The notes under the pieces: generated by a model
The model's database searches: none
What the model was told of the DNA's origin: nothing
Seen by the model: the letters and a program-made list of their open reading frames with translations, nothing else
NCBI RefSeq assembly: GCF_025725665.1
Contig: NZ_CP107009.1
Coordinates: forward strand, 124,001-188,000
Direction of reading: 5' to 3'
Length of the DNA: 64,000 nucleotides
From: Halomonas sp. LR3S48
Lineage (GTDB): Bacteria > Pseudomonadota > Gammaproteobacteria > Pseudomonadales > Halomonadaceae
Shown: positions 1-64,000 of the stretch, one piece after another
How the letters are laid out: each line of letters starts with the position of its first letter
How positions within the stretch are numbered: the stretch's first letter is position 1
Translations under genes and position numbers: made by a program

Positions 1-108
1 CAGCCGCTCGAGCAGGTTGAGCCCGCGCACCAGCGATTGACTGTGGCCGCTGGCGCTCTTGCCGGGGCCGGGCGGGCGCCCCGCCGTTCTGCGTTTGACT
101 TCACTCAC
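1..108 (-). CDS. IclR-family transcriptional regulator, N-terminal fragment
   Basis: This is the first 36 codons of a gene that runs off the left edge. It starts at GTG (106-108) with AGGAAG seven bases upstream. The translation has a basic, Pro/Gly-rich leader and then SQSLVRGLNLLERL-type residues, the usual opening of the winged-helix DNA-binding domain of IclR regulators. The ligand-binding domain is outside the window. The gene is downstream of and parallel to the enoyl-CoA hydratase gene, with 144 bases between them. An IclR-box-like palindrome lies in that gap, so autoregulation is plausible. Regulators of this kind often control neighbouring amino acid or acyl-CoA catabolic genes; that link is inference here. 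Confidence 0.72.
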   Translation of the reverse strand, partial: MSEVKRRTAGRPPGPGKSASGHSQSLVRGLNLLERL

Positions 109-196
109 CTGCGTACTTCCTCTCCGAATGACCTGGCGGACCTTTCTGCGAAGGCCAGCGACAGGATACCGCCTCGCCGTCGGCTTGTCTCGATTG

Positions 197-211
197 CGGA
201 AATGCCTTCCA
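197..211 (-). promoter_or_regulatory. IclR-box-like palindrome
   Basis: Read on the minus strand this is TGGAAGGCATTTCCG. It resembles the Escherichia coli IclR operator (TGGAAATNATTTCCA), matching 11 of its 14 defined positions by eye. It sits about 90 bases upstream of the IclR-family start codon. Binding is inferred, not shown. Confidence 0.35.
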
Positions 212-252
212 CTCTTCTTGCCCAACGGTTCTTGTGTAGCGGAGCTCTACCT

Positions 253-1044
253 TTACCGGTGTCGCCACTGGGGCGGCCGCTTGTCGACAAAGGCGTCGAT
301 GCCCTCGGCCACGTCCTCGGCCAGCATGTTGCAGGCCATGGTTTCGCCGGCGAAGGCGTAGGCTTCGTTCAGCGGCATCTGCAGCTGGCGCTGGAACATC
401 GCCTTGCCGGTGCGCAGTGCGACACGGCTCTTGGCGCAGAGGCTGGCGGTAAGCTCAGCGAGCGCCTCGTCCAGCACCTCGTCGTCGGCCACGCGATTGA
501 TCAATCCCCACTCGAGTGCCTGGTCGGCGTCGATGAACTCGCCGGTGAACAGCATTTCCATGGCGCGTTTGCGGCCGATGCTTCGCGACAGCGCCACGGC
601 AGGCGTCGAGCAGAACAGGCCGACATTGATGCCCGATACCGCGAAGCGCGCCGACCTGGCTGCGACCGCCAGGTCGCAGCTTGCCACCAACTGGCAGCCG
701 GCGGCGGTGGCCAGTCCCTGGACCCGGGCGATCACCGGCACCGGCAGGTTGACGATGCGTTGCATCACCTCGCCGCAGCGGGCGAACAACTCCTGGTAAT
801 AGGCCTTGTCGGGGTTGGCGCGCATCTCCTTGAGATCGTGCCCGGCGCAGAAGGCGCGTCCCTCGGCGGCGATGACCACGCAGTGTACCGAGTCATCGTT
901 GGCCAGGCGGGCGAGCTCGCCGCCCAGTGCTTTGAGTATCTCTTCCGACAGCGCATTGAACTGGCGCGGCCGGTTCAGCGTGAGGGTGGCAACGCCGCGT
1001 TGATCGCGACGAATCACCGGGCGCTCATCGACGGTTGTCGTCAT
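253..1044 (-). CDS. Enoyl-CoA hydratase/isomerase family protein (ECHDC3-like)
   Basis: This is a 263-residue crotonase-fold protein. An early TLNRPRQFNALS segment is followed by GRAFCAGHDLKEM, which with the later GLATAAGCQL stretch forms the CoA-binding oxyanion hole of the family. The family hydrates or isomerises 2-enoyl-CoA esters; the HDLKEM version is typical of ECHDC3-like members whose substrate is poorly known. The ATG at 1044 is preferred to a GTG ten codons upstream because AGGA lies seven bases before it. The gene precedes the IclR regulator on the same strand and is divergent from the amino acid deaminase gene. The substrate cannot be deduced. Confidence 0.85.
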   Translation of the reverse strand: MTTTVDERPVIRRDQRGVATLTLNRPRQFNALSEEILKALGGELARLANDDSVHCVVIAAEGRAFCAGHDLKEMRANPDKAYYQELFARCGEVMQRIVNLPVPVIARVQGLATAAGCQLVASCDLAVAARSARFAVSGINVGLFCSTPAVALSRSIGRKRAMEMLFTGEFIDADQALEWGLINRVADDEVLDEALAELTASLCAKSRVALRTGKAMFQRQLQMPLNEAYAFAGETMACNMLAEDVAEGIDAFVDKRPPQWRHR

Positions 1045-1163
1045 TGTCGTATCCTGTAGAAACGTGCCCGCCACCAGCCTAGCCTGTCGTGCACGTTTTT
1101 CGTCAGCCCTGCGACCAAAGACGGTATGGCCCGCGACCTGCGGCTACCCAGCGAGAGCGAAGC

Positions 1164-2402
1164 ATGAACGATTCGATCCCCGACCCCGAGGCCCTGCACA
1201 AGGGCATGCCGCAGACGGGCAATCGCCTATTGGCCGATATCAGCCTGCCTGCCGCGGTTATCCACGAGCCGGCGCTGGCCCACAACCTGGCCTGGATGCA
1301 GCGCTTTTGCGATGACCATGGCGCACGCCTGGCGCCTCACGGCAAGACCACCATGTGCCCCGAGCTGTTCCAGCGCCAGCTCGCCGCCGGCGCCTGGGGC
1401 ATCACTCTCGCCACGGCCTCCCAGTGCCGGGCGGCCTTCCGTCACGGGGTCCATCGCCTGCTGATGGCCAACCAGCTCGTCGGCGAGGCCAACATGGCGA
1501 TCATCGCCGAACTGCTGGAAGCCGGTGCGGACTTCTACTGCGTGGTCGACAGCATCGCCAACGTCGAGCAATTGGCGCGCTATTTCACTGCCCGAGGCCT
1601 GCGCCTCAAGGTGTTGATCGAGCTGGGGATACCCGGCGGACGCTGCGGTTGCCGCGATACCGACGAGGTGATGGCGCTGGCCGAGCGCATCGACAGCGAG
1701 CAGGCACTGGTGCTGGCCGGGCTGGAGGGCTACGAAGGCGTGGTGTACGGCAATGAGCCAGGGCGAGCCGTGCGTGGCTATGCCTGGCAACTGGTCGAGG
1801 CGGCCCAGGCGCTGGAGCGCGATGCCCTGATCGAGACGCCGCAGCCGCTGATCACGGCGTCCGGCTCGGCCTGGTACGACCTGATCGCCGGGGTGTTCAG
1901 CGAGGCACGACTGGGCGCCCGGTTCGTGCCGGTGCTGCGACCCGGCTGCTACGTGGTGCACGACCATGGCATCTATCGCCAGGCCCAGCGCGAGCTTCTG
2001 GGCCGACAGCCCCAGATCGAGCTCGGGCTGAAGCCGGCGCTCGAGATCTTCGCCCAGGTGATATCGCTGCCCGAGCCGGGGCTTGCCATCATCGGCATGG
2101 GCAAGCGCGACATCGGTCACGACCAGTTGCCCGAGCCGCTGCGGCGCTATCGTGAAGGCGACGAGAGAGGTCGTACTTTGCCGGTTCAGGGCTGGCGCTT
2201 GACCAAGCTGATGGACCAGCACGCCTTCGTCCAGCTGTCCCCAGATGAGGATGAACCTGGCGCCGGCAATGGCCGGGTACGAGTGGGCGATATCGTCGCC
2301 TTTGGCGTTTCCCACCCTTGCCTGACCTTCGACAAGTGGCGGCGGATCTGCCGCGTCGACGAACGGCTCGAGGTGGTCGAGGTGATGCAGACCTGCTTCT
2401 AG
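1164..2402 (+). CDS. Fold-type III PLP enzyme, amino acid deaminase (D-serine dehydratase/D-threonine aldolase-like)
   Basis: This is a 412-residue protein with an alanine-racemase-type N-terminal barrel. The motif APHGKTTM near residue 60 carries the lysine expected to bind pyridoxal phosphate. The C-terminal part has the DSD1-like beta domain, ending in GVSHPCLTFDKWR, where His and Cys are the zinc ligands of D-serine dehydratases. Members deaminate or retro-aldol cleave D- or 3-hydroxy-amino acids; similar Pseudomonas proteins are annotated amino acid deaminase. The ATG at 1164 is chosen over an upstream GTG because the extra residues look non-coding. The gene is divergent from the enoyl-CoA hydratase and its stop overlaps the convergent permease gene. 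Substrate unknown. Confidence 0.82.
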   Translation: MNDSIPDPEALHKGMPQTGNRLLADISLPAAVIHEPALAHNLAWMQRFCDDHGARLAPHGKTTMCPELFQRQLAAGAWGITLATASQCRAAFRHGVHRLLMANQLVGEANMAIIAELLEAGADFYCVVDSIANVEQLARYFTARGLRLKVLIELGIPGGRCGCRDTDEVMALAERIDSEQALVLAGLEGYEGVVYGNEPGRAVRGYAWQLVEAAQALERDALIETPQPLITASGSAWYDLIAGVFSEARLGARFVPVLRPGCYVVHDHGIYRQAQRELLGRQPQIELGLKPALEIFAQVISLPEPGLAIIGMGKRDIGHDQLPEPLRRYREGDERGRTLPVQGWRLTKLMDQHAFVQLSPDEDEPGAGNGRVRVGDIVAFGVSHPCLTFDKWRRICRVDERLEVVEVMQTCF

Positions 2403-3301
2403 CCCAAGGGGGAGCGCTCGCGGGCGGCCTTGAGCCGCGCCAACCTGTCGCCGAACAGGTAGGCCCCCAGCGCCACCAGGATCAGCACGGCGCCTGCCAG
2501 CATCGAGGAGGAAGGCTGCTCTTGGTTGAGCGTCATGCCGAGTCCCAGCGCCAGTATCGGCGTGATCAGCGTGACCAGCGCCACGGTAGCGGCGGTCAGC
2601 CGCGAAAGGATCAGGAAGTAGCAGAGAAAGCCCAGCAGCGAACCGAACAGGGCCAGGTAGAGGACCGACCACAGCCCGCGAGCACTCAGCGGCACCGCCA
2701 TGGGTTCGCCGCTGGCCAGCCACAGGATGAAGAAACACGGCAGGCTCAGGCCCAGTGCGCCAAGCGTCTGCTCGAGCGGGCCGAGGCCTGCCGCCACGCG
2801 CTGCACGGTGATGCCGCTGGCGCTGAACAGGGTCACGGCCAGGAGCATCATTAGCAGGGCCGGCAACTGGTCACTGCCCAGCACCAGGCTGTCGGCGAAT
2901 ACCACTGCCAGGCCCGCCACGCCGAGCGTGCAGCCGAACCAGTGCCAGCGGCGCAGCTTCACGGCACCGGGCAGCAGCTGTAGGATGAGGCCCGAGATCA
3001 GCGGCGCCATGCCGAAGATCACCGACATCATGCCGGAAGGCAGCGTCATCGAGGCGTGATAGCTCAATGCCATGGCGCCGAACACCCCGGGAACCGCAGC
3101 CGCATAGCTTTTCATGGCACGGACGTCCCGGCGTAGACGCCGACGCATCAGCAGCAGCACTACCATCCCCGCCAGGAAGGCAACCAGCATGCGCAACATC
3201 ACGCTGCCCACCGGCGCGCCGGCCTCGGCGCTCCATTTGATGGCCAGTGGCGTGGTGGCCCACACCAGCACTACGATCAGGTAGGCGGCGGCAGTCGGCA
3301 T
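2399..3301 (-). CDS. EamA/DMT-superfamily permease
   Basis: This is a 300-residue integral membrane protein with about ten hydrophobic segments arranged as two EamA repeats. It opens with a hydrophobic first segment carrying the VWATTPLAIKW signature of drug/metabolite transporters. Related proteins export amino acids or metabolites across the inner membrane. The stop overlaps by four bases the stop of the convergent deaminase gene. A 142-base gap separates its start from the divergent racemase-like gene and must hold both promoters. The transported compound is unknown; export of a product of the neighbouring amino acid gene is only a suggestion. Confidence 0.85.
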   Translation of the reverse strand: MPTAAAYLIVVLVWATTPLAIKWSAEAGAPVGSVMLRMLVAFLAGMVVLLLMRRRLRRDVRAMKSYAAAVPGVFGAMALSYHASMTLPSGMMSVIFGMAPLISGLILQLLPGAVKLRRWHWFGCTLGVAGLAVVFADSLVLGSDQLPALLMMLLAVTLFSASGITVQRVAAGLGPLEQTLGALGLSLPCFFILWLASGEPMAVPLSARGLWSVLYLALFGSLLGFLCYFLILSRLTAATVALVTLITPILALGLGMTLNQEQPSSSMLAGAVLILVALGAYLFGDRLARLKAARERSPLG

Positions 3302-3443
3302 GCGGGTCTTCCCTGAGAGCGGAGGATGCTTCGGAAAGTAACCATTAGCATAACAAGAACTACCGCGTCGAATCGGCGAGGCTGCCGCAAGACGCCGGTG
3401 ATGACATCTCAGCCAAACAAGTCATGATCGACGAGAGGTACCG

Positions 3444-4190
3444 ATGCAAAACGCACACTGTCTGGGTATTCTGCTGCCTGAGGACGGCCCGCCCGATTAT
3501 GAGTGGTACGAACTGAACGAGCGTGCCGGCCTCGGCGAGGCGCTGCCCGCCATCGCGGTAGGAAAGATACTCAGCGACGGCCACCATGAACACACCGCCC
3601 TGATGGCGCTCGGCGCTACCGATCGCCTGGCGGCGGTGGGTGAGGAACTGATCAAGGACAGCGGCGCCCAGGCGGTGGTATGGGCCTGTACCAGCGGCAG
3701 TTTCATCGGTGGGCTGGAATGGTCCCTGGCCCAGTCGCGTGAACTCTCGCGGTGGCTGGGGGTTCCCGTCACCAGCACCGCGCTGGCGTTTCGCGATGCC
3801 CTGTCGGCCTTGCGCTATCGCCGGGTCGACCTGTTGAGCCCTTATCCGCCGGAAGTCACCGAGCAACTGGTACGGTTCCTGCGCGACAGTGGCGTGGAGG
3901 TGGAGAACCACCAAGTCCTGGATTGCCCCTATGCGGCCGACTCCCATCGGCTCGATATCGTCGCGGCCGTGCGTGACTTCGCCAGGAGGCATGAATCGGA
4001 TAGTCCGATACTGGTGCCCGATACCGCCATCAATACTCTCGAGCGGGTCGAGACGATGAATCGCGAGGCCGGCCGAGCGGTACTGACGGCGAATCAGGTG
4101 AGCCTGTGGGCGGGCCTGCGGCTAATGAAGCGCCAGGGCGGCCCGGCCCGTTACCTGCAAGCGCTTGCCGCAGTGGATAACCTGGGTTAA
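3444..4190 (+). CDS. Asp/Glu racemase superfamily protein, maleate isomerase/arylmalonate decarboxylase-like
   Basis: This is a 248-residue cytosolic protein. It opens with GILLPEDGPPDYEWYEL, typical of the maleate cis-trans isomerase branch. The first catalytic cysteine region is visible as VWACTSGSF near residue 80. The second half has PILVPDTAINTLE where two-cysteine family members carry the second Cys, so only one nucleophile is apparent. That argues for a one-cysteine mechanism or a different substrate. GAGAGG lies just before the ATG. The gene is monocistronic or leads the small downstream gene (66 bases away). Substrate not deducible. Confidence 0.72.
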   Translation: MQNAHCLGILLPEDGPPDYEWYELNERAGLGEALPAIAVGKILSDGHHEHTALMALGATDRLAAVGEELIKDSGAQAVVWACTSGSFIGGLEWSLAQSRELSRWLGVPVTSTALAFRDALSALRYRRVDLLSPYPPEVTEQLVRFLRDSGVEVENHQVLDCPYAADSHRLDIVAAVRDFARRHESDSPILVPDTAINTLERVETMNREAGRAVLTANQVSLWAGLRLMKRQGGPARYLQALAAVDNLG

Positions 4191-4255
4191 GCAAGGGAAT
4201 CAAGGAGTTCTGCTATGTTCCGAACGAGGCGGGAATCTCAGTCATTGGAGGATGA

Positions 4256-4597
4256 ATGAGCGACGAACTGAGTGAGTTCGAGCAGAGCGTCAAGCGTGAG
4301 ATCGACGCCTTTTTGAAACCCGGCCACGAGCCTTCCCCAGCCACCGTGCTGCCTGGTGAAAAGCGCTCCGGGAAAAAGCACTCGAAGCCGGTCGGCGGCA
4401 AGCAGTCCGCCGAGTCCTACAAGACCGGGCACCTGGTCCGTCTCGCGGTGAGAACGCGCAAGCTGGAAGCCGATACCGTCTTCGAACATCGCTCCACCAG
4501 CATTTCCAAGCTGGAAGCCCAGTTGGAGGCCGAGAAGGCCGCCAGGAAAGCCGGCTACCCCATCGTCGGGTACGTGATCGATATCCAGAGCCTCTGA
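4256..4597 (+). CDS. Hypothetical small charged protein
   Basis: This 113-residue protein resembles no family I recognise. It is hydrophilic and rich in Lys and Glu, without a signal peptide or membrane segment. The middle (about 30-60) is Ser/Gly/Lys-rich and probably disordered. The section LEAQLEAEKAARKAG looks helical, and the end (YPIVGYVIDIQSL) is hydrophobic and may form a strand. GGAGGATGA provides a good ribosome site. Codon usage matches its neighbours, so I believe it is real. It could form a transcription unit with the racemase-like gene. Confidence 0.6.
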   Translation: MSDELSEFEQSVKREIDAFLKPGHEPSPATVLPGEKRSGKKHSKPVGGKQSAESYKTGHLVRLAVRTRKLEADTVFEHRSTSISKLEAQLEAEKAARKAGYPIVGYVIDIQSL

Positions 4598-4640
4598 GTG
4601 CTTGTCGATTCACTTCGTTGCCGCTGAGCGTAAGCGCCCT

Positions 4641-4676
4641 CCAAACGAAAGCCGCCGCGCCTGGCGGCGCGGCGGC
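4641..4676 (-). terminator. Rho-independent terminator of serA
   Basis: A perfect 11-bp GC stem (GCCGCCGCGCC/GGCGCGGCGGC, loop TGGC) at 4651-4676 is followed on the minus strand by TTTCGTTT. It lies 20 bases beyond the serA stop. Confidence 0.85.
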
Positions 4677-4695
4677 TCGAGGCACGACGAAGCGT

Positions 4696-5946
4696 TTATC
4701 CCTCGAAATTGGTCTCGGAGTAGAGCACCCGCACGCGCAGAGTATGCTCGACCTTGCGCAGCGCCTCGAGGGCCTGCTCGCCGTAGGCCTTGTCCACGTC
4801 GATGACCACGTAGCCGACCTTCTCGTTGGTCTGCAGGTACTGGCCGGAGATGTTGATGCCGCTCTCGGAGAGTACCCGGTTGATCTCGGAGAGCACGCCC
4901 GGCACGTTGTCGTGGATGTGCAGCACGCGATGCTTGTCCGGGTGGGCCGGCAGTGCCACCTCGGGGAAATTGACCGAGGTGACGGTGGTGCCGTTGTCGG
5001 AATAGGTGATCAGCTTCTCGGAGACCTCGATACCGATGTTCTCCTGGGCCTCGAGGGTGGAGCCGCCGACGTGCGGGGTGAGGATCACGTTGGGGATCCC
5101 GCGCAGCGGGCTGACGAACTCCTCGTTGTTGCCCTTGGGTTCCACCGGGAAGACGTCGATGGCGGCGCCGTAGAGGCGGCCGGCCTCGAGCGCTTCGGCC
5201 AGGTCCTCGATCACTACCACGCTGCCGCGGGAGGCGTTGATCAGGATGCCGCTGGGCTTCATCAGCGCCAGTTGGTCCTTGCCGATCATCCACTTGGTGG
5301 AGGGCAGCTCCGGCACATGCAGGCTGACCACGTCGGCCCGGGCCAGCAGCTCCTCGAGGCTTGCCACCTGGTTGGCATTGCCCATGCCGAGCTTGGTCAC
5401 CACGTCGTAGAAGATGACGTTGAAGCCGAGCGACTCGGCCAGTACCGAGAGCTGGGCGCCGATGTTGCCGTAGCCGACGATGCCGAGCGTCTTGCCGCGG
5501 GCCTCGTGGGAGTTCTTGGCGCTCTTCAGCCAGCCGCCCTGATGGGCACGGGCGTTCTTCTCGGGGATGCCGCGCAGCAGCATGATCGCCTCGGCAAGCA
5601 CCAGTTCGGCCACCGAGCGGGTATTGGAGTAAGGGGCGTTGAATACCGGGATGCCGCGCGTAAGCGCCGCGCCCAGGTCGACCTGGTTGGTGCCGATGCA
5701 GAAGCAACCCACGGCGTTGAGCTTCTCGGCGGCGGCGAACACCCGCTCGTTGAGCTGTGTGCGCGAGCGAATGCCGAGGAAGTGCACGTCGCGGATCTTC
5801 TCGAGCAGCGACTCTTCGTCGAGCGAGGTGGGCAGGTGCTCGATGTTGGTGTAACCGGCATTCAGGAAATTGTCCACCGCGCTCTGGTGGACGCCCTCGA
5901 GCAGCAGGATCTTGATCTTGCTCTTGTCCAGGGACGTTTTGGCCAT
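4696..5946 (-). CDS. serA: D-3-phosphoglycerate dehydrogenase
   Basis: SerA oxidises 3-phosphoglycerate to phosphohydroxypyruvate with NAD, the first step of serine synthesis. The 416-residue length fits the E. coli-type enzyme. The Rossmann motif GIVGYGNIGAQL sits near residue 160. The catalytic Arg lies in NASRGSVV, the Glu follows, and the His is in TPHVGGSTLEAQ. A C-terminal ACT domain (about 340-416, HDNVPGVLSEINRVL) is the site of serine feedback inhibition in this class. The gene is monocistronic, ends at a strong terminator and is divergent from xseB. Confidence 0.97.
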   Translation of the reverse strand: MAKTSLDKSKIKILLLEGVHQSAVDNFLNAGYTNIEHLPTSLDEESLLEKIRDVHFLGIRSRTQLNERVFAAAEKLNAVGCFCIGTNQVDLGAALTRGIPVFNAPYSNTRSVAELVLAEAIMLLRGIPEKNARAHQGGWLKSAKNSHEARGKTLGIVGYGNIGAQLSVLAESLGFNVIFYDVVTKLGMGNANQVASLEELLARADVVSLHVPELPSTKWMIGKDQLALMKPSGILINASRGSVVVIEDLAEALEAGRLYGAAIDVFPVEPKGNNEEFVSPLRGIPNVILTPHVGGSTLEAQENIGIEVSEKLITYSDNGTTVTSVNFPEVALPAHPDKHRVLHIHDNVPGVLSEINRVLSESGINISGQYLQTNEKVGYVVIDVDKAYGEQALEALRKVEHTLRVRVLYSETNFEG

Positions 5947-6101
5947 GGTCGAATCAACCCCTTCTTGGTGCGCCGCATGCTGGAAAACAGGGCGCTCATG
6001 TTAACACAAGCGCTGCGCGCGAAGATGAAAATGCCGCGTCGCGAAAATGAGAACGCTGCACGTTGCACGGCGCAGGCAGACGACCCCCGGGGCAGTGCGT
6101 G

Positions 6102-6107
6102 TATACT
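6102..6107 (+). promoter_or_regulatory. Possible -10 element for xseB-ispA-dxs
   Basis: TATACT lies 39 bases before the xseB start. No good -35 hexamer is seen at the right spacing, so this is a weak call based on the -10 match alone. Confidence 0.35.
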
Positions 6108-6145
6108 GTGGCTCCTGAAAACAGCGGCGACGAGCTAGAGGTGTC

Positions 6146-6442
6146 ATGGCCGAGCGTGACGAGCAAGCGACGGGCGAGATGGCGGCGAGCGATGAGGCCG
6201 AAGTCGATTTCGCGGCGACCGTGGAGAGACTGGAACGGCTGGTGGAGCGGTTGGAGTCCGGCGAGCTGACGCTGGAAGGCTCGCTCGCCGCGTTCGAGCA
6301 GGGCGTGCGCCTGACCCGTGACGCCCAGCGCCGCCTGGACGAGGCCGAGCTGCGCGTGCGCACCCTGATCGAGCGCCCCGACGGCAGCACCGACTTCGCC
6401 CCCTTCGAGGCCCCGGCAGTGGAGGATGACAGTGAACTCTGA
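6146..6442 (+). CDS. xseB: Exodeoxyribonuclease VII small subunit
   Basis: This 98-residue protein has the conserved core DFAATVERLERLVERLESGELTLEGSLAAFEQGVRL, typical of XseB. Several small subunits bind XseA to form the single-strand exonuclease VII, which degrades single-stranded DNA to oligonucleotides. The N-terminal 20 residues are acidic. GAGGTGTC precedes the ATG. The 3' end overlaps ispA by 17 bases, which implies translational coupling. The order xseB-ispA-dxs is the usual gammaproteobacterial operon. Confidence 0.95.
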   Translation: MAERDEQATGEMAASDEAEVDFAATVERLERLVERLESGELTLEGSLAAFEQGVRLTRDAQRRLDEAELRVRTLIERPDGSTDFAPFEAPAVEDDSEL

Positions 6443-7316
6443 CTCGCTCGCGGCGCATCTGGCCGCCGACCGGGCGCGTATCGATGCCTTCCTGTCCCGG
6501 GCCTTCGAGCAGCGCCAACCTGCGGCGCCGCGGCTGGAGCAAGCCATGCGCCACGGCTTGCTGGTGGGGGGCAAGCGCCTGCGTCCGCTGCTGGTCTACC
6601 TGGCCGGTCGAGCGCTGGGCGCCAGCGATGAGGCGCTCGACGCACCGGCCGCCGCCGTCGAGCTGATCCATGCCTATTCGTTGGTGCACGACGACCTGCC
6701 GGCGATGGACGACGACGACTTGCGCCGCGGCCAGCCGACGGTACATCGCGCCTTCGACGAGGCCACGGCGATACTCGCCGGCGATGCGCTGCAGACGCTG
6801 GCCTTCGAAGTGCTTGCCCAGGCCGCTCACCCGCGGCTGCCGGCGCTGATCCACACCCTGGCCACGGCTGCCGGGCGAGACGGCATGGTAGGGGGTCAGG
6901 CGCTGGACCTGGCGGCCGTTGGCGGCCACCCTGACGTCGAGGCCCTGGCCACCATGCATGCCCACAAGACCGGTGCACTGATTCGTGCCGCGGTACGCAT
7001 GGGGGCGCTGACGGCGGTGGAAGAACAGGATCCTCGCGTCGCGTCGCTGGATCGTTACGCCGAGGCGCTCGGCCTGGCCTTCCAGATCCACGACGACGTT
7101 CTCGACGTCACCGGCGACACCCAGACCCTGGGCAAGGCGTCGGGCGCCGACGCCGCGCGCGACAAGCCCACCTATCCCGCCCTGCTGGGGCTGGAAGGCG
7201 CCCGGCGCAGGGCCAGCGAACTGACCGAGGAGGCGCTGGCGGCACTGGCGCCGCTGGGCGAGGCGGGCGACCCGCTTGCACAGCTGGCCCGCTACATGAT
7301 CGAGCGCGACCACTAG
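6426..7316 (+). CDS. ispA: Farnesyl diphosphate synthase (geranyltranstransferase)
   Basis: IspA condenses isopentenyl diphosphate with allylic diphosphates to give farnesyl diphosphate for quinone and undecaprenyl synthesis. The 296-residue protein has both aspartate-rich magnesium sites, [10 protein letters not shown] at 89-98 and DDVLD near 223-227. The GGKRLRP substrate motif is near residue 48. The start overlaps xseB; a GTG two codons downstream is also possible. The gene is between xseB and dxs in the isoprenoid operon. Confidence 0.95.
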
Positions 7317-7352
7317 CCACATGGCATGACAGCCAGGACGACCGAATCGCAC

Positions 7353-9263
7353 ATGAAGCTCTACGACGTAATTCCAGTCGAGCGCCCGGTGACCCCGCTG
7401 CTCGACTCGCTGGACACACCGGCGGCACTGCGGGCCATGTCCGGTGCCCAACTGCTGCAGGTGGCCGACGAGCTGCGTGCCTACCTGCTCTACAGCGTAG
7501 GGCGCAGCGGCGGCCACTTCGGTGCCGGCCTGGGCGTGGTGGAGCTCACCGTGGCCCTGCACCACGCGCTGGAGACGCCCCACGACCGACTGGTGTGGGA
7601 TGTCGGCCACCAGGCCTACCCGCACAAGATCCTCACCGGCCGGCGCGAGGCGATGCCCAGCATTCGCCAGTACGGCGGCCTGGCCGCCTTCCCGCGCCGT
7701 GCCGAGTCGCCCTACGACACCTTCGGTGTGGGCCACTCCAGCACCTCGATCTCGGCAGCGCTGGGCATGGCGCTGGCCAGTGCCACGCGCGGCGACAGGC
7801 GCCGGGTCTGCGCGGTGATCGGTGATGGGGCACTGACGGCGGGCATGGCCTTCGAGGCGCTGGCGCATGCCGGACACCTGGACGCCAATCTGCTGGTGGT
7901 GCTCAACGACAACGAGATGTCGATCTCCGAGAATGTCGGCGGCATCGCCAGCTATCTGGCCGGTATCCTGTCCAGCAAGCCCTATCTCACCTTCCGCGAA
8001 GAGGGCAAGCGCGTGCTTTCTCGCCTGCCCGGCGCGCTGGAGCTCGCCCGACGCACCGAGGAGCACATGAAGGGCATGGTCAGCCCGGCCACGCTGTTCG
8101 AGGAGATGGGCTTCAACTACATCGGTCCGCTCGACGGCCACGACCTGCCCACCCTGATCCAGACCCTGCGCAACATACGTGATCTGGACGGCCCACAGTT
8201 CCTGCACGTGAAGACCCGCAAGGGGCGCGGCTTCCTGCCTGCAGAGGCCGACCCCATCGGCTATCACGCCATCACCAAGCTGGAAAAGAATGGCGAAGCG
8301 CCAATCAGCAAGCCCGCAGCACCGGCCAAGAAAAAAGCACCCAAGTACTGCAACGTCTTCGGTGAGTGGCTGTGCGACATGGCCGCCGTCGACGAGCGGC
8401 TGATCGGCATCACCCCGGCGATGCGCGAAGGCTCAGACCTGATCCGCTTCTCCAAGGAATATCCCGAGCGCTACTACGACGTTGCCATTGCCGAGCAACA
8501 TGCGTTGACGCTGGCCGCCGGCATGGCCTGCGAGGCGATGAAGCCGGTGGTAGCGATCTACTCCACTTTCCTGCAGCGCGGCTACGACCAGTTGATCCAC
8601 GACGTGGCGGTGCAGTCGCTCGACGTCACCTTCGCCATCGACCGCGCCGGCCTGGTGGGCGAGGACGGCCCCACCCACCACGGCAGCATGGACCTCTCCT
8701 TCCTGCGCTGCGTGCCAGGCATGGTGGTCCTGGCGCCGGCCGACGAGGCCGAGTGTCGCGCCATGCTCAGTGCCGCCTACCACTATCCCGGTCCCGCCGC
8801 GGTGCGCTATCCGCGCGGCACAGGCCCGGGGGTCGAGATTCCCACCCATCTCGAGCCGCTGGAGATCGGCAAGGCACAGCTTCGCCGCAGGAGTGGCGCC
8901 GAGGCTGGCAAGCGGATTGCGCTGTTGGCTTTCGGCAGCCTCAACGGCCCGGCGGCCGAAGTGGCAGAGACTCTCGATGCCACCCACCTCAACCTGCGTT
9001 CGGTCAAACCGCTCGACCGTGAGGCGATTCTGGCCGCTGCCGGCGACCATGATCTCCTGGTTACCCTCGAGGAAAACGTGGTAGCAGGAGGCGCCGGTAG
9101 TGGCGTCAATGAGCTGCTCGCCGCCGAAGGTGAGAAGGTCGCCATTCTCAACCTGGGCCTGCCCGATGCCTTCGTCGAGCACGGCAAGCCGGCCGAGCTG
9201 CTGGCCGAGTGTGGACTTGACAGCGCCGGTATCGAGTCGGCAATTCGCGCTCGCCTCGGCTGA
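7353..9263 (+). CDS. dxs: 1-deoxy-D-xylulose-5-phosphate synthase
   Basis: Dxs joins pyruvate and glyceraldehyde 3-phosphate using thiamine diphosphate, the first step of the MEP isoprenoid pathway. The 636-residue protein shows the thiamine-binding [12 protein letters not shown] near residue 150, the [15 protein letters not shown] active-site loop in the pyrimidine domain and a C-terminal transketolase domain. The ATG at 7353 (MKLYDVIPV) matches the family start; an ATG nine codons upstream lacks a ribosome site. It is the last gene of xseB-ispA-dxs and is followed by a strong terminator. Confidence 0.96.
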
Positions 9264-9291
9264 AATTCGCCTCGATGGCCACTCACGCTAC

Positions 9292-9320
9292 CGGCCGGGC
9301 ACTGCCCGGCCGAATTTTTT
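9292..9320 (+). terminator. Rho-independent terminator after dxs
   Basis: CGGCCGGGC/GCCCGGCCG forms a 9-bp stem with loop ACT. It is followed by AATTTTTT, 28 bases after the dxs stop. Confidence 0.92.
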
Positions 9321-9764
9321 CAGACTCCCTCCCTGACGTTTCTCACCCTTTCGGCGCCTCCAGTATGGCGCCTGGCCGAGGTGATTGGCGCATCAGCTTG
9401 CCCTATATCTCTTATATTGTTGTAGCTAATTTCCTACACGACTTGTAAGACATTGACGACCTCGCGTGTCGTCCAGAGCCTGCGTCAAGGATTGGACCCG
9501 CACCGCTTCGGCACTGGCAGCGGAATCGTGTAAGCCAATGCGGCATCGCGTTATGCCTTTGTAACCGTCATGGGCGCCAAAGTGCCGTTTGGCACATGCG
9601 CCCTGGCTGTTTACCCTCTCGCCTCACGAGCAAGGGTGAAACGTTTCTCACTTGACCGCTGACGCATCTGCCCGCATGACGCCGGGCCGGTGCGAATGGC
9701 TCGTGGGGCGTTGTCGGCTCTGCAAGGCGATTCCAAACAAGGCGGCTCACCAGGGAGCTTCAGC
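9321..9764 (+). promoter_or_regulatory. 444-base non-coding region upstream of the T6SS operon
   Basis: No credible gene lies here. The region is AT-richer around 9,400-9,450. It contains the palindrome TGTAG-N8-CTACA (9421-9438) and the motif TGTAAGACATTGACGAC (9443-9459), which recurs at 41012. A small inverted repeat GTGCC-GTTT-GGCAC lies near 9,581-9,594. A sigma54 promoter would be expected because the operon encodes a sigma54 activator. The nearest match (TTGGCGC...TTGCC near 9,385) has eleven rather than ten bases between GG and GC, so I do not call it. A sequence just upstream of tssB (GGGAG) is a ribosome site. Confidence 0.5.
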
Positions 9765-10274
9765 ATGGCGAAGGAAGGAACCGTTGCGCCGAAAGAGCGC
9801 ATCAATATCAAGTACGTGCCGGCCACCGGCGACCAGCAGGCGGAAACCGAACTGCCGCTCAAGCTGCTGGTGGTAGGCGACTTCAAGGGCGGTGCCGAGG
9901 CCACGCCGATCGAGGCGCGGGAAAAGGTCTCGGTAGACAAGAACAACTTCCAGTCGGTAATGCGCGAAGCCGGCCTCGGGTTGACGGCCAGTGTGCCCAA
10001 TCGCCTCGAGGAGGGCGAGAGCGCCGGCGAGTTGGGCGTCAATCTCGAATTCAAGTCGCTCGAAGACTTCACTCCGGACAGCGTGGCGCGCCAGGTGCCG
10101 GAGCTGCGCAAGCTGGTCGAGCTGCGCGAGGCGCTGGTGGCGCTCAAGGGGCCGCTGGGCAACGTGCCGAATTTCCGTGACCGCCTGCAGAAGCTGATGG
10201 AGAGCGAGGAGGCGCGTGCCCAACTGCTCGCCGAACTCGAGCTGCTGGATTCCCGGGACGAGTCCCGCGACTGA
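9765..10274 (+). CDS. tssB: T6SS contractile sheath small subunit TssB/VipA
   Basis: TssB pairs with TssC to polymerise into the contractile sheath that propels the Hcp tube. The 169-residue protein opens MAKEGTVAPKERINIKYVPATG, followed by ELPLKLLVVGDF, the standard N-terminal signature. The later LEFKSLEDFTPDSVARQVPEL region is the part that binds TssC and is recognised by ClpV in known systems. The start with GGGAG upstream is preferred to a start 25 codons earlier. It is the first gene of the T6SS locus and is followed after 66 bases by tssC. Confidence 0.96.
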   Translation: MAKEGTVAPKERINIKYVPATGDQQAETELPLKLLVVGDFKGGAEATPIEAREKVSVDKNNFQSVMREAGLGLTASVPNRLEEGESAGELGVNLEFKSLEDFTPDSVARQVPELRKLVELREALVALKGPLGNVPNFRDRLQKLMESEEARAQLLAELELLDSRDESRD

Positions 10275-10340
10275 CGCATCCATCGACAACGCACCCGGAG
10301 GCGACGAGCCCGGGCAGGCAAAGGATTCGAGGCAAGTACA

Positions 10341-11822
10341 ATGAGCGAAATGGCACAGACGCAGGGGCAGGCCGCCGAGGCCCAGGCCGAGGGATCGCTT
10401 CTCGATCAGGTGATGGCGCAGACCCGCATGGCGCCGAGCGAGGAAGGCTACGACATCGCTAAGCAGGGCGTGGCCGCCTTCATCGCCGAGCTGTTGCAGA
10501 GCAAGGACGACACCCCGCAGGTGAACAAGGCGGTGGTCGACCGCATGATCGTCGAACTCGACCGCAAGATCGGCAGTCAGGTCGACGAGATCCTCCACGA
10601 CCAGGGCTTCCAGCAGATCGAGTCGGCCTGGCGCGGCCTCAAGCTGCTGGTCGATCGCACCGACTTCCGTCAGAACATCAAGCTCGACCTGCTCCACGCC
10701 ACCAAGGAGGAGCTGCTCGAGGACTTCGAGTTCGCCCCCGAGCTCAGCCAGAGCGGGCTCTACCAGCACGTCTATGCGGCCGAGTACGGCCAGTTCGGCG
10801 GCGAGCCGGTGGGTGCCATCATCGGCAACTACGACTTCTCTCCCTCGACGCCCGACATCAAGCTGCTGCAGTTCACCGCTGCGGTGGGCGCCATGGCCCA
10901 TGCGCCGTTCCTGTCCTCGGTGGCGCCGAGTTTCTTCGGCATCGACAGCTTCCAGGAGCTGCCCAACATCAAGGACTTCAAGGCGATCTTCGAAGGACCG
11001 AAGTACGCCCGCTGGCGCAGCCTGCGTGAGTCCGAGGACGCCCGCTACCTGGGCCTGACGGCGCCGCGCTTCCTGCTGCGCATGCCCTACGATCCGGTAG
11101 AGAATCCGGTCAAGACCTTCCACTACCGCGAGACGGTCAACGAGAACCACGAGCACTACCTGTGGGGCAACACCGCCTACCTGCTCGCCGAGCGCCTCAC
11201 CGACAGCTTCGCCAAGTACCGCTGGTGTCCCAACATCATCGGGCCGCAGAGCGGCGGCGCGGTGGAAAACCTGCCGGTGCATACCTACGAGGCGTTGGGT
11301 CAGCTGCAGGCCAAGATCCCCACCGAGGTGCTGGTCACCGATCGTCGCGAGTTCGAGATGTCCGAAGAGGGCTTCATCTCGCTGACCATGCGCAAGGGTA
11401 GCGACAACGCCGCCTTCTTCTCCGCCAACTCGGTGCAGAAGCCCAAGGTCTTCCCCAACACGCCCGAGGGCAAGGCTGCCGAGACCAACTACAAGCTCGG
11501 CACCCAGCTGCCCTACATGTTCATCGTCAATCGCCTGGCGCACTACATCAAGGTGCTGCAGCGCGAGCAGATCGGCTCCTGGAAGGAGCGCCAGGATCTC
11601 GAGCGCGAGCTCAACGTGTGGATCCGTCAGTACGTCGCCGACCAGGAGAACCCGCCGGCCGAGGTGCGCAGCCGCCGTCCGCTGCGGGCCGCCTCGATCC
11701 AGGTCTCCGATGTCGAGGGCGATCCGGGCTGGTACCAGGTGTCCTTGGCCGTGCGTCCGCACTTCAAGTACATGGGCGCCAACTTCGAGCTGTCGCTGGT
11801 GGGTCGCCTGGACAAGGAGTAA
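10341..11822 (+). CDS. tssC: T6SS contractile sheath large subunit TssC/VipB
   Basis: This 493-residue protein has the typical TssC order. A variable N-terminus is followed by IDRKIGSQVDEILHD-like helices, then IGNYDFSPSTPDIKLLQ and a long region ending GRLDKE. Together with TssB it forms the sheath. The lengths of both subunits match functional systems and no break is visible. In many T6SS clusters hcp follows tssC; here tssE starts only 15 bases downstream, so hcp is missing from this position. Confidence 0.97.
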   Translation: MSEMAQTQGQAAEAQAEGSLLDQVMAQTRMAPSEEGYDIAKQGVAAFIAELLQSKDDTPQVNKAVVDRMIVELDRKIGSQVDEILHDQGFQQIESAWRGLKLLVDRTDFRQNIKLDLLHATKEELLEDFEFAPELSQSGLYQHVYAAEYGQFGGEPVGAIIGNYDFSPSTPDIKLLQFTAAVGAMAHAPFLSSVAPSFFGIDSFQELPNIKDFKAIFEGPKYARWRSLRESEDARYLGLTAPRFLLRMPYDPVENPVKTFHYRETVNENHEHYLWGNTAYLLAERLTDSFAKYRWCPNIIGPQSGGAVENLPVHTYEALGQLQAKIPTEVLVTDRREFEMSEEGFISLTMRKGSDNAAFFSANSVQKPKVFPNTPEGKAAETNYKLGTQLPYMFIVNRLAHYIKVLQREQIGSWKERQDLERELNVWIRQYVADQENPPAEVRSRRPLRAASIQVSDVEGDPGWYQVSLAVRPHFKYMGANFELSLVGRLDKE

Positions 11823-11837
11823 GGGGAGGACGCGGCC

Positions 11838-12269
11838 ATGACGCTTCACCGTGGCGGCGTACTCGGCAACCGGCTGTTCGAGCGCCTGGCGGCGCCCGGA
11901 CGGTCGGAGGAAGTCGTCGCCGAGGCCAGCCTTGCCGAGATCGTCGAGTCCATCAAGCGCCACCTGGTCGACCTGCTCAACAGCCACCCGGGGCACAGTG
12001 AATGCGCCCCGGAGCTGGGACTGCTCGACTTCAACGACGCGACCATCGGCGTGCTCGATCTGGAGCGCAACATCCAGCGCGCCATTCGCCAATGTATCGA
12101 ACGCTTCGAGCCGCGGGTGCGGCAGGTGGAAGTGGAGTCGCTGCCGCGCGGCAGCGACCCGCTACAGCTGCGTTTCCAGGTGCATGCCACGGTGGATCTC
12201 GGTCGCGACCATGGCCAGGCCACCATCGATCTGCTGCTCAACGACAAACGCTACCAGTGCTTGAACTGA
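11838..12269 (+). CDS. tssE: T6SS baseplate protein TssE (gp25-like)
   Basis: TssE is the gp25 homologue of the baseplate wedge that initiates sheath polymerisation. The 143-residue protein contains LFERLAAP near the start and the conserved SIKRHLVDLLNSHPGHSECAPELGLLDFND segment, equivalent to the EFR-containing initiator region of gp25. A GGGGAGGA ribosome site precedes the ATG. It lies between tssC and tssF with short gaps, in the core baseplate order E-F-G. Confidence 0.93.
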   Translation: MTLHRGGVLGNRLFERLAAPGRSEEVVAEASLAEIVESIKRHLVDLLNSHPGHSECAPELGLLDFNDATIGVLDLERNIQRAIRQCIERFEPRVRQVEVESLPRGSDPLQLRFQVHATVDLGRDHGQATIDLLLNDKRYQCLN

Positions 12270-12307
12270 GCACCTAGGCATCCAAGCACTCAGGGAGTGA
12301 GAAGCGC

Positions 12308-14071
12308 ATGCTCAATCGTTATTACCGGGATGAGCTCGACTACCTGAAGCTGCAGGGGCGGGAGTTCGCCGAAGCCAACCCCGGCCTCAGCCGCTTCCTC
12401 TCCGAGCGCAGCACCGACCCGGACGTCGAGCGCCTGCTGGAGGGCTTCGCCTTCCTCACCGGTCGTATGCGCGAGAAGGTCGAGGACGAGTTCCCCGAGC
12501 TGACCCACTCGCTGATCGCCATGCTGTGGCCCAACTACCTGCGCCCGGTGCCGAGCATGACGATCATGCAGTTCACGCCCAAGGAGGGGGCGCTGAGCGG
12601 CCGCCAGGACGTGGCTGTCGGCACCACGCTGGCATCGCGGCCGATCGACGGTACCGCCTGCCGCTTCCGCACCTGCCACGACGTGGCGCTCTACCCGCTG
12701 CTGCATGGCGGCGTCGAGGCTCGCCACTCGCGGGAATCCTCGATCGTCGAACTCGCCCTCGACGTGGACGGCGACCAGCCGCTCGACGCCCTGGGCATCG
12801 ATCACCTGCGCCTGCACCTGGGCGGTGGCGGCTATACCGCGCGCAGCCTCTACCTGTGGCTCGGCCACTACCTGTCGCGCCTGGAGCTGGAGATCGACGG
12901 CGTCGTCATGCCGCTGCCCCGCGACATGCTGGTGCCGGTGGGCTTCGAGCCCGGGCATGCGCTGTTGCCCTATCCGCGCAACGTGCACCAGGGCTATCGC
13001 ATCCTGCAGGAGTACCTCTGCTTTCCCGAGGCCTTCCACTTCGTCGATCTGGTCGGGCTGGGGCGTCAGCTGCCGGCGCGGCAAGCCTCGCGGATCGTGC
13101 TGCGCTTCGTCTTCTCGCGCACGCTGCCGGCCGACGCCAAGGTGCGCGACGAACACCTGGCGCTCTACTGCACGCCGGCGATCAACCTGTTCAGCCACGA
13201 TGCAGACCCCATCGACCTCAACGGCGAACGCAGCGAATACCGCATTCGGCCCAGCAGCCGTGCGCCGGAGCACTACGAGGTGTTCAGCGTCGACGCGGTG
13301 CAGGGCTGGCTGGAGAGCGACAGCGGCAAGATGCGCGGCGAACCGCGCCAGTACGTGCCGTTCGAGAGCTTCCAGCACCAGATCGAGCGCGACCGCGGCC
13401 GCGAGGCCCGCTATTTCCGGGTGCGGGTGCGCGACAGCCTGCGCGGCGACGGCTTCGATCACGACATCGCCTTCGTACGTGGCGACGAACAGGCTTGCCT
13501 GGGCATGCGCGAAACCATCTCGCTGCGCCTGAGCTGCAGCAATCGCACCCTGCCCGAGCGGCTGGCGGTGGGCGATATCAGTGCCTCCACCGACACCAGC
13601 CCGGTGTTCGCCGACTATCGCAACATCACTCGGCCCACGTCGGCGCTGCGCCCGACCCTGGACGGCAGCCTGCTGTGGACGCTGATCTCCAACCTGTCGC
13701 TCAACTACCTGTCGCTGCTCGAGCGCGATGCCCTGTGCTCGGTGCTGCGCGCCTACGACTTCCGCGCCCTGGTCGACCGTCAGGCCGAGCGCGTATCGCA
13801 GAAGCGCCTGGCCGGGGTAGTAAACATCGAGACCCGCTCCATCGATCGGCTCAAGCGCGGGCTGCCGGTGCGCGGGCTGCGTTCGGTGATGACCCTGGAC
13901 CAGGAAGCCTTCGGCGACGAGGGCAGCCTCTATCTGTTCGGCAGCGTGCTGGCGCGCTTCTTCTCGCTCTACGCCAGCATCAACTCGTTCCATGAGTTGC
14001 ACGTCGTCAATCGTCATAACCAAGAGCGTTACGCATGGACCTTACAGTCGGGCCAACAACCCCTGATCTAG
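12308..14071 (+). CDS. tssF: T6SS baseplate protein TssF
   Basis: TssF is a baseplate wedge component that forms a 2:1 complex with TssG. The 587-residue protein opens MLNRYYRDELDYLKLQGREFAEANP and soon reaches FLTGRMREKVEDEFPEL, both diagnostic. It ends with the FFSLYASINSFHELHV section. The length agrees with the family. The last 37 bases overlap tssG, indicating coupling and the close stoichiometry seen in these proteins. Confidence 0.96.
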   Translation: MLNRYYRDELDYLKLQGREFAEANPGLSRFLSERSTDPDVERLLEGFAFLTGRMREKVEDEFPELTHSLIAMLWPNYLRPVPSMTIMQFTPKEGALSGRQDVAVGTTLASRPIDGTACRFRTCHDVALYPLLHGGVEARHSRESSIVELALDVDGDQPLDALGIDHLRLHLGGGGYTARSLYLWLGHYLSRLELEIDGVVMPLPRDMLVPVGFEPGHALLPYPRNVHQGYRILQEYLCFPEAFHFVDLVGLGRQLPARQASRIVLRFVFSRTLPADAKVRDEHLALYCTPAINLFSHDADPIDLNGERSEYRIRPSSRAPEHYEVFSVDAVQGWLESDSGKMRGEPRQYVPFESFQHQIERDRGREARYFRVRVRDSLRGDGFDHDIAFVRGDEQACLGMRETISLRLSCSNRTLPERLAVGDISASTDTSPVFADYRNITRPTSALRPTLDGSLLWTLISNLSLNYLSLLERDALCSVLRAYDFRALVDRQAERVSQKRLAGVVNIETRSIDRLKRGLPVRGLRSVMTLDQEAFGDEGSLYLFGSVLARFFSLYASINSFHELHVVNRHNQERYAWTLQSGQQPLI

Positions 14072-15054
14072 CCCCCGTGGCCCTGATCGAGGGGGCCCGG
14101 CGCTATGACTTCTACCAGCTCGTCGAGCTGCTGCATCGTCACCACGACGACGACCTTGAGCGTATCGCCAACGTGCGTCCGGGCCGCGAGCGGGTGCGCT
14201 TCAGCGCCTCGGCGTCGCTGGGTTTCCCCGGCAGCGACGTGGTGGCGCTCGAATCCCGCCCCAGCGGCGAGTACGCACTGGAGGTCAGCTTCTTCGGCCT
14301 GCAGGGCGCCCAGTCTCCGCTGCCCGGTTACTACCTGGAGTCGCTGGCCCACGAGGCGGCTCACCACGAAGGCGTCGCCCGCGACTTCCTCGACTTCTTC
14401 AATCATCGCCTGCTGACCCTGGTGCATCGCAGCTGGCGCAAGTATCGCCACTACGTGCGCTACCAGGACGGCGCCAGCGACGGGTTCTCCGCCGCGGTGT
14501 TCGCCCTGGTGGGGCTGGCCGATGAGGAGCTGCGCGGCGAGACGCCGATCAACTGGGGCAAGATGCTCGCCTACGCCGGCCTGCTGGCGGGGCGTTCGCG
14601 TTCGCCGGAGGTGGTCGAGAGCGTGGTCGGCCACTGTTTCGATCTCGACGACGTGAGCGTCGAGCAGTGGGTACACCGCTGGGTCGAGATTCCCGAGGAC
14701 CAGCGCAGCCGCGCCGGCCTCTCGGGCATGACCCTGGGCGAGGATATGGTCGCCGGGGAGCGGGTCGCCGACGTGGGCGGCAAGTTCGCCCTGTGCCTGA
14801 AGGGGCTCGGCCTCGCCCGCTTCCGCGATTTCCTGCCCGACGGCCGCGAGCATGCGCCGCTCAAGACGCTGGTGAGCTTCGTGCTGCGCGAGCCGCTGGC
14901 CTACGACCTGGAGCTGGAGCTGCTGGAGAGCGCGGTGCAGCCCATGCGGCTCGGCGACCACGGCTGCTGTCAGCTCGGCTGGACCACTTTCGTCAATCCC
15001 GAATCCGGTGCCGCCTCTCGGCGGCGCCGGGTGCGCATACAGATGACAGGGTAA
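14035..15054 (+). CDS. tssG: T6SS baseplate protein TssG
   Basis: This 339-residue baseplate protein contains the typical RYDFYQLVELLHRHHDDD opening, followed by VRFSASASLGFPGSDV and GLQGAQSPLPGYYLE, characteristic of TssG. It acts with TssF and TssK to build the wedge and dock it on the membrane complex. Its start is inside tssF (37-base overlap). tagH begins four bases after its stop. Confidence 0.95.
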   Translation: MDLTVGPTTPDLAPVALIEGARRYDFYQLVELLHRHHDDDLERIANVRPGRERVRFSASASLGFPGSDVVALESRPSGEYALEVSFFGLQGAQSPLPGYYLESLAHEAAHHEGVARDFLDFFNHRLLTLVHRSWRKYRHYVRYQDGASDGFSAAVFALVGLADEELRGETPINWGKMLAYAGLLAGRSRSPEVVESVVGHCFDLDDVSVEQWVHRWVEIPEDQRSRAGLSGMTLGEDMVAGERVADVGGKFALCLKGLGLARFRDFLPDGREHAPLKTLVSFVLREPLAYDLELELLESAVQPMRLGDHGCCQLGWTTFVNPESGAASRRRRVRIQMTG

Positions 15055-15058
15055 CGCG

Positions 15059-16441
15059 ATGTCTAACTTCACCCGGCCCCAGGTCGCCGCAAGCGCCGTC
15101 ACCCTGGTGGTGATCAACAGCGAGCGGCTGGAAGGGCGCTCCACCAGCAGTCACGTCTTCCCGCTGGCGGGCGGCACCCTGGGCAGCGCCGAAAGCGACG
15201 ACTGGCTGCTGCAGGACCACGCCGGGCGTATCCGCCCGGCACATGCCGAGATCCGCCAGATCGACGGCCAGTTCTGCCTGGTCGATCGCAGCGGCCATAC
15301 CTTCATCAACCAAGCCACGCTGCCGCTGGGCCGCGACCGACGGGTGGCCCTTCGCGATGGCGACGAACTGGGCTTCGGCGAGTATCGGGTGCGCGTGCAC
15401 CTCGGTGACCGCCAGGCCGGACTGCCTGGCTCCCAGCCGCTCGCCGCGCTGATCGACGAAGAGCAGGAGGCGCTGGCCGGGCAAGGCGTGGTGCCCTACC
15501 GCGTCACGCCGGCGGCGGCTTTTCCGCCGCCGCGCCGCGACGACCCCCTCGAGGCGCTGGGCGAGGCCACGCCCGGTGCCAGCCAGCGCGACCCGCTTAC
15601 GGCGCTATCCCATGAGGGTGAGCTGAGTGCCGAAGACGGCACGCTGCTCGACACCCTGGAGGAGCCGGGCTGGAGCGAGGGCACATCACATGAACTGCAG
15701 GCACGGCGCGAGGCGGCGCCGACGATTCGACGTTACGAGGACGACACAACGATGAACCGGGAAATGGACGAAGGGCTGTTGAACGATCTGGAGCGCTCGG
15801 TCGGCGAGCAGCTCGAGGAGCGCTGGCAGGATACCGTGCCGGCAAGCGCCGGTCCCGCCGGCACCGACCCGCTGCTGCGGGCCCTGGGGGCCGAACTGCG
15901 CTTCGCCGACAGCGAGGAGCAGCTCAACTTCGTCGCCGAAGCCGGCCAGACCCTGCGTGCCGCCATCGAAGGCCTGCAGGCGCTCCACCGCGCCCAGGAC
16001 GACAGCCGCTACCCGCTGCGGGATCGCCGCCTGCAGCCGATCGAGGACAATCCGCTGCGGCTGGGCCAGCCCTACCGCGACACGGTGGAGACCATGTTCT
16101 CCGCGCGCCGCAGCCCGGTGCACCTGTCGGCGCCGGCCGCCGTGGCCGAGTGCCTGGCCCATCAAGGGCAGCACCAGGCGGCGGTGGAGGAGGCCATCGG
16201 CGAGGCGCTGCAGGCGATTCTCGACGCTTTCGCCCCGGAAGCCCTGTTGAAGCGCTTCCACGCCTACCGCGGCGCCGGCAATCGCCTGGAAGACGAAGGC
16301 AGCTGGGCGTGGGAGATGTACCGCCACTACTACCAGGAGCTCAACTCCGGCCGCCAGCAGGGCTTCGCCAAGCTGTTCTGGGAGGTGTTCGAGCAGGCCT
16401 ACGACCAGTCGGTGCGACGCCAGCAGCGCGAAACCAAGTGA
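15059..16441 (+). CDS. tagH: T6SS FHA-domain protein TagH (ImpI/VasC type)
   Basis: This 460-residue protein has an N-terminal forkhead-associated domain (about 20-120), with GTLGSAESDDWLL, a polar strand and HAEI followed by N at FINQATL. Such domains bind phosphothreonine. A Pro/Glu/Asp-rich linker follows, and a C-terminal region (about 270-460) ends in GSWAWEMYRHYYQELNSGRQQGFAKLFWEVFEQAYD, which is characteristic of TagH. In systems with PpkA/PppA, TagH takes part in phospho-regulation. No T6SS kinase or phosphatase gene is seen in this window, so its partner is unclear. Confidence 0.88.
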   Translation: MSNFTRPQVAASAVTLVVINSERLEGRSTSSHVFPLAGGTLGSAESDDWLLQDHAGRIRPAHAEIRQIDGQFCLVDRSGHTFINQATLPLGRDRRVALRDGDELGFGEYRVRVHLGDRQAGLPGSQPLAALIDEEQEALAGQGVVPYRVTPAAAFPPPRRDDPLEALGEATPGASQRDPLTALSHEGELSAEDGTLLDTLEEPGWSEGTSHELQARREAAPTIRRYEDDTTMNREMDEGLLNDLERSVGEQLEERWQDTVPASAGPAGTDPLLRALGAELRFADSEEQLNFVAEAGQTLRAAIEGLQALHRAQDDSRYPLRDRRLQPIEDNPLRLGQPYRDTVETMFSARRSPVHLSAPAAVAECLAHQGQHQAAVEEAIGEALQAILDAFAPEALLKRFHAYRGAGNRLEDEGSWAWEMYRHYYQELNSGRQQGFAKLFWEVFEQAYDQSVRRQQRETK

Positions 16442-16467
16442 ACACAACAAGACGGGACGCAGGAAAC

Positions 16468-17034
16468 ATGAGCACAAGACATTTGCGCACTAGCCCGGTT
16501 TCAAGACGCACCCTGCTGTGGGTTGCAGTGGTGCTGCTGGCGCTCCTTCTCAGTGGCTGCGCCTCGACCCGCGAGGCCGCCGGCAAGGCCTGGCAGGTGA
16601 TGCGAGATCCGTCGATCCCGGTGGGTTACCCCGAGGATCGCCCGACCACGGTCGACCTCGCCATGCTGGCCGAGCCGGACGTCAACCCCAACTTCGAGGG
16701 CGACGGCACGCCGTTGCGCTTCCAGATCCTGCAGCTCAAGGACGACTCGATGCTGATGGCTGCCGACCACTATCAGCTGCGCGATGACCTCGAAGGCGCC
16801 CTGGGCACCAACTACCTGGACCATGACGACTTCACCCTGCTGCCTGGCCAGTGGAAGTTCTACGAGCCGTTCGAGATCGACGAGGAGACCCGCTACATCG
16901 GCCTGATTGCCTTCTACAGCGATCCCGATCAGGCCGAGTGGAAGAAGGTGGTGAAAGTGACGACGCGCAGCGAGGACTACCACCTGCTGGTGCACCTGCG
17001 AGCCAACGAGGCCGAGCTGAGGAAGGAAGACTGA
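16468..17034 (+). CDS. tssJ: T6SS outer-membrane lipoprotein TssJ
   Basis: TssJ anchors the TssJLM trans-envelope complex to the outer membrane and binds periplasmic TssM. The 188-residue protein has a signal peptide with lipobox LLSG-C31. The mature part shows NPNFEGDGTPLRFQILQLKDDS, the transthyretin-like strand pattern of TssJ. Asn-rather-than-Asp at the +2 position is not seen; the residue after Cys is Ala, consistent with outer-membrane sorting. The start has AGGA upstream. The stop overlaps the tssK start in an ATGA. Confidence 0.93.
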   Translation: MSTRHLRTSPVSRRTLLWVAVVLLALLLSGCASTREAAGKAWQVMRDPSIPVGYPEDRPTTVDLAMLAEPDVNPNFEGDGTPLRFQILQLKDDSMLMAADHYQLRDDLEGALGTNYLDHDDFTLLPGQWKFYEPFEIDEETRYIGLIAFYSDPDQAEWKKVVKVTTRSEDYHLLVHLRANEAELRKED

Positions 17035-18368
17035 TGGCCAGCCGCAACCGAGTGGTATGGAGCGAAGGGCTATTCATCAAGCCGCAGCACTTCCAGCAGC
17101 AGCAGCGCAGCCTGGAAGGGCTTATGGAGGCGCGCCTGCGCGGCGTCAGCCATACGCTGTACGGCTTCCAGACGCTGGAGCTCAACGCCGAATACCTGAG
17201 TTTCGGGCGTATCGCCATCAGCCGGGCCAGCGGCGTGATGCCCGACGGCACGGCGTTCCAGCTGCCCGACGACGACATCGAGCCGCAGCCGCTGGAGATC
17301 GACGACGCCAGCATCGCCAACCAGCTCGTCTACCTGTGCCTGCCGCTGGCCACCGATGCGGTGGGCGAGGTGCGCTGGCCCGACGACGACCTGCCGACCC
17401 GCTATCGCCTGGCGCAACGCAGCGTGCGCGACCTGCACTCCCGCGACGGCGACACCGCCATGCTCGATGTTGCCCGGGTCGCCCCCCGGCTGCTGCTCGA
17501 GCGCGACGACCGCAGTGCCTACACCTGCCTGGCGGTGGCGCGCATCCACGAGCGGCGCCCCGACGGCAGCCTGGTACTCGACGAGCAGTTCATCCCCACC
17601 CTGCTCAACGTGCAGGCGGCGCCGGTATTGCAGCGCTTCGTCGGCGAGATGGCCGGGCTGATGCGCGAGCGCGCCCGCAACATCGCCCATCGTCTCGCCT
17701 CGCCCCACCAGGCCGGGGTGGCCGATGTCTCCGACTTCATGCTGCTGCAGCTGCTCAACCGCGCCCAGCCGCGCTTCCAGCACCTGGCGCGCCTGGGCCA
17801 CCTGCACCCCGAACGGCTGTTCGCCACCATGCTCGAAACCGCCAGCGAGCTGGTGACTTTCACCGACGAGTCGCGGTTGCCGCCGGAATACCCGGCCTAC
17901 GACCACGACCACCCCGAGCGCGCCTTCCGCCAGCTCATGCAGAGCCTGCGCCAGGCGCTCTCCACGGTACTCGAGCCGCGCGCGCTGGCGATCCAACTGC
18001 AGTCACGACGCTACGGCCTGCTGGTGGCCCCGCTCGCCGACCCGGCCCTGCTCGACAGCGCCGACTTCATCCTGGCGGTGCGCGCCGACATGCCCCACGA
18101 GCGGCTGCGCAAGCTGTTCCTGCAGCAGACCAAGGTGGCCAGCGTGGAGCGAATTCGAGACCTCATCAGCCTGCAGCTGCCCGGCGTACCGCTGGAGCCG
18201 CTGCCGGTGGCCCCGCGCGAGCTGCCCTACCACGCCGGCTACAGCTACTTCCGCCTCGACCGGCAGAGCCAGGCCTGGAGCATGCTCGACGGCGCCAGCG
18301 GCTTCGCCTTCCACGTGGCTGGGGAATTCCCCGGGCTTGAAATGCAGTTCTGGGCGATCAGGAGCTAA
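17034..18368 (+). CDS. tssK: T6SS baseplate-membrane adaptor TssK
   Basis: TssK is the trimeric adaptor joining the baseplate to TssL/TssM. The 444-residue protein has the invariant opening RVVWSEGLFIKPQHFQQQQR and ends AFHVAGEFPGLEMQFWAIR, with LRKLFLQQTKVASVERIRDLI in the C-terminal domain. The length matches the family. Its start overlaps the tssJ stop and it is three bases from tssL, so J-K-L are translationally coupled. Confidence 0.97.
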   Translation: MASRNRVVWSEGLFIKPQHFQQQQRSLEGLMEARLRGVSHTLYGFQTLELNAEYLSFGRIAISRASGVMPDGTAFQLPDDDIEPQPLEIDDASIANQLVYLCLPLATDAVGEVRWPDDDLPTRYRLAQRSVRDLHSRDGDTAMLDVARVAPRLLLERDDRSAYTCLAVARIHERRPDGSLVLDEQFIPTLLNVQAAPVLQRFVGEMAGLMRERARNIAHRLASPHQAGVADVSDFMLLQLLNRAQPRFQHLARLGHLHPERLFATMLETASELVTFTDESRLPPEYPAYDHDHPERAFRQLMQSLRQALSTVLEPRALAIQLQSRRYGLLVAPLADPALLDSADFILAVRADMPHERLRKLFLQQTKVASVERIRDLISLQLPGVPLEPLPVAPRELPYHAGYSYFRLDRQSQAWSMLDGASGFAFHVAGEFPGLEMQFWAIRS

Positions 18369-18371
18369 GCC

Positions 18372-19214
18372 ATGCAAGAACTTGCCACGCAATACGAATC
18401 GAACCCCGGCTCGGTGGCGCGCTTCAGCCCCAGCCGGCACGAAGACCGCATCGACGAACGCGGGCTCGATCATCTGATTCATAGCCACGCCGAACATCTC
18501 GATGCCGACGAGGACTACTGGTTCCGCCTGCGCGGGTACAACCTCAACCCGCTGGTGGACGCTGCCAGTTCGCTGCTGGGCATGGTGGTGCGGGTACGTC
18601 AGCTCGACGGCATGAGTGATCTCGACCGGCTCTACCGCCAGGTGGTCGACGAGATCTCGGCGATCGAAGTCGAACTCACCGAGCAGGGCTACGACCGGCC
18701 CACGCTGCTGGCCTTTCGCTACGTACTCTGCTCGTTCATCGACGAGGCGGTGATGGGCACGCCCTGGGGGCAGCAGAGCAGTTGGGCCGAGCACTCGCTG
18801 CTGACGCGCTTCCACAACGAGACCTGGGGCGGCGAGAAGGTCTTCTCGATCCTCTCGCGCCTGCAACAGGAGCCCCAGCGTTATCGCGACATGCTGGCGT
18901 TTATCTACCTCTGCCTGTGTCTCGGCTTCGAGGGGCGCTACAAGGTCATGGACCACGGCCGCGAAGAGTACGAGCACATCGTGCGCACCCTCGGCGACCA
19001 GTTGGCAGCGCTCGGTGATACCCCGGAAGACAGCCTGACCCGGCCGCTCGACAACGTCATGCCGGGTCGGCGTCACCGCGGGCGCGGTTTGCCGGTATGG
19101 GCGGTCTTCGCGCTGTTCGCCGTGGTCATGGCCGGCACCTACCTGGGCTTCGCCTGGACGCTCGATCAGCAAGCGGCCCAGGTCGGCACCCTTCTCGACC
19201 AGATTTACCGTTAG
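18372..19214 (+). CDS. tssL: T6SS inner-membrane protein TssL (DotU/IcmH type, short form)
   Basis: This 280-residue tail-anchored protein has a cytosolic DotU domain with NPLVDAASSLLGMVVRVRQL, FRYVLCSFIDEAVMGTPWG and HNETWGGEKVFSIL. One membrane helix near the C-terminus (about 243-265, LPVWAVFALFAVVMAGTYLGFAW) follows. There is no C-terminal OmpA-like peptidoglycan-binding domain, so anchoring to the wall must depend on another protein. It forms the membrane complex with TssJ and TssM and lies directly after tssK. Confidence 0.95.
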   Translation: MQELATQYESNPGSVARFSPSRHEDRIDERGLDHLIHSHAEHLDADEDYWFRLRGYNLNPLVDAASSLLGMVVRVRQLDGMSDLDRLYRQVVDEISAIEVELTEQGYDRPTLLAFRYVLCSFIDEAVMGTPWGQQSSWAEHSLLTRFHNETWGGEKVFSILSRLQQEPQRYRDMLAFIYLCLCLGFEGRYKVMDHGREEYEHIVRTLGDQLAALGDTPEDSLTRPLDNVMPGRRHRGRGLPVWAVFALFAVVMAGTYLGFAWTLDQQAAQVGTLLDQIYR

Positions 19215-19222
19215 GAGATCCC

Positions 19223-21958
<2,736 letters not shown>

Positions 21959-21961
21959 GCG

Positions 21962-23559
<1,598 letters not shown>

Positions 23560-23563
<4 letters not shown>

Positions 23564-24216
23564 GTTCGACCCTGATATTTCGCCGGGCGCCGTGGCTGGC
23601 GCTGGCCGCAAGCCTGGCCCTGGTTGCCGACGCCTGGGGCGACACCGCCGCCGAGTCATTGGTGGCCGAGGCCCGCCAGTGCGCCATCGAGCCCTCGCGC
23701 CTGGATAGGCTGGGCTGTTACGACGCGCTGTTCATGACCCGTGACGAGCCGGTGGCCAGCGAGGACCTGCGGCCCGCGCTGTGGCATTCGATCAACGCCC
23801 AGGAGGCCGAGCGCGACGGTGATGACATGGGCCTGCTGGTGCGCGAGCGCAGCGACGGCGTGCTGATCAGCGTGCCGGCACTGGGCAGCGTGCCGCCACG
23901 CCCACAGCTGGTCATCGCCTGCGAGAAGACCATCACTCGTTTCCAACTGCACCTGCCCCAGGCGCTGGACGCGCCGCGGGTGCAGATGCGGCTGCGTGCA
24001 GGGGGACGCGAACTGGAGCAGGTCTGGCAGGCCCGCGACGGTGGCTACGTGGTCAGCGGCGGCCGCGGGTTGCCGGCCATCGCCACGCTGCAGCAGCTGC
24101 TGGACGCCGATGAGCTGACGTTCGGCAGCGATCAGGCCGCACTCGACGGCCTGCGCTTCGAGATCGCCGGGCTGCGCCAGGCGGTTCAGCCGCTGCGCGA
24201 CGCCTGTCGCTGGTGA
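23560..24216 (+). CDS. tagO: T6SS-associated protein TagO/VasI
   Basis: This 218-residue exported protein has a signal peptide (about 1-27, cleaved near VADAWG-DTAA). It then shows the VasI features AEARQCAIEPSRLDRLGCYDALF, two cysteines likely to pair, and LVIACEKTITRFQLHLP. In enteroaggregative E. coli, the unrelated-in-name accessory TagA and similar genes assist assembly; VasI itself has a poorly defined role. The start codon overlaps the regulator stop (ATGA). tssA follows after seven bases. Confidence 0.82.
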
Positions 24217-24223
24217 GGTGAGC

Positions 24224-25654
24224 ATGCGAATCGTCAACCAGACACAGCTGACGGAACTGCTGGCCGCGCTCCCCCCGGAGGGTGTTGGCAGGCCCCTCGA
24301 CGACAGCGCCGACTACGCCTGGCTCGACGAGGAGATGATGAAGATCGGCTCGTTGCAGCATGGTGGAGTCGACTGGGAGGGCGCCGAGACCCGGGCCGTG
24401 CGCCTGCTGAGCACCACGGGCAAGGACCTCAAGGTGCTTGGCCACCTGCTGCACTGCCTGCAGCGCGACGGCGACGGGGTGCGCTTCGCCCTCTCGCTGC
24501 GCCTGCTGGCGGGCAGTCTCGAACAGTGGTGGGACGACGCCTACCCCTATGGTGGCGTCCAAGGCGAGCGGCTGCGGCCGCGGCTGTTCCGGCAGTTCAC
24601 CCAGCGCGCCCTGGCGCTGTCGGAAGCGCTCGATTTCGACAATGCCGCCGACGAGCAGCAGGCCTGCGAGGGAGCCCTCGAGGCGCTGCTGGAGGTGGCA
24701 CGGGCACGCCAGCTGCCGGACGAGGCCCTGGTCGACCTGCAGCGCCAGCTGCGCCAGGCCCCCCCCAGCCAGGCGGGTTCGAAAGCCACGTCCGCCACTC
24801 GCGGTGCGGCGGCGGAAAGCGCTACGCCGACCAGCACCGCATCGCCCACGGCCAAGCTGCCCGAGATGCGCCTGGAGGCCGGCAACGAGCGCGGCAATCG
24901 CCAGACCCTGCTCAAGATGGCCGATTTCCTCAATGAGCAGAGCCCCGGCGACCCGCTCGGCTACCGGCTCCGACGCCATGCGATCTGGAGCGTCATCCAG
25001 GCGCTGCCGGCCACCCGCGACGGCGTGCGCTCCGAGCTGGCACCGCCCGCCGCCGACCGAGTGGCGGAGTATCGCGAGGCGCTCTCGCGCGGCGCCGACA
25101 ACGCGCTGTGGAAACGCATCGAGAACAGCCTGGCAGTGAGCCCTTACTGGCTGGAGGGGCATCGCCTCAGTGCGGGTGCCGCCGAGCGCCTCGGTCAACC
25201 GCGCTGTGCCGCCGCCATTCGCGACGAGGCGAGCCGTTTCGTCGAGCGCCTGCCTGGCATCGAGTCGCTGACCTTCAACGACGGCAGCGCCTTCGTCGAC
25301 GACGAGACTCGCCAATGGCTGCAGGCCACGCCGGGCAGTGCCGCGGGGGGCAGCCAGGAAGCCGGCGGCGACCCCTGGCAGGAGGGCCTGGCCGAAGCCC
25401 GCGAGAGACTGGCCGCGGAAGGGCTGGAAGTGGCCCTGATGGGCCTCGATCGCGGCCTAGCCGAGGCCCGTTCGCCGCGCGAGATCGCCTACTGGCGGCT
25501 GGCCAGCGCCGATCTGCTGCGCGATGCGGGGCTGGCGGCGCTGGCCGGCCAGCACTATCGCGCGGTGCGCGAGTCGCTGGCGGGCCTTGACCTCGAACAG
25601 TGGGAGCCGGCGCTGCTCAAGCGGCTCGAGCGCGCGGTGGAGAAGGGCAAATGA
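24224..25654 (+). CDS. tssA: T6SS protein TssA (VasJ-type C-terminus)
   Basis: TssA primes and caps the growing sheath and tube. The 476-residue protein has an ImpA N-terminal domain (about 1-150), with CLQRDGDGVRFALSLRLLAGSLEQWWDDAYPY. A Ser/Thr/Ala/Pro-rich linker is at about 185-210, and a VasJ-type C-terminal half has GDPLGYRLRRHAIWSVIQALP and NPYWLEGHRLS-like residues. The ATG with GAGGTG upstream is preferred to a GTG two codons before. The stop is overlapped by a 16-codon mini-ORF that precedes tssM. Confidence 0.9.
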   Translation: MRIVNQTQLTELLAALPPEGVGRPLDDSADYAWLDEEMMKIGSLQHGGVDWEGAETRAVRLLSTTGKDLKVLGHLLHCLQRDGDGVRFALSLRLLAGSLEQWWDDAYPYGGVQGERLRPRLFRQFTQRALALSEALDFDNAADEQQACEGALEALLEVARARQLPDEALVDLQRQLRQAPPSQAGSKATSATRGAAAESATPTSTASPTAKLPEMRLEAGNERGNRQTLLKMADFLNEQSPGDPLGYRLRRHAIWSVIQALPATRDGVRSELAPPAADRVAEYREALSRGADNALWKRIENSLAVSPYWLEGHRLSAGAAERLGQPRCAAAIRDEASRFVERLPGIESLTFNDGSAFVDDETRQWLQATPGSAAGGSQEAGGDPWQEGLAEARERLAAEGLEVALMGLDRGLAEARSPREIAYWRLASADLLRDAGLAALAGQHYRAVRESLAGLDLEQWEPALLKRLERAVEKGK

Positions 25655-25701
25655 ACATCACTACCTACAACATCACCATCATCGACAGGGACGAGGGCTA
25701 A
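25651..25701 (+). CDS. Putative 16-residue mini-ORF between tssA and tssM
   Basis: ATGA overlaps the tssA stop, with GGAGAAGG just upstream. The frame codes for MNITTYNITIIDRDEG and ends six bases before the tssM start. It could be a leader that couples tssA and tssM translation, or a remnant. Composition is Ile/Thr/Asn-rich, unlike the flanking GC-rich genes. No family match is known to me. Confidence 0.3.
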   Translation: MNITTYNITIIDRDEG

Positions 25702-25706
25702 GGCTC

Positions 25707-28700
25707 ATGTGGAAAAGTGTGAAGTCCGGTCTGAGTCGCTGGGTACCCGGCGCCTCACGAGCACAAAGCAACGCCAACCTGGCCAAGGCGCACGGCAACA
25801 AGGCCCAGGGCATCGGCAAGCGGGCGAGCAAGCTCACCGTCGTGCTCTGGTGGCTGCTGCTGGGTGCCCTGATCGTCGCCATCTGGTGGCTGGGACCGAT
25901 GTGGCAGGTGCGAGACACCTATCCGCTGGCGCCCTGGCTCAACCGGCTGCTCGCCACCCTGGCGCTGGTCACCCTGGCGGCCGTGATATGGGGCATTCGC
26001 CTGGCGCGCCGACTGCGCGAGGTGGACGACGAGCGACGCCAGAACGAGCGACGCCAGCTCGACCCGGTGCTGAGCCAGGTGGAGCAGCAGGAGGCCACGC
26101 TGAACGCCACCCTGCATGAGCTGCTCGACAATCTCGGTGCCGGCCCCGGGGCGCGCTACAAGCTGCCCTGGTACCTGGTGATGGGCGTGGAGAACGCCGG
26201 CAAGACCAGCCTGATCAATCGCTCCGGCCAGAACTTCTCGCTGACCCACGTGATGAAGGCGTCGGGCCAGGGCAAGAAAGGCAACCAGTACGGCTTCGAC
26301 TGGTGGATCGGCGACAAGGCCGTGCTGATCGACCCGGACGGCGAGCTGCTGACCCAGGGCGCGCTGGAAGGCGGCGAGCCCCAGGAACTGCAGAGCCGGC
26401 TGTGGGACCACTTCGTCGGCTGGCTGGAGCGCAACCGCGCCCAGCGCCCGCTGGACGGCGTGGTGCTGGTGCTCGACCTGGCGCGCCTGAGCGACGCCCG
26501 GGTGGCGGTGCGCAAGGCCTACGCCTCGCTGCTGCGCGCGCGGATGCGCGAACTGATGGAGCGCCATGGTGCGCGGCTGCCGGTCTACGTCACCTTCAGC
26601 AAGATGGACCTGCTGCACGGCTTCGACGACTTCTTCCGCCACTACTCCCGCGCCGCGCGGCGCGCACCGCTGGGCTTCACCTTCAGCGCCGAGAGCGTCG
26701 AACGCGTCGACCAGTGGGCCGACGAGTTCGCCGACTCCTACGACGCCATGCTCGAGCGGCTCAACCGCAGCCTGCCCACGCTGTTGGCCGAATGCCGTGA
26801 CCGCGAGGAGCGCGAATCGGTGTTCCGCTTCGTGCGCCAGCTCGCCGGCCTGCGCGACGTGCTGCTCGGCTTCCTGAGCGAGGCGCTCTCCAGCGACCGC
26901 TACTCCACCGCCGCCATGGTGCGTGGTACCTACTTCACCTCGGTCTACCAGCAGGGCGTGCCGGAGGATCCCTTCGTCGATGCCGCCGCGCGCCGCTACG
27001 GCATGGCCGATACCACCCAGCCGGCTCATCGCGCCGCACGCAGCGCGCTCTACTTCACCGAGGAACTGTTCGACAAGGTGATCTATCCCGAGGCGGGGCT
27101 GGCCGGCGACAACGCCCGCGCCGCCCGGCGTCGTCGCCGCCTGCGCCGGGTCAGCGCCTTTGCCTGCCTGGTGGGCGGGCTGGCGCTGGTGGGTGGCTGG
27201 AGCCACTTCTATCAGAAGAACACCCAGGCCTTGGCGGCGGTCGAGGAGAAGGCCCAGGACTTCCTGGCCGCCCAGCCCGACGAGCTGCACAGCGACGACC
27301 CCACCGGCTATGCGCTGCTGGAGCCCCTCGACCGCCTGCGCGCCGCCACCCTGGAGTTCGGCGACTATCGTGAGCACCTGCCGTGGCTGGCCGACATGGG
27401 CCTCTACCAGGGCCATGCGGTGGGCCGCGAGGTGGAGAACGCCTACCTGGCGATGCTGAGCTACCATTTCCTGCCTTCGCTGATGGTCGGCATCATGGAT
27501 GACATGAACCGTGCCGAGGCCGGCAGCAACGACAAGCTGGCCCTGCTGCGCGTGCTGCGCATGATGTCTGATGCCAGCGGGCGCCAGCCCGAGCGGGTCG
27601 AGGCGTACATGGAGCGGCGCTGGCAGCGTGCCTTCCCCCAGCGCGGCACCGTGCAGGAGCGCCTGCTCGACCACCTCGCCTACGCCATGGCGCATACCGA
27701 TCTCGAAGGGCGCGTGGCGGCCGGCGATCGTCATGCCGAACAGGCCATGGCGGCGCTGCGCGGCAGCCTGCAGGCCGCCCAGGAGGAACTCTCGCGCCAA
27801 CCCATGGACGAGCGCGTCTATGCCACCCTCAAGGCCAACAGCGGTAGCCGCAGCGGCGCGGCGCTCGAGCTGCACCAGGGCGTCGGCCCCTCCTTCAACG
27901 CCGTGTTCATGGCCCGCGACGACGAGCTGGAGCGCCTGCGCCTGCCGACCCTGCTGACTCGCGACGGCTTCGAAGGCTACTTCCTCAAGGAGATCGAGCA
28001 GGCCACCGAGCTGGCATTGATCGACCTCTGGGTGCTGGGCCAGCGCGACGACATCGTCTTCAGTGCCGCCGACGAGCGCCAACTGCGGGACGCCCTGCAC
28101 GAACGCTACGTCAGCGACTATCACGTGACCTGGCGCCAGGCGCTCGACGACCTCTACCTGGTGCCGCTGCCCGACATCGACCAGGCGGTGGTGGTGGCCG
28201 ACACCCTGCTCGGCGCCAGCCGGCCGCTGGACCGTCTGCTCGGCGAAGTGGCCCACCACACGCAGCTCTATCCCGAGCTGCCGGTGGACGACGAAGTCGC
28301 ACGCCAGGCGCTGGAGCGCTCGCCGCGCTACCGCCTGGCCGGCGAGATCGAGCGTAACTTCCGCGACCTCAACGGCCTGCTCGAGGCCCGCGGCGACAAC
28401 CCGGCCGACATCGCCGAGATCAAGGTCGCCATCGGCGAGCTGCGCGACTACCTGCGCGAGGTGCAGGGCGCCAGCGACCCGGGCCGTGCGGCCTTCGTCA
28501 GCGCCCGTGACCGCCTGGCGCTACGCGGCGGCGACCCCATCCACAACCTCAAGCGCATCGCCGAGAACACCCCGGCCCCGGTGGACCGCATGCTCGAGAG
28601 CCTGGCCGACCAGAGCTGGCAGCTACTGATGGCCAGTGCCATTCGCCATCTCGAGCATCAGTGGCTCGACGAGGTGGTGGCGCCCTACCAGGAGCGCCTG

Positions 28701-29372
28701 GCAGGCCGCTACCCGCTGGTACCCAGCGCCTCGCGTGAGGTGGCCCTGAACGACTTCGAGGCCTTCTTCGCAGCCGGCGGCATTCTCGACCGCTTCTACC
28801 AGGACAACCTGCGGCCCTTCATCGAAGAGGCCCCCGAGTACCTGGTCGACGCCGAAGGCAGCCCGCTGCTGCGCGACAGCGTCTTCACCGCCATCCAGCG
28901 TGCCGAGCAGATCCGCCAGGCCTACTTCGGCCGCGACGGCGTGCTCGACGTGGAGTTCGCCCTGGAGCCGGTGAGCCTCAGCCCCGACAAGCGCCGCAGC
29001 GTGATCAACATCGACGGTCAGATCATCGATTACGCCCACAGCGCCAGCTCGCGGGTCTCGATGATCTGGCCCAACGCCCTGCGCGGCGGCAACGAGAGCC
29101 GCATCACCCTGGTGCCGAGCCAGGTCAACCGCTCGCCGCGCAGCCTCAGCCGCGACGGTGCCTGGGCCTGGTTCCGCCTGCTCGACGAAGCCGAGATCAC
29201 CAGTGCCAGCGAGCGCGACCTGGAGCTGCGCTTCCAGGTCGACGGCGGCTCGGCGCGCTACCGCCTGTACGCCACCGGCTCGCGCAACCCGTTCACCCGC
29301 CCGCTGGTGGCCGGCTTCCAGCTTCCCACCGCGCTGTATGCCGAAGGAGGTTTCGATGTTGGCAGCCTTTAA
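25707..29372 (+). CDS. tssM: T6SS inner-membrane protein TssM (IcmF)
   Basis: TssM spans the inner membrane and periplasm and links TssL to TssJ. The 1,221-residue protein has two N-terminal membrane helices (about 29-55 and 72-98). A cytoplasmic GTPase-like domain has Walker A GVENAGKT near 160, followed by WWIGDKAVLIDPDGELL. A third helix is near 480-500, and a large periplasmic region ends in the transthyretin-like strands (WFRLLDEAEITS to VAGFQLPTALYAEGGF). Full length suggests a functional system. The end overlaps the GNAT-like gene by 17 bases. Confidence 0.96.
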   Translation: MWKSVKSGLSRWVPGASRAQSNANLAKAHGNKAQGIGKRASKLTVVLWWLLLGALIVAIWWLGPMWQVRDTYPLAPWLNRLLATLALVTLAAVIWGIRLARRLREVDDERRQNERRQLDPVLSQVEQQEATLNATLHELLDNLGAGPGARYKLPWYLVMGVENAGKTSLINRSGQNFSLTHVMKASGQGKKGNQYGFDWWIGDKAVLIDPDGELLTQGALEGGEPQELQSRLWDHFVGWLERNRAQRPLDGVVLVLDLARLSDARVAVRKAYASLLRARMRELMERHGARLPVYVTFSKMDLLHGFDDFFRHYSRAARRAPLGFTFSAESVERVDQWADEFADSYDAMLERLNRSLPTLLAECRDREERESVFRFVRQLAGLRDVLLGFLSEALSSDRYSTAAMVRGTYFTSVYQQGVPEDPFVDAAARRYGMADTTQPAHRAARSALYFTEELFDKVIYPEAGLAGDNARAARRRRRLRRVSAFACLVGGLALVGGWSHFYQKNTQALAAVEEKAQDFLAAQPDELHSDDPTGYALLEPLDRLRAATLEFGDYREHLPWLADMGLYQGHAVGREVENAYLAMLSYHFLPSLMVGIMDDMNRAEAGSNDKLALLRVLRMMSDASGRQPERVEAYMERRWQRAFPQRGTVQERLLDHLAYAMAHTDLEGRVAAGDRHAEQAMAALRGSLQAAQEELSRQPMDERVYATLKANSGSRSGAALELHQGVGPSFNAVFMARDDELERLRLPTLLTRDGFEGYFLKEIEQATELALIDLWVLGQRDDIVFSAADERQLRDALHERYVSDYHVTWRQALDDLYLVPLPDIDQAVVVADTLLGASRPLDRLLGEVAHHTQLYPELPVDDEVARQALERSPRYRLAGEIERNFRDLNGLLEARGDNPADIAEIKVAIGELRDYLREVQGASDPGRAAFVSARDRLALRGGDPIHNLKRIAENTPAPVDRMLESLADQSWQLLMASAIRHLEHQWLDEVVAPYQERLAGRYPLVPSASREVALNDFEAFFAAGGILDRFYQDNLRPFIEEAPEYLVDAEGSPLLRDSVFTAIQRAEQIRQAYFGRDGVLDVEFALEPVSLSPDKRRSVINIDGQIIDYAHSASSRVSMIWPNALRGGNESRITLVPSQVNRSPRSLSRDGAWAWFRLLDEAEITSASERDLELRFQVDGGSARYRLYATGSRNPFTRPLVAGFQLPTALYAEGGFDVGSL

Positions 29373-29931
29373 GCGCCTGTTCGGCAGCGAACGCCACAAG
29401 GCGGCACCTGCCAGCGCGGTAGAGGAGACGAAGGGGCTGGAAGCGGCCGCGATGGAAGACATCGAAGGCTTTCTCGAGGCCGCCCGGCGTGCCGATACCC
29501 AGGGGCACTCGCCCTGGGTGCTGCGCGACGAGGCCCGCCTGACCACGCTGCGCCGGGCACTGGAGTTCACCGTGCAGCGCGGCCAGTGGCTGCAGCGTGA
29601 CGGCGGCAACATCTCCCGCTGGCAGGGCCGGCTGCTCAAGCTGCGCCACGGCGACGGCCCCTCCCTCGGCATGCTGCTGGCTTGCCGGCCGGATGACGAA
29701 TCGGCTTGGCAGCTGCGCTTCTTCTTCGTCGAGAAGGAGTGGCAGGGTAGCGGCCACGGCGCCCGCCTGTTGCAGGCGGCGCGCCACAGCCTGAGCGGCG
29801 TGCCGCTGAACGTGCGGCTGCCCCTGGCCTGCCAGGCCGCCGTACGCAGCTTGGAGGAAGCCGGCTTCAAACGCATGCATGTCAATGCCTTCGAGGTGGC
29901 CAGCTTCGAGGCGCCCGCGGAGTGGGACTAG
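29356..29931 (+). CDS. GNAT-like protein linked to the T6SS operon
   Basis: This 191-residue protein has an N-terminal half without a clear family. Its C-terminal half resembles a GNAT acyltransferase: LRFFFVEKEWQGSGHGARLL contains the Q-x-x-G-x-G acetyl-CoA loop, and a later AVRSLEEAGFKRM strand-helix-strand is typical of the fold end. AGGAGG lies seven bases before the ATG inside the tssM end. Tight coupling suggests a T6SS role, for instance modification of a structural or effector protein, but nothing in the sequence fixes the target. A catalytic base is not obvious. Confidence 0.65.
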   Translation: MLAAFKRLFGSERHKAAPASAVEETKGLEAAAMEDIEGFLEAARRADTQGHSPWVLRDEARLTTLRRALEFTVQRGQWLQRDGGNISRWQGRLLKLRHGDGPSLGMLLACRPDDESAWQLRFFFVEKEWQGSGHGARLLQAARHSLSGVPLNVRLPLACQAAVRSLEEAGFKRMHVNAFEVASFEAPAEWD

Positions 29932-29967
29932 CCCGCAAGCCAGCTCGCATAGACAGGAGAACGATAG

Positions 29968-30882
29968 ATGGGACGCAAATTCGTACTCGTGGGTGATATC
30001 GGCACCGACCACGACGGTTTTCCGCCGACGCCGGTCACCGCTGGCAGCCCGACCGTGCTGATCGACGGCAAGCCGGCGGCGCGCCTGGGCGACCCACTGG
30101 CGCCGCACGACAAGCCCAAGCACCCCACCCACCCGCGTGCCATCGCCGAAGGCTCGGGCAGCATCCTGATCGACGGCAAGCCCGCCGCCCTCACCGGCCA
30201 CGCCGTGGATTGTGGCGGCGTGGTGATCGGCTCCGCCAGTTCAGTAGGCGGCGAATCGGGAGGAGGTGCATTTGTTGCAGCTGTTGCAGCAATGCCTCCT
30301 ACAACCTCACAGACTTCCGCTTTCTCGGCCGCTGATTCGGCTGAGACAGCACTTGATACCTCTGGGATAGCTGGAGGGCAGACAGCAGAACTTACCATGA
30401 GCGAAGCTGGCAAACAGTGGCTGAAGGACGTCGAACAGCTTCGTTTGTTGCCCTACGACGATCAGACCGGACGCGAGATTACTTCTTGGGTAGAAGGAGC
30501 CACGATTGGTTACGGCTATCTTATACCCGATTATGAGTGGCATTTATATCGTGAAGGTATCGATAGCGAAGAGGCAGGTCGTCTATTTGAAGAAGATTTA
30601 CTTGAGTACGAGCAAGCGGTAAATTCTGCGATTACGACTCCGATGGCTCAGCATGAATTCGATGCAGCTGTCGCTCTGGCCTATAACATAGGGCAAAGGG
30701 CTTTTGAATCTTCCTCTGCAGCTAAGCTGATAAATGATCCTACTGCAGTGACCTCCTATCCAACTCTTGAAGAAGCTTGGAAGGCCTGGAATAAATCGCA
30801 AGGATTAATAAACCGAGGCTTGATCAATAGGCGTGCTGCGGAATGGGAAATGTATACCAAAGGAGATTACATAAAATGGTAA
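29968..30882 (+). CDS. PAAR-lysozyme fusion, probable T6SS effector
   Basis: This 304-residue protein has an N-terminal PAAR domain (1-95), with repeated VLIDGKPAARLGD and ILIDGKPAALTG motifs and His/Cys residues for metal, which tips VgrG. A Gly/Ala/Ser linker (95-140) joins it to a muramidase-like domain. The catalytic triad pattern of T4-type lysozymes is present: E156, D165 and T179 before IGYGYL, with extra residues between D165 and T179 compared with T4. The domain should cleave peptidoglycan in the target periplasm. The PAAR part is GC-rich, whereas the toxin and the next gene are AT-rich, so the toxin part was probably acquired. The stop overlaps the immunity start. Confidence 0.85.
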   Translation: MGRKFVLVGDIGTDHDGFPPTPVTAGSPTVLIDGKPAARLGDPLAPHDKPKHPTHPRAIAEGSGSILIDGKPAALTGHAVDCGGVVIGSASSVGGESGGGAFVAAVAAMPPTTSQTSAFSAADSAETALDTSGIAGGQTAELTMSEAGKQWLKDVEQLRLLPYDDQTGREITSWVEGATIGYGYLIPDYEWHLYREGIDSEEAGRLFEEDLLEYEQAVNSAITTPMAQHEFDAAVALAYNIGQRAFESSSAAKLINDPTAVTSYPTLEEAWKAWNKSQGLINRGLINRRAAEWEMYTKGDYIKW

Positions 30883-31355
30883 GGAAATTTCCTTTGTTTT
30901 GTTTATTGTCAGTACTGTTGTGCTTTTTTTCGGTGAAAGTTTATGCAGGCTGTGGTTGTCCTGATTGGCGAGAAGTGGTCGGAGAATATATTACGGTAGA
31001 GGTTGAGCGTTATCGTGGTGGTCAGACGCCTCGCGAAAAAGCTATAGAGAAAATAGATGAAAAAATAGTGATTGATGAAAATCACTTCTCTATATGGGGC
31101 GATATGATCTACAGCGATCCAGTTTATGAGATCAATTGCTATCCTGTCCCTCAAGAAGAGGGAGAGGTTACGCCACCCTCGGAAAGGAGAGGGGATTTCT
31201 ATGGTTTTGGTATGGATAGAGACGTTATTGATGTGCTTTATGTTAATTCTCTAAGAGAAGAGGGACCGCGCTATCACTTCGAGGTGGTAGGTGACGAGCT
31301 GTGGTTCTTTTACGATGGGTGGTTTTACCGAACGAGGCGAGTCTCGGACCAATAA
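30876..31355 (+). CDS. Putative periplasmic immunity protein for the PAAR-lysozyme effector
   Basis: This 159-residue protein has a clear Sec signal peptide (1-24, hydrophobic LFCLLSVLLCFFSVKV, cleavage after VYA). The mature part begins GCGCPDWREVVGEYITVEVERY, is acidic and carries four cysteines. AGGAG precedes the ATG, which overlaps the effector stop. It is one of the most AT-rich genes in the window. The position directly after a peptidoglycan-degrading effector and the export signal fit an immunity protein acting where the effector would act. No family was recognised, so the function rests on context. Confidence 0.65.
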   Translation: MVRKFPLFCLLSVLLCFFSVKVYAGCGCPDWREVVGEYITVEVERYRGGQTPREKAIEKIDEKIVIDENHFSIWGDMIYSDPVYEINCYPVPQEEGEVTPPSERRGDFYGFGMDRDVIDVLYVNSLREEGPRYHFEVVGDELWFFYDGWFYRTRRVSDQ

Positions 31356-31409
31356 GATTGTTCACTTGGCTGGCTTGAGCCAGATTGAACTTATTGATGG
31401 ATACGGACT

Positions 31410-33485
31410 ATGAATGGATTGCAATTCACCCTCGAACTTGCCGGGGCTGACTCGGCCGACCTGGCGGTGGTCGACTTCTCCCTGGAAGAAGCGCTCTCCG
31501 CGCCTTTCACTCTCACGGTGCGCTTCGCCAGCCGCGATGGCAGCCTCTCCGCCAGCGCGCTGCTCGATTGCCCGGTGACCCTGACGATCTGGCAGGACGG
31601 CGAGGTGCTGCGCCGGGTCAACGCCATCGTCAGCGAGTTCGGCCGCGGCGACCGCGGCCACCGCCGCACCATGTACTCGCTGGTCGCCCGCCCGGCGCTG
31701 TGGCGCCTCGGCCTGCGCCAGAACTCGCGCATCTTCCAGCAGGTCTCGCCGCTCACGGTCATCAACACCCTGTGCGACGAGCGCAGCCTCACCGACGTGG
31801 CCTTCGCCGCCACCCGGGAACCGGCCGAGCGGGAGTACCTGACGCAGTACCGCGAAACGGACCTCGCCTTCCTCCAGCGCCTGGCCGCCGAGGAGGGACT
31901 GTTCTACTTCCACGAGTTCTTCGAGACCGACGGCGACACCCCCAGCGCCGCCCACCGCCTGGTGTTCGCCGACGCGCCCCAGGCGCTGGCCCACCTGGGC
32001 GAGCGCAGCTACCACGGCCGGGCCGGCGGCACCCCGCCCCAGCGCCATGTGCGCAAGCTCGAACAGCTCGCCCGGGTCGCCCCGGCCTCGGTCACGCTCA
32101 AGGACTACTCGTTCAAGAACCCGGCCTACGCCCAGCTGCATGAGCACGCCGCGGACGGCCTGGAAGAACACGCCCAACGGGACGACTACGAGCACTACGA
32201 CTACCCCGGCCGCTACAAGGCCGACGCCTCCGGTGAGGCCTTCACCCGCATTCGCCTTGAGCACCTGCGCAACGACGCCCTGACCTGCCGTGCCGAAAGC
32301 GACCTGCCCGAGCTCGCCCCGGGCAGCCGCTTCACCCTCACCGACCACGACCTCAGTGAGCTCAACCGCGACTGGCAGGTGGTCTCGGTCACCCACCACG
32401 GCAGCCAGCCCCAGGCGCTGGAGGAGGACGGCTTCACTCAAGGTGATGCGGCAGGGCTGGGGCACATGACCAAGTTCGACAACACCCTGGTGCTGACCCC
32501 CGCCGACCGCGCCTGGCGCCCCAAACCCAACGCCAAGCCCTGCGTCGACGGCCCGCAGATCGCCTTCGTCGTCGGCCCCGAGGGCGAGGAGATCTACTGC
32601 GACGAGCACGGCCGGGTCAAGGTGCAGTTCCCCTGGGACCGCTACGCCGAACCTGATGAGACCGCCAGCGCCTGGGTGCGGGTGTCCCAAGGCTGGGCCG
32701 GCGGCGGCTACGGCAGTATCGCCATTCCGCGGATCGGGCACGAGGTGGTCGTCAGCTACCTGGAGGGCGACCCCGATCAGCCGCTGATCACCGGGCGCAC
32801 CTACCACGCCGTCAACACGCCGCCCTACGCACTGCCGGCGCACAAGACCCGCACCGTCATCCGCACCCAGAGTCACAAAGGCGAAGGCTTCAACGAACTT
32901 CGCTTCGAGGACGAAGCGGGCGAAGAGCAGATCTGGCTGCACGCCCAGAAGGACCTGGAGCTGCTGACCAACAACGACCGCACCGAAGAGATCGGCAACG
33001 ACAGCTTCCTCACCGTGCATCACGACCGCATCGGCGAGATCGACGCCGACGACCACCTGACGGTGCACGGAAGCCGCCACATCCAGATCGACGGCGACGA
33101 CCATTTGATCGTCGACGCCAGCCGCCACGAGAAATACGGCCGCGCCCAGCTCGTCGAAGCCGGCCAGGAAATTCATCACAAGGCGGGCATGAAAGTGGTG
33201 ATCGAAGCCGGCGCCGAGATCACCCTCAAGGCCGGCGGCAGCTTCGTCAAGCTCGACCCCAGCGGCGTCACCATCGTCGGCAGCCAGGTCAAGATCAACT
33301 CCGGCGGCAGCCCCGGCTCCGGTTCCGGCCAGGCCGCTCAGGCACCGGCGTTGCCACGGGAGGCGACCGGCGAATCGCACGAGGCCGTGGCACCGATTCA
33401 GCGCCGCGCCCAGCTCACATCGCTTTTGAAGGCGCCGGCCAGCTGTGAGATCTGCGAGTCAGGTAACGGCCAGGAGGGGGCATAA
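31410..33485 (+). CDS. vgrG: T6SS spike protein VgrG (TssI)
   Basis: VgrG trimers form the needle tip. The 691-residue protein has the gp27-like base domain with QYRETDLAFLQRLAAEEGLFYFHEF. The OB-fold and gp5-like needle follow with ASAWVRVSQGWAGGGYGSIAIPRIGHEVVVSYLEGDPDQPLITG. The beta-prism has repeated DDHLTVHGSRH and DDHLIVDASRH units. No enzymatic C-terminal extension exists. The last 60 residues are an Ala/Pro-rich tail with a C-x-x-C pair near the end (ASCEICESG). The DUF4123 adaptor gene starts at the next base, which suggests this VgrG carries the downstream effector. Confidence 0.95.
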   Translation: MNGLQFTLELAGADSADLAVVDFSLEEALSAPFTLTVRFASRDGSLSASALLDCPVTLTIWQDGEVLRRVNAIVSEFGRGDRGHRRTMYSLVARPALWRLGLRQNSRIFQQVSPLTVINTLCDERSLTDVAFAATREPAEREYLTQYRETDLAFLQRLAAEEGLFYFHEFFETDGDTPSAAHRLVFADAPQALAHLGERSYHGRAGGTPPQRHVRKLEQLARVAPASVTLKDYSFKNPAYAQLHEHAADGLEEHAQRDDYEHYDYPGRYKADASGEAFTRIRLEHLRNDALTCRAESDLPELAPGSRFTLTDHDLSELNRDWQVVSVTHHGSQPQALEEDGFTQGDAAGLGHMTKFDNTLVLTPADRAWRPKPNAKPCVDGPQIAFVVGPEGEEIYCDEHGRVKVQFPWDRYAEPDETASAWVRVSQGWAGGGYGSIAIPRIGHEVVVSYLEGDPDQPLITGRTYHAVNTPPYALPAHKTRTVIRTQSHKGEGFNELRFEDEAGEEQIWLHAQKDLELLTNNDRTEEIGNDSFLTVHHDRIGEIDADDHLTVHGSRHIQIDGDDHLIVDASRHEKYGRAQLVEAGQEIHHKAGMKVVIEAGAEITLKAGGSFVKLDPSGVTIVGSQVKINSGGSPGSGSGQAAQAPALPREATGESHEAVAPIQRRAQLTSLLKAPASCEICESGNGQEGA

Positions 33486-34409
33486 GTGGGCGAGCCGGGC
33501 CGTATCACGCATGTGCTGGTGGATGGAGTGCGCTATCCCGATGCCCTCAGGCGGTTGTATTCGCGTGATGATCTCGACGAGATCGTGCCGTTATACCTGC
33601 TTACTCGTTTCAAGGACGTCGCGGCGGAAGGGCCGATTCTGGTGGCACCAAAAGGACGCCGTTTCGTCGACGAAATTCTTGCCGAGGGGGAGGGTGAGCG
33701 GACAAGAGCCATGTCGCTGATCTCGAGTACGGCGACCACCGAAGAATTGGGAGACCACCTGCTGGGTTTCGTGGAGATTGAGGTCGACGGGGCGCAGCGC
33801 CTGCTCAGATTTGCCGATCCGCTGGTGCTGAGACATTGGCTGGCGAGCTATGGCGAGAGTGTGCCGGCCGACGTGATAGGGCCTATCGACACCTGGCAAG
33901 TGGCGCAGTGGGCGCCGGCCTGGGACAAGCATGAAGACCCGGTTTGGCGAACGTTCGAGGTGGAAGCCGGTCAGTCACCTTCTGACGAACAGCTATTGCG
34001 CTCACCCGATCACTTCGCCTCGCCGCAGCTCGACGGCCTGGACGCGGTGGCGCGCTGGCAGTTCAAGGAGCGCTTGGCGGAGTATTTCGAGCGCCATGCC
34101 GGTGAGGCCTGGTCAGGGCTGGCCGTTGAGAGAAGAGGCGATTGGCTGGAGTCGCGCTTGGATGAGGCCCTGGCCTGGGGAGCGCAGACGGAGCGGCAAA
34201 TCGCCATCTGGATGGAACTGAGCCTGCGCTGGGGGGCAGGCTTCATGACGGCTTCGACCGGCCCCTATGCTCGCTGGGTGGCTAAAGATCCATCCCGTGA
34301 GAGGTTGCCCCAACAACAGCAGCTGTATGAGTTGGATGCCTGGTGTCGCTCGACTGAGGGGATCCAAGAGGCTAATAACGAGACAACAAGGAAGTCACAC
34401 CATGTCTGA
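33486..34409 (+). CDS. DUF4123 effector adaptor/chaperone (Tap/TEC type)
   Basis: This 307-residue cytosolic protein opens with GRITHVLVDGVRYPDALRRLY and has the DUF4123 pattern, with FADPLVLRHWL in the middle. Known DUF4123 proteins (Tap/TEC) bind a specific effector and load it on VgrG. The GTG start immediately follows the vgrG stop, and the end overlaps the toxin gene by eight bases. This gives the common order vgrG-adaptor-effector-immunity. The cognate effector is therefore most likely the VasX-like protein. Confidence 0.85.
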   Translation: MGEPGRITHVLVDGVRYPDALRRLYSRDDLDEIVPLYLLTRFKDVAAEGPILVAPKGRRFVDEILAEGEGERTRAMSLISSTATTEELGDHLLGFVEIEVDGAQRLLRFADPLVLRHWLASYGESVPADVIGPIDTWQVAQWAPAWDKHEDPVWRTFEVEAGQSPSDEQLLRSPDHFASPQLDGLDAVARWQFKERLAEYFERHAGEAWSGLAVERRGDWLESRLDEALAWGAQTERQIAIWMELSLRWGAGFMTASTGPYARWVAKDPSRERLPQQQQLYELDAWCRSTEGIQEANNETTRKSHHV

Positions 34410-37400
34410 TCGACAAGCCCAACAGGATGCGCGCGACGCCGAGTTCGGCGAGACTCCCTTCGGTGCCACCAGCATATGTCCGCTGTATCTTGAATGCGCC
34501 ATTTTCCCGGTGCGCTATGCCATCGATGAATCATCGAGCGAGAGGGAGGAGGCCCAAGGTCCGCACCCCTTGGCCGAGGCATGGCAACAGCATGGCTACC
34601 CTGATCTGCAGACGCGCAGCTACTGCCTGCGCCAGCTCCGCGATGGCTGGCTGTATGTGTGGGATGAGGTCGACCGAACCTTTCACGAGTATCGCATCGA
34701 GGGGCACCAGTTCACGCGGATTCCCTGGCCCGAAGACATCAACGAGACCCGGCCCGATGAACGCGAAGGCGACGGCGAAAGCAAACCCTACCTGCTGTAT
34801 CCGTGCCGCAGCCGGATTTGGCTTGCCTACTCTCCCGCACAGTGGACCTGGCGAATCTGCGAGCACATGCGCTCGAACGTGGATGCTCGCCGGCGCTTCA
34901 TGCGGCCGCTCAACATACGCTCGGCCATCGTAGACCCCGAGAACACCGCACACGTAGGCCCGTTGAACGAGCTGGGGCAGCATCTGGCCGATATCACCCC
35001 GCAGGGGGCGGCCAGCGACTTCGACTCAACCACGGTGATGACCCGGGCGCTCACCGAGGAAGAGCAAGAAAAAGAGGACGAGACGGAATATGTCGCCCTG
35101 GCTCATAAGCCCGAGATCGATCAGAACGCCGTGCTGGCCCAAGTACCCGACAAGGATCAGGCACTCTTCGTCGCCTTGGACGATCCGCTGGGGATCGTCG
35201 ACGACCTGACAATGAACCTGTTGGGCTTGGAGATGGCCCACGAGCAGTTCGAGGATGAGACTGGACATCGTCTCAACACCGCCCTGGTGGTGCAGCGTCT
35301 GTGTGGGTTCGATGAAAACGATCTCCCCGATGCCGTGCGGAACGACTCTGTAAAGCGGCGCAGGGCTATTGAACTTCTGGGGCTCCATTACCAACTGCGT
35401 CAGAGTGATGAGCTGTCCACCGCCATCAATCGGGGTAGCCCGTTCGATAGAGCGATCCGTGCGAACGCCAGCGCTAATAGTCGACAGGCCCAACTGGCAG
35501 CCTACGAGGCTGAGCTGGCTGAGCTTGGCCTCGATCCTCGAGACGATGACGACTACCGGGAGTGGAAGGCCAAGGCGGTCTGGCGCAACGACGTGGATTA
35601 TGAAGGAACGCTGGCATTCATTGATGCGCGGCAGCCCGAGCAAGAGCATCTGCAGGCCCACTGCCAGAAATGCCGCGAAGACTTGATCACTTGGCTGGAG
35701 CGGCTCCCCACATCGGCCCAGGCGTTGTGCTTTGATGGCTGCAATGTGATTCAGACCCAGGCGCTGATCGAATTCACCCATATGGTGAGCCAGGCGCTCG
35801 GTGCCAGCGAGGAGGGCCAGCAATGGCTCACCGAGCGAGCCCGTCGACGCGACAACTTGGTGGGGTTGGCACTGTTCAATTTTTCGCCGGAGCTGGAGCA
35901 GGCGCTCACCGAGGTAGCGAGAAACTTCATCGAGACGGGAGAGGCGGACGGCCTGGAAGTATCGGAGGCCTCCAGCTATGCCTCGCGGGCCAACGAGATC
36001 AAGGCCGTGCTCGATCTCGAAAGCGTTCGCAACAGCAAGGTCTTCCAGGCCCTGGCTCCCCATGTCCAGTCGTTCCTGGACACCCTGGCAACGGCTGTGC
36101 AAGGACCGGCCAGACTCGCCTGGGAAGGGCTGGCCTATCAATTGCTCCCGGCGGTAGGCGCGGGAGCCACGATAACCATCGAACGCCTTGCCCAAGGGAT
36201 GTCGCAGACCATGCAGGTGGCCTTCATGCATCCCGACAATGCGACCATGGACACCCAACTGGTTCGTGACGGTGACTACGATGCCCGGCATCATCGTTGG
36301 CGGAGAGACGTTGTACGCCTTCAGAATCGCATCCGAGGACTACGGGCAACTCTTTCTCGGCCGGCGGCGCCCCATGATCGTGCCGCCCAGATAAGGGACC
36401 TCAATGGCCAGCAGCGGCAGTTCGACGAGTTGATGACCCGTGAGCCGAAGCGTTTCGTCGCCCGTCAGAGCGGCAGCCCCGGTGGGCCAGCCGAGACCCT
36501 GGGCTTCGACGAGCTGCGTGAACAGCAACGCCTCAAACTGGAGGCAGGCGCTGCCGCTACTCGCGCCCGCATGCAGGGCTGGATGAACCGCTACGGCGGC
36601 GGGCTACCGCTGCTGGTCGCCGGGCTCAACCTGCTGAACGTGGGGGCTACCCTTGAGACCATTGAGCGCGAGGGCATGGACGACAACGCCAGGCAATCTC
36701 TGATCAGCGGCCTTGGCTACACCACCAGCGCGGTAATGGCGCTCTGGGTGGTCCCTTATTGGAATAAGCATGCGTCGCTTATGGCGCCAATCGAAAGTGT
36801 GCCGACCAAGTTGGCCAAAGCCGGCATCAGAAGCTGGGGTGGGGCAAAAAATACCGCCTTTGCCCGTATGGCGGCTAAACTCACCACCCGCGTGGCGGGT
36901 ATGGCGGTTTTTGGGGCTATCGGTGCAGGAGTAGAATCCATACAGATCTATGAGCAGTATGGTTCGGCAACGAGCACCGAAGAACGCGTAGCGTTGGGTG
37001 CAAAGTTCGCGAGTACTCTGGTGATGGGGCTTGTATCAGGTGCACAGCTTCTCGGCGCTACTGCAGGATACTTATGGTCCTTTGCTTGGATTATGTCACC
37101 CTGGATCATTGGGGTCTTGGCCATTGCTGGGATCGTGTACCTCTTCGCCTCTCTCTTTGCTAGTTACTACCACCGCGAGGGCATCCGCCTATGGCTCTAT
37201 CGGAGTGGCTGGGGCGCATCTCCGAGATGGGCGGATGACGATGAGGGACGGGCCAACGAATGGCGTACCCTCCTGGAAACCCTCTACCAGCCGACGGTTC
37301 GCCTGGAGCCGGTGACTCGCCTTGGGTATCAAGGGCGAAGCCCCGTCAACGTTCATCAGGGCTTCTGGCTCAAGATTGCGCTGCCTTCCATGCTAGCGGG

Positions 37401-37749
37401 GGAATCGATCAAGTTGTCTCAAAGTGCGAGCCAAGGGTTCTGGGCGCCGTCCTCCAGCATCGAAGAGCGCTCCAGGCGATCGCCTGGCGAGCTTCCGGTA
37501 TCGGCGGACTATGGCCCGCAGGAGATGCGCGTCTGGCAGGCTTGGCTGCCCGACGATGTGCAACCCCCGGATGCCCCTTTTACGCTGTCGCTCGATTACC
37601 CCGAAGCGCTATTGAGCTCGCCTAATAGCGCTGACTATATATTCCATAAGCCACAGGCCGATGAAGGTGCTTATGGAATAGAGCCAAGGGAAAGTACGGC
37701 TGTCTGCCAACCTTTAGGTCGTTTTTTTAGTTTGACAGTTCCGGGTTGA
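34402..37749 (+). CDS. VasX-like pore-forming T6SS effector
   Basis: This 1,115-residue protein has a VasX-type N-terminal region (about 1-200), with CPLYLECAIFPVRYAID and YCLRQLRDGWLYVWDEVDR. A long soluble helical middle follows. A hydrophobic block at about 730-920 has at least five potential membrane helices (VAGLNLLNVG, TTSAVMALWVV, GMAVFGAIGAG, TLVMGLVSGAQLLGA, WIMSPWIIGVLAIAGIVYLF). VasX of Vibrio cholerae permeabilises membranes, so a colicin-like pore is likely. The last 195 residues form a soluble tail, and its terminal 120 residues recur as an orphan fragment downstream. AAGGAAG lies before the ATG. Two membrane immunity paralogues follow. Confidence 0.85.
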   Translation: MSDRQAQQDARDAEFGETPFGATSICPLYLECAIFPVRYAIDESSSEREEAQGPHPLAEAWQQHGYPDLQTRSYCLRQLRDGWLYVWDEVDRTFHEYRIEGHQFTRIPWPEDINETRPDEREGDGESKPYLLYPCRSRIWLAYSPAQWTWRICEHMRSNVDARRRFMRPLNIRSAIVDPENTAHVGPLNELGQHLADITPQGAASDFDSTTVMTRALTEEEQEKEDETEYVALAHKPEIDQNAVLAQVPDKDQALFVALDDPLGIVDDLTMNLLGLEMAHEQFEDETGHRLNTALVVQRLCGFDENDLPDAVRNDSVKRRRAIELLGLHYQLRQSDELSTAINRGSPFDRAIRANASANSRQAQLAAYEAELAELGLDPRDDDDYREWKAKAVWRNDVDYEGTLAFIDARQPEQEHLQAHCQKCREDLITWLERLPTSAQALCFDGCNVIQTQALIEFTHMVSQALGASEEGQQWLTERARRRDNLVGLALFNFSPELEQALTEVARNFIETGEADGLEVSEASSYASRANEIKAVLDLESVRNSKVFQALAPHVQSFLDTLATAVQGPARLAWEGLAYQLLPAVGAGATITIERLAQGMSQTMQVAFMHPDNATMDTQLVRDGDYDARHHRWRRDVVRLQNRIRGLRATLSRPAAPHDRAAQIRDLNGQQRQFDELMTREPKRFVARQSGSPGGPAETLGFDELREQQRLKLEAGAAATRARMQGWMNRYGGGLPLLVAGLNLLNVGATLETIEREGMDDNARQSLISGLGYTTSAVMALWVVPYWNKHASLMAPIESVPTKLAKAGIRSWGGAKNTAFARMAAKLTTRVAGMAVFGAIGAGVESIQIYEQYGSATSTEERVALGAKFASTLVMGLVSGAQLLGATAGYLWSFAWIMSPWIIGVLAIAGIVYLFASLFASYYHREGIRLWLYRSGWGASPRWADDDEGRANEWRTLLETLYQPTVRLEPVTRLGYQGRSPVNVHQGFWLKIALPSMLAGESIKLSQSASQGFWAPSSSIEERSRRSPGELPVSADYGPQEMRVWQAWLPDDVQPPDAPFTLSLDYPEALLSSPNSADYIFHKPQADEGAYGIEPRESTAVCQPLGRFFSLTVPG
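37390..37741 (+). repeat. Direct repeat copy A (effector 3' end)
   Basis: This is the 3' end of the VasX-like gene, encoding about residues 996-1115. It is repeated at 38,695-39,047. The last roughly 110 bases before the stop region (about 37,620-37,732) are identical or nearly so by eye, while the earlier portion shows scattered substitutions. Confidence 0.85.
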
Positions 37750-37815
37750 GGAGTCGCTGCATGGTGGGGAGTTGTAAGTATTCATTAGGTTACCAATTTT
37801 AAAGGAATATGAGAG

Positions 37816-38556
37816 ATGTGGTTTATTCAACCAAAAAAAAACTACGTCCCTGAAATGCTATGGGAGCGAATCAATGAGCCAGAGGTCATGAGTTGGCAGG
37901 TCAGGGTGAGGGATTATAATACTTTTGTGGCCAACATACTGCTGTTTGTTATTTCACTTCTATCCGGGGGGGTCTGGTTTTCTTTTGCTTATTCTTTTCT
38001 AGAGATGAGTGAAATCATGTCCATGGTGTGCGTGGGGATGTTTTTTTTAATGACGCCTGTTTTTATGAGCATGACCCATCAAACCTCTATTATCGTCTAC
38101 CGCTTGACGGATAAGGGCTATGAGAAAATCTCGTGGAAACCGCAGATCGACTCGGTCAAACCAGTGATGAAATGGACGGCCATCATCTCCGGTGTCGCCG
38201 TATTGGTCGCCACTTTCTTCAATCCGAATTTCCTGTATGGCATGGTAGGGCCGGCGGGGTTTGGTTTGCTTGCACTGACGATGGGAAACTCCGGTAGTTA
38301 TCAGTCATTGGTGCGTGGAGAGAGGCACGAAAATCGTAGCTGGGATGCTGTTGAAGAGATCGTACTATGGAAAAAGCGGCGTCTCGTAGGGGTTAAGATG
38401 AGCTTTGATGATGGCTATGGCCCGCATTCAAGCTATCAGAAAATTTATTGTGAAAAAGGGTGCGTTGAAAAGGTCCTAGATTTTATTAAGAGTAAGGCTC
38501 CAGATGTTGATTTCTTGGAGAGAAAGCTGATTGTGAATGAGATTTCCGCTCAGTAG
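37816..38556 (+). CDS. Membrane immunity protein A for the VasX-like effector
   Basis: This 246-residue inner-membrane protein opens MWFIQPKKNYVPEMLWERI. It has two hydrophobic segments at about 38-60 and 68-85 and two more around 120-135 and 138-155 (WTAIISGVAVLVATFF, GMVGPAGFGLLALTMGN). The C-terminal soluble part is about 160-246. It follows the toxin by 66 bases and is AT-rich. Its paralogue lies 570 bases downstream. By analogy with TsiV2, which protects against VasX, it probably blocks the pore in the inner membrane. I do not recognise the family itself. Confidence 0.7.
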   Translation: MWFIQPKKNYVPEMLWERINEPEVMSWQVRVRDYNTFVANILLFVISLLSGGVWFSFAYSFLEMSEIMSMVCVGMFFLMTPVFMSMTHQTSIIVYRLTDKGYEKISWKPQIDSVKPVMKWTAIISGVAVLVATFFNPNFLYGMVGPAGFGLLALTMGNSGSYQSLVRGERHENRSWDAVEEIVLWKKRRLVGVKMSFDDGYGPHSSYQKIYCEKGCVEKVLDFIKSKAPDVDFLERKLIVNEISAQ

Positions 38557-38664
38557 ATAATTTAAGGGACCTATGCCCTTTGATACCCGCCAGGGAAGGC
38601 GTGCTGTCGTCTGCCTTGGCGGTAGCGTGGGGTTCCATCATCGGTCGACATGCGATCCATGTCC
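38557..38664 (+). other. Short intermodule segment with hairpin repeat
   Basis: This non-coding stretch lies between immunity gene A and the orphan toxin tail. It carries CGTCTGCCTTGGCGGTAGCG (38608-38627) with an adjacent imperfect inverted arm (CAGGGAAGGC). A near-identical copy occurs at 40055. It may mark a recombination site for module exchange. Confidence 0.45.
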
Positions 38665-39056
38665 ATCAGGGTTGACTCAAGATTGCGCTGCCTTCCATGC
38701 TAGCGGGGGAATCGATCAAGTTGTCCCAAAATGCGAGCCAGGGGTTTTGGTCGCCGTCCTCCAGCATCGAAGAGCACTCCAGGCGATCGCTTGGTGAGCT
38801 TGCGGCATCGGCGGACTATGGCCCGCAGGAGATGCGCGTCTGGCAGGCTTGGCTGCCCGCTGGTGTACAAGCCCCGAACGCCCCTTTTACGCTGTCGGTC
38901 GATTACCCCCAGGCACTATTGAGCTCCCCTAATAGCGCTGACTATATATTCCATAAGCCACAGGCCGATGAAGGTGCTTATGGAATAGAGCCAAGGGAAA
39001 GTACGGCTGTCTGCCAACCTTTAGGTCGTTTTTTTGACCTGATGATCCCGGCATGA
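38665..39056 (+). pseudogene. Orphan C-terminal fragment of the VasX-like effector
   Basis: An open frame from 38697 encodes about 119 residues very similar to the last 120 of the VasX-like toxin (MLAGESIKLSQ to RESTAVCQPLGRFF). Homology at DNA level begins near 38,665, slightly before the frame opens. There is no delivery domain and no membrane block, and no convincing ribosome site was seen. It is best read as a displaced toxin tail, an orphan module kept with its own immunity gene. It could recombine into the full-length gene to change its C-terminus. Confidence 0.72.
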
Positions 39057-39125
39057 TGGGTTGCGGCATGGAAATGCTCTACATACAGCCACTCAGCTGT
39101 CAACTGTTTAAAGGGTAAGTGAGAA

Positions 39126-39875
39126 ATGTGGTTTATACAGCCGAGAAAAAATTATATTCCTGAGATGCTATGGGAACGTATCGATGAGCCCGAGCTTATT
39201 AGCTGGCAGGTTCGAGTGAGAGACTATAATACTCTTGCTGCAAATTTGGCTTTTTTCGGCTTTGTTGTGATAGAAGGTTTGTTTTTTTATTACTTGCTAT
39301 TTGTAGTGAGGGGGTTTGAGTTTGACTTTTTGACGAAAGGTTTTTTTGTGTTGTTTTTTTTGCTATGGCCTGTCGCAATGAGCATGACTCACCAGACCTC
39401 CATTATCGTCTATCGCTTGACGGATAAGGGCTATGAGATGTTTTCATGGAAGCCACAGATTGATTCGGTCAAGCCAGTGATGAAATGGACAGCCATAATT
39501 TCCGGTGTCGCCGTGCTGGTCGCCACCTTTTTCAACCCATATTTCTTGCTTGGTATGGTGGGGCCGGCGGGTTTTGGCTTGCTTGCTTTGGCAATGGGTA
39601 ATTCTCAGGGCTACCAGAAACTGGCTAGGGGAGAAGATCATTTTAGCGCCTCTTGGGAAGATGTAGAGGAGGTGGCACTATGGAGGAAAAGAAGACTGAT
39701 CGGGTTAAGGTTTACCTTCCATCTTGATGACGGCACGACGCAAAATGGCTACAGAACCCTATATTGTAGAAAAGGGGAGGAAGATAAATGCGTCGATTTC
39801 GTAAGGGAAAAAGTTTCAGGCGTGCCTTATTTGGAGAAGAAAATGGAAGTTTTTGAAGGGGGTATGGCGCTCTAG
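39126..39875 (+). CDS. Membrane immunity protein B (paralogue of A)
   Basis: This 249-residue protein shares the opening MWFIQPRKNYIPEMLWERI and a nearly identical central block (MTHQTSIIVYRLTDKGYE, SWKPQIDSVKPVMKWT, GMVGPAGFGLLAL) with immunity A. The first membrane segment pair and the C-terminal third have diverged strongly. The mosaic pattern fits immunity proteins that recognise related but different toxin tails. It sits directly behind the orphan toxin tail, mirroring the toxin-immunity order upstream. AT-rich, with a start preceded by AAGGGTAAG. Confidence 0.7.
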   Translation: MWFIQPRKNYIPEMLWERIDEPELISWQVRVRDYNTLAANLAFFGFVVIEGLFFYYLLFVVRGFEFDFLTKGFFVLFFLLWPVAMSMTHQTSIIVYRLTDKGYEMFSWKPQIDSVKPVMKWTAIISGVAVLVATFFNPYFLLGMVGPAGFGLLALAMGNSQGYQKLARGEDHFSASWEDVEEVALWRKRRLIGLRFTFHLDDGTTQNGYRTLYCRKGEEDKCVDFVREKVSGVPYLEKKMEVFEGGMAL

Positions 39876-40167
39876 AGGTTTGCTCGGTAAGCAACAATAA
39901 GCTCTAGGAAGAGACGTGCCGAAAAGAAGTTCACCTGCATTAAGCCGCAGTAATTGAGTCAATCACCGGGCCTTATACAAAAAGGCCCCGGTTCTGCTGT
40001 TGTCTGAAACAGCGCAGCGGGGCAAAAAAGGAAAATATCAGGGCAGGCTCTGGGCGTCTGCCCTGGCGGTAGCGTGAGCTTCACTAAGCCACCAATCTCC
40101 ACGCTCTATTAAAGAAGCTGCGACCCACCGTAGCAGTGATTACGTAACCAACGACAGGGATAGCGAA
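39876..40167 (+). other. 292-base non-coding region with hairpins and a repeat
   Basis: No gene is seen. A GC hairpin ACCGGGCC...GGCCCCGGT lies at 39965-39992. Another imperfect hairpin around GCTGTT/AACAGC follows at 39996-40014, and CAGGGCAG/CTGCCCTG lies at about 40040-40066. The sequence CGTCTGCCCTGGCGGTAGCG (40055-40074) repeats the element at 38608. The hairpins may end transcription of the effector block. Confidence 0.45.
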
Positions 40168-40800
40168 ATGCTGCCAATCAGTTTCAAGACCTCCTTCGAC
40201 ATCCAATTCATCACGCGCCTCTACCATCGGCTGCGCGAGAATGACGATTCGATTACGCTGCTGCTGCGAACCAAGAGTGGGCGAAAGACAAGTGACTTAG
40301 AAAAGGCAGCTCTTGGTGAAATCCGTAACGCCAAGGGGAAAATGTTCTTCGGTATGAACGGAAAGGAAGGGATCGTGCATCTCAAGAAGGCTGGAAGCCT
40401 CAATGAGCCGCTGCTGGCCTATCTCAGGGAGGAGGGAATCGATCAGCAAGAAGTAACGTATGACCTAGGTGCCATCTGTATCTGCGGCTATGCGGTTCTG
40501 GTGGCAGGTGTTGGGTTCCTTTATTCCAGCCAGAACTATATGCCTATGCTGTTTCTTATCCTTCTAGCCTGTATCGCTTGCACGCTGCTTGGGCTGGCTT
40601 TGGTAGCGCATGCTTACAAGGAAGGCAACGAGGTATGGGCAACTCCTGCCCTGGTTTGCTTGGGTATTGGCGCCTTGCCTACGGCGCCCTCGAGCCTGCT
40701 GGTGCTTCCCATGATGACGGCGCTCGGTCGTGCCAAGTTGCAGCGCCTACTGCGGCAGAGTGATGATGGAGCTGTAGTGGAAGCTTCTCTGCCTCAGTAG
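40168..40800 (+). CDS. Hypothetical membrane protein at the end of the effector block
   Basis: This 210-residue protein has a soluble N-terminal half (1-105) and about three membrane helices: ICICGYAVLVAGVGFLY, PMLFLILLACIACTLLGLALVA and a weaker WATPALVCLGIGALPTA with SSLLVLPMMTA. No family was recognised. It lies 292 bases after immunity B, downstream of the second hairpin repeat. The position suggests an extra immunity or accessory protein of the T6SS effector block, but it could be an independent gene. Codon use is intermediate between the GC-rich core and the AT-rich modules. Confidence 0.6.
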   Translation: MLPISFKTSFDIQFITRLYHRLRENDDSITLLLRTKSGRKTSDLEKAALGEIRNAKGKMFFGMNGKEGIVHLKKAGSLNEPLLAYLREEGIDQQEVTYDLGAICICGYAVLVAGVGFLYSSQNYMPMLFLILLACIACTLLGLALVAHAYKEGNEVWATPALVCLGIGALPTAPSSLLVLPMMTALGRAKLQRLLRQSDDGAVVEASLPQ

Positions 40801-40823
40801 TGAGGCGGATAAGTGCCAGCAAC

Positions 40824-40849
40824 AAAAAGCCCGGCCTTGCGGCCGGGCT
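40824..40849. terminator. Terminator-like hairpin, likely bidirectional
   Basis: AGCCCGGCC/GGCCGGGCT forms a 9-bp stem with loop TTGC. It is flanked on the left by AAAAA, which reads as a T-run for minus-strand transcripts. It lies 28 bases after the preceding plus-strand stop. Confidence 0.7.
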
Positions 40850-41212
40850 GGATCTTCGCTTCCTTACATCCTCCTCGGGTATCCTTCCGCCCCGAGCATC
40901 CTTGGATATGAGTCTTCCTGACTCGTCGTCCCTGGCTGAGCCTCCGTGCTCAGTACGCCTTCACTGTGCCAACCTGGGCAGCCTTGTGACGTTAACCTGG
41001 CGCAAGTGGCGTGTAAGATATTGCCGATAGAATTTGTAGGATATGGCTTACAAGACATTCGATTCGACTTCTATTGGTCGGGCCCGGTGCGGCCCAGCGG
41101 TTCTCTTGTCGGCATCCGACGAGCACGCAGCAGCCTGCATGTAGCCGCAGCGCGACCAGGCCCAGGAGGGTATCGGGTAGTGTCGAATGTCGGGCGTAAG
41201 ATTCGTGTTTAT

Positions 41213-41256
41213 TGACGGCTGGCCGCGCGGGGGCCTCCCGCGCATTCAAGCCGTCA
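41213..41256. terminator. Two-tier hairpin downstream of the dienelactone hydrolase gene
   Basis: The outer arms TGACGGCT/AGCCGTCA (8 bp) enclose GCGCGGG/CCCGCGC (7 bp). It lies about 50 bases beyond the minus-strand gene stop. No long T-run follows, so its termination role is inferred. Confidence 0.45.
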
Positions 41257-41302
41257 GTGATGTGAGGGCGAAGCTGCCGTCTGTTGGAGGCAAGCGGAAC
41301 AA

Positions 41303-42163
41303 TTATTGATTGAGGGTTCTGTCCAGCAATAGCAGCGCAGACTGCCAGGAGGAGGCGTCGGCGGCGGCGTTGTAGCCAACCGGCAAATTGTGCTCCTTGC
41401 TCATGGCGTCGGCGCCGGGGTTCGTGAAGCCATGGAGGGCTTGGGGATAGGTGATGACATCCACATCGGCACCCTGGGCCTCGAGCGCGCGCGCCATGTC
41501 TGCCAGGGTTTCGCGTTCGACGAGCGAGTCCGCGCCGCCATTGTGGATCTGCACTGCACCGCTGAAATTCCCGCGAGCGGAGGCTGCCAGCGTGGGGTCG
41601 CCGTGGAAGCTGATGGCGGCTTCTAGCGGCATGCCGGACAGTGCCATGTTCATGACGACGCTACCGCCAAAGCAGTAACCGATGGCCGCCATGCCGGTGT
41701 CTGCCACGGCAGGGTGTTGGCGTAATTGAGTCATGGCCGCTTCGAACCTGGCGCGCGCGGCTGGCCAATCCTGCATGACTTGCGAGGAGAATTCACCCGC
41801 TTCATCGGGGTGCGTGGCGACTTGGCCGCCGCCGTACATATCCACCGCCAATGCCACGAAACCCAGCGCGGCGAGCTGGTCGGCGCGTGCGCGAGCATAC
41901 TCATTGAGCCCCCACCATTCGTGCACCACCAGTACTGCCGGCCGTGGTCTCTCGTCATTGACGTTGCGTGCCAGGTATCCTTGATAGGTCTCACCACCGG
42001 TCGAATACTCGAAAATCTCGCCTTCGACGCGTGGCCCCCAGGCCGTGACGAATGCCGTCTCGGATTCAATTTCGAGCTCTGGCGGTAGGTTGACCTCCTG
42101 GGCCATTGCCGAGCCTGCCATCAACCCAGTCACCAGGCACAAGAGCGAGAATAGTGTGCGCAT
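41303..42163 (-). CDS. Exported dienelactone hydrolase family protein
   Basis: This 286-residue alpha/beta hydrolase has a signal peptide (1-21, cleavage after SAMA). The nucleophile motif GYCFGGS has C164 rather than Ser, as in dienelactone hydrolases. VVHEWWGLNEYA near residue 80 forms the oxyanion region, and the catalytic His is expected in ALHGFTNPG. Family enzymes open lactone rings in chlorocatechol degradation, but exported members of unknown substrate are common. AGGAGAG precedes the ATG. The gene has no pathway genes beside it and is parallel to the acyltransferase gene, 122 bases away. Confidence 0.88.
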   Translation of the reverse strand: MRTLFSLLCLVTGLMAGSAMAQEVNLPPELEIESETAFVTAWGPRVEGEIFEYSTGGETYQGYLARNVNDERPRPAVLVVHEWWGLNEYARARADQLAALGFVALAVDMYGGGQVATHPDEAGEFSSQVMQDWPAARARFEAAMTQLRQHPAVADTGMAAIGYCFGGSVVMNMALSGMPLEAAISFHGDPTLAASARGNFSGAVQIHNGGADSLVERETLADMARALEAQGADVDVITYPQALHGFTNPGADAMSKEHNLPVGYNAAADASSWQSALLLLDRTLNQ

Positions 42164-42285
42164 GTGTAGCTCTCCTTGCTCATTTTTCTTTGTCGGGTCT
42201 CGCAGGCAGATGCATATGTCTCCCCACCCTTTACTAACATAGCTGCCCACGGAGGCCCGCGTATACCGCTGCTGGCTGAAGCCCT

Positions 42286-43653
42286 TCAGGTGGACGTGCT
42301 CCGAGAGGTCGATGTCGCTTTCGGCTGCGGATGGACACGCAGCAGCCAGGAAGCGGCCGCGACGCCGACCAGGCCGAAGAGAGCACCGGGCAGGGCGCCG
42401 AGGGCCAGACTGGCGATGATGCCGCCCAGGAGTGCCGTGCCGCCGACGATAATGGCCGGGGTACTGGTGGCGGAGACCACATCGCGCGTGCGGCTCATCT
42501 CGAAGGTCACCACCGCGACCATCACCGGGGCAACGGAGACGATGCACAGCACGATCCACCACAGGCGGCCGAGCCAGAAGCCCACCTCGCCCGGTATGCC
42601 GGCATCGATGGGCAAGCCGAGGCGTTCCCCCAGCCAGGCGGCCGGCAGTTCGGCGAGCTTGTGCCAGAGGTAGAGCGGCATGCCCAGCGCGCCGAGGATG
42701 GTCACCACCCTGTCGATGCGGCGGCGCTCCAGCAGGCGGCGCACGGGGCCTTCAAAGGTCAGTACGAACCCGACCTGCACCCACATCACGCCCACCAGGG
42801 CCAGGGTGGGAGGAAGCAGGTTGCTGGGCACGCCGAAGGCGCCATCGACCATGGCCACGGGGTAGCCGGAAGCCACGGCGGCGGCCAGCCACAGCAGGCC
42901 GAGCAGCAGCAGGGAGAGGCCGGTGCCCAGGCCCGAGAAGCGGCCGCGCTTCCAGGCAATGCCGAGCTGTTGCGGCAGCAGCCAGACGACGATGGCATTG
43001 AGCCAGCCGATGCCGCCGCCGTTGGCGGTGACGCGGGTACCAAGCTCCAGCAGCTCGCCGGGCGCGGTGATGCCGGCACGCAGGAGGTCGACCGCGGCGG
43101 CGATCAGCAACAGGCCCACCACGGCCTTGAGCCCCCAGCGGTTGTCGGCCCAGACGCTGAACGGCAGCAGCGCCTGTATGCCCAAGAGCATCATCAGGAA
43201 CCAGAGATGGACGGTCAGCGAGTGATTGAGGGGGCCGAGCAGGCGCCCTCCGGTATAAGCGGCGAGGATCACGAAGGCCACCAGTACCGCCAGGTAGGTG
43301 ACGGTGGGGCGAGCCAGGCCAAGTGCCCGGCCCGCCCACCAGTGCAGCTGGCGATGCCCCTGCTCCAGCCGGCGTTGGGCGCCGTCTGCGCTCACCGCGG
43401 CCGAGACGAACACGAACAGTGGGACGACCTGCAACACCCAGGTGAGTACGCCGGCGCCTGTCCACACCAGCAGCAGGTGGTCGGTGGTGGTCATCAGGCC
43501 GTTCTCGAGCCGCGGCAGGGTGGCGATCCAGTGGCCGAACACGACGACGAGCAGCGCGCCGGCACGCAGGGCATCGGGGTAGCGGTCCCGGCTTGCCTGA
43601 GGTTCGCCGTCGTTGCTCGATGACGAGTCCAACTTTTGCGTTCCCTGTTTCAT
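42286..43653 (-). CDS. Acyltransferase-3 family membrane protein
   Basis: This is a 455-residue integral membrane protein with about ten to twelve helices. RYPDALRAGALLVVVFGHW is the N-terminal motif of acyltransferase 3 proteins, with the conserved His in the first helix, and a late MPLYLWHKLAELP section is also typical. Such proteins transfer acyl groups to surface glycans or lipids. GGAAACGAG stands before the ATG at 43653; an ATG eleven codons upstream with AGGCGA is also possible. It is divergent from the four-gene ketosynthase operon, so a shared role in surface or lipid modification is possible but unproven. Confidence 0.82.
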   Translation of the reverse strand: MKQGTQKLDSSSSNDGEPQASRDRYPDALRAGALLVVVFGHWIATLPRLENGLMTTTDHLLLVWTGAGVLTWVLQVVPLFVFVSAAVSADGAQRRLEQGHRQLHWWAGRALGLARPTVTYLAVLVAFVILAAYTGGRLLGPLNHSLTVHLWFLMMLLGIQALLPFSVWADNRWGLKAVVGLLLIAAAVDLLRAGITAPGELLELGTRVTANGGGIGWLNAIVVWLLPQQLGIAWKRGRFSGLGTGLSLLLLGLLWLAAAVASGYPVAMVDGAFGVPSNLLPPTLALVGVMWVQVGFVLTFEGPVRRLLERRRIDRVVTILGALGMPLYLWHKLAELPAAWLGERLGLPIDAGIPGEVGFWLGRLWWIVLCIVSVAPVMVAVVTFEMSRTRDVVSATSTPAIIVGGTALLGGIIASLALGALPGALFGLVGVAAASWLLRVHPQPKATSTSRSTST

Positions 43654-43800
43654 AATGTCTCGTTTCCATTCGATCGGCGCTTGCATCTGTCGTTCGCCTG
43701 GTGGATATTAGTTATCGAACAGTGTTTCCTAACATCATCCATGAAACGCCAGCGCCTTGCAAGCACGTCGTGAGCGTCGCTGAAACCGAGGAAAATCGCC

Positions 43801-44370
43801 ATGGATACCCACACGCTGCTGGTCCATGTCCTGCTGTACGTCTTCCTGCCGCTATGGGGAATTGCCGGCTTCGTCGACTGGTGTTGCCATCGCGCCACGC
43901 ATATCGAGGAGACCTCGGGGCTGAAGGAAACCCTGATGCACTCGGCCATGGGCATCCAGGTGGGCATCCCCATCCTCATGTGTCTGCTCTATCGCATCAA
44001 CGTGCTGGTGCTGTTGCTCTGTCTGCTGGCCTGGGTGCTGCACGAGGTCGTGGCTCACTGGGACGTGCACTACGCCGCGCCGCGGCGGCATATCAGTATC
44101 TGGGAAATGCACGCGCACAGTTACCTGGCCAGCCTGCCGCTCTACATGCTGGCCATGATCATGGTGATCAACTGGCCGGTGGTGTTGGATCTGGTGACAT
44201 TCAACTGGGCAGGGCAGATGCGTCTCGTGCCCGTTGAAGTGCCCCACGGCGGGGAACGCTACCTGCCCTATTACCTGGCCTTCATGGCGCTGCTGTGCGT
44301 GTTCCCCTACCTGGAGGAGAACCTGCGCTGCCTGCGCTATTACCTGAAGCACAGGGGAGAGCCGGCGTGA
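43801..44370 (+). CDS. His-rich integral membrane protein of the ketosynthase operon
   Basis: This 189-residue protein has about five hydrophobic segments. It carries histidine clusters on the likely cytosolic side: CCHRATH (HX3H), HEVVAHWDVH (HX4HX3H) and HISIWEMHAH. This arrangement is reminiscent of membrane diiron oxygenases or desaturases, although the spacing differs from canonical fatty acid hydroxylases and it is much shorter. It is first in a four-gene operon; its stop overlaps the next GTG start. An oxidative step on a lipid intermediate is a guess from the histidines and the neighbours. Confidence 0.6.
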   Translation: MDTHTLLVHVLLYVFLPLWGIAGFVDWCCHRATHIEETSGLKETLMHSAMGIQVGIPILMCLLYRINVLVLLLCLLAWVLHEVVAHWDVHYAAPRRHISIWEMHAHSYLASLPLYMLAMIMVINWPVVLDLVTFNWAGQMRLVPVEVPHGGERYLPYYLAFMALLCVFPYLEENLRCLRYYLKHRGEPA

Positions 44371-45470
44371 GCGTCTATATCACCAGTACCGGCCACTACC
44401 TGCCGGGCGAGCCGGTGGACAACGAGCGGATCGAGGCGGTGCTCGGCATGGTGCATGGCAAGCCGAGTCGGCTCAAGAGGCGGATTCTGCAGTCCAACGG
44501 TATCCGGCAACGCCACTATGCCATCGATGCCGAGCACAACACCCTGATCAGCAACGGTGAGATGGCCGCCCGGGCGGGGCAGGCCTGCCTCGACCAGAGC
44601 TTTCTCGGCAAGTCGCGGCTCGACATGCTCAGCGTGGCCACCAGCCAGGGCGACCAGGTGCTGCCGGGCTTCGGCAGCATGGTGCAGGCGGAGCTGGGCG
44701 TGGCCGGCGTCGAGCTGCACAGCAGCCATGGCATCTGTTCCAGCAGCATGATGGCGCTCAAGGCGGCCTACACCGGACTGAAGGCCGGGGAGCACGGCAA
44801 TGCTCTGGTGATCGCCAGCGAGCTGGCCTCGAGGTTGTTCAAGGCCAGCCGCTACGAGGCGGTGGCCCAGGAGGTCGACTTCAACGCCGAGTTCCTGCGC
44901 TGGATGCTCTCGGACGGCGCGGGTGCGCTGTTGCTGGAAACCGTGCCGCGCCGGCGCTGCTTTCGCATCGACTGGATTCGCGGCTTCTCCCACGCCGACG
45001 CCTACCCGGTATGCATGAGCGTCGGCCTGGCTGCCGGCGGGGAGCAGAAAAGCTGGCAGGATTTCGCCACCTATGCCGAGGCGGAGGCCGCCGGCGCCCT
45101 GCTGATTCGCCAGGATGTCCGCCTGCTCGACAACATCGTCAAGCTCGGGGTGGACGGGCTGCTGCGCTTGATCGACGAGGGGCGGGTCGAGGTGGAGAAG
45201 GTCGACCACGTGCTGTGCCATTACTCGTCGCACTACTTTCGCGGCAAGATCTTCGACATGCTGACCCAGGCAGGCGCCGCGATTGCCGAAGAGAAGTGGT
45301 ACACGAACCTCTATACCCGCGGCAACACCGGCTGCGCCTCGATGTTCATCATGCTCGACGAGTTCCGTCGCACCCAAGACTACCAGGCTGGCGACACCAT
45401 CCTCTGCATGGTGCCGGAAAGCGGCCGCTTCAATAACGTCTACATGCAGCTTACGGTCGTGGAGGAGTAA
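44367..45470 (+). CDS. Beta-ketoacyl-ACP synthase III-like protein (StlD/DarB-like)
   Basis: This 367-residue thiolase-fold enzyme has the catalytic Cys in HGICSSSM (C124), His in HVLCHYSSHY (H285 or H289) and Asn in YTRGNTGC (N320), the Cys-His-Asn triad of KAS III. The opening ITSTGHYLPGEPVDNERIEAVLG and NGIRQRHYAID resemble StlD/DarB enzymes, which build the ring of dialkylresorcinols and cyclohexanediones from two acyl chains; this is from memory and needs alignment. The GTG start with GGGGAG overlaps the previous stop. A primary-metabolism FabH is unlikely because no fab genes are beside it. Confidence 0.8.
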   Translation: MSVYITSTGHYLPGEPVDNERIEAVLGMVHGKPSRLKRRILQSNGIRQRHYAIDAEHNTLISNGEMAARAGQACLDQSFLGKSRLDMLSVATSQGDQVLPGFGSMVQAELGVAGVELHSSHGICSSSMMALKAAYTGLKAGEHGNALVIASELASRLFKASRYEAVAQEVDFNAEFLRWMLSDGAGALLLETVPRRRCFRIDWIRGFSHADAYPVCMSVGLAAGGEQKSWQDFATYAEAEAAGALLIRQDVRLLDNIVKLGVDGLLRLIDEGRVEVEKVDHVLCHYSSHYFRGKIFDMLTQAGAAIAEEKWYTNLYTRGNTGCASMFIMLDEFRRTQDYQAGDTILCMVPESGRFNNVYMQLTVVEE

Positions 45471-45472
45471 TC

Positions 45473-46156
45473 ATGGAAAGCAAGGTCACTACCCAACTGG
45501 GGCAGGAGTGCCTGCAGGGACTGATGCGAGTGTGGTTCGACTTCGAGCGCCAATTGGGCCGGGTGCCGGTCATCCAGCGCCTGGAACGCGGCAACTTCAC
45601 CCGCGAGGATTACCGCAACCTGCTGCTGCACCTGCGCCAGCAGGTGATCGAAGGGGCGCGCTGGATCACCCGTGGCGCTTCCAGCTTCGAACGCGACTTT
45701 GCCGACGTGCGCTCGGAAGTGATCGGCCACGCCCAGGAGGAGCATCGCGACTACGAGATGCTGGAGGCGGATTTCGTGGCGGCGGGCGGCGAGCCGGACG
45801 AGATCCGCGAAGCGCAGCGCAATGCCGGCAGCGAAGCGCTGCACGCCTTCATGATGTACCGCGCCAGCCAACCCAACCCCGTCGACCTGATCGGCGCCAT
45901 GTGGATCATCGAAGGGCTGGGGCAGAAGATGGCCGGCGACTGGGCCCGGCGGATCGACGAGGCCACCGATGGCGATGGCCGTTACACCTGCTTCATGCGC
46001 TACCACGGCGAGAACGACGATGCCCACCTGGACAAGCTCTACTCGCTGATCGACCGGGTGTGCCGCACGCCGGAAGACCAGCGGTCGATCCTGCGCACCG
46101 CGCGGGTGGTGGCGCGGCTCTACGCCCTGCAACTGGAGGAGGTCGACCATGGCTGA
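45473..46156 (+). CDS. Haem-oxygenase-like diiron (TenA/PqqC-fold) enzyme
   Basis: This 227-residue helical protein has a pattern of potential metal ligands fitting the haem-oxygenase-like diiron oxidase superfamily: E60, H86 with EEHRDYEM (E90, H91), E147 in IIEGLGQK, then H178 and DDAHLD (D183, H185). Members include UndA, which converts fatty acids to terminal alkenes, and other N-oxygenases and desaturases. It starts three bases after the ketosynthase stop and overlaps the next gene by eight bases. An oxidation or C-C cleavage of the ketosynthase product is likely in principle; the actual reaction is unknown. Confidence 0.75.
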   Translation: MESKVTTQLGQECLQGLMRVWFDFERQLGRVPVIQRLERGNFTREDYRNLLLHLRQQVIEGARWITRGASSFERDFADVRSEVIGHAQEEHRDYEMLEADFVAAGGEPDEIREAQRNAGSEALHAFMMYRASQPNPVDLIGAMWIIEGLGQKMAGDWARRIDEATDGDGRYTCFMRYHGENDDAHLDKLYSLIDRVCRTPEDQRSILRTARVVARLYALQLEEVDHG

Positions 46157-47021
46157 TGCCAGGCCGAAGCAGCGCAGCCCTTTCCTGCGTGCGCTGGCGT
46201 TCGACGACTCGCTGCCGATCCAATCCGAGGCGGTGCGACTGTGGCTGAACGACATCGAGAGCCCGACGCGCTGGTCGCTGCGCCCGCTGCTGCAGTTCCT
46301 GCTGGCGATGCTGCTGCATCTGATCTGGTTCGTGAAGCGTCTGCCGCTGCCCCAGTTCCGCGCTCATGGCCTGCTGCAGCGGATGATCTGCTGGTTCTGT
46401 ACTCACTTCGTCAGCCCCAGCGCCAACCAGCTGATCCTGCGCCACTTCGCCACCGAGTCGAACATCCTCAACTTCCTCATCGACAACAGCCCGGAGGTGA
46501 CGGTCGAGCCCTTGGCGCTCTACCCCCGGCGTATCGACGACATGCTCGATGCCAGCTTCGTCAAGCACGACCAGGAGCTGTTCCGGGTGATCGAGGAGAT
46601 GGGCCATTGGCGTGAGCGCCCGGCACCGCTGGCGCCGGATGCCATCAACTGGGCGAACTGGCGCCCGCTGGATGAGGGCGCCTTCGAGACGGCGCGCCGG
46701 CGCACCCAGGTGCTGGACTTCGAAAGCGCCCATGCGCTGTTCATGTGCCTGTTCTGCCTGCTGCTGACCCGCGAGGAGTACCGCGACGCCATCAACGGCT
46801 TCAACCTCGACCAGTCGATCGCCATTCGCATCGGCCAACTGATCGGCGACCCGACCCTGGCCGAGATGGCCTACAACAAATATCCGCACTACCTGGTCGG
46901 CCCCTGGAACCTGGGCCAGCGCTTCCTGATGCACGGCTTCTTCACCGAGTACCTCTACGCGCGACTGGAGCGGCTAAGGCTGGCCGCGTATCACCCCGCG
47001 AACGGCAACACCGAGGCGTAG
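46149..47021 (+). CDS. Unrecognised protein of the ketosynthase operon
   Basis: This 290-residue protein belongs to no family I can name with confidence. It has a hydrophobic segment at about 46-62 (LLQFLLAMLLHLIWFVK) and HFATESNILNFLIDNSP in the middle. Later sections are FESAHALFMCLFCLLLTREEYRD and YNKYPHYLVGPWNLGQRFLMHGFFTEYLY. Several His and Glu residues could bind metal. It overlaps the diiron enzyme by eight bases and its end overlaps by 31 bases the convergent haemolysin III-like gene. It is presumably the fourth step or an interaction partner in this pathway. Confidence 0.6.
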   Translation: MADARPKQRSPFLRALAFDDSLPIQSEAVRLWLNDIESPTRWSLRPLLQFLLAMLLHLIWFVKRLPLPQFRAHGLLQRMICWFCTHFVSPSANQLILRHFATESNILNFLIDNSPEVTVEPLALYPRRIDDMLDASFVKHDQELFRVIEEMGHWRERPAPLAPDAINWANWRPLDEGAFETARRRTQVLDFESAHALFMCLFCLLLTREEYRDAINGFNLDQSIAIRIGQLIGDPTLAEMAYNKYPHYLVGPWNLGQRFLMHGFFTEYLYARLERLRLAAYHPANGNTEA

Positions 47022-47662
47022 ACCGCGAAGTAGTGGCAGGTGCTGCCGCCGAGCACGAACAGGTGCCAGATGGCGTGGTTGAAGGGAATTGCGCTGATGG
47101 CGAAGAAGATCACGCCCAGGGTGTAGGTGATGCCCCCGGCAGCGAGCAGGGCGATGCCGGCCGTGGGCAGGCTGGCACTCATCTCGCCGCTGGCGAAGAC
47201 GATGAGCCAGCCCATGATCAGATAGATCGCCACCCGCAGCACGCTGAAACGGTGGGGCCAGGCCAGCTTGCAGGCGATGCCGGCCAGCGCCAGGCCCCAG
47301 ACGATGGCGAACAGCGTCCAGCCGGTGGGGCTGCGCATGTTGACCAGCAGGAAGGGCGTATAGGTGCCGGCGATCAGCAGGTAGATGGCGCAGTGATCCA
47401 ACTGCTGGAAGGCACGCTTGAGTCGTGGGTGGCGAATTCCGTGATAGAGAGTCGAGGCGGTGTAGAGCAGCACCAGGGTCACGCCGTAGAGGCTGAGGCC
47501 GACGATCTTCCACGGGCCCACGTGGGCGGACATGCTGGCCAGCACCAGCAGCACGATCACGCCGGCGAGGCTCAGTGCCGCACCGATGCCGTGGCTGATG
47601 CTGTTGAGCAGCTCCTCGATGAGGTGGTGGCGATGACCGCCTGAGCTTTCGGTGGGTGGCAT
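46991..47662 (-). CDS. Haemolysin III/PAQR-family membrane protein (YqfA-like)
   Basis: This 223-residue protein has seven hydrophobic segments. It has the PAQR-type conserved residues: N-x-x-SHGIGA near the start, STLYHG, then LDHCAIYLLIAGTYTPF, and a late HAIWHLFVLGGS. These His, Ser and Asp residues form the putative zinc hydrolase site in this superfamily. Bacterial members are annotated haemolysin III or YqfA; the true role is unclear and may be membrane-lipid related. The ATG at 47662 has GGAG upstream; an alternative ATG five codons earlier lacks one. Confidence 0.85.
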   Translation of the reverse strand: MPPTESSGGHRHHLIEELLNSISHGIGAALSLAGVIVLLVLASMSAHVGPWKIVGLSLYGVTLVLLYTASTLYHGIRHPRLKRAFQQLDHCAIYLLIAGTYTPFLLVNMRSPTGWTLFAIVWGLALAGIACKLAWPHRFSVLRVAIYLIMGWLIVFASGEMSASLPTAGIALLAAGGITYTLGVIFFAISAIPFNHAIWHLFVLGGSTCHYFAVYASVLPFAG

Positions 47663-47700
47663 GGGCGTCTCCGTCATGGGCGCCCCGATGCCGTGTCGGC

Positions 47701-48336
47701 TCAGGGCTTGCGTTCGATATCCACATCGCTGGCCTGGGTAAAGTCGCCCAGCGCCATCATGTGGCCAAGCTTGCCGGCCTTGGTCGAAAGATATTGCTCG
47801 TTATGAGGATTGAGACCCGTGGTCAGTGGCACTCGTTCCGCGATAGTGACGCCGGCCTTGGTCAGGGCATCGACCTTGCGCGGGTTGTTGGTCATCAGCC
47901 GCAGTCCGTTGACGCCCAGATGCTCCAGCATCGGCACGCAGAGGTCGTAGCGGCGCAGGTCGGCGCCGAAGCCGAGCTGCTCGTTGGCTTCCACGGTGTC
48001 GGCGCCCTGGTCCTGCAGGTGGTAGGCACGGATCTTGTTGAGCAGGCCGATGCCGCGGCCCTCCTGGCGCAGGTAGAGCAGCACGCCGCGGCCTTCGTCG
48101 GCAATCCGCTTGAGCGCTTCCTGCAACTGGTAACCGCAGTCGCAGCGCATGGAGAACAGCGCGTCGCCGGTCAGGCACTCCGAGTGCACCCGGCCGAGCA
48201 CCGGCTCGCCGTCGGCCACGTCGCCCAGCGTCAAGGCGATGTGATCCTTGCCGGTGGCGTCGTCCTCGAAGCCGTGCATGGTGAAGGTGGCCCAGGGGGT
48301 GGGCAGCCGGGAGGCGGCGATGAATCGAATGGTCAC
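47701..48336 (-). CDS. ribA: GTP cyclohydrolase II
   Basis: RibA opens GTP to 2,5-diamino-6-ribosylamino-pyrimidinone phosphate, the first step of riboflavin synthesis. The 211-residue protein has zinc ligands in [17 protein letters not shown], the nucleophile and GTP loops in [17 protein letters not shown], and [10 protein letters not shown] near the C-terminal third. The length is that of a stand-alone RibA without a RibB domain. It is divergent from hemE and its end is 39 bases from the haemolysin III-like start. Confidence 0.96.
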
Positions 48337-48466
48337 GGGGTACCTCGGTCAGACCACGGCGATGCCGGAAGTGAATCCCGCATTCTAACAGGAACGCGGG
48401 CGGGGCTCACGAATGCGCGGCGTCATCGATCTTGGCCAGGGTCAAGCCGCGCGAAAAATGATGCGC

Positions 48467-48472
48467 TACAAT
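48467..48472 (+). promoter_or_regulatory. Possible hemE -10 element
   Basis: TACAAT lies 31 bases before the hemE start in the divergent ribA/hemE gap. A matching -35 is not clear. Confidence 0.35.
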
Positions 48473-48503
48473 GGGCCGACATTTCCTGTGGATGACTGCC
48501 TGC

Positions 48504-49586
48504 ATGGATCTCAAGAACGATCGCTTTCTGCGCGCCCTGATGCGTCAGCCGGTGGACCGCACTCCGGTATGGATGATGCGTCAGGCCGGCCGCTACCTGC
48601 CGGAGTACCGCGCCACCCGCGCCGAAGCCGGTGACTTCATGGACCTGTGCCGCAACCATGACCTGGCTTGCGAGGTGACGCTTCAGCCGCTGGAGCGCTA
48701 TCCGCTGGATGCCGCCATCCTGTTCTCGGACATCCTCACCATCCCCGACGCCATGGGGCTGGGGCTCTATTTCGAGACCGGCGAAGGGCCCAAGTTCCGC
48801 AAGCCGGTGCGCACCGCGCAGGACGTCGAGGCGCTCAAGGTGCCCGATGCCGAGCGCGACCTCGACTACGTGATGCGTGCGGTATCGACCATTCGCCGTG
48901 AGCTGAACGGCCGAGTGCCGCTTATCGGCTTCTCCGGCAGCCCCTGGACGCTGGCCACCTACATGGTGGAGGGCAGCTCGAGCAAGGACTTCCGCCATGT
49001 GAAGACCATGCTCTACGACACGCCCAGCGTGATGCACGACCTGCTCGACATGCTGGCCAGCGCGGTGACCGATTACCTGAACGCCCAGATTCGTGCCGGC
49101 GCCCAGGCGGTGCAGATCTTCGACACTTGGGGCGGTGCGCTCTCCACGCCGGCCTATCTCGAGTTCTCGCTGCGCTACATGGAGCAGATCGTCGCCGGGC
49201 TGATCCGCGAGCACGAGGGGCGGCGCGTGCCGGTCATCCTGTTCACCAAGAACGGCGGCCAGTGGCTCGAGGATATCGCCCTGGCGGGCCCGGATGCCGT
49301 GGGCATCGACTGGACCACGGAGCTGTCCGACGCCCGAGCCCGGGTGGGTCACAAGGTGGCGCTGCAGGGCAACCTCGACCCCAACGTGCTGTTCGCGCGG
49401 CCGGCGGCCATCCGCGCCGAGGTGGGGCGCATACTGGACAGCTACGGCCACGGGCCGGGCCACGTGTTCAACCTGGGTCACGGCATCAGCCAGTTCACCG
49501 ATCCGGACAATGTCACCGCCTTCATGGAGGCGCTGCACGAGTTGAGCCCGCGCTACCACCGTGCCATCCAGTACCAGAATGCCTGA
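48504..49586 (+). CDS. hemE: Uroporphyrinogen decarboxylase
   Basis: HemE converts uroporphyrinogen III to coproporphyrinogen III in haem synthesis. The 360-residue protein shows the signature [17 protein letters not shown] near the start, [16 protein letters not shown] in the middle and [16 protein letters not shown] at the end, with the active-site Asp in [12 protein letters not shown]. The start at 48504 (MDLKNDRF) fits family members. Its end overlaps the VanZ-like gene by eight bases. Haem supply is relevant to the cytochrome genes 1.4 kb downstream, although hemE is a general gene. Confidence 0.97.
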
Positions 49587-49968
49587 AGCTCGTTGGCTCC
49601 GGCGGCTGGCCTGGGGGGAGGATAGAAAGCGACACCGCCTGTGGGCGGTGTTGGCCGTTCTGGCTGCCGTGGCCATTGCCATCGGCAGCCTCACCCCGGG
49701 CAGTGAGATGCCCACCAGCCTGCCGTGGGACAAGTTCAACCACTTCGTCGGTTACGCCGGGCTGGCGGGGCTGGCAGGCCTTACCGGGCTGCCGCTGGCG
49801 CGCACCTTCATTGCGGTGGTGCTCTACGGCATCTGCATCGAATACCTGCAGGTGCCGGTGCCGGGGCGCAGCGGCGGCGACTGGGCCGATATCCTGGCCA
49901 ATAGCCTGGGGGCGGCCGCGGCCGTGTTAACCCTGGCCGGTGTGCGCCGCTTCCTGTTGCGACCCTAG
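49579..49968 (+). CDS. VanZ-like family membrane protein
   Basis: This 129-residue protein has four likely helices: [49 protein letters not shown] and [14 protein letters not shown]. The VanZ signature is [11 protein letters not shown] followed by E-Y-L-Q and R-x-x-D-W-x-D-I-L-A-N. Family function is uncertain; VanZ raises teicoplanin resistance in enterococci. The start overlaps the hemE stop, and a strong hairpin follows 24 bases after the stop. Confidence 0.85.
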
Positions 49969-49992
49969 CCAGGCAGGACTAGTGCAAGACGA

Positions 49993-50026
49993 CGACGCCC
50001 CGCCATCGAGAGATGGCGGGGCGTCG
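49993..50026. terminator. Long hairpin between convergent genes
   Basis: CGACGCCCCGCCAT/ATGGCGGGGCGTCG forms a perfect 14-bp stem with loop CGAGAG, located between the convergent VanZ-like and cyclophilin genes. No T-run follows on either strand, so termination is inferred from position. Confidence 0.6.
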
Positions 50027-50064
50027 CTGCGTCTGGGTGGCTATTCGATCACTGCACTTCTCGT

Positions 50065-50634
50065 CTACTGCACTTCGGCGCGCTCGATGAGCACGGGTTC
50101 GCGCGGCACGTCCTGGAACGGGCCGCGGCTGCCGGTGGGCACTCGCTTGATGGCGTCTACCACGTCCATGCCTTCCACTACGCGGCCGAACACCGCATAG
50201 CCCCACGCCTGGCCGGAGTGGGTGCCCTGATGGTTCAGAAAACCGTTGTCATTGACGTTGATGAAGAACTGCGCGGTAGCCGAGTGCGGGTCGCCGGTGC
50301 GTGCCATGGCCAGGGTGCCGCGCTCGTTGCGCAGGCCGTTGTCGGCCTCGTTGGTGATCGGCGAGCGGGTCGGTTTCTGCTGGAACTCCTTGTCGAAGCC
50401 ACCGCCCTGGATCATGAAGCCGTCGATCACGCGGTGGAACTGGGTGCCGTCGTAGTGCCCTTCCTCCACGTAAGTGAGGAAGTTCTCGATACTCTTGGGT
50501 GCCTGCTCCTCGAACAGTTCGACGGTGATGGGGCCGTGATTGGTGTGCAGCACCACGTTGGCAGCGTTGGCATGGGCGACGGCCAGCGGCAGGCTGGCGG
50601 CGGCGAGCAGAGAGAGAAGGGTTCGCTTCAGCAC
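50065..50634 (-). CDS. ppiA: Periplasmic peptidyl-prolyl isomerase (cyclophilin)
   Basis: This 189-residue cyclophilin has a signal peptide (1-24, cleavage near AHANA). The active site Arg is in [16 protein letters not shown], with [13 protein letters not shown] following and [17 protein letters not shown] at the end. It isomerises prolyl bonds during folding of envelope proteins. The gene is single on the minus strand, divergent from ccmF across a 317-base gap. Confidence 0.9.
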
Positions 50635-50951
50635 GGGAGCTCCTGTTGTTCGTGATGGTGTGCGGCGAGTAAAGGGTGCGCCTAGCTTACGTCCAGACGC
50701 GCTCGCTGTCAGGCTTTCGTCGCCCGATCAGGGTCGCGACATCCGACCACACCCGATTGTTTGACATGGATCACAACCCGCCCGGGAAAAGAAGTACTGG
50801 GTATGGTCTTTTCAAAGCGCTGGCCGGACCATGCGGTCATGCCGGCCGAGGCGGTGCTTCTACCCCTTTATTCGCCTCGGCCACGAACCTGGCTCAACGA
50901 CCGACAGGCGCTCCTGGTGCCGGTGTCGGTGAAGACGGGAGGTGCCGGCCC
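50635..50951 (+). promoter_or_regulatory. 317-base gap before ccmF with an FNR/ANR-like box
   Basis: No gene is seen here. It carries the ppiA ribosome site at the left edge and an FNR/ANR-like site TTGAC-ATGG-ATCAC at 50761-50774. TACTGG/TATGGT around 50795-50807 would fit a -10 region if the site is centred near -41. GGGAGGTG before ccmF is its ribosome site. Confidence 0.55.
50761..50774 (+). promoter_or_regulatory. FNR/ANR-type binding site upstream of ccmF
   Basis: TTGACATGGATCAC matches TTGAT-N4-ATCAA at eight of ten defined positions. It lies 178 bases before ccmF, in line with anaerobic control of the ccm genes. Inferred from consensus only. Confidence 0.55.
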
Positions 50952-52952
50952 ATGGTGGCGGAACTCGGAAACTTTGCCCTCGTCCTGGCGCTGTGCCTGG
51001 CGCTGGCCCAGAGCGTGCTACCGTTGCTGGGCGCCCAGCTCGACGATGCCCGCCTGATGCGCAGCGGCCGCTTCCTGGCCACCGGCCAGTTCGTCTTCCT
51101 GGCGCTCTCGTTTGCCGTGCTGACCTGGGCCTTCGTCGTCAGTGATTTCACAGTTCGCTACGTGGCCGGCCACTCGAGCCTCGAGCAGCCGCTGATCTAC
51201 CGGATCACCGCTGTGTGGGGCGGGCACGAGGGTTCGTTGCTGCTGTGGGTGTTCCTGCTGGGCGCGTGGGGAGCCGCCGTGGCACTGTTCAGCCGGTCGC
51301 TGCCCCGCGACATGCTGGCCCGGGTGCTGGCCGTGCTGGGCATGGTCGGCGTGGGCTTCATCGCCTTCACGCTGTTCACTTCCAACCCCTTCGAGCGCGT
51401 CATTCCCGGGCCTGCGGACGGACGCGGCATGAACCCGCTGCTGCAGGATCCGGGCATGATCCTGCATCCGCCGTTGCTCTACATGGGCTACGTGGGCACT
51501 GCGGTGATCTTCGCCTTCGCCATTGGCGCACTGCTCGGTGGCCGGCTCGATGCTGCCTGGGCGCGCTGGTCGCGGCCCTGGACCACGGTGGCCTGGGTCT
51601 TCCTTACCCTGGGCATCGCCGTAGGCGCCTGGTGGGCCTACTACGAGCTGGGCTGGGGCGGCTGGTGGTTCTGGGATCCGGTGGAGAACGCCTCCTTCCT
51701 GCCCTGGCTCACCGCCACGGCGCTGATCCATTCGCTGGCGGTGACCGAGAAGCGCGGCGGTTTCAAGGTCTGGACCCTGATGCTGGCCATCCTCACCTTT
51801 GCGCTGACCGTACTCGGGGCCTTCATCGTCCGCTCCGGCGTGATCACCTCGGTGCACGCCTTCGCCACCGACCCAGAGCGCGGCGTATTCCTGCTCGGCA
51901 TGCTGAGCCTGACCCTGCTCGGCGCGCTGACGGTCTACGCCTGGCGGGCGCCGAAGGTGGGGCTTGGCGGCGCTTTCGCCGGGTATTCGCGCGAGTCGCT
52001 GCTGCTGGCCAACAACGTGTTGCTGACGGTGGCCTGTACGGCGGTGTTCATCGGCACCCTCTATCCGCTGGCGCTGGATGCCTTCGGCCTGGGCAAGATC
52101 TCGGTGGGCCCGCCCTACTTCGATAGTGTCTTCGCCCCGCTGATGCTGCCGCTGTTGCTGCTTGTCGGCCTCGGCCCGGCGGTGGCCTGGAAGCAGGCAA
52201 ATCCGGGGGAGACCTTCCGCCAGCTGCGCTGGGCACTCCTTGTCAGTGTGGTGGCCGGTGGGCTGTGGCCACTCGCGCTTGGCGCCTGGCATCCCATGAC
52301 CGCGCTTTCACTGATGCTGGCCGTCTGGATCGTGCTGACGGCGCTGCTCGACGTGCGCAAGCGGCTGGGTTCCGCGCGGCAGCCGTGGTCGACCCGGCTC
52401 AGGCGGGTCCTGCGCCCGAGCTTTCTCGGTATGCACCTGGCTCACGTGGGGCTGGCACTGGTGGTGGTGGCCATCGCCATGGTCAATACCTACGAGGTGG
52501 AGCGCGACGTGCGACTGGCCCCGGGCGAAAGCGCCTCGGCGGCAGGTTTCGACTTCGCCCTGCTGCGCATGGAGAGTGTACGCGGCCTCAACTGGGAGGC
52601 CGATCAGGCGGTGGTCGTGGTGACCCGCGAGGGTCGCCCGGTCGCCTTGCTGCAGCCCCAGCGGCGCTACTACGACACCCACGCCCAGACGCCCATGAAC
52701 CAAGCCTCGCTGCATCGTGCCGTTACTCGCGACGTCTACGTCTCGCTGGGTGAACGGCTGGAGGACGATGCCTGGAGTTTCCGGCTCTACTACAAGCCCT
52801 ACATGGCCTGGATGTGGTTCGGCGCTATCCTGCTTGCCTTGGGTGGCCTGCTGGCGGCCGCCGACAAGCGCTACCGCCTGGCCTCCAATCGCACGCCCCG
52901 CATGCAGTGGCAGCCCTCCGCCAGCCACCCCTTGGAGGTAGCAAGTCAATGA
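50952..52952 (+). CDS. ccmF: Cytochrome c haem lyase subunit CcmF
   Basis: CcmF attaches haem to apocytochromes in System I maturation in the inner membrane. The 666-residue polytopic protein has the WWD haem-binding motif WGGWWFWDPVENASFLPWL near 230-250, surrounding helices and periplasmic His residues as in the family. The start with GGGAGGTG upstream is the obvious one. It is the first gene of ccmF-G-H-I. The ccmABCDE genes that normally precede it are absent; ppiA on the other strand lies upstream. The set may be complete elsewhere in the genome or may be a dedicated lyase of the NrfEFG kind. Confidence 0.95.
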   Translation: MVAELGNFALVLALCLALAQSVLPLLGAQLDDARLMRSGRFLATGQFVFLALSFAVLTWAFVVSDFTVRYVAGHSSLEQPLIYRITAVWGGHEGSLLLWVFLLGAWGAAVALFSRSLPRDMLARVLAVLGMVGVGFIAFTLFTSNPFERVIPGPADGRGMNPLLQDPGMILHPPLLYMGYVGTAVIFAFAIGALLGGRLDAAWARWSRPWTTVAWVFLTLGIAVGAWWAYYELGWGGWWFWDPVENASFLPWLTATALIHSLAVTEKRGGFKVWTLMLAILTFALTVLGAFIVRSGVITSVHAFATDPERGVFLLGMLSLTLLGALTVYAWRAPKVGLGGAFAGYSRESLLLANNVLLTVACTAVFIGTLYPLALDAFGLGKISVGPPYFDSVFAPLMLPLLLLVGLGPAVAWKQANPGETFRQLRWALLVSVVAGGLWPLALGAWHPMTALSLMLAVWIVLTALLDVRKRLGSARQPWSTRLRRVLRPSFLGMHLAHVGLALVVVAIAMVNTYEVERDVRLAPGESASAAGFDFALLRMESVRGLNWEADQAVVVVTREGRPVALLQPQRRYYDTHAQTPMNQASLHRAVTRDVYVSLGERLEDDAWSFRLYYKPYMAWMWFGAILLALGGLLAAADKRYRLASNRTPRMQWQPSASHPLEVASQ

Positions 52953-53512
52953 AACTGCGCATGCTGATAACGCTGGCGGCCACGGCCGCCCTGCTGGGGC
53001 TGCTGTTCGTTGGCCTGGGCCTGAACAGCCGCGACCTGCCCTCGCCGCTGGTCGGCAAGCCGGCACCGCCGTTCACGTTGGAGGCGCTGGAGGATGCCAG
53101 CGTCACCCTGACCGAGCAGGACTTCATCGGCGAGGTGGCACTGGTCAACGTCTGGGCCACCTGGTGCAGTACCTGTCGCTCCGAGAAGCCGCTGCTGATG
53201 GAACTCGCACGCGGCGGCATACCGATTCATGCCTTCAACTACCGCGACGAGCGCGACTCGGCGCTGCGCTACCTCAGCGTCAGCGACAACCCCTACCGCA
53301 CCATTGCCTACGACCCCAAGGGCGACGCCGGCATCGACTGGGGCGTCTACGCCACGCCGGAAACCTATGTGCTCGATGCCCAGGGGGTGATCCGCTACAA
53401 GCGCATCGGCCCGCTCACGCGCCAGCTGCTGCTCGACGAGGTGCTGCCACTGGTGGAAAAGCTGCGCGATGAGCAGCGCAGAAGCGAGGGCAGGAGGGTG
53501 GCAAGCTCATGA
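52949..53512 (+). CDS. ccmG: Thiol:disulfide oxidoreductase CcmG/DsbE
   Basis: CcmG reduces the apocytochrome cysteines or CcmH before haem ligation. The 187-residue protein has an N-terminal membrane anchor (1-22) and a periplasmic thioredoxin fold. The active site is NVWATWCSTCRSE, with the acidic and cis-Pro sections GVYATPETYVLD typical of this family. It overlaps ccmF (ATGA) and is overlapped by ccmH. Confidence 0.95.
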   Translation: MKLRMLITLAATAALLGLLFVGLGLNSRDLPSPLVGKPAPPFTLEALEDASVTLTEQDFIGEVALVNVWATWCSTCRSEKPLLMELARGGIPIHAFNYRDERDSALRYLSVSDNPYRTIAYDPKGDAGIDWGVYATPETYVLDAQGVIRYKRIGPLTRQLLLDEVLPLVEKLRDEQRRSEGRRVASS

Positions 53513-54000
53513 AGAGACTCTTGCTCAACACCCTGCTTGGCTTGCCTCTCTGGCTGGCGGCGGGGCTTGCCATGGCACTGGCCATCGGCCAGCCACTGGA
53601 GTTCGACAGCACGGCCCAGCAGCGCCAGTACGACACCCTGGTGCGCGAGCTGCGCTGCACGGTGTGCCAGAGCGAGACCATCCATGAATCCAACGCCGAG
53701 CTCGCCGCCGACATGCGTCGCCGGGTCTACGACATGACCCTGGCCGGGCACGATGCCGAGGCGATCGTCGAGTTTCTGGTACAGCGCTACGGCGACTACG
53801 TGCGCTATCGCCCGCCGTTGCAGGCCAATACCGCGCTGCTGTGGGCCAGCCCCTTCCTGCTGCTGCTGGGCGGCGGCTTCATCTGGTGGCGTATCGTCGC
53901 GGGTCGCCGGCGCATGGCGCAGTGTCCCGAGTTCAGCGCACGGGAGCGGGCCATGCTCGATCGATTTCACCATGGCGATGACCCCGGGAGGTCTCGATGA
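53509..54000 (+). CDS. ccmH: Cytochrome c maturation protein CcmH (CcmL domain)
   Basis: This 163-residue anchored protein has a signal/anchor at the N-terminus, the active motif LRCTVCQSE (CXXC) near residue 50 and a membrane helix near 110-130. It presents reduced cysteines of apocytochromes to CcmF. Only the CcmL-type part is present; the TPR part is encoded by the following ccmI, as in pseudomonads rather than in E. coli. Overlaps both neighbours by four bases. Confidence 0.95.
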   Translation: MKRLLLNTLLGLPLWLAAGLAMALAIGQPLEFDSTAQQRQYDTLVRELRCTVCQSETIHESNAELAADMRRRVYDMTLAGHDAEAIVEFLVQRYGDYVRYRPPLQANTALLWASPFLLLLGGGFIWWRIVAGRRRMAQCPEFSARERAMLDRFHHGDDPGRSR

Positions 54001-54926
54001 ACGGAACGTTCCTGCTACTGGCCATGGGCCTCTGTCTCGTAGCGCTGGGCTTCGTGGTCACCCCGCTGTTGCGCGCGCCACGCTGCGAGGAGAACCCGTC
54101 ACGACGAGCGACCAATCTGCTCGTGCATCGTGACCGGCTGCGCGAACTCGAACAGGACATGGCGGCGGGTTTTTTGACCGGCGCCCAGTACGACAACGCC
54201 CTGGCCGACCTCGAGCGCGAGCTGCTCGACAGCGGCGCCGTCGAGCCTACCCATAGACAGGCTGCGAGGGGGCCGGGCTCGCGTCGGGCACCGTTCGTGG
54301 CCGCCTGCGCGAGCCTGGCGCTGCTGCCGTTCCTTGCCACCGGTCTTTACCTCACGGTGGGTCATGCCGAGGAAGTCTTCGCCACCCCGCTGCCGTCGGG
54401 CACGCCGACACCGGGCGAGGCCGCGGGCGAGCCTCGTTCCGGGGCCGACCTGAAGCGCGAGTTCCAGCATCTGGCGCAGCAACTACAGGGGCGCCTGGCG
54501 CAGGATCCGGCCCAACTAGGGAACTGGACACTGCTGAGCCGCACCCTGGTGTTCCTCGACGACCTGCCGGCAGCGGAGCGCGCCTTTCGCGAGGCGATGC
54601 GCCACGGTGGCGACCAGGACCCCGACCTGCTAACGCGATATGCCGACGCCCTCGCCGAGCGCCAGGGCGAACTGGCCGGCGAGCCCCAACGCCTGATCGA
54701 GCGCGCCCTGGTGCTCGATCCCGATCACATCCAGGCGCTATGGCTGGCCGGGACCCTGGCGCTACAGCAGAACTCGCCGGACGAAGCGCGAGGCCATTGG
54801 CAGCGGCTGCTGGTACTGCTGCCGCCGGAATCCCCCGAGGCCGAGGTGATCCGCGGCAATCTCGGCCAGCTTGACCAGGCCGCCGGCAGCCCCCTCGAAA
54901 GGGTGTCGGCAAGGAGCGAGACATGA
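53997..54926 (+). CDS. ccmI: Cytochrome c maturation protein CcmI (TPR)
   Basis: CcmI is the apocytochrome c chaperone of System I. The 309-residue protein has two membrane helices (2-25 and about 96-118) and a periplasmic TPR region (about 165-300), with NWTLLSRTLVFLDDLPAAERAFREA and IQALWLAGTLALQQNSPDEARGHWQRL. It binds the C-terminus of apocytochromes. The end overlaps the regulator gene start (ATGA), so the regulator is in the same transcription unit. Confidence 0.93.
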   Translation: MNGTFLLLAMGLCLVALGFVVTPLLRAPRCEENPSRRATNLLVHRDRLRELEQDMAAGFLTGAQYDNALADLERELLDSGAVEPTHRQAARGPGSRRAPFVAACASLALLPFLATGLYLTVGHAEEVFATPLPSGTPTPGEAAGEPRSGADLKREFQHLAQQLQGRLAQDPAQLGNWTLLSRTLVFLDDLPAAERAFREAMRHGGDQDPDLLTRYADALAERQGELAGEPQRLIERALVLDPDHIQALWLAGTLALQQNSPDEARGHWQRLLVLLPPESPEAEVIRGNLGQLDQAAGSPLERVSARSET

Positions 54927-55687
54927 ACAAGACGTTGAGTCGTGAGGCCTTGCAGGCCGTGCGCCAGGTGCCGCTGTTCGCCGGGCTCGAGGATGAGACC
55001 CTGGCGCTGCTCACCGGCGGCGCCGTGGAGCGCAGCTACCGTCGCGGTGCGCTGCTGTTCAGCAAGGGCGAACCGGCGGACCGCTTCTACGTGGTGCTCG
55101 GCGGCTGGATCAAGCTGTTCCGCGAAAGTCCCGACGGCAACGAATGCATGGTGGGGCTGTTCACCCGCGGTGAATCCTTTGCCGAGGCGGCGATGTTCGA
55201 CCGGCTGGGGTTTCCGGTCAACGCCGCGGTGGCCGAGGATGCCCGGCTGCTGGTGTTTCCTGCCGAGCATTTCCTCACCACCCTGGAGCGCAACCACGGC
55301 CTGGCGCTCAATATGCTCGCCAATCTCTCCGGCATGCTGCGCTCGCTGGTGCGCCAGCTCGACCAGCTCACGCTGCAGCCCACCTACCAGCGCCTGGCGG
55401 CCTTCATCGTCTCGCTATGCCCCGAGGGTACCAACCAGGCCACCGTCTGCCTGCCCTGCGACAAGCTGCTGATCGCCGGCCGCCTGGGCATGAAGCCGGA
55501 GAGCTTCTCGCGGGCCATGGCGCGGCTGCGTGAGGTCGGTGTCAGCTGCGAGCGCAACTGCGTGCACGTCGAGGACATTACCGTCCTCCGGCGCTTCGCC
55601 AATTCCGCCGAGGAGAAGGCGCTCTCGCCACTGCCGTGCGCGGCACCGAATTCGCCGCATGCGACCGCGCCACGCCCCTGTCGCTAG
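54923..55687 (+). CDS. Crp/Fnr-family regulator (Dnr-like)
   Basis: This 254-residue regulator has an N-terminal cyclic-nucleotide-binding-like domain (FAGLEDETLALLTGGAVE to FPAEHFLTTLE) and a C-terminal winged helix (LLIAGRLGMKPESFSRAMARLREVGV). The N-terminus has no cysteine cluster, so it is not an oxygen-sensing FNR but fits the Dnr group that senses NO through haem. Matching palindromes lie upstream of ccmF and nirS. Its start overlaps ccmI and a hairpin follows. DNA recognition helix residues SFSRAM are consistent with an FNR-like target (TTGAC). Dnr assignment is inferred from context. Confidence 0.85.
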   Translation: MNKTLSREALQAVRQVPLFAGLEDETLALLTGGAVERSYRRGALLFSKGEPADRFYVVLGGWIKLFRESPDGNECMVGLFTRGESFAEAAMFDRLGFPVNAAVAEDARLLVFPAEHFLTTLERNHGLALNMLANLSGMLRSLVRQLDQLTLQPTYQRLAAFIVSLCPEGTNQATVCLPCDKLLIAGRLGMKPESFSRAMARLREVGVSCERNCVHVEDITVLRRFANSAEEKALSPLPCAAPNSPHATAPRPCR

Positions 55688-55708
55688 CCTCACCGCTTTT
55701 CTTCCTCT

Positions 55709-55737
55709 CGAAACGGCCCGCTCGGCGGGCCGTTTCG
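55709..55737 (+). terminator. Terminator after the Crp/Fnr regulator
   Basis: CGAAACGGCCCGC/GCGGGCCGTTTCG forms a perfect 13-bp stem with a TCG loop, 21 bases past the stop. The T-rich run TTTCTTTTT follows 13 bases later. Confidence 0.75.
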
Positions 55738-55766
55738 CGCCGGGCCGCGATTTCTTTTTCCCTCCT

Positions 55767-55780
55767 CTGACATAAGTCAA
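55767..55780 (+). promoter_or_regulatory. FNR/DNR-like box 1 upstream of the nirS-like gene
   Basis: CTGAC-ATAA-GTCAA; the reverse strand reads TTGAC-TTAT-GTCAG. It matches the TTGAC-N4-GTCAA form at nine of ten positions. Confidence 0.65.
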
Positions 55781-55796
55781 CTCCTGGATGCATCAA

Positions 55797-55810
55797 TTGA
55801 CAGTGGTCAA
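55797..55810 (+). promoter_or_regulatory. Perfect FNR/DNR box 2 upstream of the nirS-like gene
   Basis: TTGAC-AGTG-GTCAA is a perfect palindrome of the Fnr/Dnr consensus. Its centre lies 30 bases from box 1 and about 146 bases before the start codon. Confidence 0.8.
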
Positions 55811-55949
55811 GTGAGGCGAAAGGCAAAGTTGCTACTAATGGCGACAGGTGGGGGGTGGCTTGAGGCCATGGTCGCTGAGCACGCAGAAGAACAGGTCATG
55901 CCGGGCACCCGCCAGCCACACCCGAAGGGGAAACCAAGCGAGGCACGAT

Positions 55950-57560
55950 ATGCAGATGAGAGCTTTGAGCAAGGGGATCTTCGCCCTCAGCTTCCCGCTG
56001 ACCGCCATGGTGGGCATGGCCCACGCCGCGGCCCCGGAGTTGACCGCCGAGGAGCAGGAACGCGCCAACACCATCTATTTCCAGCGCTGCGCCGGCTGCC
56101 ACGGCACCACACGCAACGGCGCCACCGGTCCGAACCTGCTGCCCGACACCACCCAGGAGCTGGGCCAGCGCCGTCTGGAGAGCATCATCACGCTGGGTAC
56201 CGAAGGCGGCATGAACAACTTCGATGGCATCCTCTCCGCGGATGACATCACGCTGATCTCCAAGTACATCCAGCACGATCCGGTCGATCCGCCCGAGATG
56301 TCGCTGGCCGACATGAAGGAGCGCTGGCAGGTCTTCATCGCGCCGGAAGACCTGCCCACCGAGCCCCAGCACGATCTGAACTGGGAAAACTTCATGGTCA
56401 CCATCCTGCGTGACCGCGGCGCCATGGGCATCATCGACGCCGACACCAAGGAACTGGTCACCGAGGTCGAGACCGGCTATGCGGTGCACGTGGCCAAGGA
56501 GAGTTCCGACGGCCGTTTCTGGTACGTCCAGGGCCGTGACGGCCGTCTCTCCAAGATCGACCTGTGGATGGACCCGCCCCAGGTCACCGCCGAGGTCTTC
56601 ATCGGCTACGACGCGCGCGACGTGGCGGTCTCACACTACGGCGAGTGGAAGGACAAGTACGTTATCGGCGGCTCCTACTGGCCGCCGCACTTCGTGATCG
56701 CCGACGCCGAGACCATGGAGCCGCTGAAGGTGGTCTCCACCCGCAGCTACGACACCCAGGGCAACTTCCGCAACGAGGCCCGCGTCGCGGCGCTCTACAA
56801 CACCCCGCACGCGCCCACCTTCCTGGTCAACGTCAAGGAGTCCGGCCAGGTCTGGCAGGTCGACTACAGCGACATCGACAACCTGCGCATCGACCAGATG
56901 GAGACCGCCGAATTCCTGCACGACGGCTTCTTCGACCCCACCGGCCGCTACTTCCAGATCGCCGCCAACATGAGCGACAAGATGGTGTTCATCGACACCG
57001 AGACGCGCAAGTTGGTCAGCATGCTGGAGACCGGCACCAAGCCCCACCCGGGCCCGGGCGCCAACTGGATCGACCCCGAGTGCGGCCCCGTGGCCGGCAC
57101 CACCCACCTGGGCGAAGGCCTGTTGACCTTCTGGGGCAACGATCCGGAAGGGCATCCCGACCAGGCCTGGCAGATCTGCGACCAGATCGAGACCGACGGA
57201 CCGGGGCTCTTCGTGCGTACCCACCCCGATTCCGACAACGTCTGGATCGACCAGGCCATGCACCCCGAGCCCGACGTCAACCAGTGGGTCATGGTCATGA
57301 ACAAGGAGACCCGCGAGCTGACGCCGATCCATGTCGCCGACCGTCCGTTGGAGCATGACGCCGTGGCGGTGCACATGGAGTACGACCAGACCGGTACCGA
57401 GGTGTGGGTCTCCATCTGGGCGCGTGGCGACGGCCACCAGAACGACGGCGCCATCGTCGTCTTCGACGACAAGACGCTGGAAGTGAAGGCGGTCGTCGAG
57501 GGCCTCAACACGCCGACCGGAAAGTTCAACGTCTACAACCGCAGGCATCACGTCGGCTGA
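55950..57560 (+). CDS. nirS: Cytochrome cd1-type nitrite reductase homologue
   Basis: This 536-residue periplasmic protein has a signal peptide (cleavage near MAHA-AAPE), a single c-haem motif CAGCH (47-51) and an eight-bladed d1 propeller with ETGYAVHV, RDGRLSKIDLWMDPP, YWPPHFVIAD, LVNVKESGQV and TPTGKFNVYN. NirS reduces nitrite to nitric oxide. The stretch that in well-known NirS proteins reads HPEPRVAAI is here RNEARVAAL, so a distal-pocket histidine may be absent (from memory). FLHDG is retained. The next gene encodes a NapC-type multihaem protein rather than the usual nir haem-d1 genes. GAGG precedes the ATG. It could be an active NirS or a relative with another role. Confidence 0.8.
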   Translation: MQMRALSKGIFALSFPLTAMVGMAHAAAPELTAEEQERANTIYFQRCAGCHGTTRNGATGPNLLPDTTQELGQRRLESIITLGTEGGMNNFDGILSADDITLISKYIQHDPVDPPEMSLADMKERWQVFIAPEDLPTEPQHDLNWENFMVTILRDRGAMGIIDADTKELVTEVETGYAVHVAKESSDGRFWYVQGRDGRLSKIDLWMDPPQVTAEVFIGYDARDVAVSHYGEWKDKYVIGGSYWPPHFVIADAETMEPLKVVSTRSYDTQGNFRNEARVAALYNTPHAPTFLVNVKESGQVWQVDYSDIDNLRIDQMETAEFLHDGFFDPTGRYFQIAANMSDKMVFIDTETRKLVSMLETGTKPHPGPGANWIDPECGPVAGTTHLGEGLLTFWGNDPEGHPDQAWQICDQIETDGPGLFVRTHPDSDNVWIDQAMHPEPDVNQWVMVMNKETRELTPIHVADRPLEHDAVAVHMEYDQTGTEVWVSIWARGDGHQNDGAIVVFDDKTLEVKAVVEGLNTPTGKFNVYNRRHHVG

Positions 57561-57604
57561 TCGCCGCAGCCGCTACCGCCGGGGGGGTCCTACGAGGCTA
57601 CCCC

Positions 57605-57654
57605 GGCCCCTTCTCCAGCCGCTTCGGCATCGCGAAGTGGCTGGAGAAGGGGCC
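57605..57654 (+). other. Long intercistronic hairpin after the nirS-like gene
   Basis: GGCCCCTTCTCCAGCC and GGCTGGAGAAGGGGCC form a perfect 16-bp stem. The inner arms CTTCG/CGAAG extend it. It lacks a T-run and is followed by the next gene 77 bases on. It may act as a partial terminator or protect the nirS transcript end, giving unequal expression. Confidence 0.6.
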
Positions 57655-57730
57655 GACACAACAACCATAAGCAGGGCGGCAGCAGTTCGAGGGCAAGCAC
57701 TCGCGTCATGACATTTTGGGAGTAAGGATC

Positions 57731-59407
57731 ATGGGGGAGCGTCCACGCAATTGGCGCAAGATTACCATCATGGGGGCATCGCTGGGTGCCGCCGTGTTCT
57801 TTTTCGTTGCCGGCATCATCTTCTGGGGCGGCTTCAATACCGTGATGGAAGCCACCAACAGCTACACGTTCTGCAGCACCTCCTGCCATGAGATGAGCTG
57901 GGTCCACGAGGAGTATCAGGATCGCCCGCACTACCAGAACGCCACCGGCGTGGGGGCGGCCTGCTCGGATTGCCACGTGCCCGATGCCTGGGGGCCCAAG
58001 ATGATTCGCAAGATCCAGGCCAGCCGCGAGGTGTGGCACTGGATGCTGGGAACGATCGATACCCAGGAGGAATTCGAGGCCAAGCGTATCCACCTGGCCG
58101 AGAACGTGTGGCGCTCGATGCTGCGTACCGACTCGCGCGAATGTCGCAACTGTCACGACTGGTCGGCAATGGATCTGGAACAGCAGGCCGCTCGCGCCTC
58201 GCGCGAGCACGCCCGAGCCTTCGAGCAGGGCATGACCTGCATCGAATGTCACCAGGGCATCGCTCACCAGTTGCCCGAAGCGTGGGACGAATCGCCGGTA
58301 TGGGCGGGTCGCTTCGAAGCTGTCAGCGAGGCGGAGGGTGCCGAGGAGGCCCCCGGCGTGCCGCTGGAGAGCGAGGATCTCGGCGAGGCCGCCACGGTCG
58401 AGGAGAACCTGGCCGCGTCGCTTGACTGGGACGCGGTGCCGGCCATCGACCTGACGCTCTTCCTGCCCGGCCAGGCCTCCATCGAATGGATCCAGGACGG
58501 CAGCGAGCATGGCGGCGGTCGCGCCTTCAGCTTCGGCGATCGCTGCATCTGGTGTCACCAGGGTGAAGAGGCGGACATCGGCGCGCTGGCCGTGGCCGGC
58601 GAGAAGATCGAGACCTTCGACCTGGGCGACAAGCGCGGCCACGTGCCGATGAGCGTCAGGGCCGCCTTCGACGACGACTACCTCTATATGCAGTTCCAGT
58701 GGGAGGCCGGCGAGCATGCGCCGTTGCCCTTCGTCGAAGGCGGCGTGATGGACCCGGACAATCCCTTCAAGCTGACCGTGAGCCTCTCCGACGAGCGCGT
58801 CGACATGGCCGACCGGGCGGGCTGCTGGGCGAGTTGCCATCATGATTCCGCCTACATGCCGGATGCCCCGGAAGCCGAAGCGCTGGCGGCGAGCGAGCTT
58901 GCCGAGCGGCTCGACCTGATGAGCGGCAACGGCGTCACCAAGTACCTCACCGAGAGCCGCACCGAGATCGAGATAAAAGGGCGTCGTGGCGCGGCGCGCG
59001 GCGGCTGGGACAAGCTCAAGGAGGAAGCCGAGATCCAGGAGCTCCTCGACGCCGGCGTCTATGTCGACCTGGCGCGCTACAACAGCGGCGACGGTTCGGT
59101 CGAGTCGGGCTACATCCTCGACGAGCGCCACTTCAGCGACAGCCAGGCCATCGCGTTCAGCGCCGCAGAGCAGGACGGGGTATGGACCGCCTATCTGACC
59201 CGTGCGCTCAAGACCGGCACGGAAGGCGACAAGCCGCTCGACCTGGGGCGCCTCTACAGCCTCAACGTGGCGCTGCACGACGACCATGCCGACTCGCGCT
59301 TCCACCACGTCTCCTTCCAGTACGGTCTGGCCTTCGGCGCCGAGACGCCGGAAGAGACCTTCGGCGAAGACATGGTGGAGATCAATGCAACGCGCGTCAC
59401 CCGCTGA
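57731..59407 (+). CDS. NapC/NirT-type multihaem cytochrome fused to an ethylbenzene-dehydrogenase-like haem domain
   Basis: This 558-residue protein has an N-terminal membrane anchor (12-34) followed by a NapC/NirT tetrahaem region with CSTSCH (48-53, CX3CH), CSDCH (78-82), CRNCH (138-142) and CIECH (170-174). The C-terminal half resembles the haem-binding domain of ethylbenzene dehydrogenase-type proteins, with CIWCH (272-276) and CWASCH (365-370, CX3CH). The likely count is six haems. NapC-type proteins oxidise quinol and pass electrons to periplasmic partners, so it could supply the nirS-like protein or the cupredoxin. AAGGATC precedes the ATG. The EBDH-like assignment is from residue pattern. 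Confidence 0.8.
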   Translation: MGERPRNWRKITIMGASLGAAVFFFVAGIIFWGGFNTVMEATNSYTFCSTSCHEMSWVHEEYQDRPHYQNATGVGAACSDCHVPDAWGPKMIRKIQASREVWHWMLGTIDTQEEFEAKRIHLAENVWRSMLRTDSRECRNCHDWSAMDLEQQAARASREHARAFEQGMTCIECHQGIAHQLPEAWDESPVWAGRFEAVSEAEGAEEAPGVPLESEDLGEAATVEENLAASLDWDAVPAIDLTLFLPGQASIEWIQDGSEHGGGRAFSFGDRCIWCHQGEEADIGALAVAGEKIETFDLGDKRGHVPMSVRAAFDDDYLYMQFQWEAGEHAPLPFVEGGVMDPDNPFKLTVSLSDERVDMADRAGCWASCHHDSAYMPDAPEAEALAASELAERLDLMSGNGVTKYLTESRTEIEIKGRRGAARGGWDKLKEEAEIQELLDAGVYVDLARYNSGDGSVESGYILDERHFSDSQAIAFSAAEQDGVWTAYLTRALKTGTEGDKPLDLGRLYSLNVALHDDHADSRFHHVSFQYGLAFGAETPEETFGEDMVEINATRVTR

Positions 59408-59432
59408 CGCGCCGACCGGGGAGGAGACGCTC

Positions 59433-59777
59433 ATGAGACAGAGGATCGGACTGACATTCGGCGCGACCGCCCTGGCCACCCTGCTGCTGGGCGGGGTGGT
59501 GCAGGCCGGCGATGACGTGATCGAAGTGGAGATGCGCGACTACGGCTTTCACCCCGCCGAGCTCGAGGTAAAAGTCGGTACCACGGTGCGCTGGGTCAAT
59601 GGCGAGAAGCGCACCAGTCACGACGTCTTCTTCGCCGATGAGGAGTTCGGTTCGGAGCGGCTGTTTCCCGAGGAGAGCTGGGAGCGCACCTTCGGCGAGC
59701 CCGGCAGCTATCCTTATCACTGCCGCCCTCATGAAAACCGCGACATGCGTGGCGTGATCGAGGTCGTGGGAGAGTGA
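59433..59777 (+). CDS. Exported cupredoxin (plastocyanin/amicyanin-like)
   Basis: This 114-residue blue-copper protein has a signal peptide (1-25). The ligands are H63 (TSHDVFF), C97, H100 and M105 in YHCRPHENRDM, the usual His-Cys-His-Met set of type 1 copper. It probably carries single electrons in the periplasm. Position between the multihaem cytochrome and an exported protein suggests that it links the quinol-oxidising cytochrome to the cd1-type or nitrous oxide reductase. GGGGAGGAGA lies before the ATG, 25 bases after the previous stop. Confidence 0.88.
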   Translation: MRQRIGLTFGATALATLLLGGVVQAGDDVIEVEMRDYGFHPAELEVKVGTTVRWVNGEKRTSHDVFFADEEFGSERLFPEESWERTFGEPGSYPYHCRPHENRDMRGVIEVVGE

Positions 59778-59814
59778 CCACCAAGCGCAGCAAGAGTGAC
59801 CTGGAGGAAGGTTC

Positions 59815-60372
59815 ATGATGACGATGCTTCGACCCGCAACGCTGTGTGGTGGGCTGCTGACCACGCTGGTGCTGGCCTGGGCGGGTAGTACCGCGGCGGC
59901 CCAGGGACCTAGCGGCTATCGCAGCGCCGAGTTCGGCATGTCCTCCGAGGAGGTGATGGCCGTTCTCGAGCGCGATGGCGTGATCGAGGTCGAGGTGCAG
60001 CAGACCGAGGAGGAAGACCTGATCGTCGACGGCGTGCTGCGGGCACCTGACGAGCCGGCGACGGACCTGCGCTATGTGTTCCCCGCTGGCAGTGACCAAC
60101 TGGCGCTGGTGGTGGCCTTTCATCCCGAGGTGGAGGACTTCCAGGCCGTGAAGGGGCAGCTCGAGGACAAGTATGGCCAGCCGTGGGAGGAGGAGATGAC
60201 CGAATGGTGGTTCGAGCAGCTCAAGGCGGGCATGCCGCAGGAGCCAAGCAGCCTGACCGTATGGGGCGGTGATGGCAGCGAGGATCGCGAACGCGGCCGC
60301 TTCGTTCGCCTGTGGTCGTTCGAGGATTACCTCACGGTGGAATATCTCGACACGCAGCTGTTCCCTAGATGA
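59815..60372 (+). CDS. Hypothetical exported protein of the respiratory operon
   Basis: This 185-residue protein has a signal peptide (1-29, cleavage near TAAA-QGPS) and an acidic mature part. SGYRSAEFGMSSEEVMAVLERDGV is followed by strand-rich sections with LRYVFPAGSDQLALVVAF and YGQPWEEEMTEWWF. No family was recognised. GGAGGAAGG precedes the ATG. It is the last plus-strand gene before the convergent nos-end genes and overlaps them by eight bases. A periplasmic accessory role is suggested by position only. Confidence 0.7.
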   Translation: MMTMLRPATLCGGLLTTLVLAWAGSTAAAQGPSGYRSAEFGMSSEEVMAVLERDGVIEVEVQQTEEEDLIVDGVLRAPDEPATDLRYVFPAGSDQLALVVAFHPEVEDFQAVKGQLEDKYGQPWEEEMTEWWFEQLKAGMPQEPSSLTVWGGDGSEDRERGRFVRLWSFEDYLTVEYLDTQLFPR

Positions 60373-60727
60373 GCCCCAGGAAGGGCACCAGCGTCAGGGC
60401 CAGAATGGCCAGCACCGCCAATGCCACCAGCAGCATCTGAACGGGATGCTGCCACAGGCGCCGCCACAGGGTCGGCGCTTCTCCCTGCGCGACGCGGTCG
60501 GCATGCTCCTGCTGTACGCGCGCTTGTCGCTCGCCCTGGTAGCGCTCGAGTACCTCGCGCGCAGCCTCCAGCTGCGCGGGGTCACGCAGCCAGATGGCAT
60601 CGACCCCCAGGCGCCAGAAGCCGGCCTGGGTCTCGTAGGTGTCGAAGCCGTGCTCGTCGAGCAGCCGGCGTACCTCCCAGGCTTCCTCCTCGGTGACGTT
60701 GGCCAGCCGAAACAGCAGCGTCGCCAT
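60365..60727 (-). CDS. Small DUF6164-like membrane-anchored protein
   Basis: This 120-residue protein has an N-terminal soluble domain (LLFRLANVTEEEAWEVRRLLDEHGFDTYET and AIWLRDPAQLEAAREVLERY), a compact fold similar to DUF2007/DUF6164 proteins. A C-terminal membrane helix (about 98-118) ends the protein. The start codon overlaps the stop of the next minus-strand gene (ATGA), so it is the last gene of the nos-linked transcript. Function unknown; the DUF assignment is from memory. Confidence 0.65.
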   Translation of the reverse strand: MATLLFRLANVTEEEAWEVRRLLDEHGFDTYETQAGFWRLGVDAIWLRDPAQLEAAREVLERYQGERQARVQQEHADRVAQGEAPTLWRRLWQHPVQMLLVALAVLAILALTLVPFLGLI

Positions 60728-61269
60728 CAGCCGGCCGCCTCGCACAGCCGTTCGGCACGGGCGATGGCCTCTCCGGCCCCCGCCAGCTCGAAGCTCATGA
60801 ACCAGTAGTCCTCGTCGCCGCGATCGAAGCGCAGCCGCAGCGTCTCGCCGCTGCGCATCTCGTCGAGCAGGAGTGCCTGGGTGTCGAGGTAGAAATTGAC
60901 GTAGAAGCCGCGGTCGCCGCGCTGGGTGATGAATTCCGCCATGCCGCTGTGGATGGTCTCGTGGTCGACCCGTAGGTCGCCGGGGACCAGGTTGGCCACG
61001 CGGCTCTCGGGCTGGTGCTCCTGCAGTTCGACGCGTACCTCGAGCCACGGCAGGTCGCACACGCCGGCGCTGTAGTTGACGCTCAGGATCGAGTCGCTGT
61101 AGCTGGTCTGCTCGAGGGCGCGGAAATGACGCTCCTCGCCCAGCGACAGCACCACGGAGTGCCAGCTGTCGTGCTGCTCGGCATCGCTGACGTTGTAGTT
61201 GGTGGCCGCGGCCGGCCCGGCCAATGCCAGGCCGATCAGGGCGGGAGCGAGCAGGGCGGTGGAACGCAT
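60727..61269 (-). CDS. Hypothetical exported protein downstream of nosL
   Basis: This 180-residue protein has a signal peptide (1-22, cleavage near GPAAA-TNY). Its mature part has two cysteines, acidic strands and the segments AVVLS-like SVVLSLGEERHFRALEQ and FYLDTQALLLDEMRSG. No family was recognised. GAGGA stands before the ATG. It lies 64 bases after nosL and overlaps the next small gene. Its position in the nos unit suggests a periplasmic accessory role. Confidence 0.65.
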   Translation of the reverse strand: MRSTALLAPALIGLALAGPAAATNYNVSDAEQHDSWHSVVLSLGEERHFRALEQTSYSDSILSVNYSAGVCDLPWLEVRVELQEHQPESRVANLVPGDLRVDHETIHSGMAEFITQRGDRGFYVNFYLDTQALLLDEMRSGETLRLRFDRGDEDYWFMSFELAGAGEAIARAERLCEAAG

Positions 61270-61333
61270 GCGGGGTCCTCGAAAATCGATGCGCCCGAGC
61301 CTAGCACGCCGTGCAACGGCTGTCCCGCTGGAC

Positions 61334-61918
61334 TCAGTGGCCGCCGCCGGTGCCGTGGTCATCTCCGTGGTCGCTGCCATGGCCGGCCATGCCGCCCATC
61401 GCCTCACTGCCGCCCAGCTCGCCGCGGCTCAGCCGGGCCAGCAGGTCGAGATCGATGTCGTCGAAGGCATACAGCTCGCCGCCGTGGGTCTCGGCGAAGG
61501 CCTCGGCGTGGTGGCGCTCCCTGAACGAAGCCAGGGTGTGGCCCATGGATCCGCGCTGGTCGTGACCCGCCACGTACCACGCCTCGCTGGCGAGGATGAA
61601 GGCATCATTGGCCGGCTGGCTCCAGGGCGTAACGGCGACATCGTGCACGTAGGCATGGGAGAGGCGGGTTTCGTTCTCCGGCTGGCGCAGGAAGGCGAAC
61701 AGCTCCGCGGTGGAACAGAACTTCAGCGCCGAGCCCTGCTTGTCCAGGAAGGCCTGGCCCTTGGGGCCAGGGTGCTCGTCGATCAGCATGCCGCACACGT
61801 GGCAGCTGTCGCCGGACTCGATGGGCTCGGCGGCGGCCAGGGCGACGGGCTCCGATTCGCCGCAGCCGGCAAGCAGCAGAGTCAGCAGAAGCAGGGGAAG
61901 TAGCAGGAAGCGAGGCAT
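61334..61918 (-). CDS. nosL: Copper chaperone lipoprotein NosL with His-rich tail
   Basis: NosL delivers Cu(I) for the Cu(Z) site of nitrous oxide reductase. The 194-residue protein has a lipobox LLAG-C19, then CHVCGMLI, the conserved copper-binding motif, KFCSTAELFAFL and VHDV in the middle. The tail (about 170-194) is unusually rich in Gly, His and Met (MGGMAGHGSDHGDDHG), which could bind extra copper. It lies 27 bases after nosY in the order nosD-F-Y-L. Confidence 0.93.
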   Translation of the reverse strand: MPRFLLLPLLLLTLLLAGCGESEPVALAAAEPIESGDSCHVCGMLIDEHPGPKGQAFLDKQGSALKFCSTAELFAFLRQPENETRLSHAYVHDVAVTPWSQPANDAFILASEAWYVAGHDQRGSMGHTLASFRERHHAEAFAETHGGELYAFDDIDLDLLARLSRGELGGSEAMGGMAGHGSDHGDDHGTGGGH

Positions 61919-61945
61919 CGGGCACTCCGAAAAGAGAAAGCGGGG

Positions 61946-62770
61946 TCAGGCCGAGCGATGGCGGAAGCGCAGCAGCGCCAAACCCAGGGGGACCAGCACC
62001 CAGGCCATCAGCAGCGGTAGCAGCACGGCGGGGCGGAAGGCGCCGCCTGTGGCAATGGAAGTCAGGCCGGTATAGCTGCGCGCCGCCTCGAAGCCAGCCA
62101 GGTTGATCAGGCGGAACAGCTCGGTGGGATTGAGCAGCAGCAGCCAGGGCAGCCAGTCGCCACCCTGCTTGACGCTGACGAGCAGGGCCAGCAGGGCCAG
62201 GTCGAACACCAGCACGAACAGGAACCACACCACCAGCGCCAGGCCGGCGGCGCGAGCCTTCTCGCTCACCCACACGCTGATCAGGTAGGCGAAGGCGATG
62301 AACACCCAGCCCAGCAGCACGCTGCTGGCGATCAGCAGGCCCATGCCGGCGGCGAGCTCGCCCAGCGCCACGCCCTCGGCGCCCAGTGCGATCACCACGC
62401 CTGCAATGCCGAAGCCCAGCGCCGTGGCGCTGCCCAGTATCAAGCCGTGGCCGAGGAACTTGCCCAGCAGCAGCGAGCTGCGGCTGACGGGATAGGTGAG
62501 CAGCAGCAGCAATGTGCCCGCCTCCTGCTCGCCGACCACGGCGTCGTAGGCCAGCAGCAGGGCGATCAGCGGGATCAGGAACACCGCCAGGGTGGCCAGG
62601 CTCACCAGCGTGGTGGCCAGCGAGGTGAAGCCCAGTCCGCCGCTGGCGGCGGCGCCGAACCAGGCGATGCCCACGGCGAGCAGCGCCAGCACCAGGGTAA
62701 TGGCCAGCACCCAGCGGTTGCGCATACCGTCGCGGAACTCCTTGCCGGCCAGGGTCAGGATGGCGTTCAT
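61946..62770 (-). CDS. nosY: ABC-type permease NosY for nitrous oxide reductase maturation
   Basis: NosY is the membrane subunit of the NosDFY complex that supplies sulfur for the Cu(Z) centre. The 274-residue protein has six helices, with AGKEFRDGMRNRWVLAITL at the N-terminus and LLLTYPVSRSSLLLGKFLG in the middle as in ABC-2 permeases. The gene overlaps nosF by four bases and precedes nosL. Confidence 0.94.
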   Translation of the reverse strand: MNAILTLAGKEFRDGMRNRWVLAITLVLALLAVGIAWFGAAASGGLGFTSLATTLVSLATLAVFLIPLIALLLAYDAVVGEQEAGTLLLLLTYPVSRSSLLLGKFLGHGLILGSATALGFGIAGVVIALGAEGVALGELAAGMGLLIASSVLLGWVFIAFAYLISVWVSEKARAAGLALVVWFLFVLVFDLALLALLVSVKQGGDWLPWLLLLNPTELFRLINLAGFEAARSYTGLTSIATGGAFRPAVLLPLLMAWVLVPLGLALLRFRHRSA

Positions 62771-63702
62771 TGGGCGTCTCCTCGTTCACGGGGCGCGAGC
62801 CCGGCGGAGAAATGGGTGTACAGGTGTTCCAGCGTGGGCGGCAGCAGTTCGACATCCTCGACACCGGGCTGGGCGGTGAGGTGGCGCAGCACGGCGAGCT
62901 TGGCGTCGGCCGGTACCGAGAGCGACACCTCGTGGCCGTTGAGCGGACGCGCCTGGATGCGCGAGTCGTTCCAGGGCCGCTGCCAGTCGGCGCCTTCCAG
63001 CCGGCCGCGGGCGCGAATGGTCGTCGGCAGTGCGGCTTCGGCACGCAGGGTCTCGAGGCTGCCCAGTGCCAGGCGGCGGCCCCCGCCGAGGATCAGCGCG
63101 CGGTCGATGTAGGGCTCCACCCCCGGCAGCACGTGGGAGGAGAGCAGCACCGTGCAGCCGCGCTCGCGCAGGCTGCGCACCGTCTCGTAGAAATCTCGGG
63201 TGGCGGCGGGGTCGAGCCCGGTAGTGGGTTCGTCGAGCAGCAGCAGGCGCGGCTCGCCGAGCAGCGCCTGGGCCAGGCCGAGGCGCTGGCGCATGCCCTT
63301 GGAGTAGGTCTTCACGCGGCGTTTGGCCGCCGCGCCCAGGCCGACCTGCTCAAGCAGGTCGGCCACCTGGCGGCGGTCGACGCGCTTGAGCCGGGCAAAG
63401 AAATCCAGCACCTCGCGGCCGCTGAGCTGTTCGTAGAAGCTGACGTTCTCGGGCAGGTAGCCCAAGCGTCGGCGCAGCGTCTCGGCATGGGCACCGTCGG
63501 GGGCGCCGCCGAGTACGGAAATCGAACCCGCGCTGGGCGAGAGCAGCCCCAGGATCAGCTTCATGGTGGTGGTCTTGCCGGCGCCGTTATGGCCGAGCAG
63601 GGCGAGCACCTCGCCCTCGCTGACCGTGAGGTCGAGGGCGTCGAGGCGCACCACGTCGCCGTCGCGCCGGGTCACGCCGTGGAATTCGATCACCGCGGTC
63701 AT
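62767..63702 (-). CDS. nosF: ABC-type ATPase NosF for nitrous oxide reductase maturation
   Basis: This 311-residue ATPase has Walker A GHNGAGKT, the ABC signature YSKGMRQRLGLAQ, Walker B LLLLDEPTTGLD and the H-loop SSHVLPG. It energises the NosDFY complex. The start ATG overlaps the nosD stop (ATGA) and the end overlaps nosY. The C-terminal extension (about 225-311) is typical of NosF. Confidence 0.95.
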   Translation of the reverse strand: MTAVIEFHGVTRRDGDVVRLDALDLTVSEGEVLALLGHNGAGKTTTMKLILGLLSPSAGSISVLGGAPDGAHAETLRRRLGYLPENVSFYEQLSGREVLDFFARLKRVDRRQVADLLEQVGLGAAAKRRVKTYSKGMRQRLGLAQALLGEPRLLLLDEPTTGLDPAATRDFYETVRSLRERGCTVLLSSHVLPGVEPYIDRALILGGGRRLALGSLETLRAEAALPTTIRARGRLEGADWQRPWNDSRIQARPLNGHEVSLSVPADAKLAVLRHLTAQPGVEDVELLPPTLEHLYTHFSAGLAPRERGDAQ

Positions 63703-64000
63703 GTGTCGGTGTCTCCGAAGTCGGGTTCTGTCATCAGGGGGGCGCTGTCCTTCACGCCCTGGGGGCGGAAGACGGGGAACTGGCGCTGCACCCAGCGCAG
63801 GGTCAGCACCGCGGGGCTGTGCATCAGCAGCCGCGCGACGGGGTAGCGCCACAGCAGGCGGTCCATGGCGTCGTTGGGCTCGTAGGCCGTGTCGCCGGTA
63901 CCGTCACCGGACAGGTCCCAGCCCAGGTAGTCGCTCCAGTAGTTGCCGCGGCCCTCCTCCGACCACTCCTGGGTGCGCGTGGCGACGTACATCACCTGCT
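63699..64000 (-). CDS. nosD: NosD, C-terminal part (runs off the right edge)
   Basis: The visible 100 residues contain NYWSDYLGWDLSGDGTGDTAYEPNDAMDRLLWRYPVARLL, the C-terminal signature of NosD, a periplasmic right-handed beta-helix that binds NosY and NosZ. The gene continues beyond base 64,000. The end overlaps the nosF start by four bases. nosZ and nosR would be expected further right. Confidence 0.92.
   Translation of the reverse strand, partial: QVMYVATRTQEWSEEGRGNYWSDYLGWDLSGDGTGDTAYEPNDAMDRLLWRYPVARLLMHSPAVLTLRWVQRQFPVFRPQGVKDSAPLMTEPDFGDTDT

Follow-up and report, generated by a model that had tools for sequence, protein, structure and literature searches.

The window analysed here, a 64,000-nucleotide stretch of the Halomonas sp. 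LR3S48 genome, contains an island (50952–60372) that was examined using open reading frames together with Pfam and NCBIfam profiles; a viral sequence collection yielded no relative. Every gene named for it in the first-pass annotation (ccmFGHI, a regulator, a cd1-type gene, a NapC-EBDH gene, a cupredoxin gene and a gene for an exported protein of unknown family) was found, all on the + strand and, apart from the last, with profile support. The island begins with ccmF (50952–52952), a second genome copy belonging to the CcmF/NrfE family (Pfam CcmF_C, E 2.6e-113; TIGR00353 above cut-off). This is followed by a thioredoxin-like ccmG/dsbE gene (52949–53512; TIGR00385 above cut-off), ccmH (53509–54000; PF03918, E 1.1e-43), which is one of two in the genome, and the TPR-encoding ccmI (53997–54926; TIGR03142 above cut-off). 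The end of ccmI is overlapped by the start of the regulator gene (54923–55687), which encodes cNMP_binding and HTH_Crp_2 domains. The regulator had been described as Dnr-like; its placement in the Crp/Fnr family held, but no library model supported the narrower label, the nearest being FtrB, which scored under its cut-off.

A Dnr/Fnr-type box, TTGACAGTGGTCAA (55797–55810, no strand assigned), was located approximately 140 bp upstream of the nirS ATG. It was the sole match in the 64 kb, where 0.07 were expected, and the pattern was also matched in 11/11 examined nirS upstream regions. These boxes probably take part in nir gene control. The nirS gene (55950–57560; PF02239 and PF13442) has a signal-peptide-like start; its start is the ATG at 55950, the GTG at 55848 being just where the mechanically called frame opens. 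The gap that follows (57561–57730, no strand assigned) contains a 17-bp perfect inverted repeat, and the same gaps of six readable relatives had inverted repeats of 9–19 bp, counted without a shuffle control. Such repeats could separate the expression of nirS from that of the next gene, nirTB, which would count against reading the genes as one module. The nirTB gene (57731–59407) is a single frame of 558 amino acids with an N-terminal NapC/NirT domain and an EB_dh domain. The plastocyanin/azurin-type cupredoxin gene (59433–59777; PF00127, E 1.4e-10), the start of which was corrected to 59433, encodes a C-x2-H-x4-M copper loop with the motif YHCRPHENRDM. The last gene (59815–60372) encodes a protein with a signal-peptide-like start, judged by eye, and zero matches in Pfam, NCBIfam or PHROGs. 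Among the loci examined its family was present at L037–L043, L067, L118, L122 and L124, and it lay beside the module only in Billgrantia/Halomonas, L042 and L043.

Residues 27–535 of the cd1-type protein aligned with the solved nitrite reductase 1bl9_A (E 1.9e-146), which is identical in sequence to 1nir and which we take to be the P. aeruginosa nitrite reductase. The N-terminal c-haem domain and the d1 propeller extended along the full length, and the aligned motifs FLHDG and KPHPG, which presumably hold the active-site histidines, retained HDG and HPG. The match was far closer than those to 6rtd (5.1e-51), an entry listed as 'Cytochrome c' that we take to be NirN, or to NirF 6tv2 (3.3e-17), and it ruled out a NirN-like protein or a new cd1 enzyme. 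By sequence, the protein is a bona fide, ordinary full NirS, and it is predicted to reduce nitrite to NO. The first-pass annotation had also pointed to an absence of haem-d1 genes. This was correct for the neighbourhood in the window but not for the genome, which encodes nirF, nirJ, a nirE-type methylase, nirN and three Pfam-confirmed NirDL-type genes at C1:225.5–233.0 kb, approximately 44 kb downstream of the module and also with Dnr/Fnr-type boxes; a genome unable to make haem d1 was thus rejected. Haem-d1 genes adjoin the module in many relatives (23/38 fused loci with 8 kb on both sides, among the best 80 of 576 loci), so that the two do co-occur, and the check proposed in the first-pass annotation, on the gene order in other genomes and its company with d1 genes, gave a positive result. 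That the island stands out for lacking them is therefore unsupported; the oxidoreductase is an ordinary NirS, and the fusion is the known NirTB (PMC13086519).

According to the available text of PMC13086519, NirT is a tetrahaem and NirB a dihaem cytochrome, and nitrite reduction in strain ZoBell needs NirT. From its domains and haem motifs, the NapC-EBDH protein is identified as a NirT-NirB fusion, carrying these two cytochromes of nirSTB in one chain. The NirT half matched PF03264 above cut-off and TIGR02161 at 233.3 bits, under the cut-off of 310.6. Like NirT it has four c-haem motifs (CSTSCH, CSDCH, CRNCH and CIECH), the first of which is CX3CH, and a membrane anchor, the putative helix (18–42) lying in a low-confidence part of the AlphaFold model. 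The NirB half matched PF09459 and contains two motifs, CIWCH and CWASCH, as expected of the NirB of nirSTB. Its last motif is CX3CH, which was found in the NirB domain at 83/83 of the loci listed; a CX3CH as the first NirT motif was confined to one clade (Billgrantia/Halomonas). All six c-haem motifs are conserved in fused NirTB, NirB duplications occur among related loci, and H260, M376, H516 and H525 of the NirB half were near invariant across 80 sequences, making them candidate haem ligands. In the AlphaFold model, confidence was reached for the NirB half alone (mean pLDDT 70.8). No NapC-family chain appeared in the fold tables for the N-terminal half, which they barely tested; the sequence profile of this half matched NrfH (2j7a_C, E 1.7e-5).

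In P. stutzeri RCH2 the second gene beyond NirS bears an ethylbenzene dehydrogenase annotation, and in the chromate table its fitness is close to the NirS values (excerpts of PMC5554334); the link to P. stutzeri NirB was made through this annotation order and through G056/L117 rather than through its sequence. True EBDH gamma subunits are partnered by a molybdenum alpha and an FeS beta subunit. Neither gene was found among the nine island genes scanned or in the annotated neighbours of three Roseobacter-group loci, and a molybdenum-enzyme subunit was dropped as a candidate for the NirB half, which shares the fold only.

The order of nirS, fused nirTB and cupredoxin is widespread, far beyond Halomonas sp. 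LR3S48. It was scored in the best 80 of 576 loci, a choice which biases the scan to close relatives. Among these, nirS lay immediately 5′ of fused nirTB in 53/55 loci whose upstream sequence spanned at least 1.8 kb, the exceptions being L050 and L077. A cupredoxin, scored by its copper-loop pattern, lay 3′ in 50/58 loci with at least 0.7 kb downstream; the 8/58 fused loci without one indicate that it is not essential everywhere. At several betaproteobacterial loci and at G056, nirS is followed by distinct genes for NapC and EBDH, the arrangement known from nirSTB. In the same scan, 7/13 split loci had no nirS directly upstream, and at L093 the split pair adjoins a type II DMSO-reductase-family enzyme and chlorite dismutase.

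The association was also examined in 321 genomes sampled evenly across the class, with NirS counted at E up to 1e-90 and the NirB domain at E up to 1e-20. The NirS lineage of the host was defined as 56–62% identity or the host's own NirS, other NirS having ≤49%. The NirB domain was encoded by 20/20 genomes with the host-type lineage, by 2/39 having only other NirS and, as an EBDH/NirB homologue, by 7/262 without detected NirS; the last group, together with L050 and L077, shows that family members also occur in other settings or with other partners. The fusion could serve another periplasmic reductase such as Nap, with nirS a neighbour merely through a shared denitrification island. The exceptional fused and split loci fit this explanation, as do the homologues NapO and PcrO of Azospira suillum, where deletions showed NapC/NapO to carry electrons to nitrate reductase and PcrQ/PcrO to perchlorate reductase (excerpts of PMC5845722). 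Each of these pairs, like NirTB, joins a NapC-family quinol dehydrogenase to an EBDH-gamma-like dihaem carrier, but they are separate genes with different terminal reductases. The tie of NirB to one NirS lineage and the presence of a separate NapC, with CX2CH haem motifs, elsewhere in the host genome (C1:4282 kb) make service to another reductase very improbable.

We consider it highly probable that the island is a nitrite-respiration module of a Halomonas/Billgrantia-type denitrifier, in which nirS comes with its own electron feed; the function is read from sequence and from the published genetics of relatives. The fused NirTB would most likely take electrons from quinol and hand them to NirS by way of six c-haems, with the cupredoxin possibly as a further carrier. 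Quinol would be oxidised by the membrane-anchored NirT half, and electrons would run along its four c-haems to the two of the NirB half, with its EBDH-gamma fold. The NirB half, with its last haem in the CX3CH site, would then reduce NirS directly or via the adjacent cupredoxin, a path that would avoid the bc1 complex. The nir genes 44 kb downstream would supply the haem d1, and ccmFGHI may help to mature the c-type cytochromes of the module. The original suggestion of one chain by which quinol would feed a periplasmic oxidoreductase is well supported by the conserved order, the NirS-lineage link and the Azospira suillum deletions (PMC5845722).

NirTB might instead serve mainly to activate or mature NirS, holding the enzyme in the reduced, fast form, with bulk electrons arriving from bc1 via cytochrome c or cupredoxin. 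Catalytic activation of cd1 by P. stutzeri NirT has been proposed in literature cited by PMC13086519, as far as its available text goes, and the cluster itself encodes a soluble carrier, the cupredoxin. However, six conserved c-haem motifs fit a wire, and in Azospira suillum nitrate-only growth ceased on deletion of either homologous gene, napC or napO, as a main route predicts (excerpts of PMC5845722). We therefore regard a chiefly activating NirTB as unlikely, and favour electron delivery from quinol through NirTB to NirS.

The island CcmF shares just 52% identity with its counterpart at C1:656–658 kb, and no ccmA-E genes were seen beside ccmFGHI among reading frames judged by eye. In the genus sample, a second ccmFGHI was encoded by 11/11 fusion-bearing genomes and by 1/26 fusion-less genomes, the one being a fragmentary assembly; none of the 10 genomes having only the other NirS type (type B) encoded it. 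Within the best 80 of 576 loci, ccmF lay upstream in 7/45 fused loci with 6.5 kb available, all seven being Billgrantia/Halomonas or the host window, and in 0/2 duplicated loci. The second set occurs in the sole clade with CX3CH as the first NirT haem motif; the sister loci L042 and L043 have CX2CH there, and L042 had no ccm match within 4.5 kb before nirS. As this association involves one clade, it may reflect a single event.

NrfEFG is a dedicated haem lyase and CcsA1 a lyase for CX15CH, each a paralogue encoded beside its unusual haem-binding substrate. The island set, a CcmF/H/I paralogue without ccmA-E beside its putative substrate, resembles NrfEFG in its make-up, but the motif in question is CX3CH, and lyase and motif are tied only by co-occurrence. 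The set could simply add capacity to the usual maturation machinery during anaerobic growth, without a substrate of its own. Its parts look ordinary, and the NirB CX3CH also occurs in relatives without an adjacent ccm set; against these stand the missing ccmA-E, the divergence of CcmF, and an occurrence that follows the fusion and the CX3CH of NirT rather than the other NirS type. We judge the chances of such added capacity to be about even. A more far-reaching reading, which we hold to be less likely than not, is that ccmFGHI would be a lyase private to the NirT CX3CH site nearest quinol in Billgrantia/Halomonas, which would represent a new class of System I substrate, and that the host NirS lineage would be obligately wired to quinol via NirTB. 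The cd1 denitrifiers would then divide into two wiring types that the nirS sequence by itself would reveal.

The nearest known system is nirSTB of Pseudomonas (Stutzerimonas) stutzeri ZoBell/RCH2, in which genes for a tetrahaem cytochrome (NapC/NirT) and an EBDH-like dihaem cytochrome likewise come after nirS. In Halomonas sp. LR3S48, by comparison, NirT and NirB form a single chain, a cupredoxin and ccmFGHI-fnr flank the genes, and the d1 genes lie at a distance of 44 kb. The fusion itself is already known in related bacteria: PMC13086519 (2026) cites the same fusion from the same bacterial group in Halomonas sp. 2A (Li et al. 2018). The text of PMC13086519 mentions neither cupredoxin nor ccm, and its excerpts do not name CX3CH. 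A copper carrier is also tied to cd1 NirS in Chloroflexi, whose NirS have an extra cytochrome c and in a few cases N-terminal cupredoxin domains; unlike here, the cupredoxin is inside the NirS chain, and no NirTB is named in the excerpts (PMC8756737). A search of open-licence papers found none joining nirTB with cupredoxin, ccmFGHI or CX3CH, and no discussion of the fusion-linked second ccmFGHI, the NirB CX3CH or the NirB duplications. In the island the known fusion comes with its own ccmFGHI and a cupredoxin.

NirTB has been discussed as a candidate cause of nitrite build-up (available text of PMC13086519), a matter relevant to N2O and to wastewater treatment. Should NirS lineage prove a predictor of the electron route, surveys of nirS could separate direct-quinol from bc1-fed denitrifiers. 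Knowledge of haem attachment would be extended if a lyase dedicated to a CX3CH site were confirmed.

On the forward strand of the window, ccmF, ccmG, ccmH, ccmI (together 50952–54926) and fnr followed one another with overlapping ends, and were followed by nirS, the gene for a 558 amino acid NapC-EBDH protein (nirTB, 57731–59407), a cupredoxin gene and a gene at 59815–60372. Comparison of the window NirS with a solved nitrite reductase gave an E value of 1.9e-146 with nearly the full length aligned; the matches to 6rtd, which we take to be NirN (5.1e-51), and to NirF (3.3e-17) were far weaker. The module is ordinary in kind, a well-conserved variant of nirSTB. It differs from the known nirSTB in that NirT and NirB are fused, and such a fusion has already been reported. 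The region between nirS and nirTB (57561–57730) contained a hairpin with perfect 17 bp arms, and a TCATGA palindrome was seen by eye 5′ of nirTB in most relatives. The 59815–60372 protein, which begins with a signal-peptide-like stretch, accompanied the module solely in Billgrantia/Halomonas, L042 and L043 among the loci examined.

A contig scan with an eight-sequence alignment returned at least 576 confirmed relatives. The best 80 of these, three Roseobacter-group plasmids and the window formed a set of 84 loci (H3, a fourth full-length plasmid match, was left out); the locus counts that follow apply to this best-80-plus-four set. Typing, which omitted L116 (NapC alone, at a contig end), gave 62 fused loci, 5 fused with a duplicated NirB and 16 split among 83. 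The order nirS/NapC-EBDH/cupredoxin, which the first-pass annotation had regarded as one set, recurred elsewhere: nirS was directly upstream in 53/55 fused, 5/5 duplicated and 6/13 split loci with at least 1.8 kb upstream, and a cupredoxin lay within 1.3 kb downstream in 50/58, 4/5 and 5/15, respectively, where at least 0.7 kb was present. Two or more d1 genes were found in 23/38 fused, 1/2 duplicated and 2/5 split loci with 8 kb on both sides. On a FastTree tree of 83 tips (the typed loci minus L110 plus L117) the split forms clustered together with the exceptions of L063, which paired with the fused L077 adjoining the split group, and L087, the record of which contained several broken frames and which fell outside that group. 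The duplicated-NirB loci occupied three separate places. These loci (L086, L091, L097, L099 and L114) encoded a NirTB of ~940 amino acids with eight c-haem motifs; four more frames of 924–998 amino acids with two EBDH matches each were present in the class sample (G141, G155, G274 and G373).

The second NirB haem site was CWxxCH (CX3CH) in 83/83 loci with a NirB domain. The first NirT motif was CX3CH in 8/84 loci, namely the window plus seven records from Billgrantia or Halomonas, and in 11/11 genomes with the fusion in the genus sample; the ordinary NapC of the window genome had CX2CH.

In an evenly drawn class sample of 321 genomes, NirS matches (E ≤ 1e-90) fell into two identity bands, 56–62% (20 genomes including the window's own) and ≤49% (another 39 genomes). 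The EBDH domain (E ≤ 1e-20), counted irrespective of fusion state, was present in 20/20 of the former versus 2/39 of the latter (G056 and G151; Fisher p 8e-14, relatedness not corrected), and in 7/262 genomes without NirS at this cut-off. One genome had a tandem nirS pair of the same lineage 5′ of the EBDH gene (G275:C24:22672–25955).

Only ccmF, G, H and I were seen beside the window nirS. Another ccm set was located at C1:653–660 kb of the same genome, where phmmer matched CcmF, G and H, and inspection by eye showed reading frames for ccmA, B, C, E and I; the two CcmF proteins shared 52% identity. A CcmF of the window type (at ≥80% identity; next best 59%) was encoded by 11/11 genus genomes with the fusion and 1/26 without, and by 0/10 carrying only the other NirS. 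The lone fusion-less genome with this CcmF, G025, was 85% complete and its contig stopped inside fnr, adjoining the expected position of nirS. CcmF and the fusion were ~6 kb apart on one contig in 10/11 genomes, and each was at a contig end in G003. The two form one linked cassette, perhaps the product of a single event. In 5/11 split loci (L095, L107, L109, L110 and L111) NapC-EBDH was 3′ of an apparent main ccm operon with no nirS near. In a Sulfuricellaceae contig beginning within ccmH (L085:2–3633), ccmH-ccmI was directly 5′ of nirS, followed by separate NapC and EBDH genes. In the literature searched, we found no discussion of the frequent cupredoxin partner of the fusion, of a ccmFGHI copy travelling with it, or of CX3CH haem sites in NirTB.

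Gene deletions in Azospira suillum identified the homologous pairs NapC/NapO and PcrQ/PcrO as the route by which electrons pass from quinol to reductases of the periplasm (PMC5845722). The simplest reading of the window genes would be quinol to NirT to NirB to NirS, with the cupredoxin as a putative mobile link. Directly 3′ of NirTB in G037 (L029:815–1441) a cupredoxin was fused to a cytochrome c domain, which fits the cupredoxin as a carrier. A similar fusion may exist in L101 and L106, where frames gave matches to cupredoxin as well as NirC queries. In a Dechloromonas locus (L093:3516–11476), a split NapC and EBDH pair accompanied chlorite dismutase and a type II DMSO-reductase-family enzyme; the locus looks like a perchlorate island with PcrQ/PcrO.

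The first-pass annotation had considered the set unusual for its missing haem-d1 genes. This was not borne out, as nirF, three NirDL-type genes, nirJ, a nirE-type methylase gene and nirN were present at C1:225.5–233.0 kb of the same 4.69 Mb single-contig genome, in which the window spans C1:124001–188000; a fourth NirDL-type frame was seen there by eye. A d1 profile search of the genome found three strong genes, the window nirS, one nirF and one nirN (two further matches elsewhere were weak, 35.6 and 24.9 bits), such that the only NirS found is ~44 kb from the d1 genes. The sole Dnr/Fnr-type box of the window was ~140 bp 5′ of nirS (0.07 expected per 64 kb), and the same pattern was 5′ of nirS in 11/11 sequences (the window, nine Billgrantia/Halomonas-group loci and L042). 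The 72 kb of C1:186.0–258.0 kb contained five more boxes, of which two fell in the interval separating the first NirDL gene from the divergent nirF side.

The d1 genes of the window genome closely resemble their counterparts in the genus, with NirF, NirN and NirJ sharing 86, 86 and 93% identity with those of G036 and 73, 66 and 82% with those of G004. Both of these genomes encoded a differing NirS (46 and 44% identity to the window NirS, respectively) within the d1 cluster. G036 carried both NirS types (C5:13470–15074 and 53253–54803), one with NirTB and one in the d1 cluster, and is possibly an intermediate in nirS replacement. The likely history is the gain of a nirS-nirTB module and, in the window genome, loss of the other nirS.
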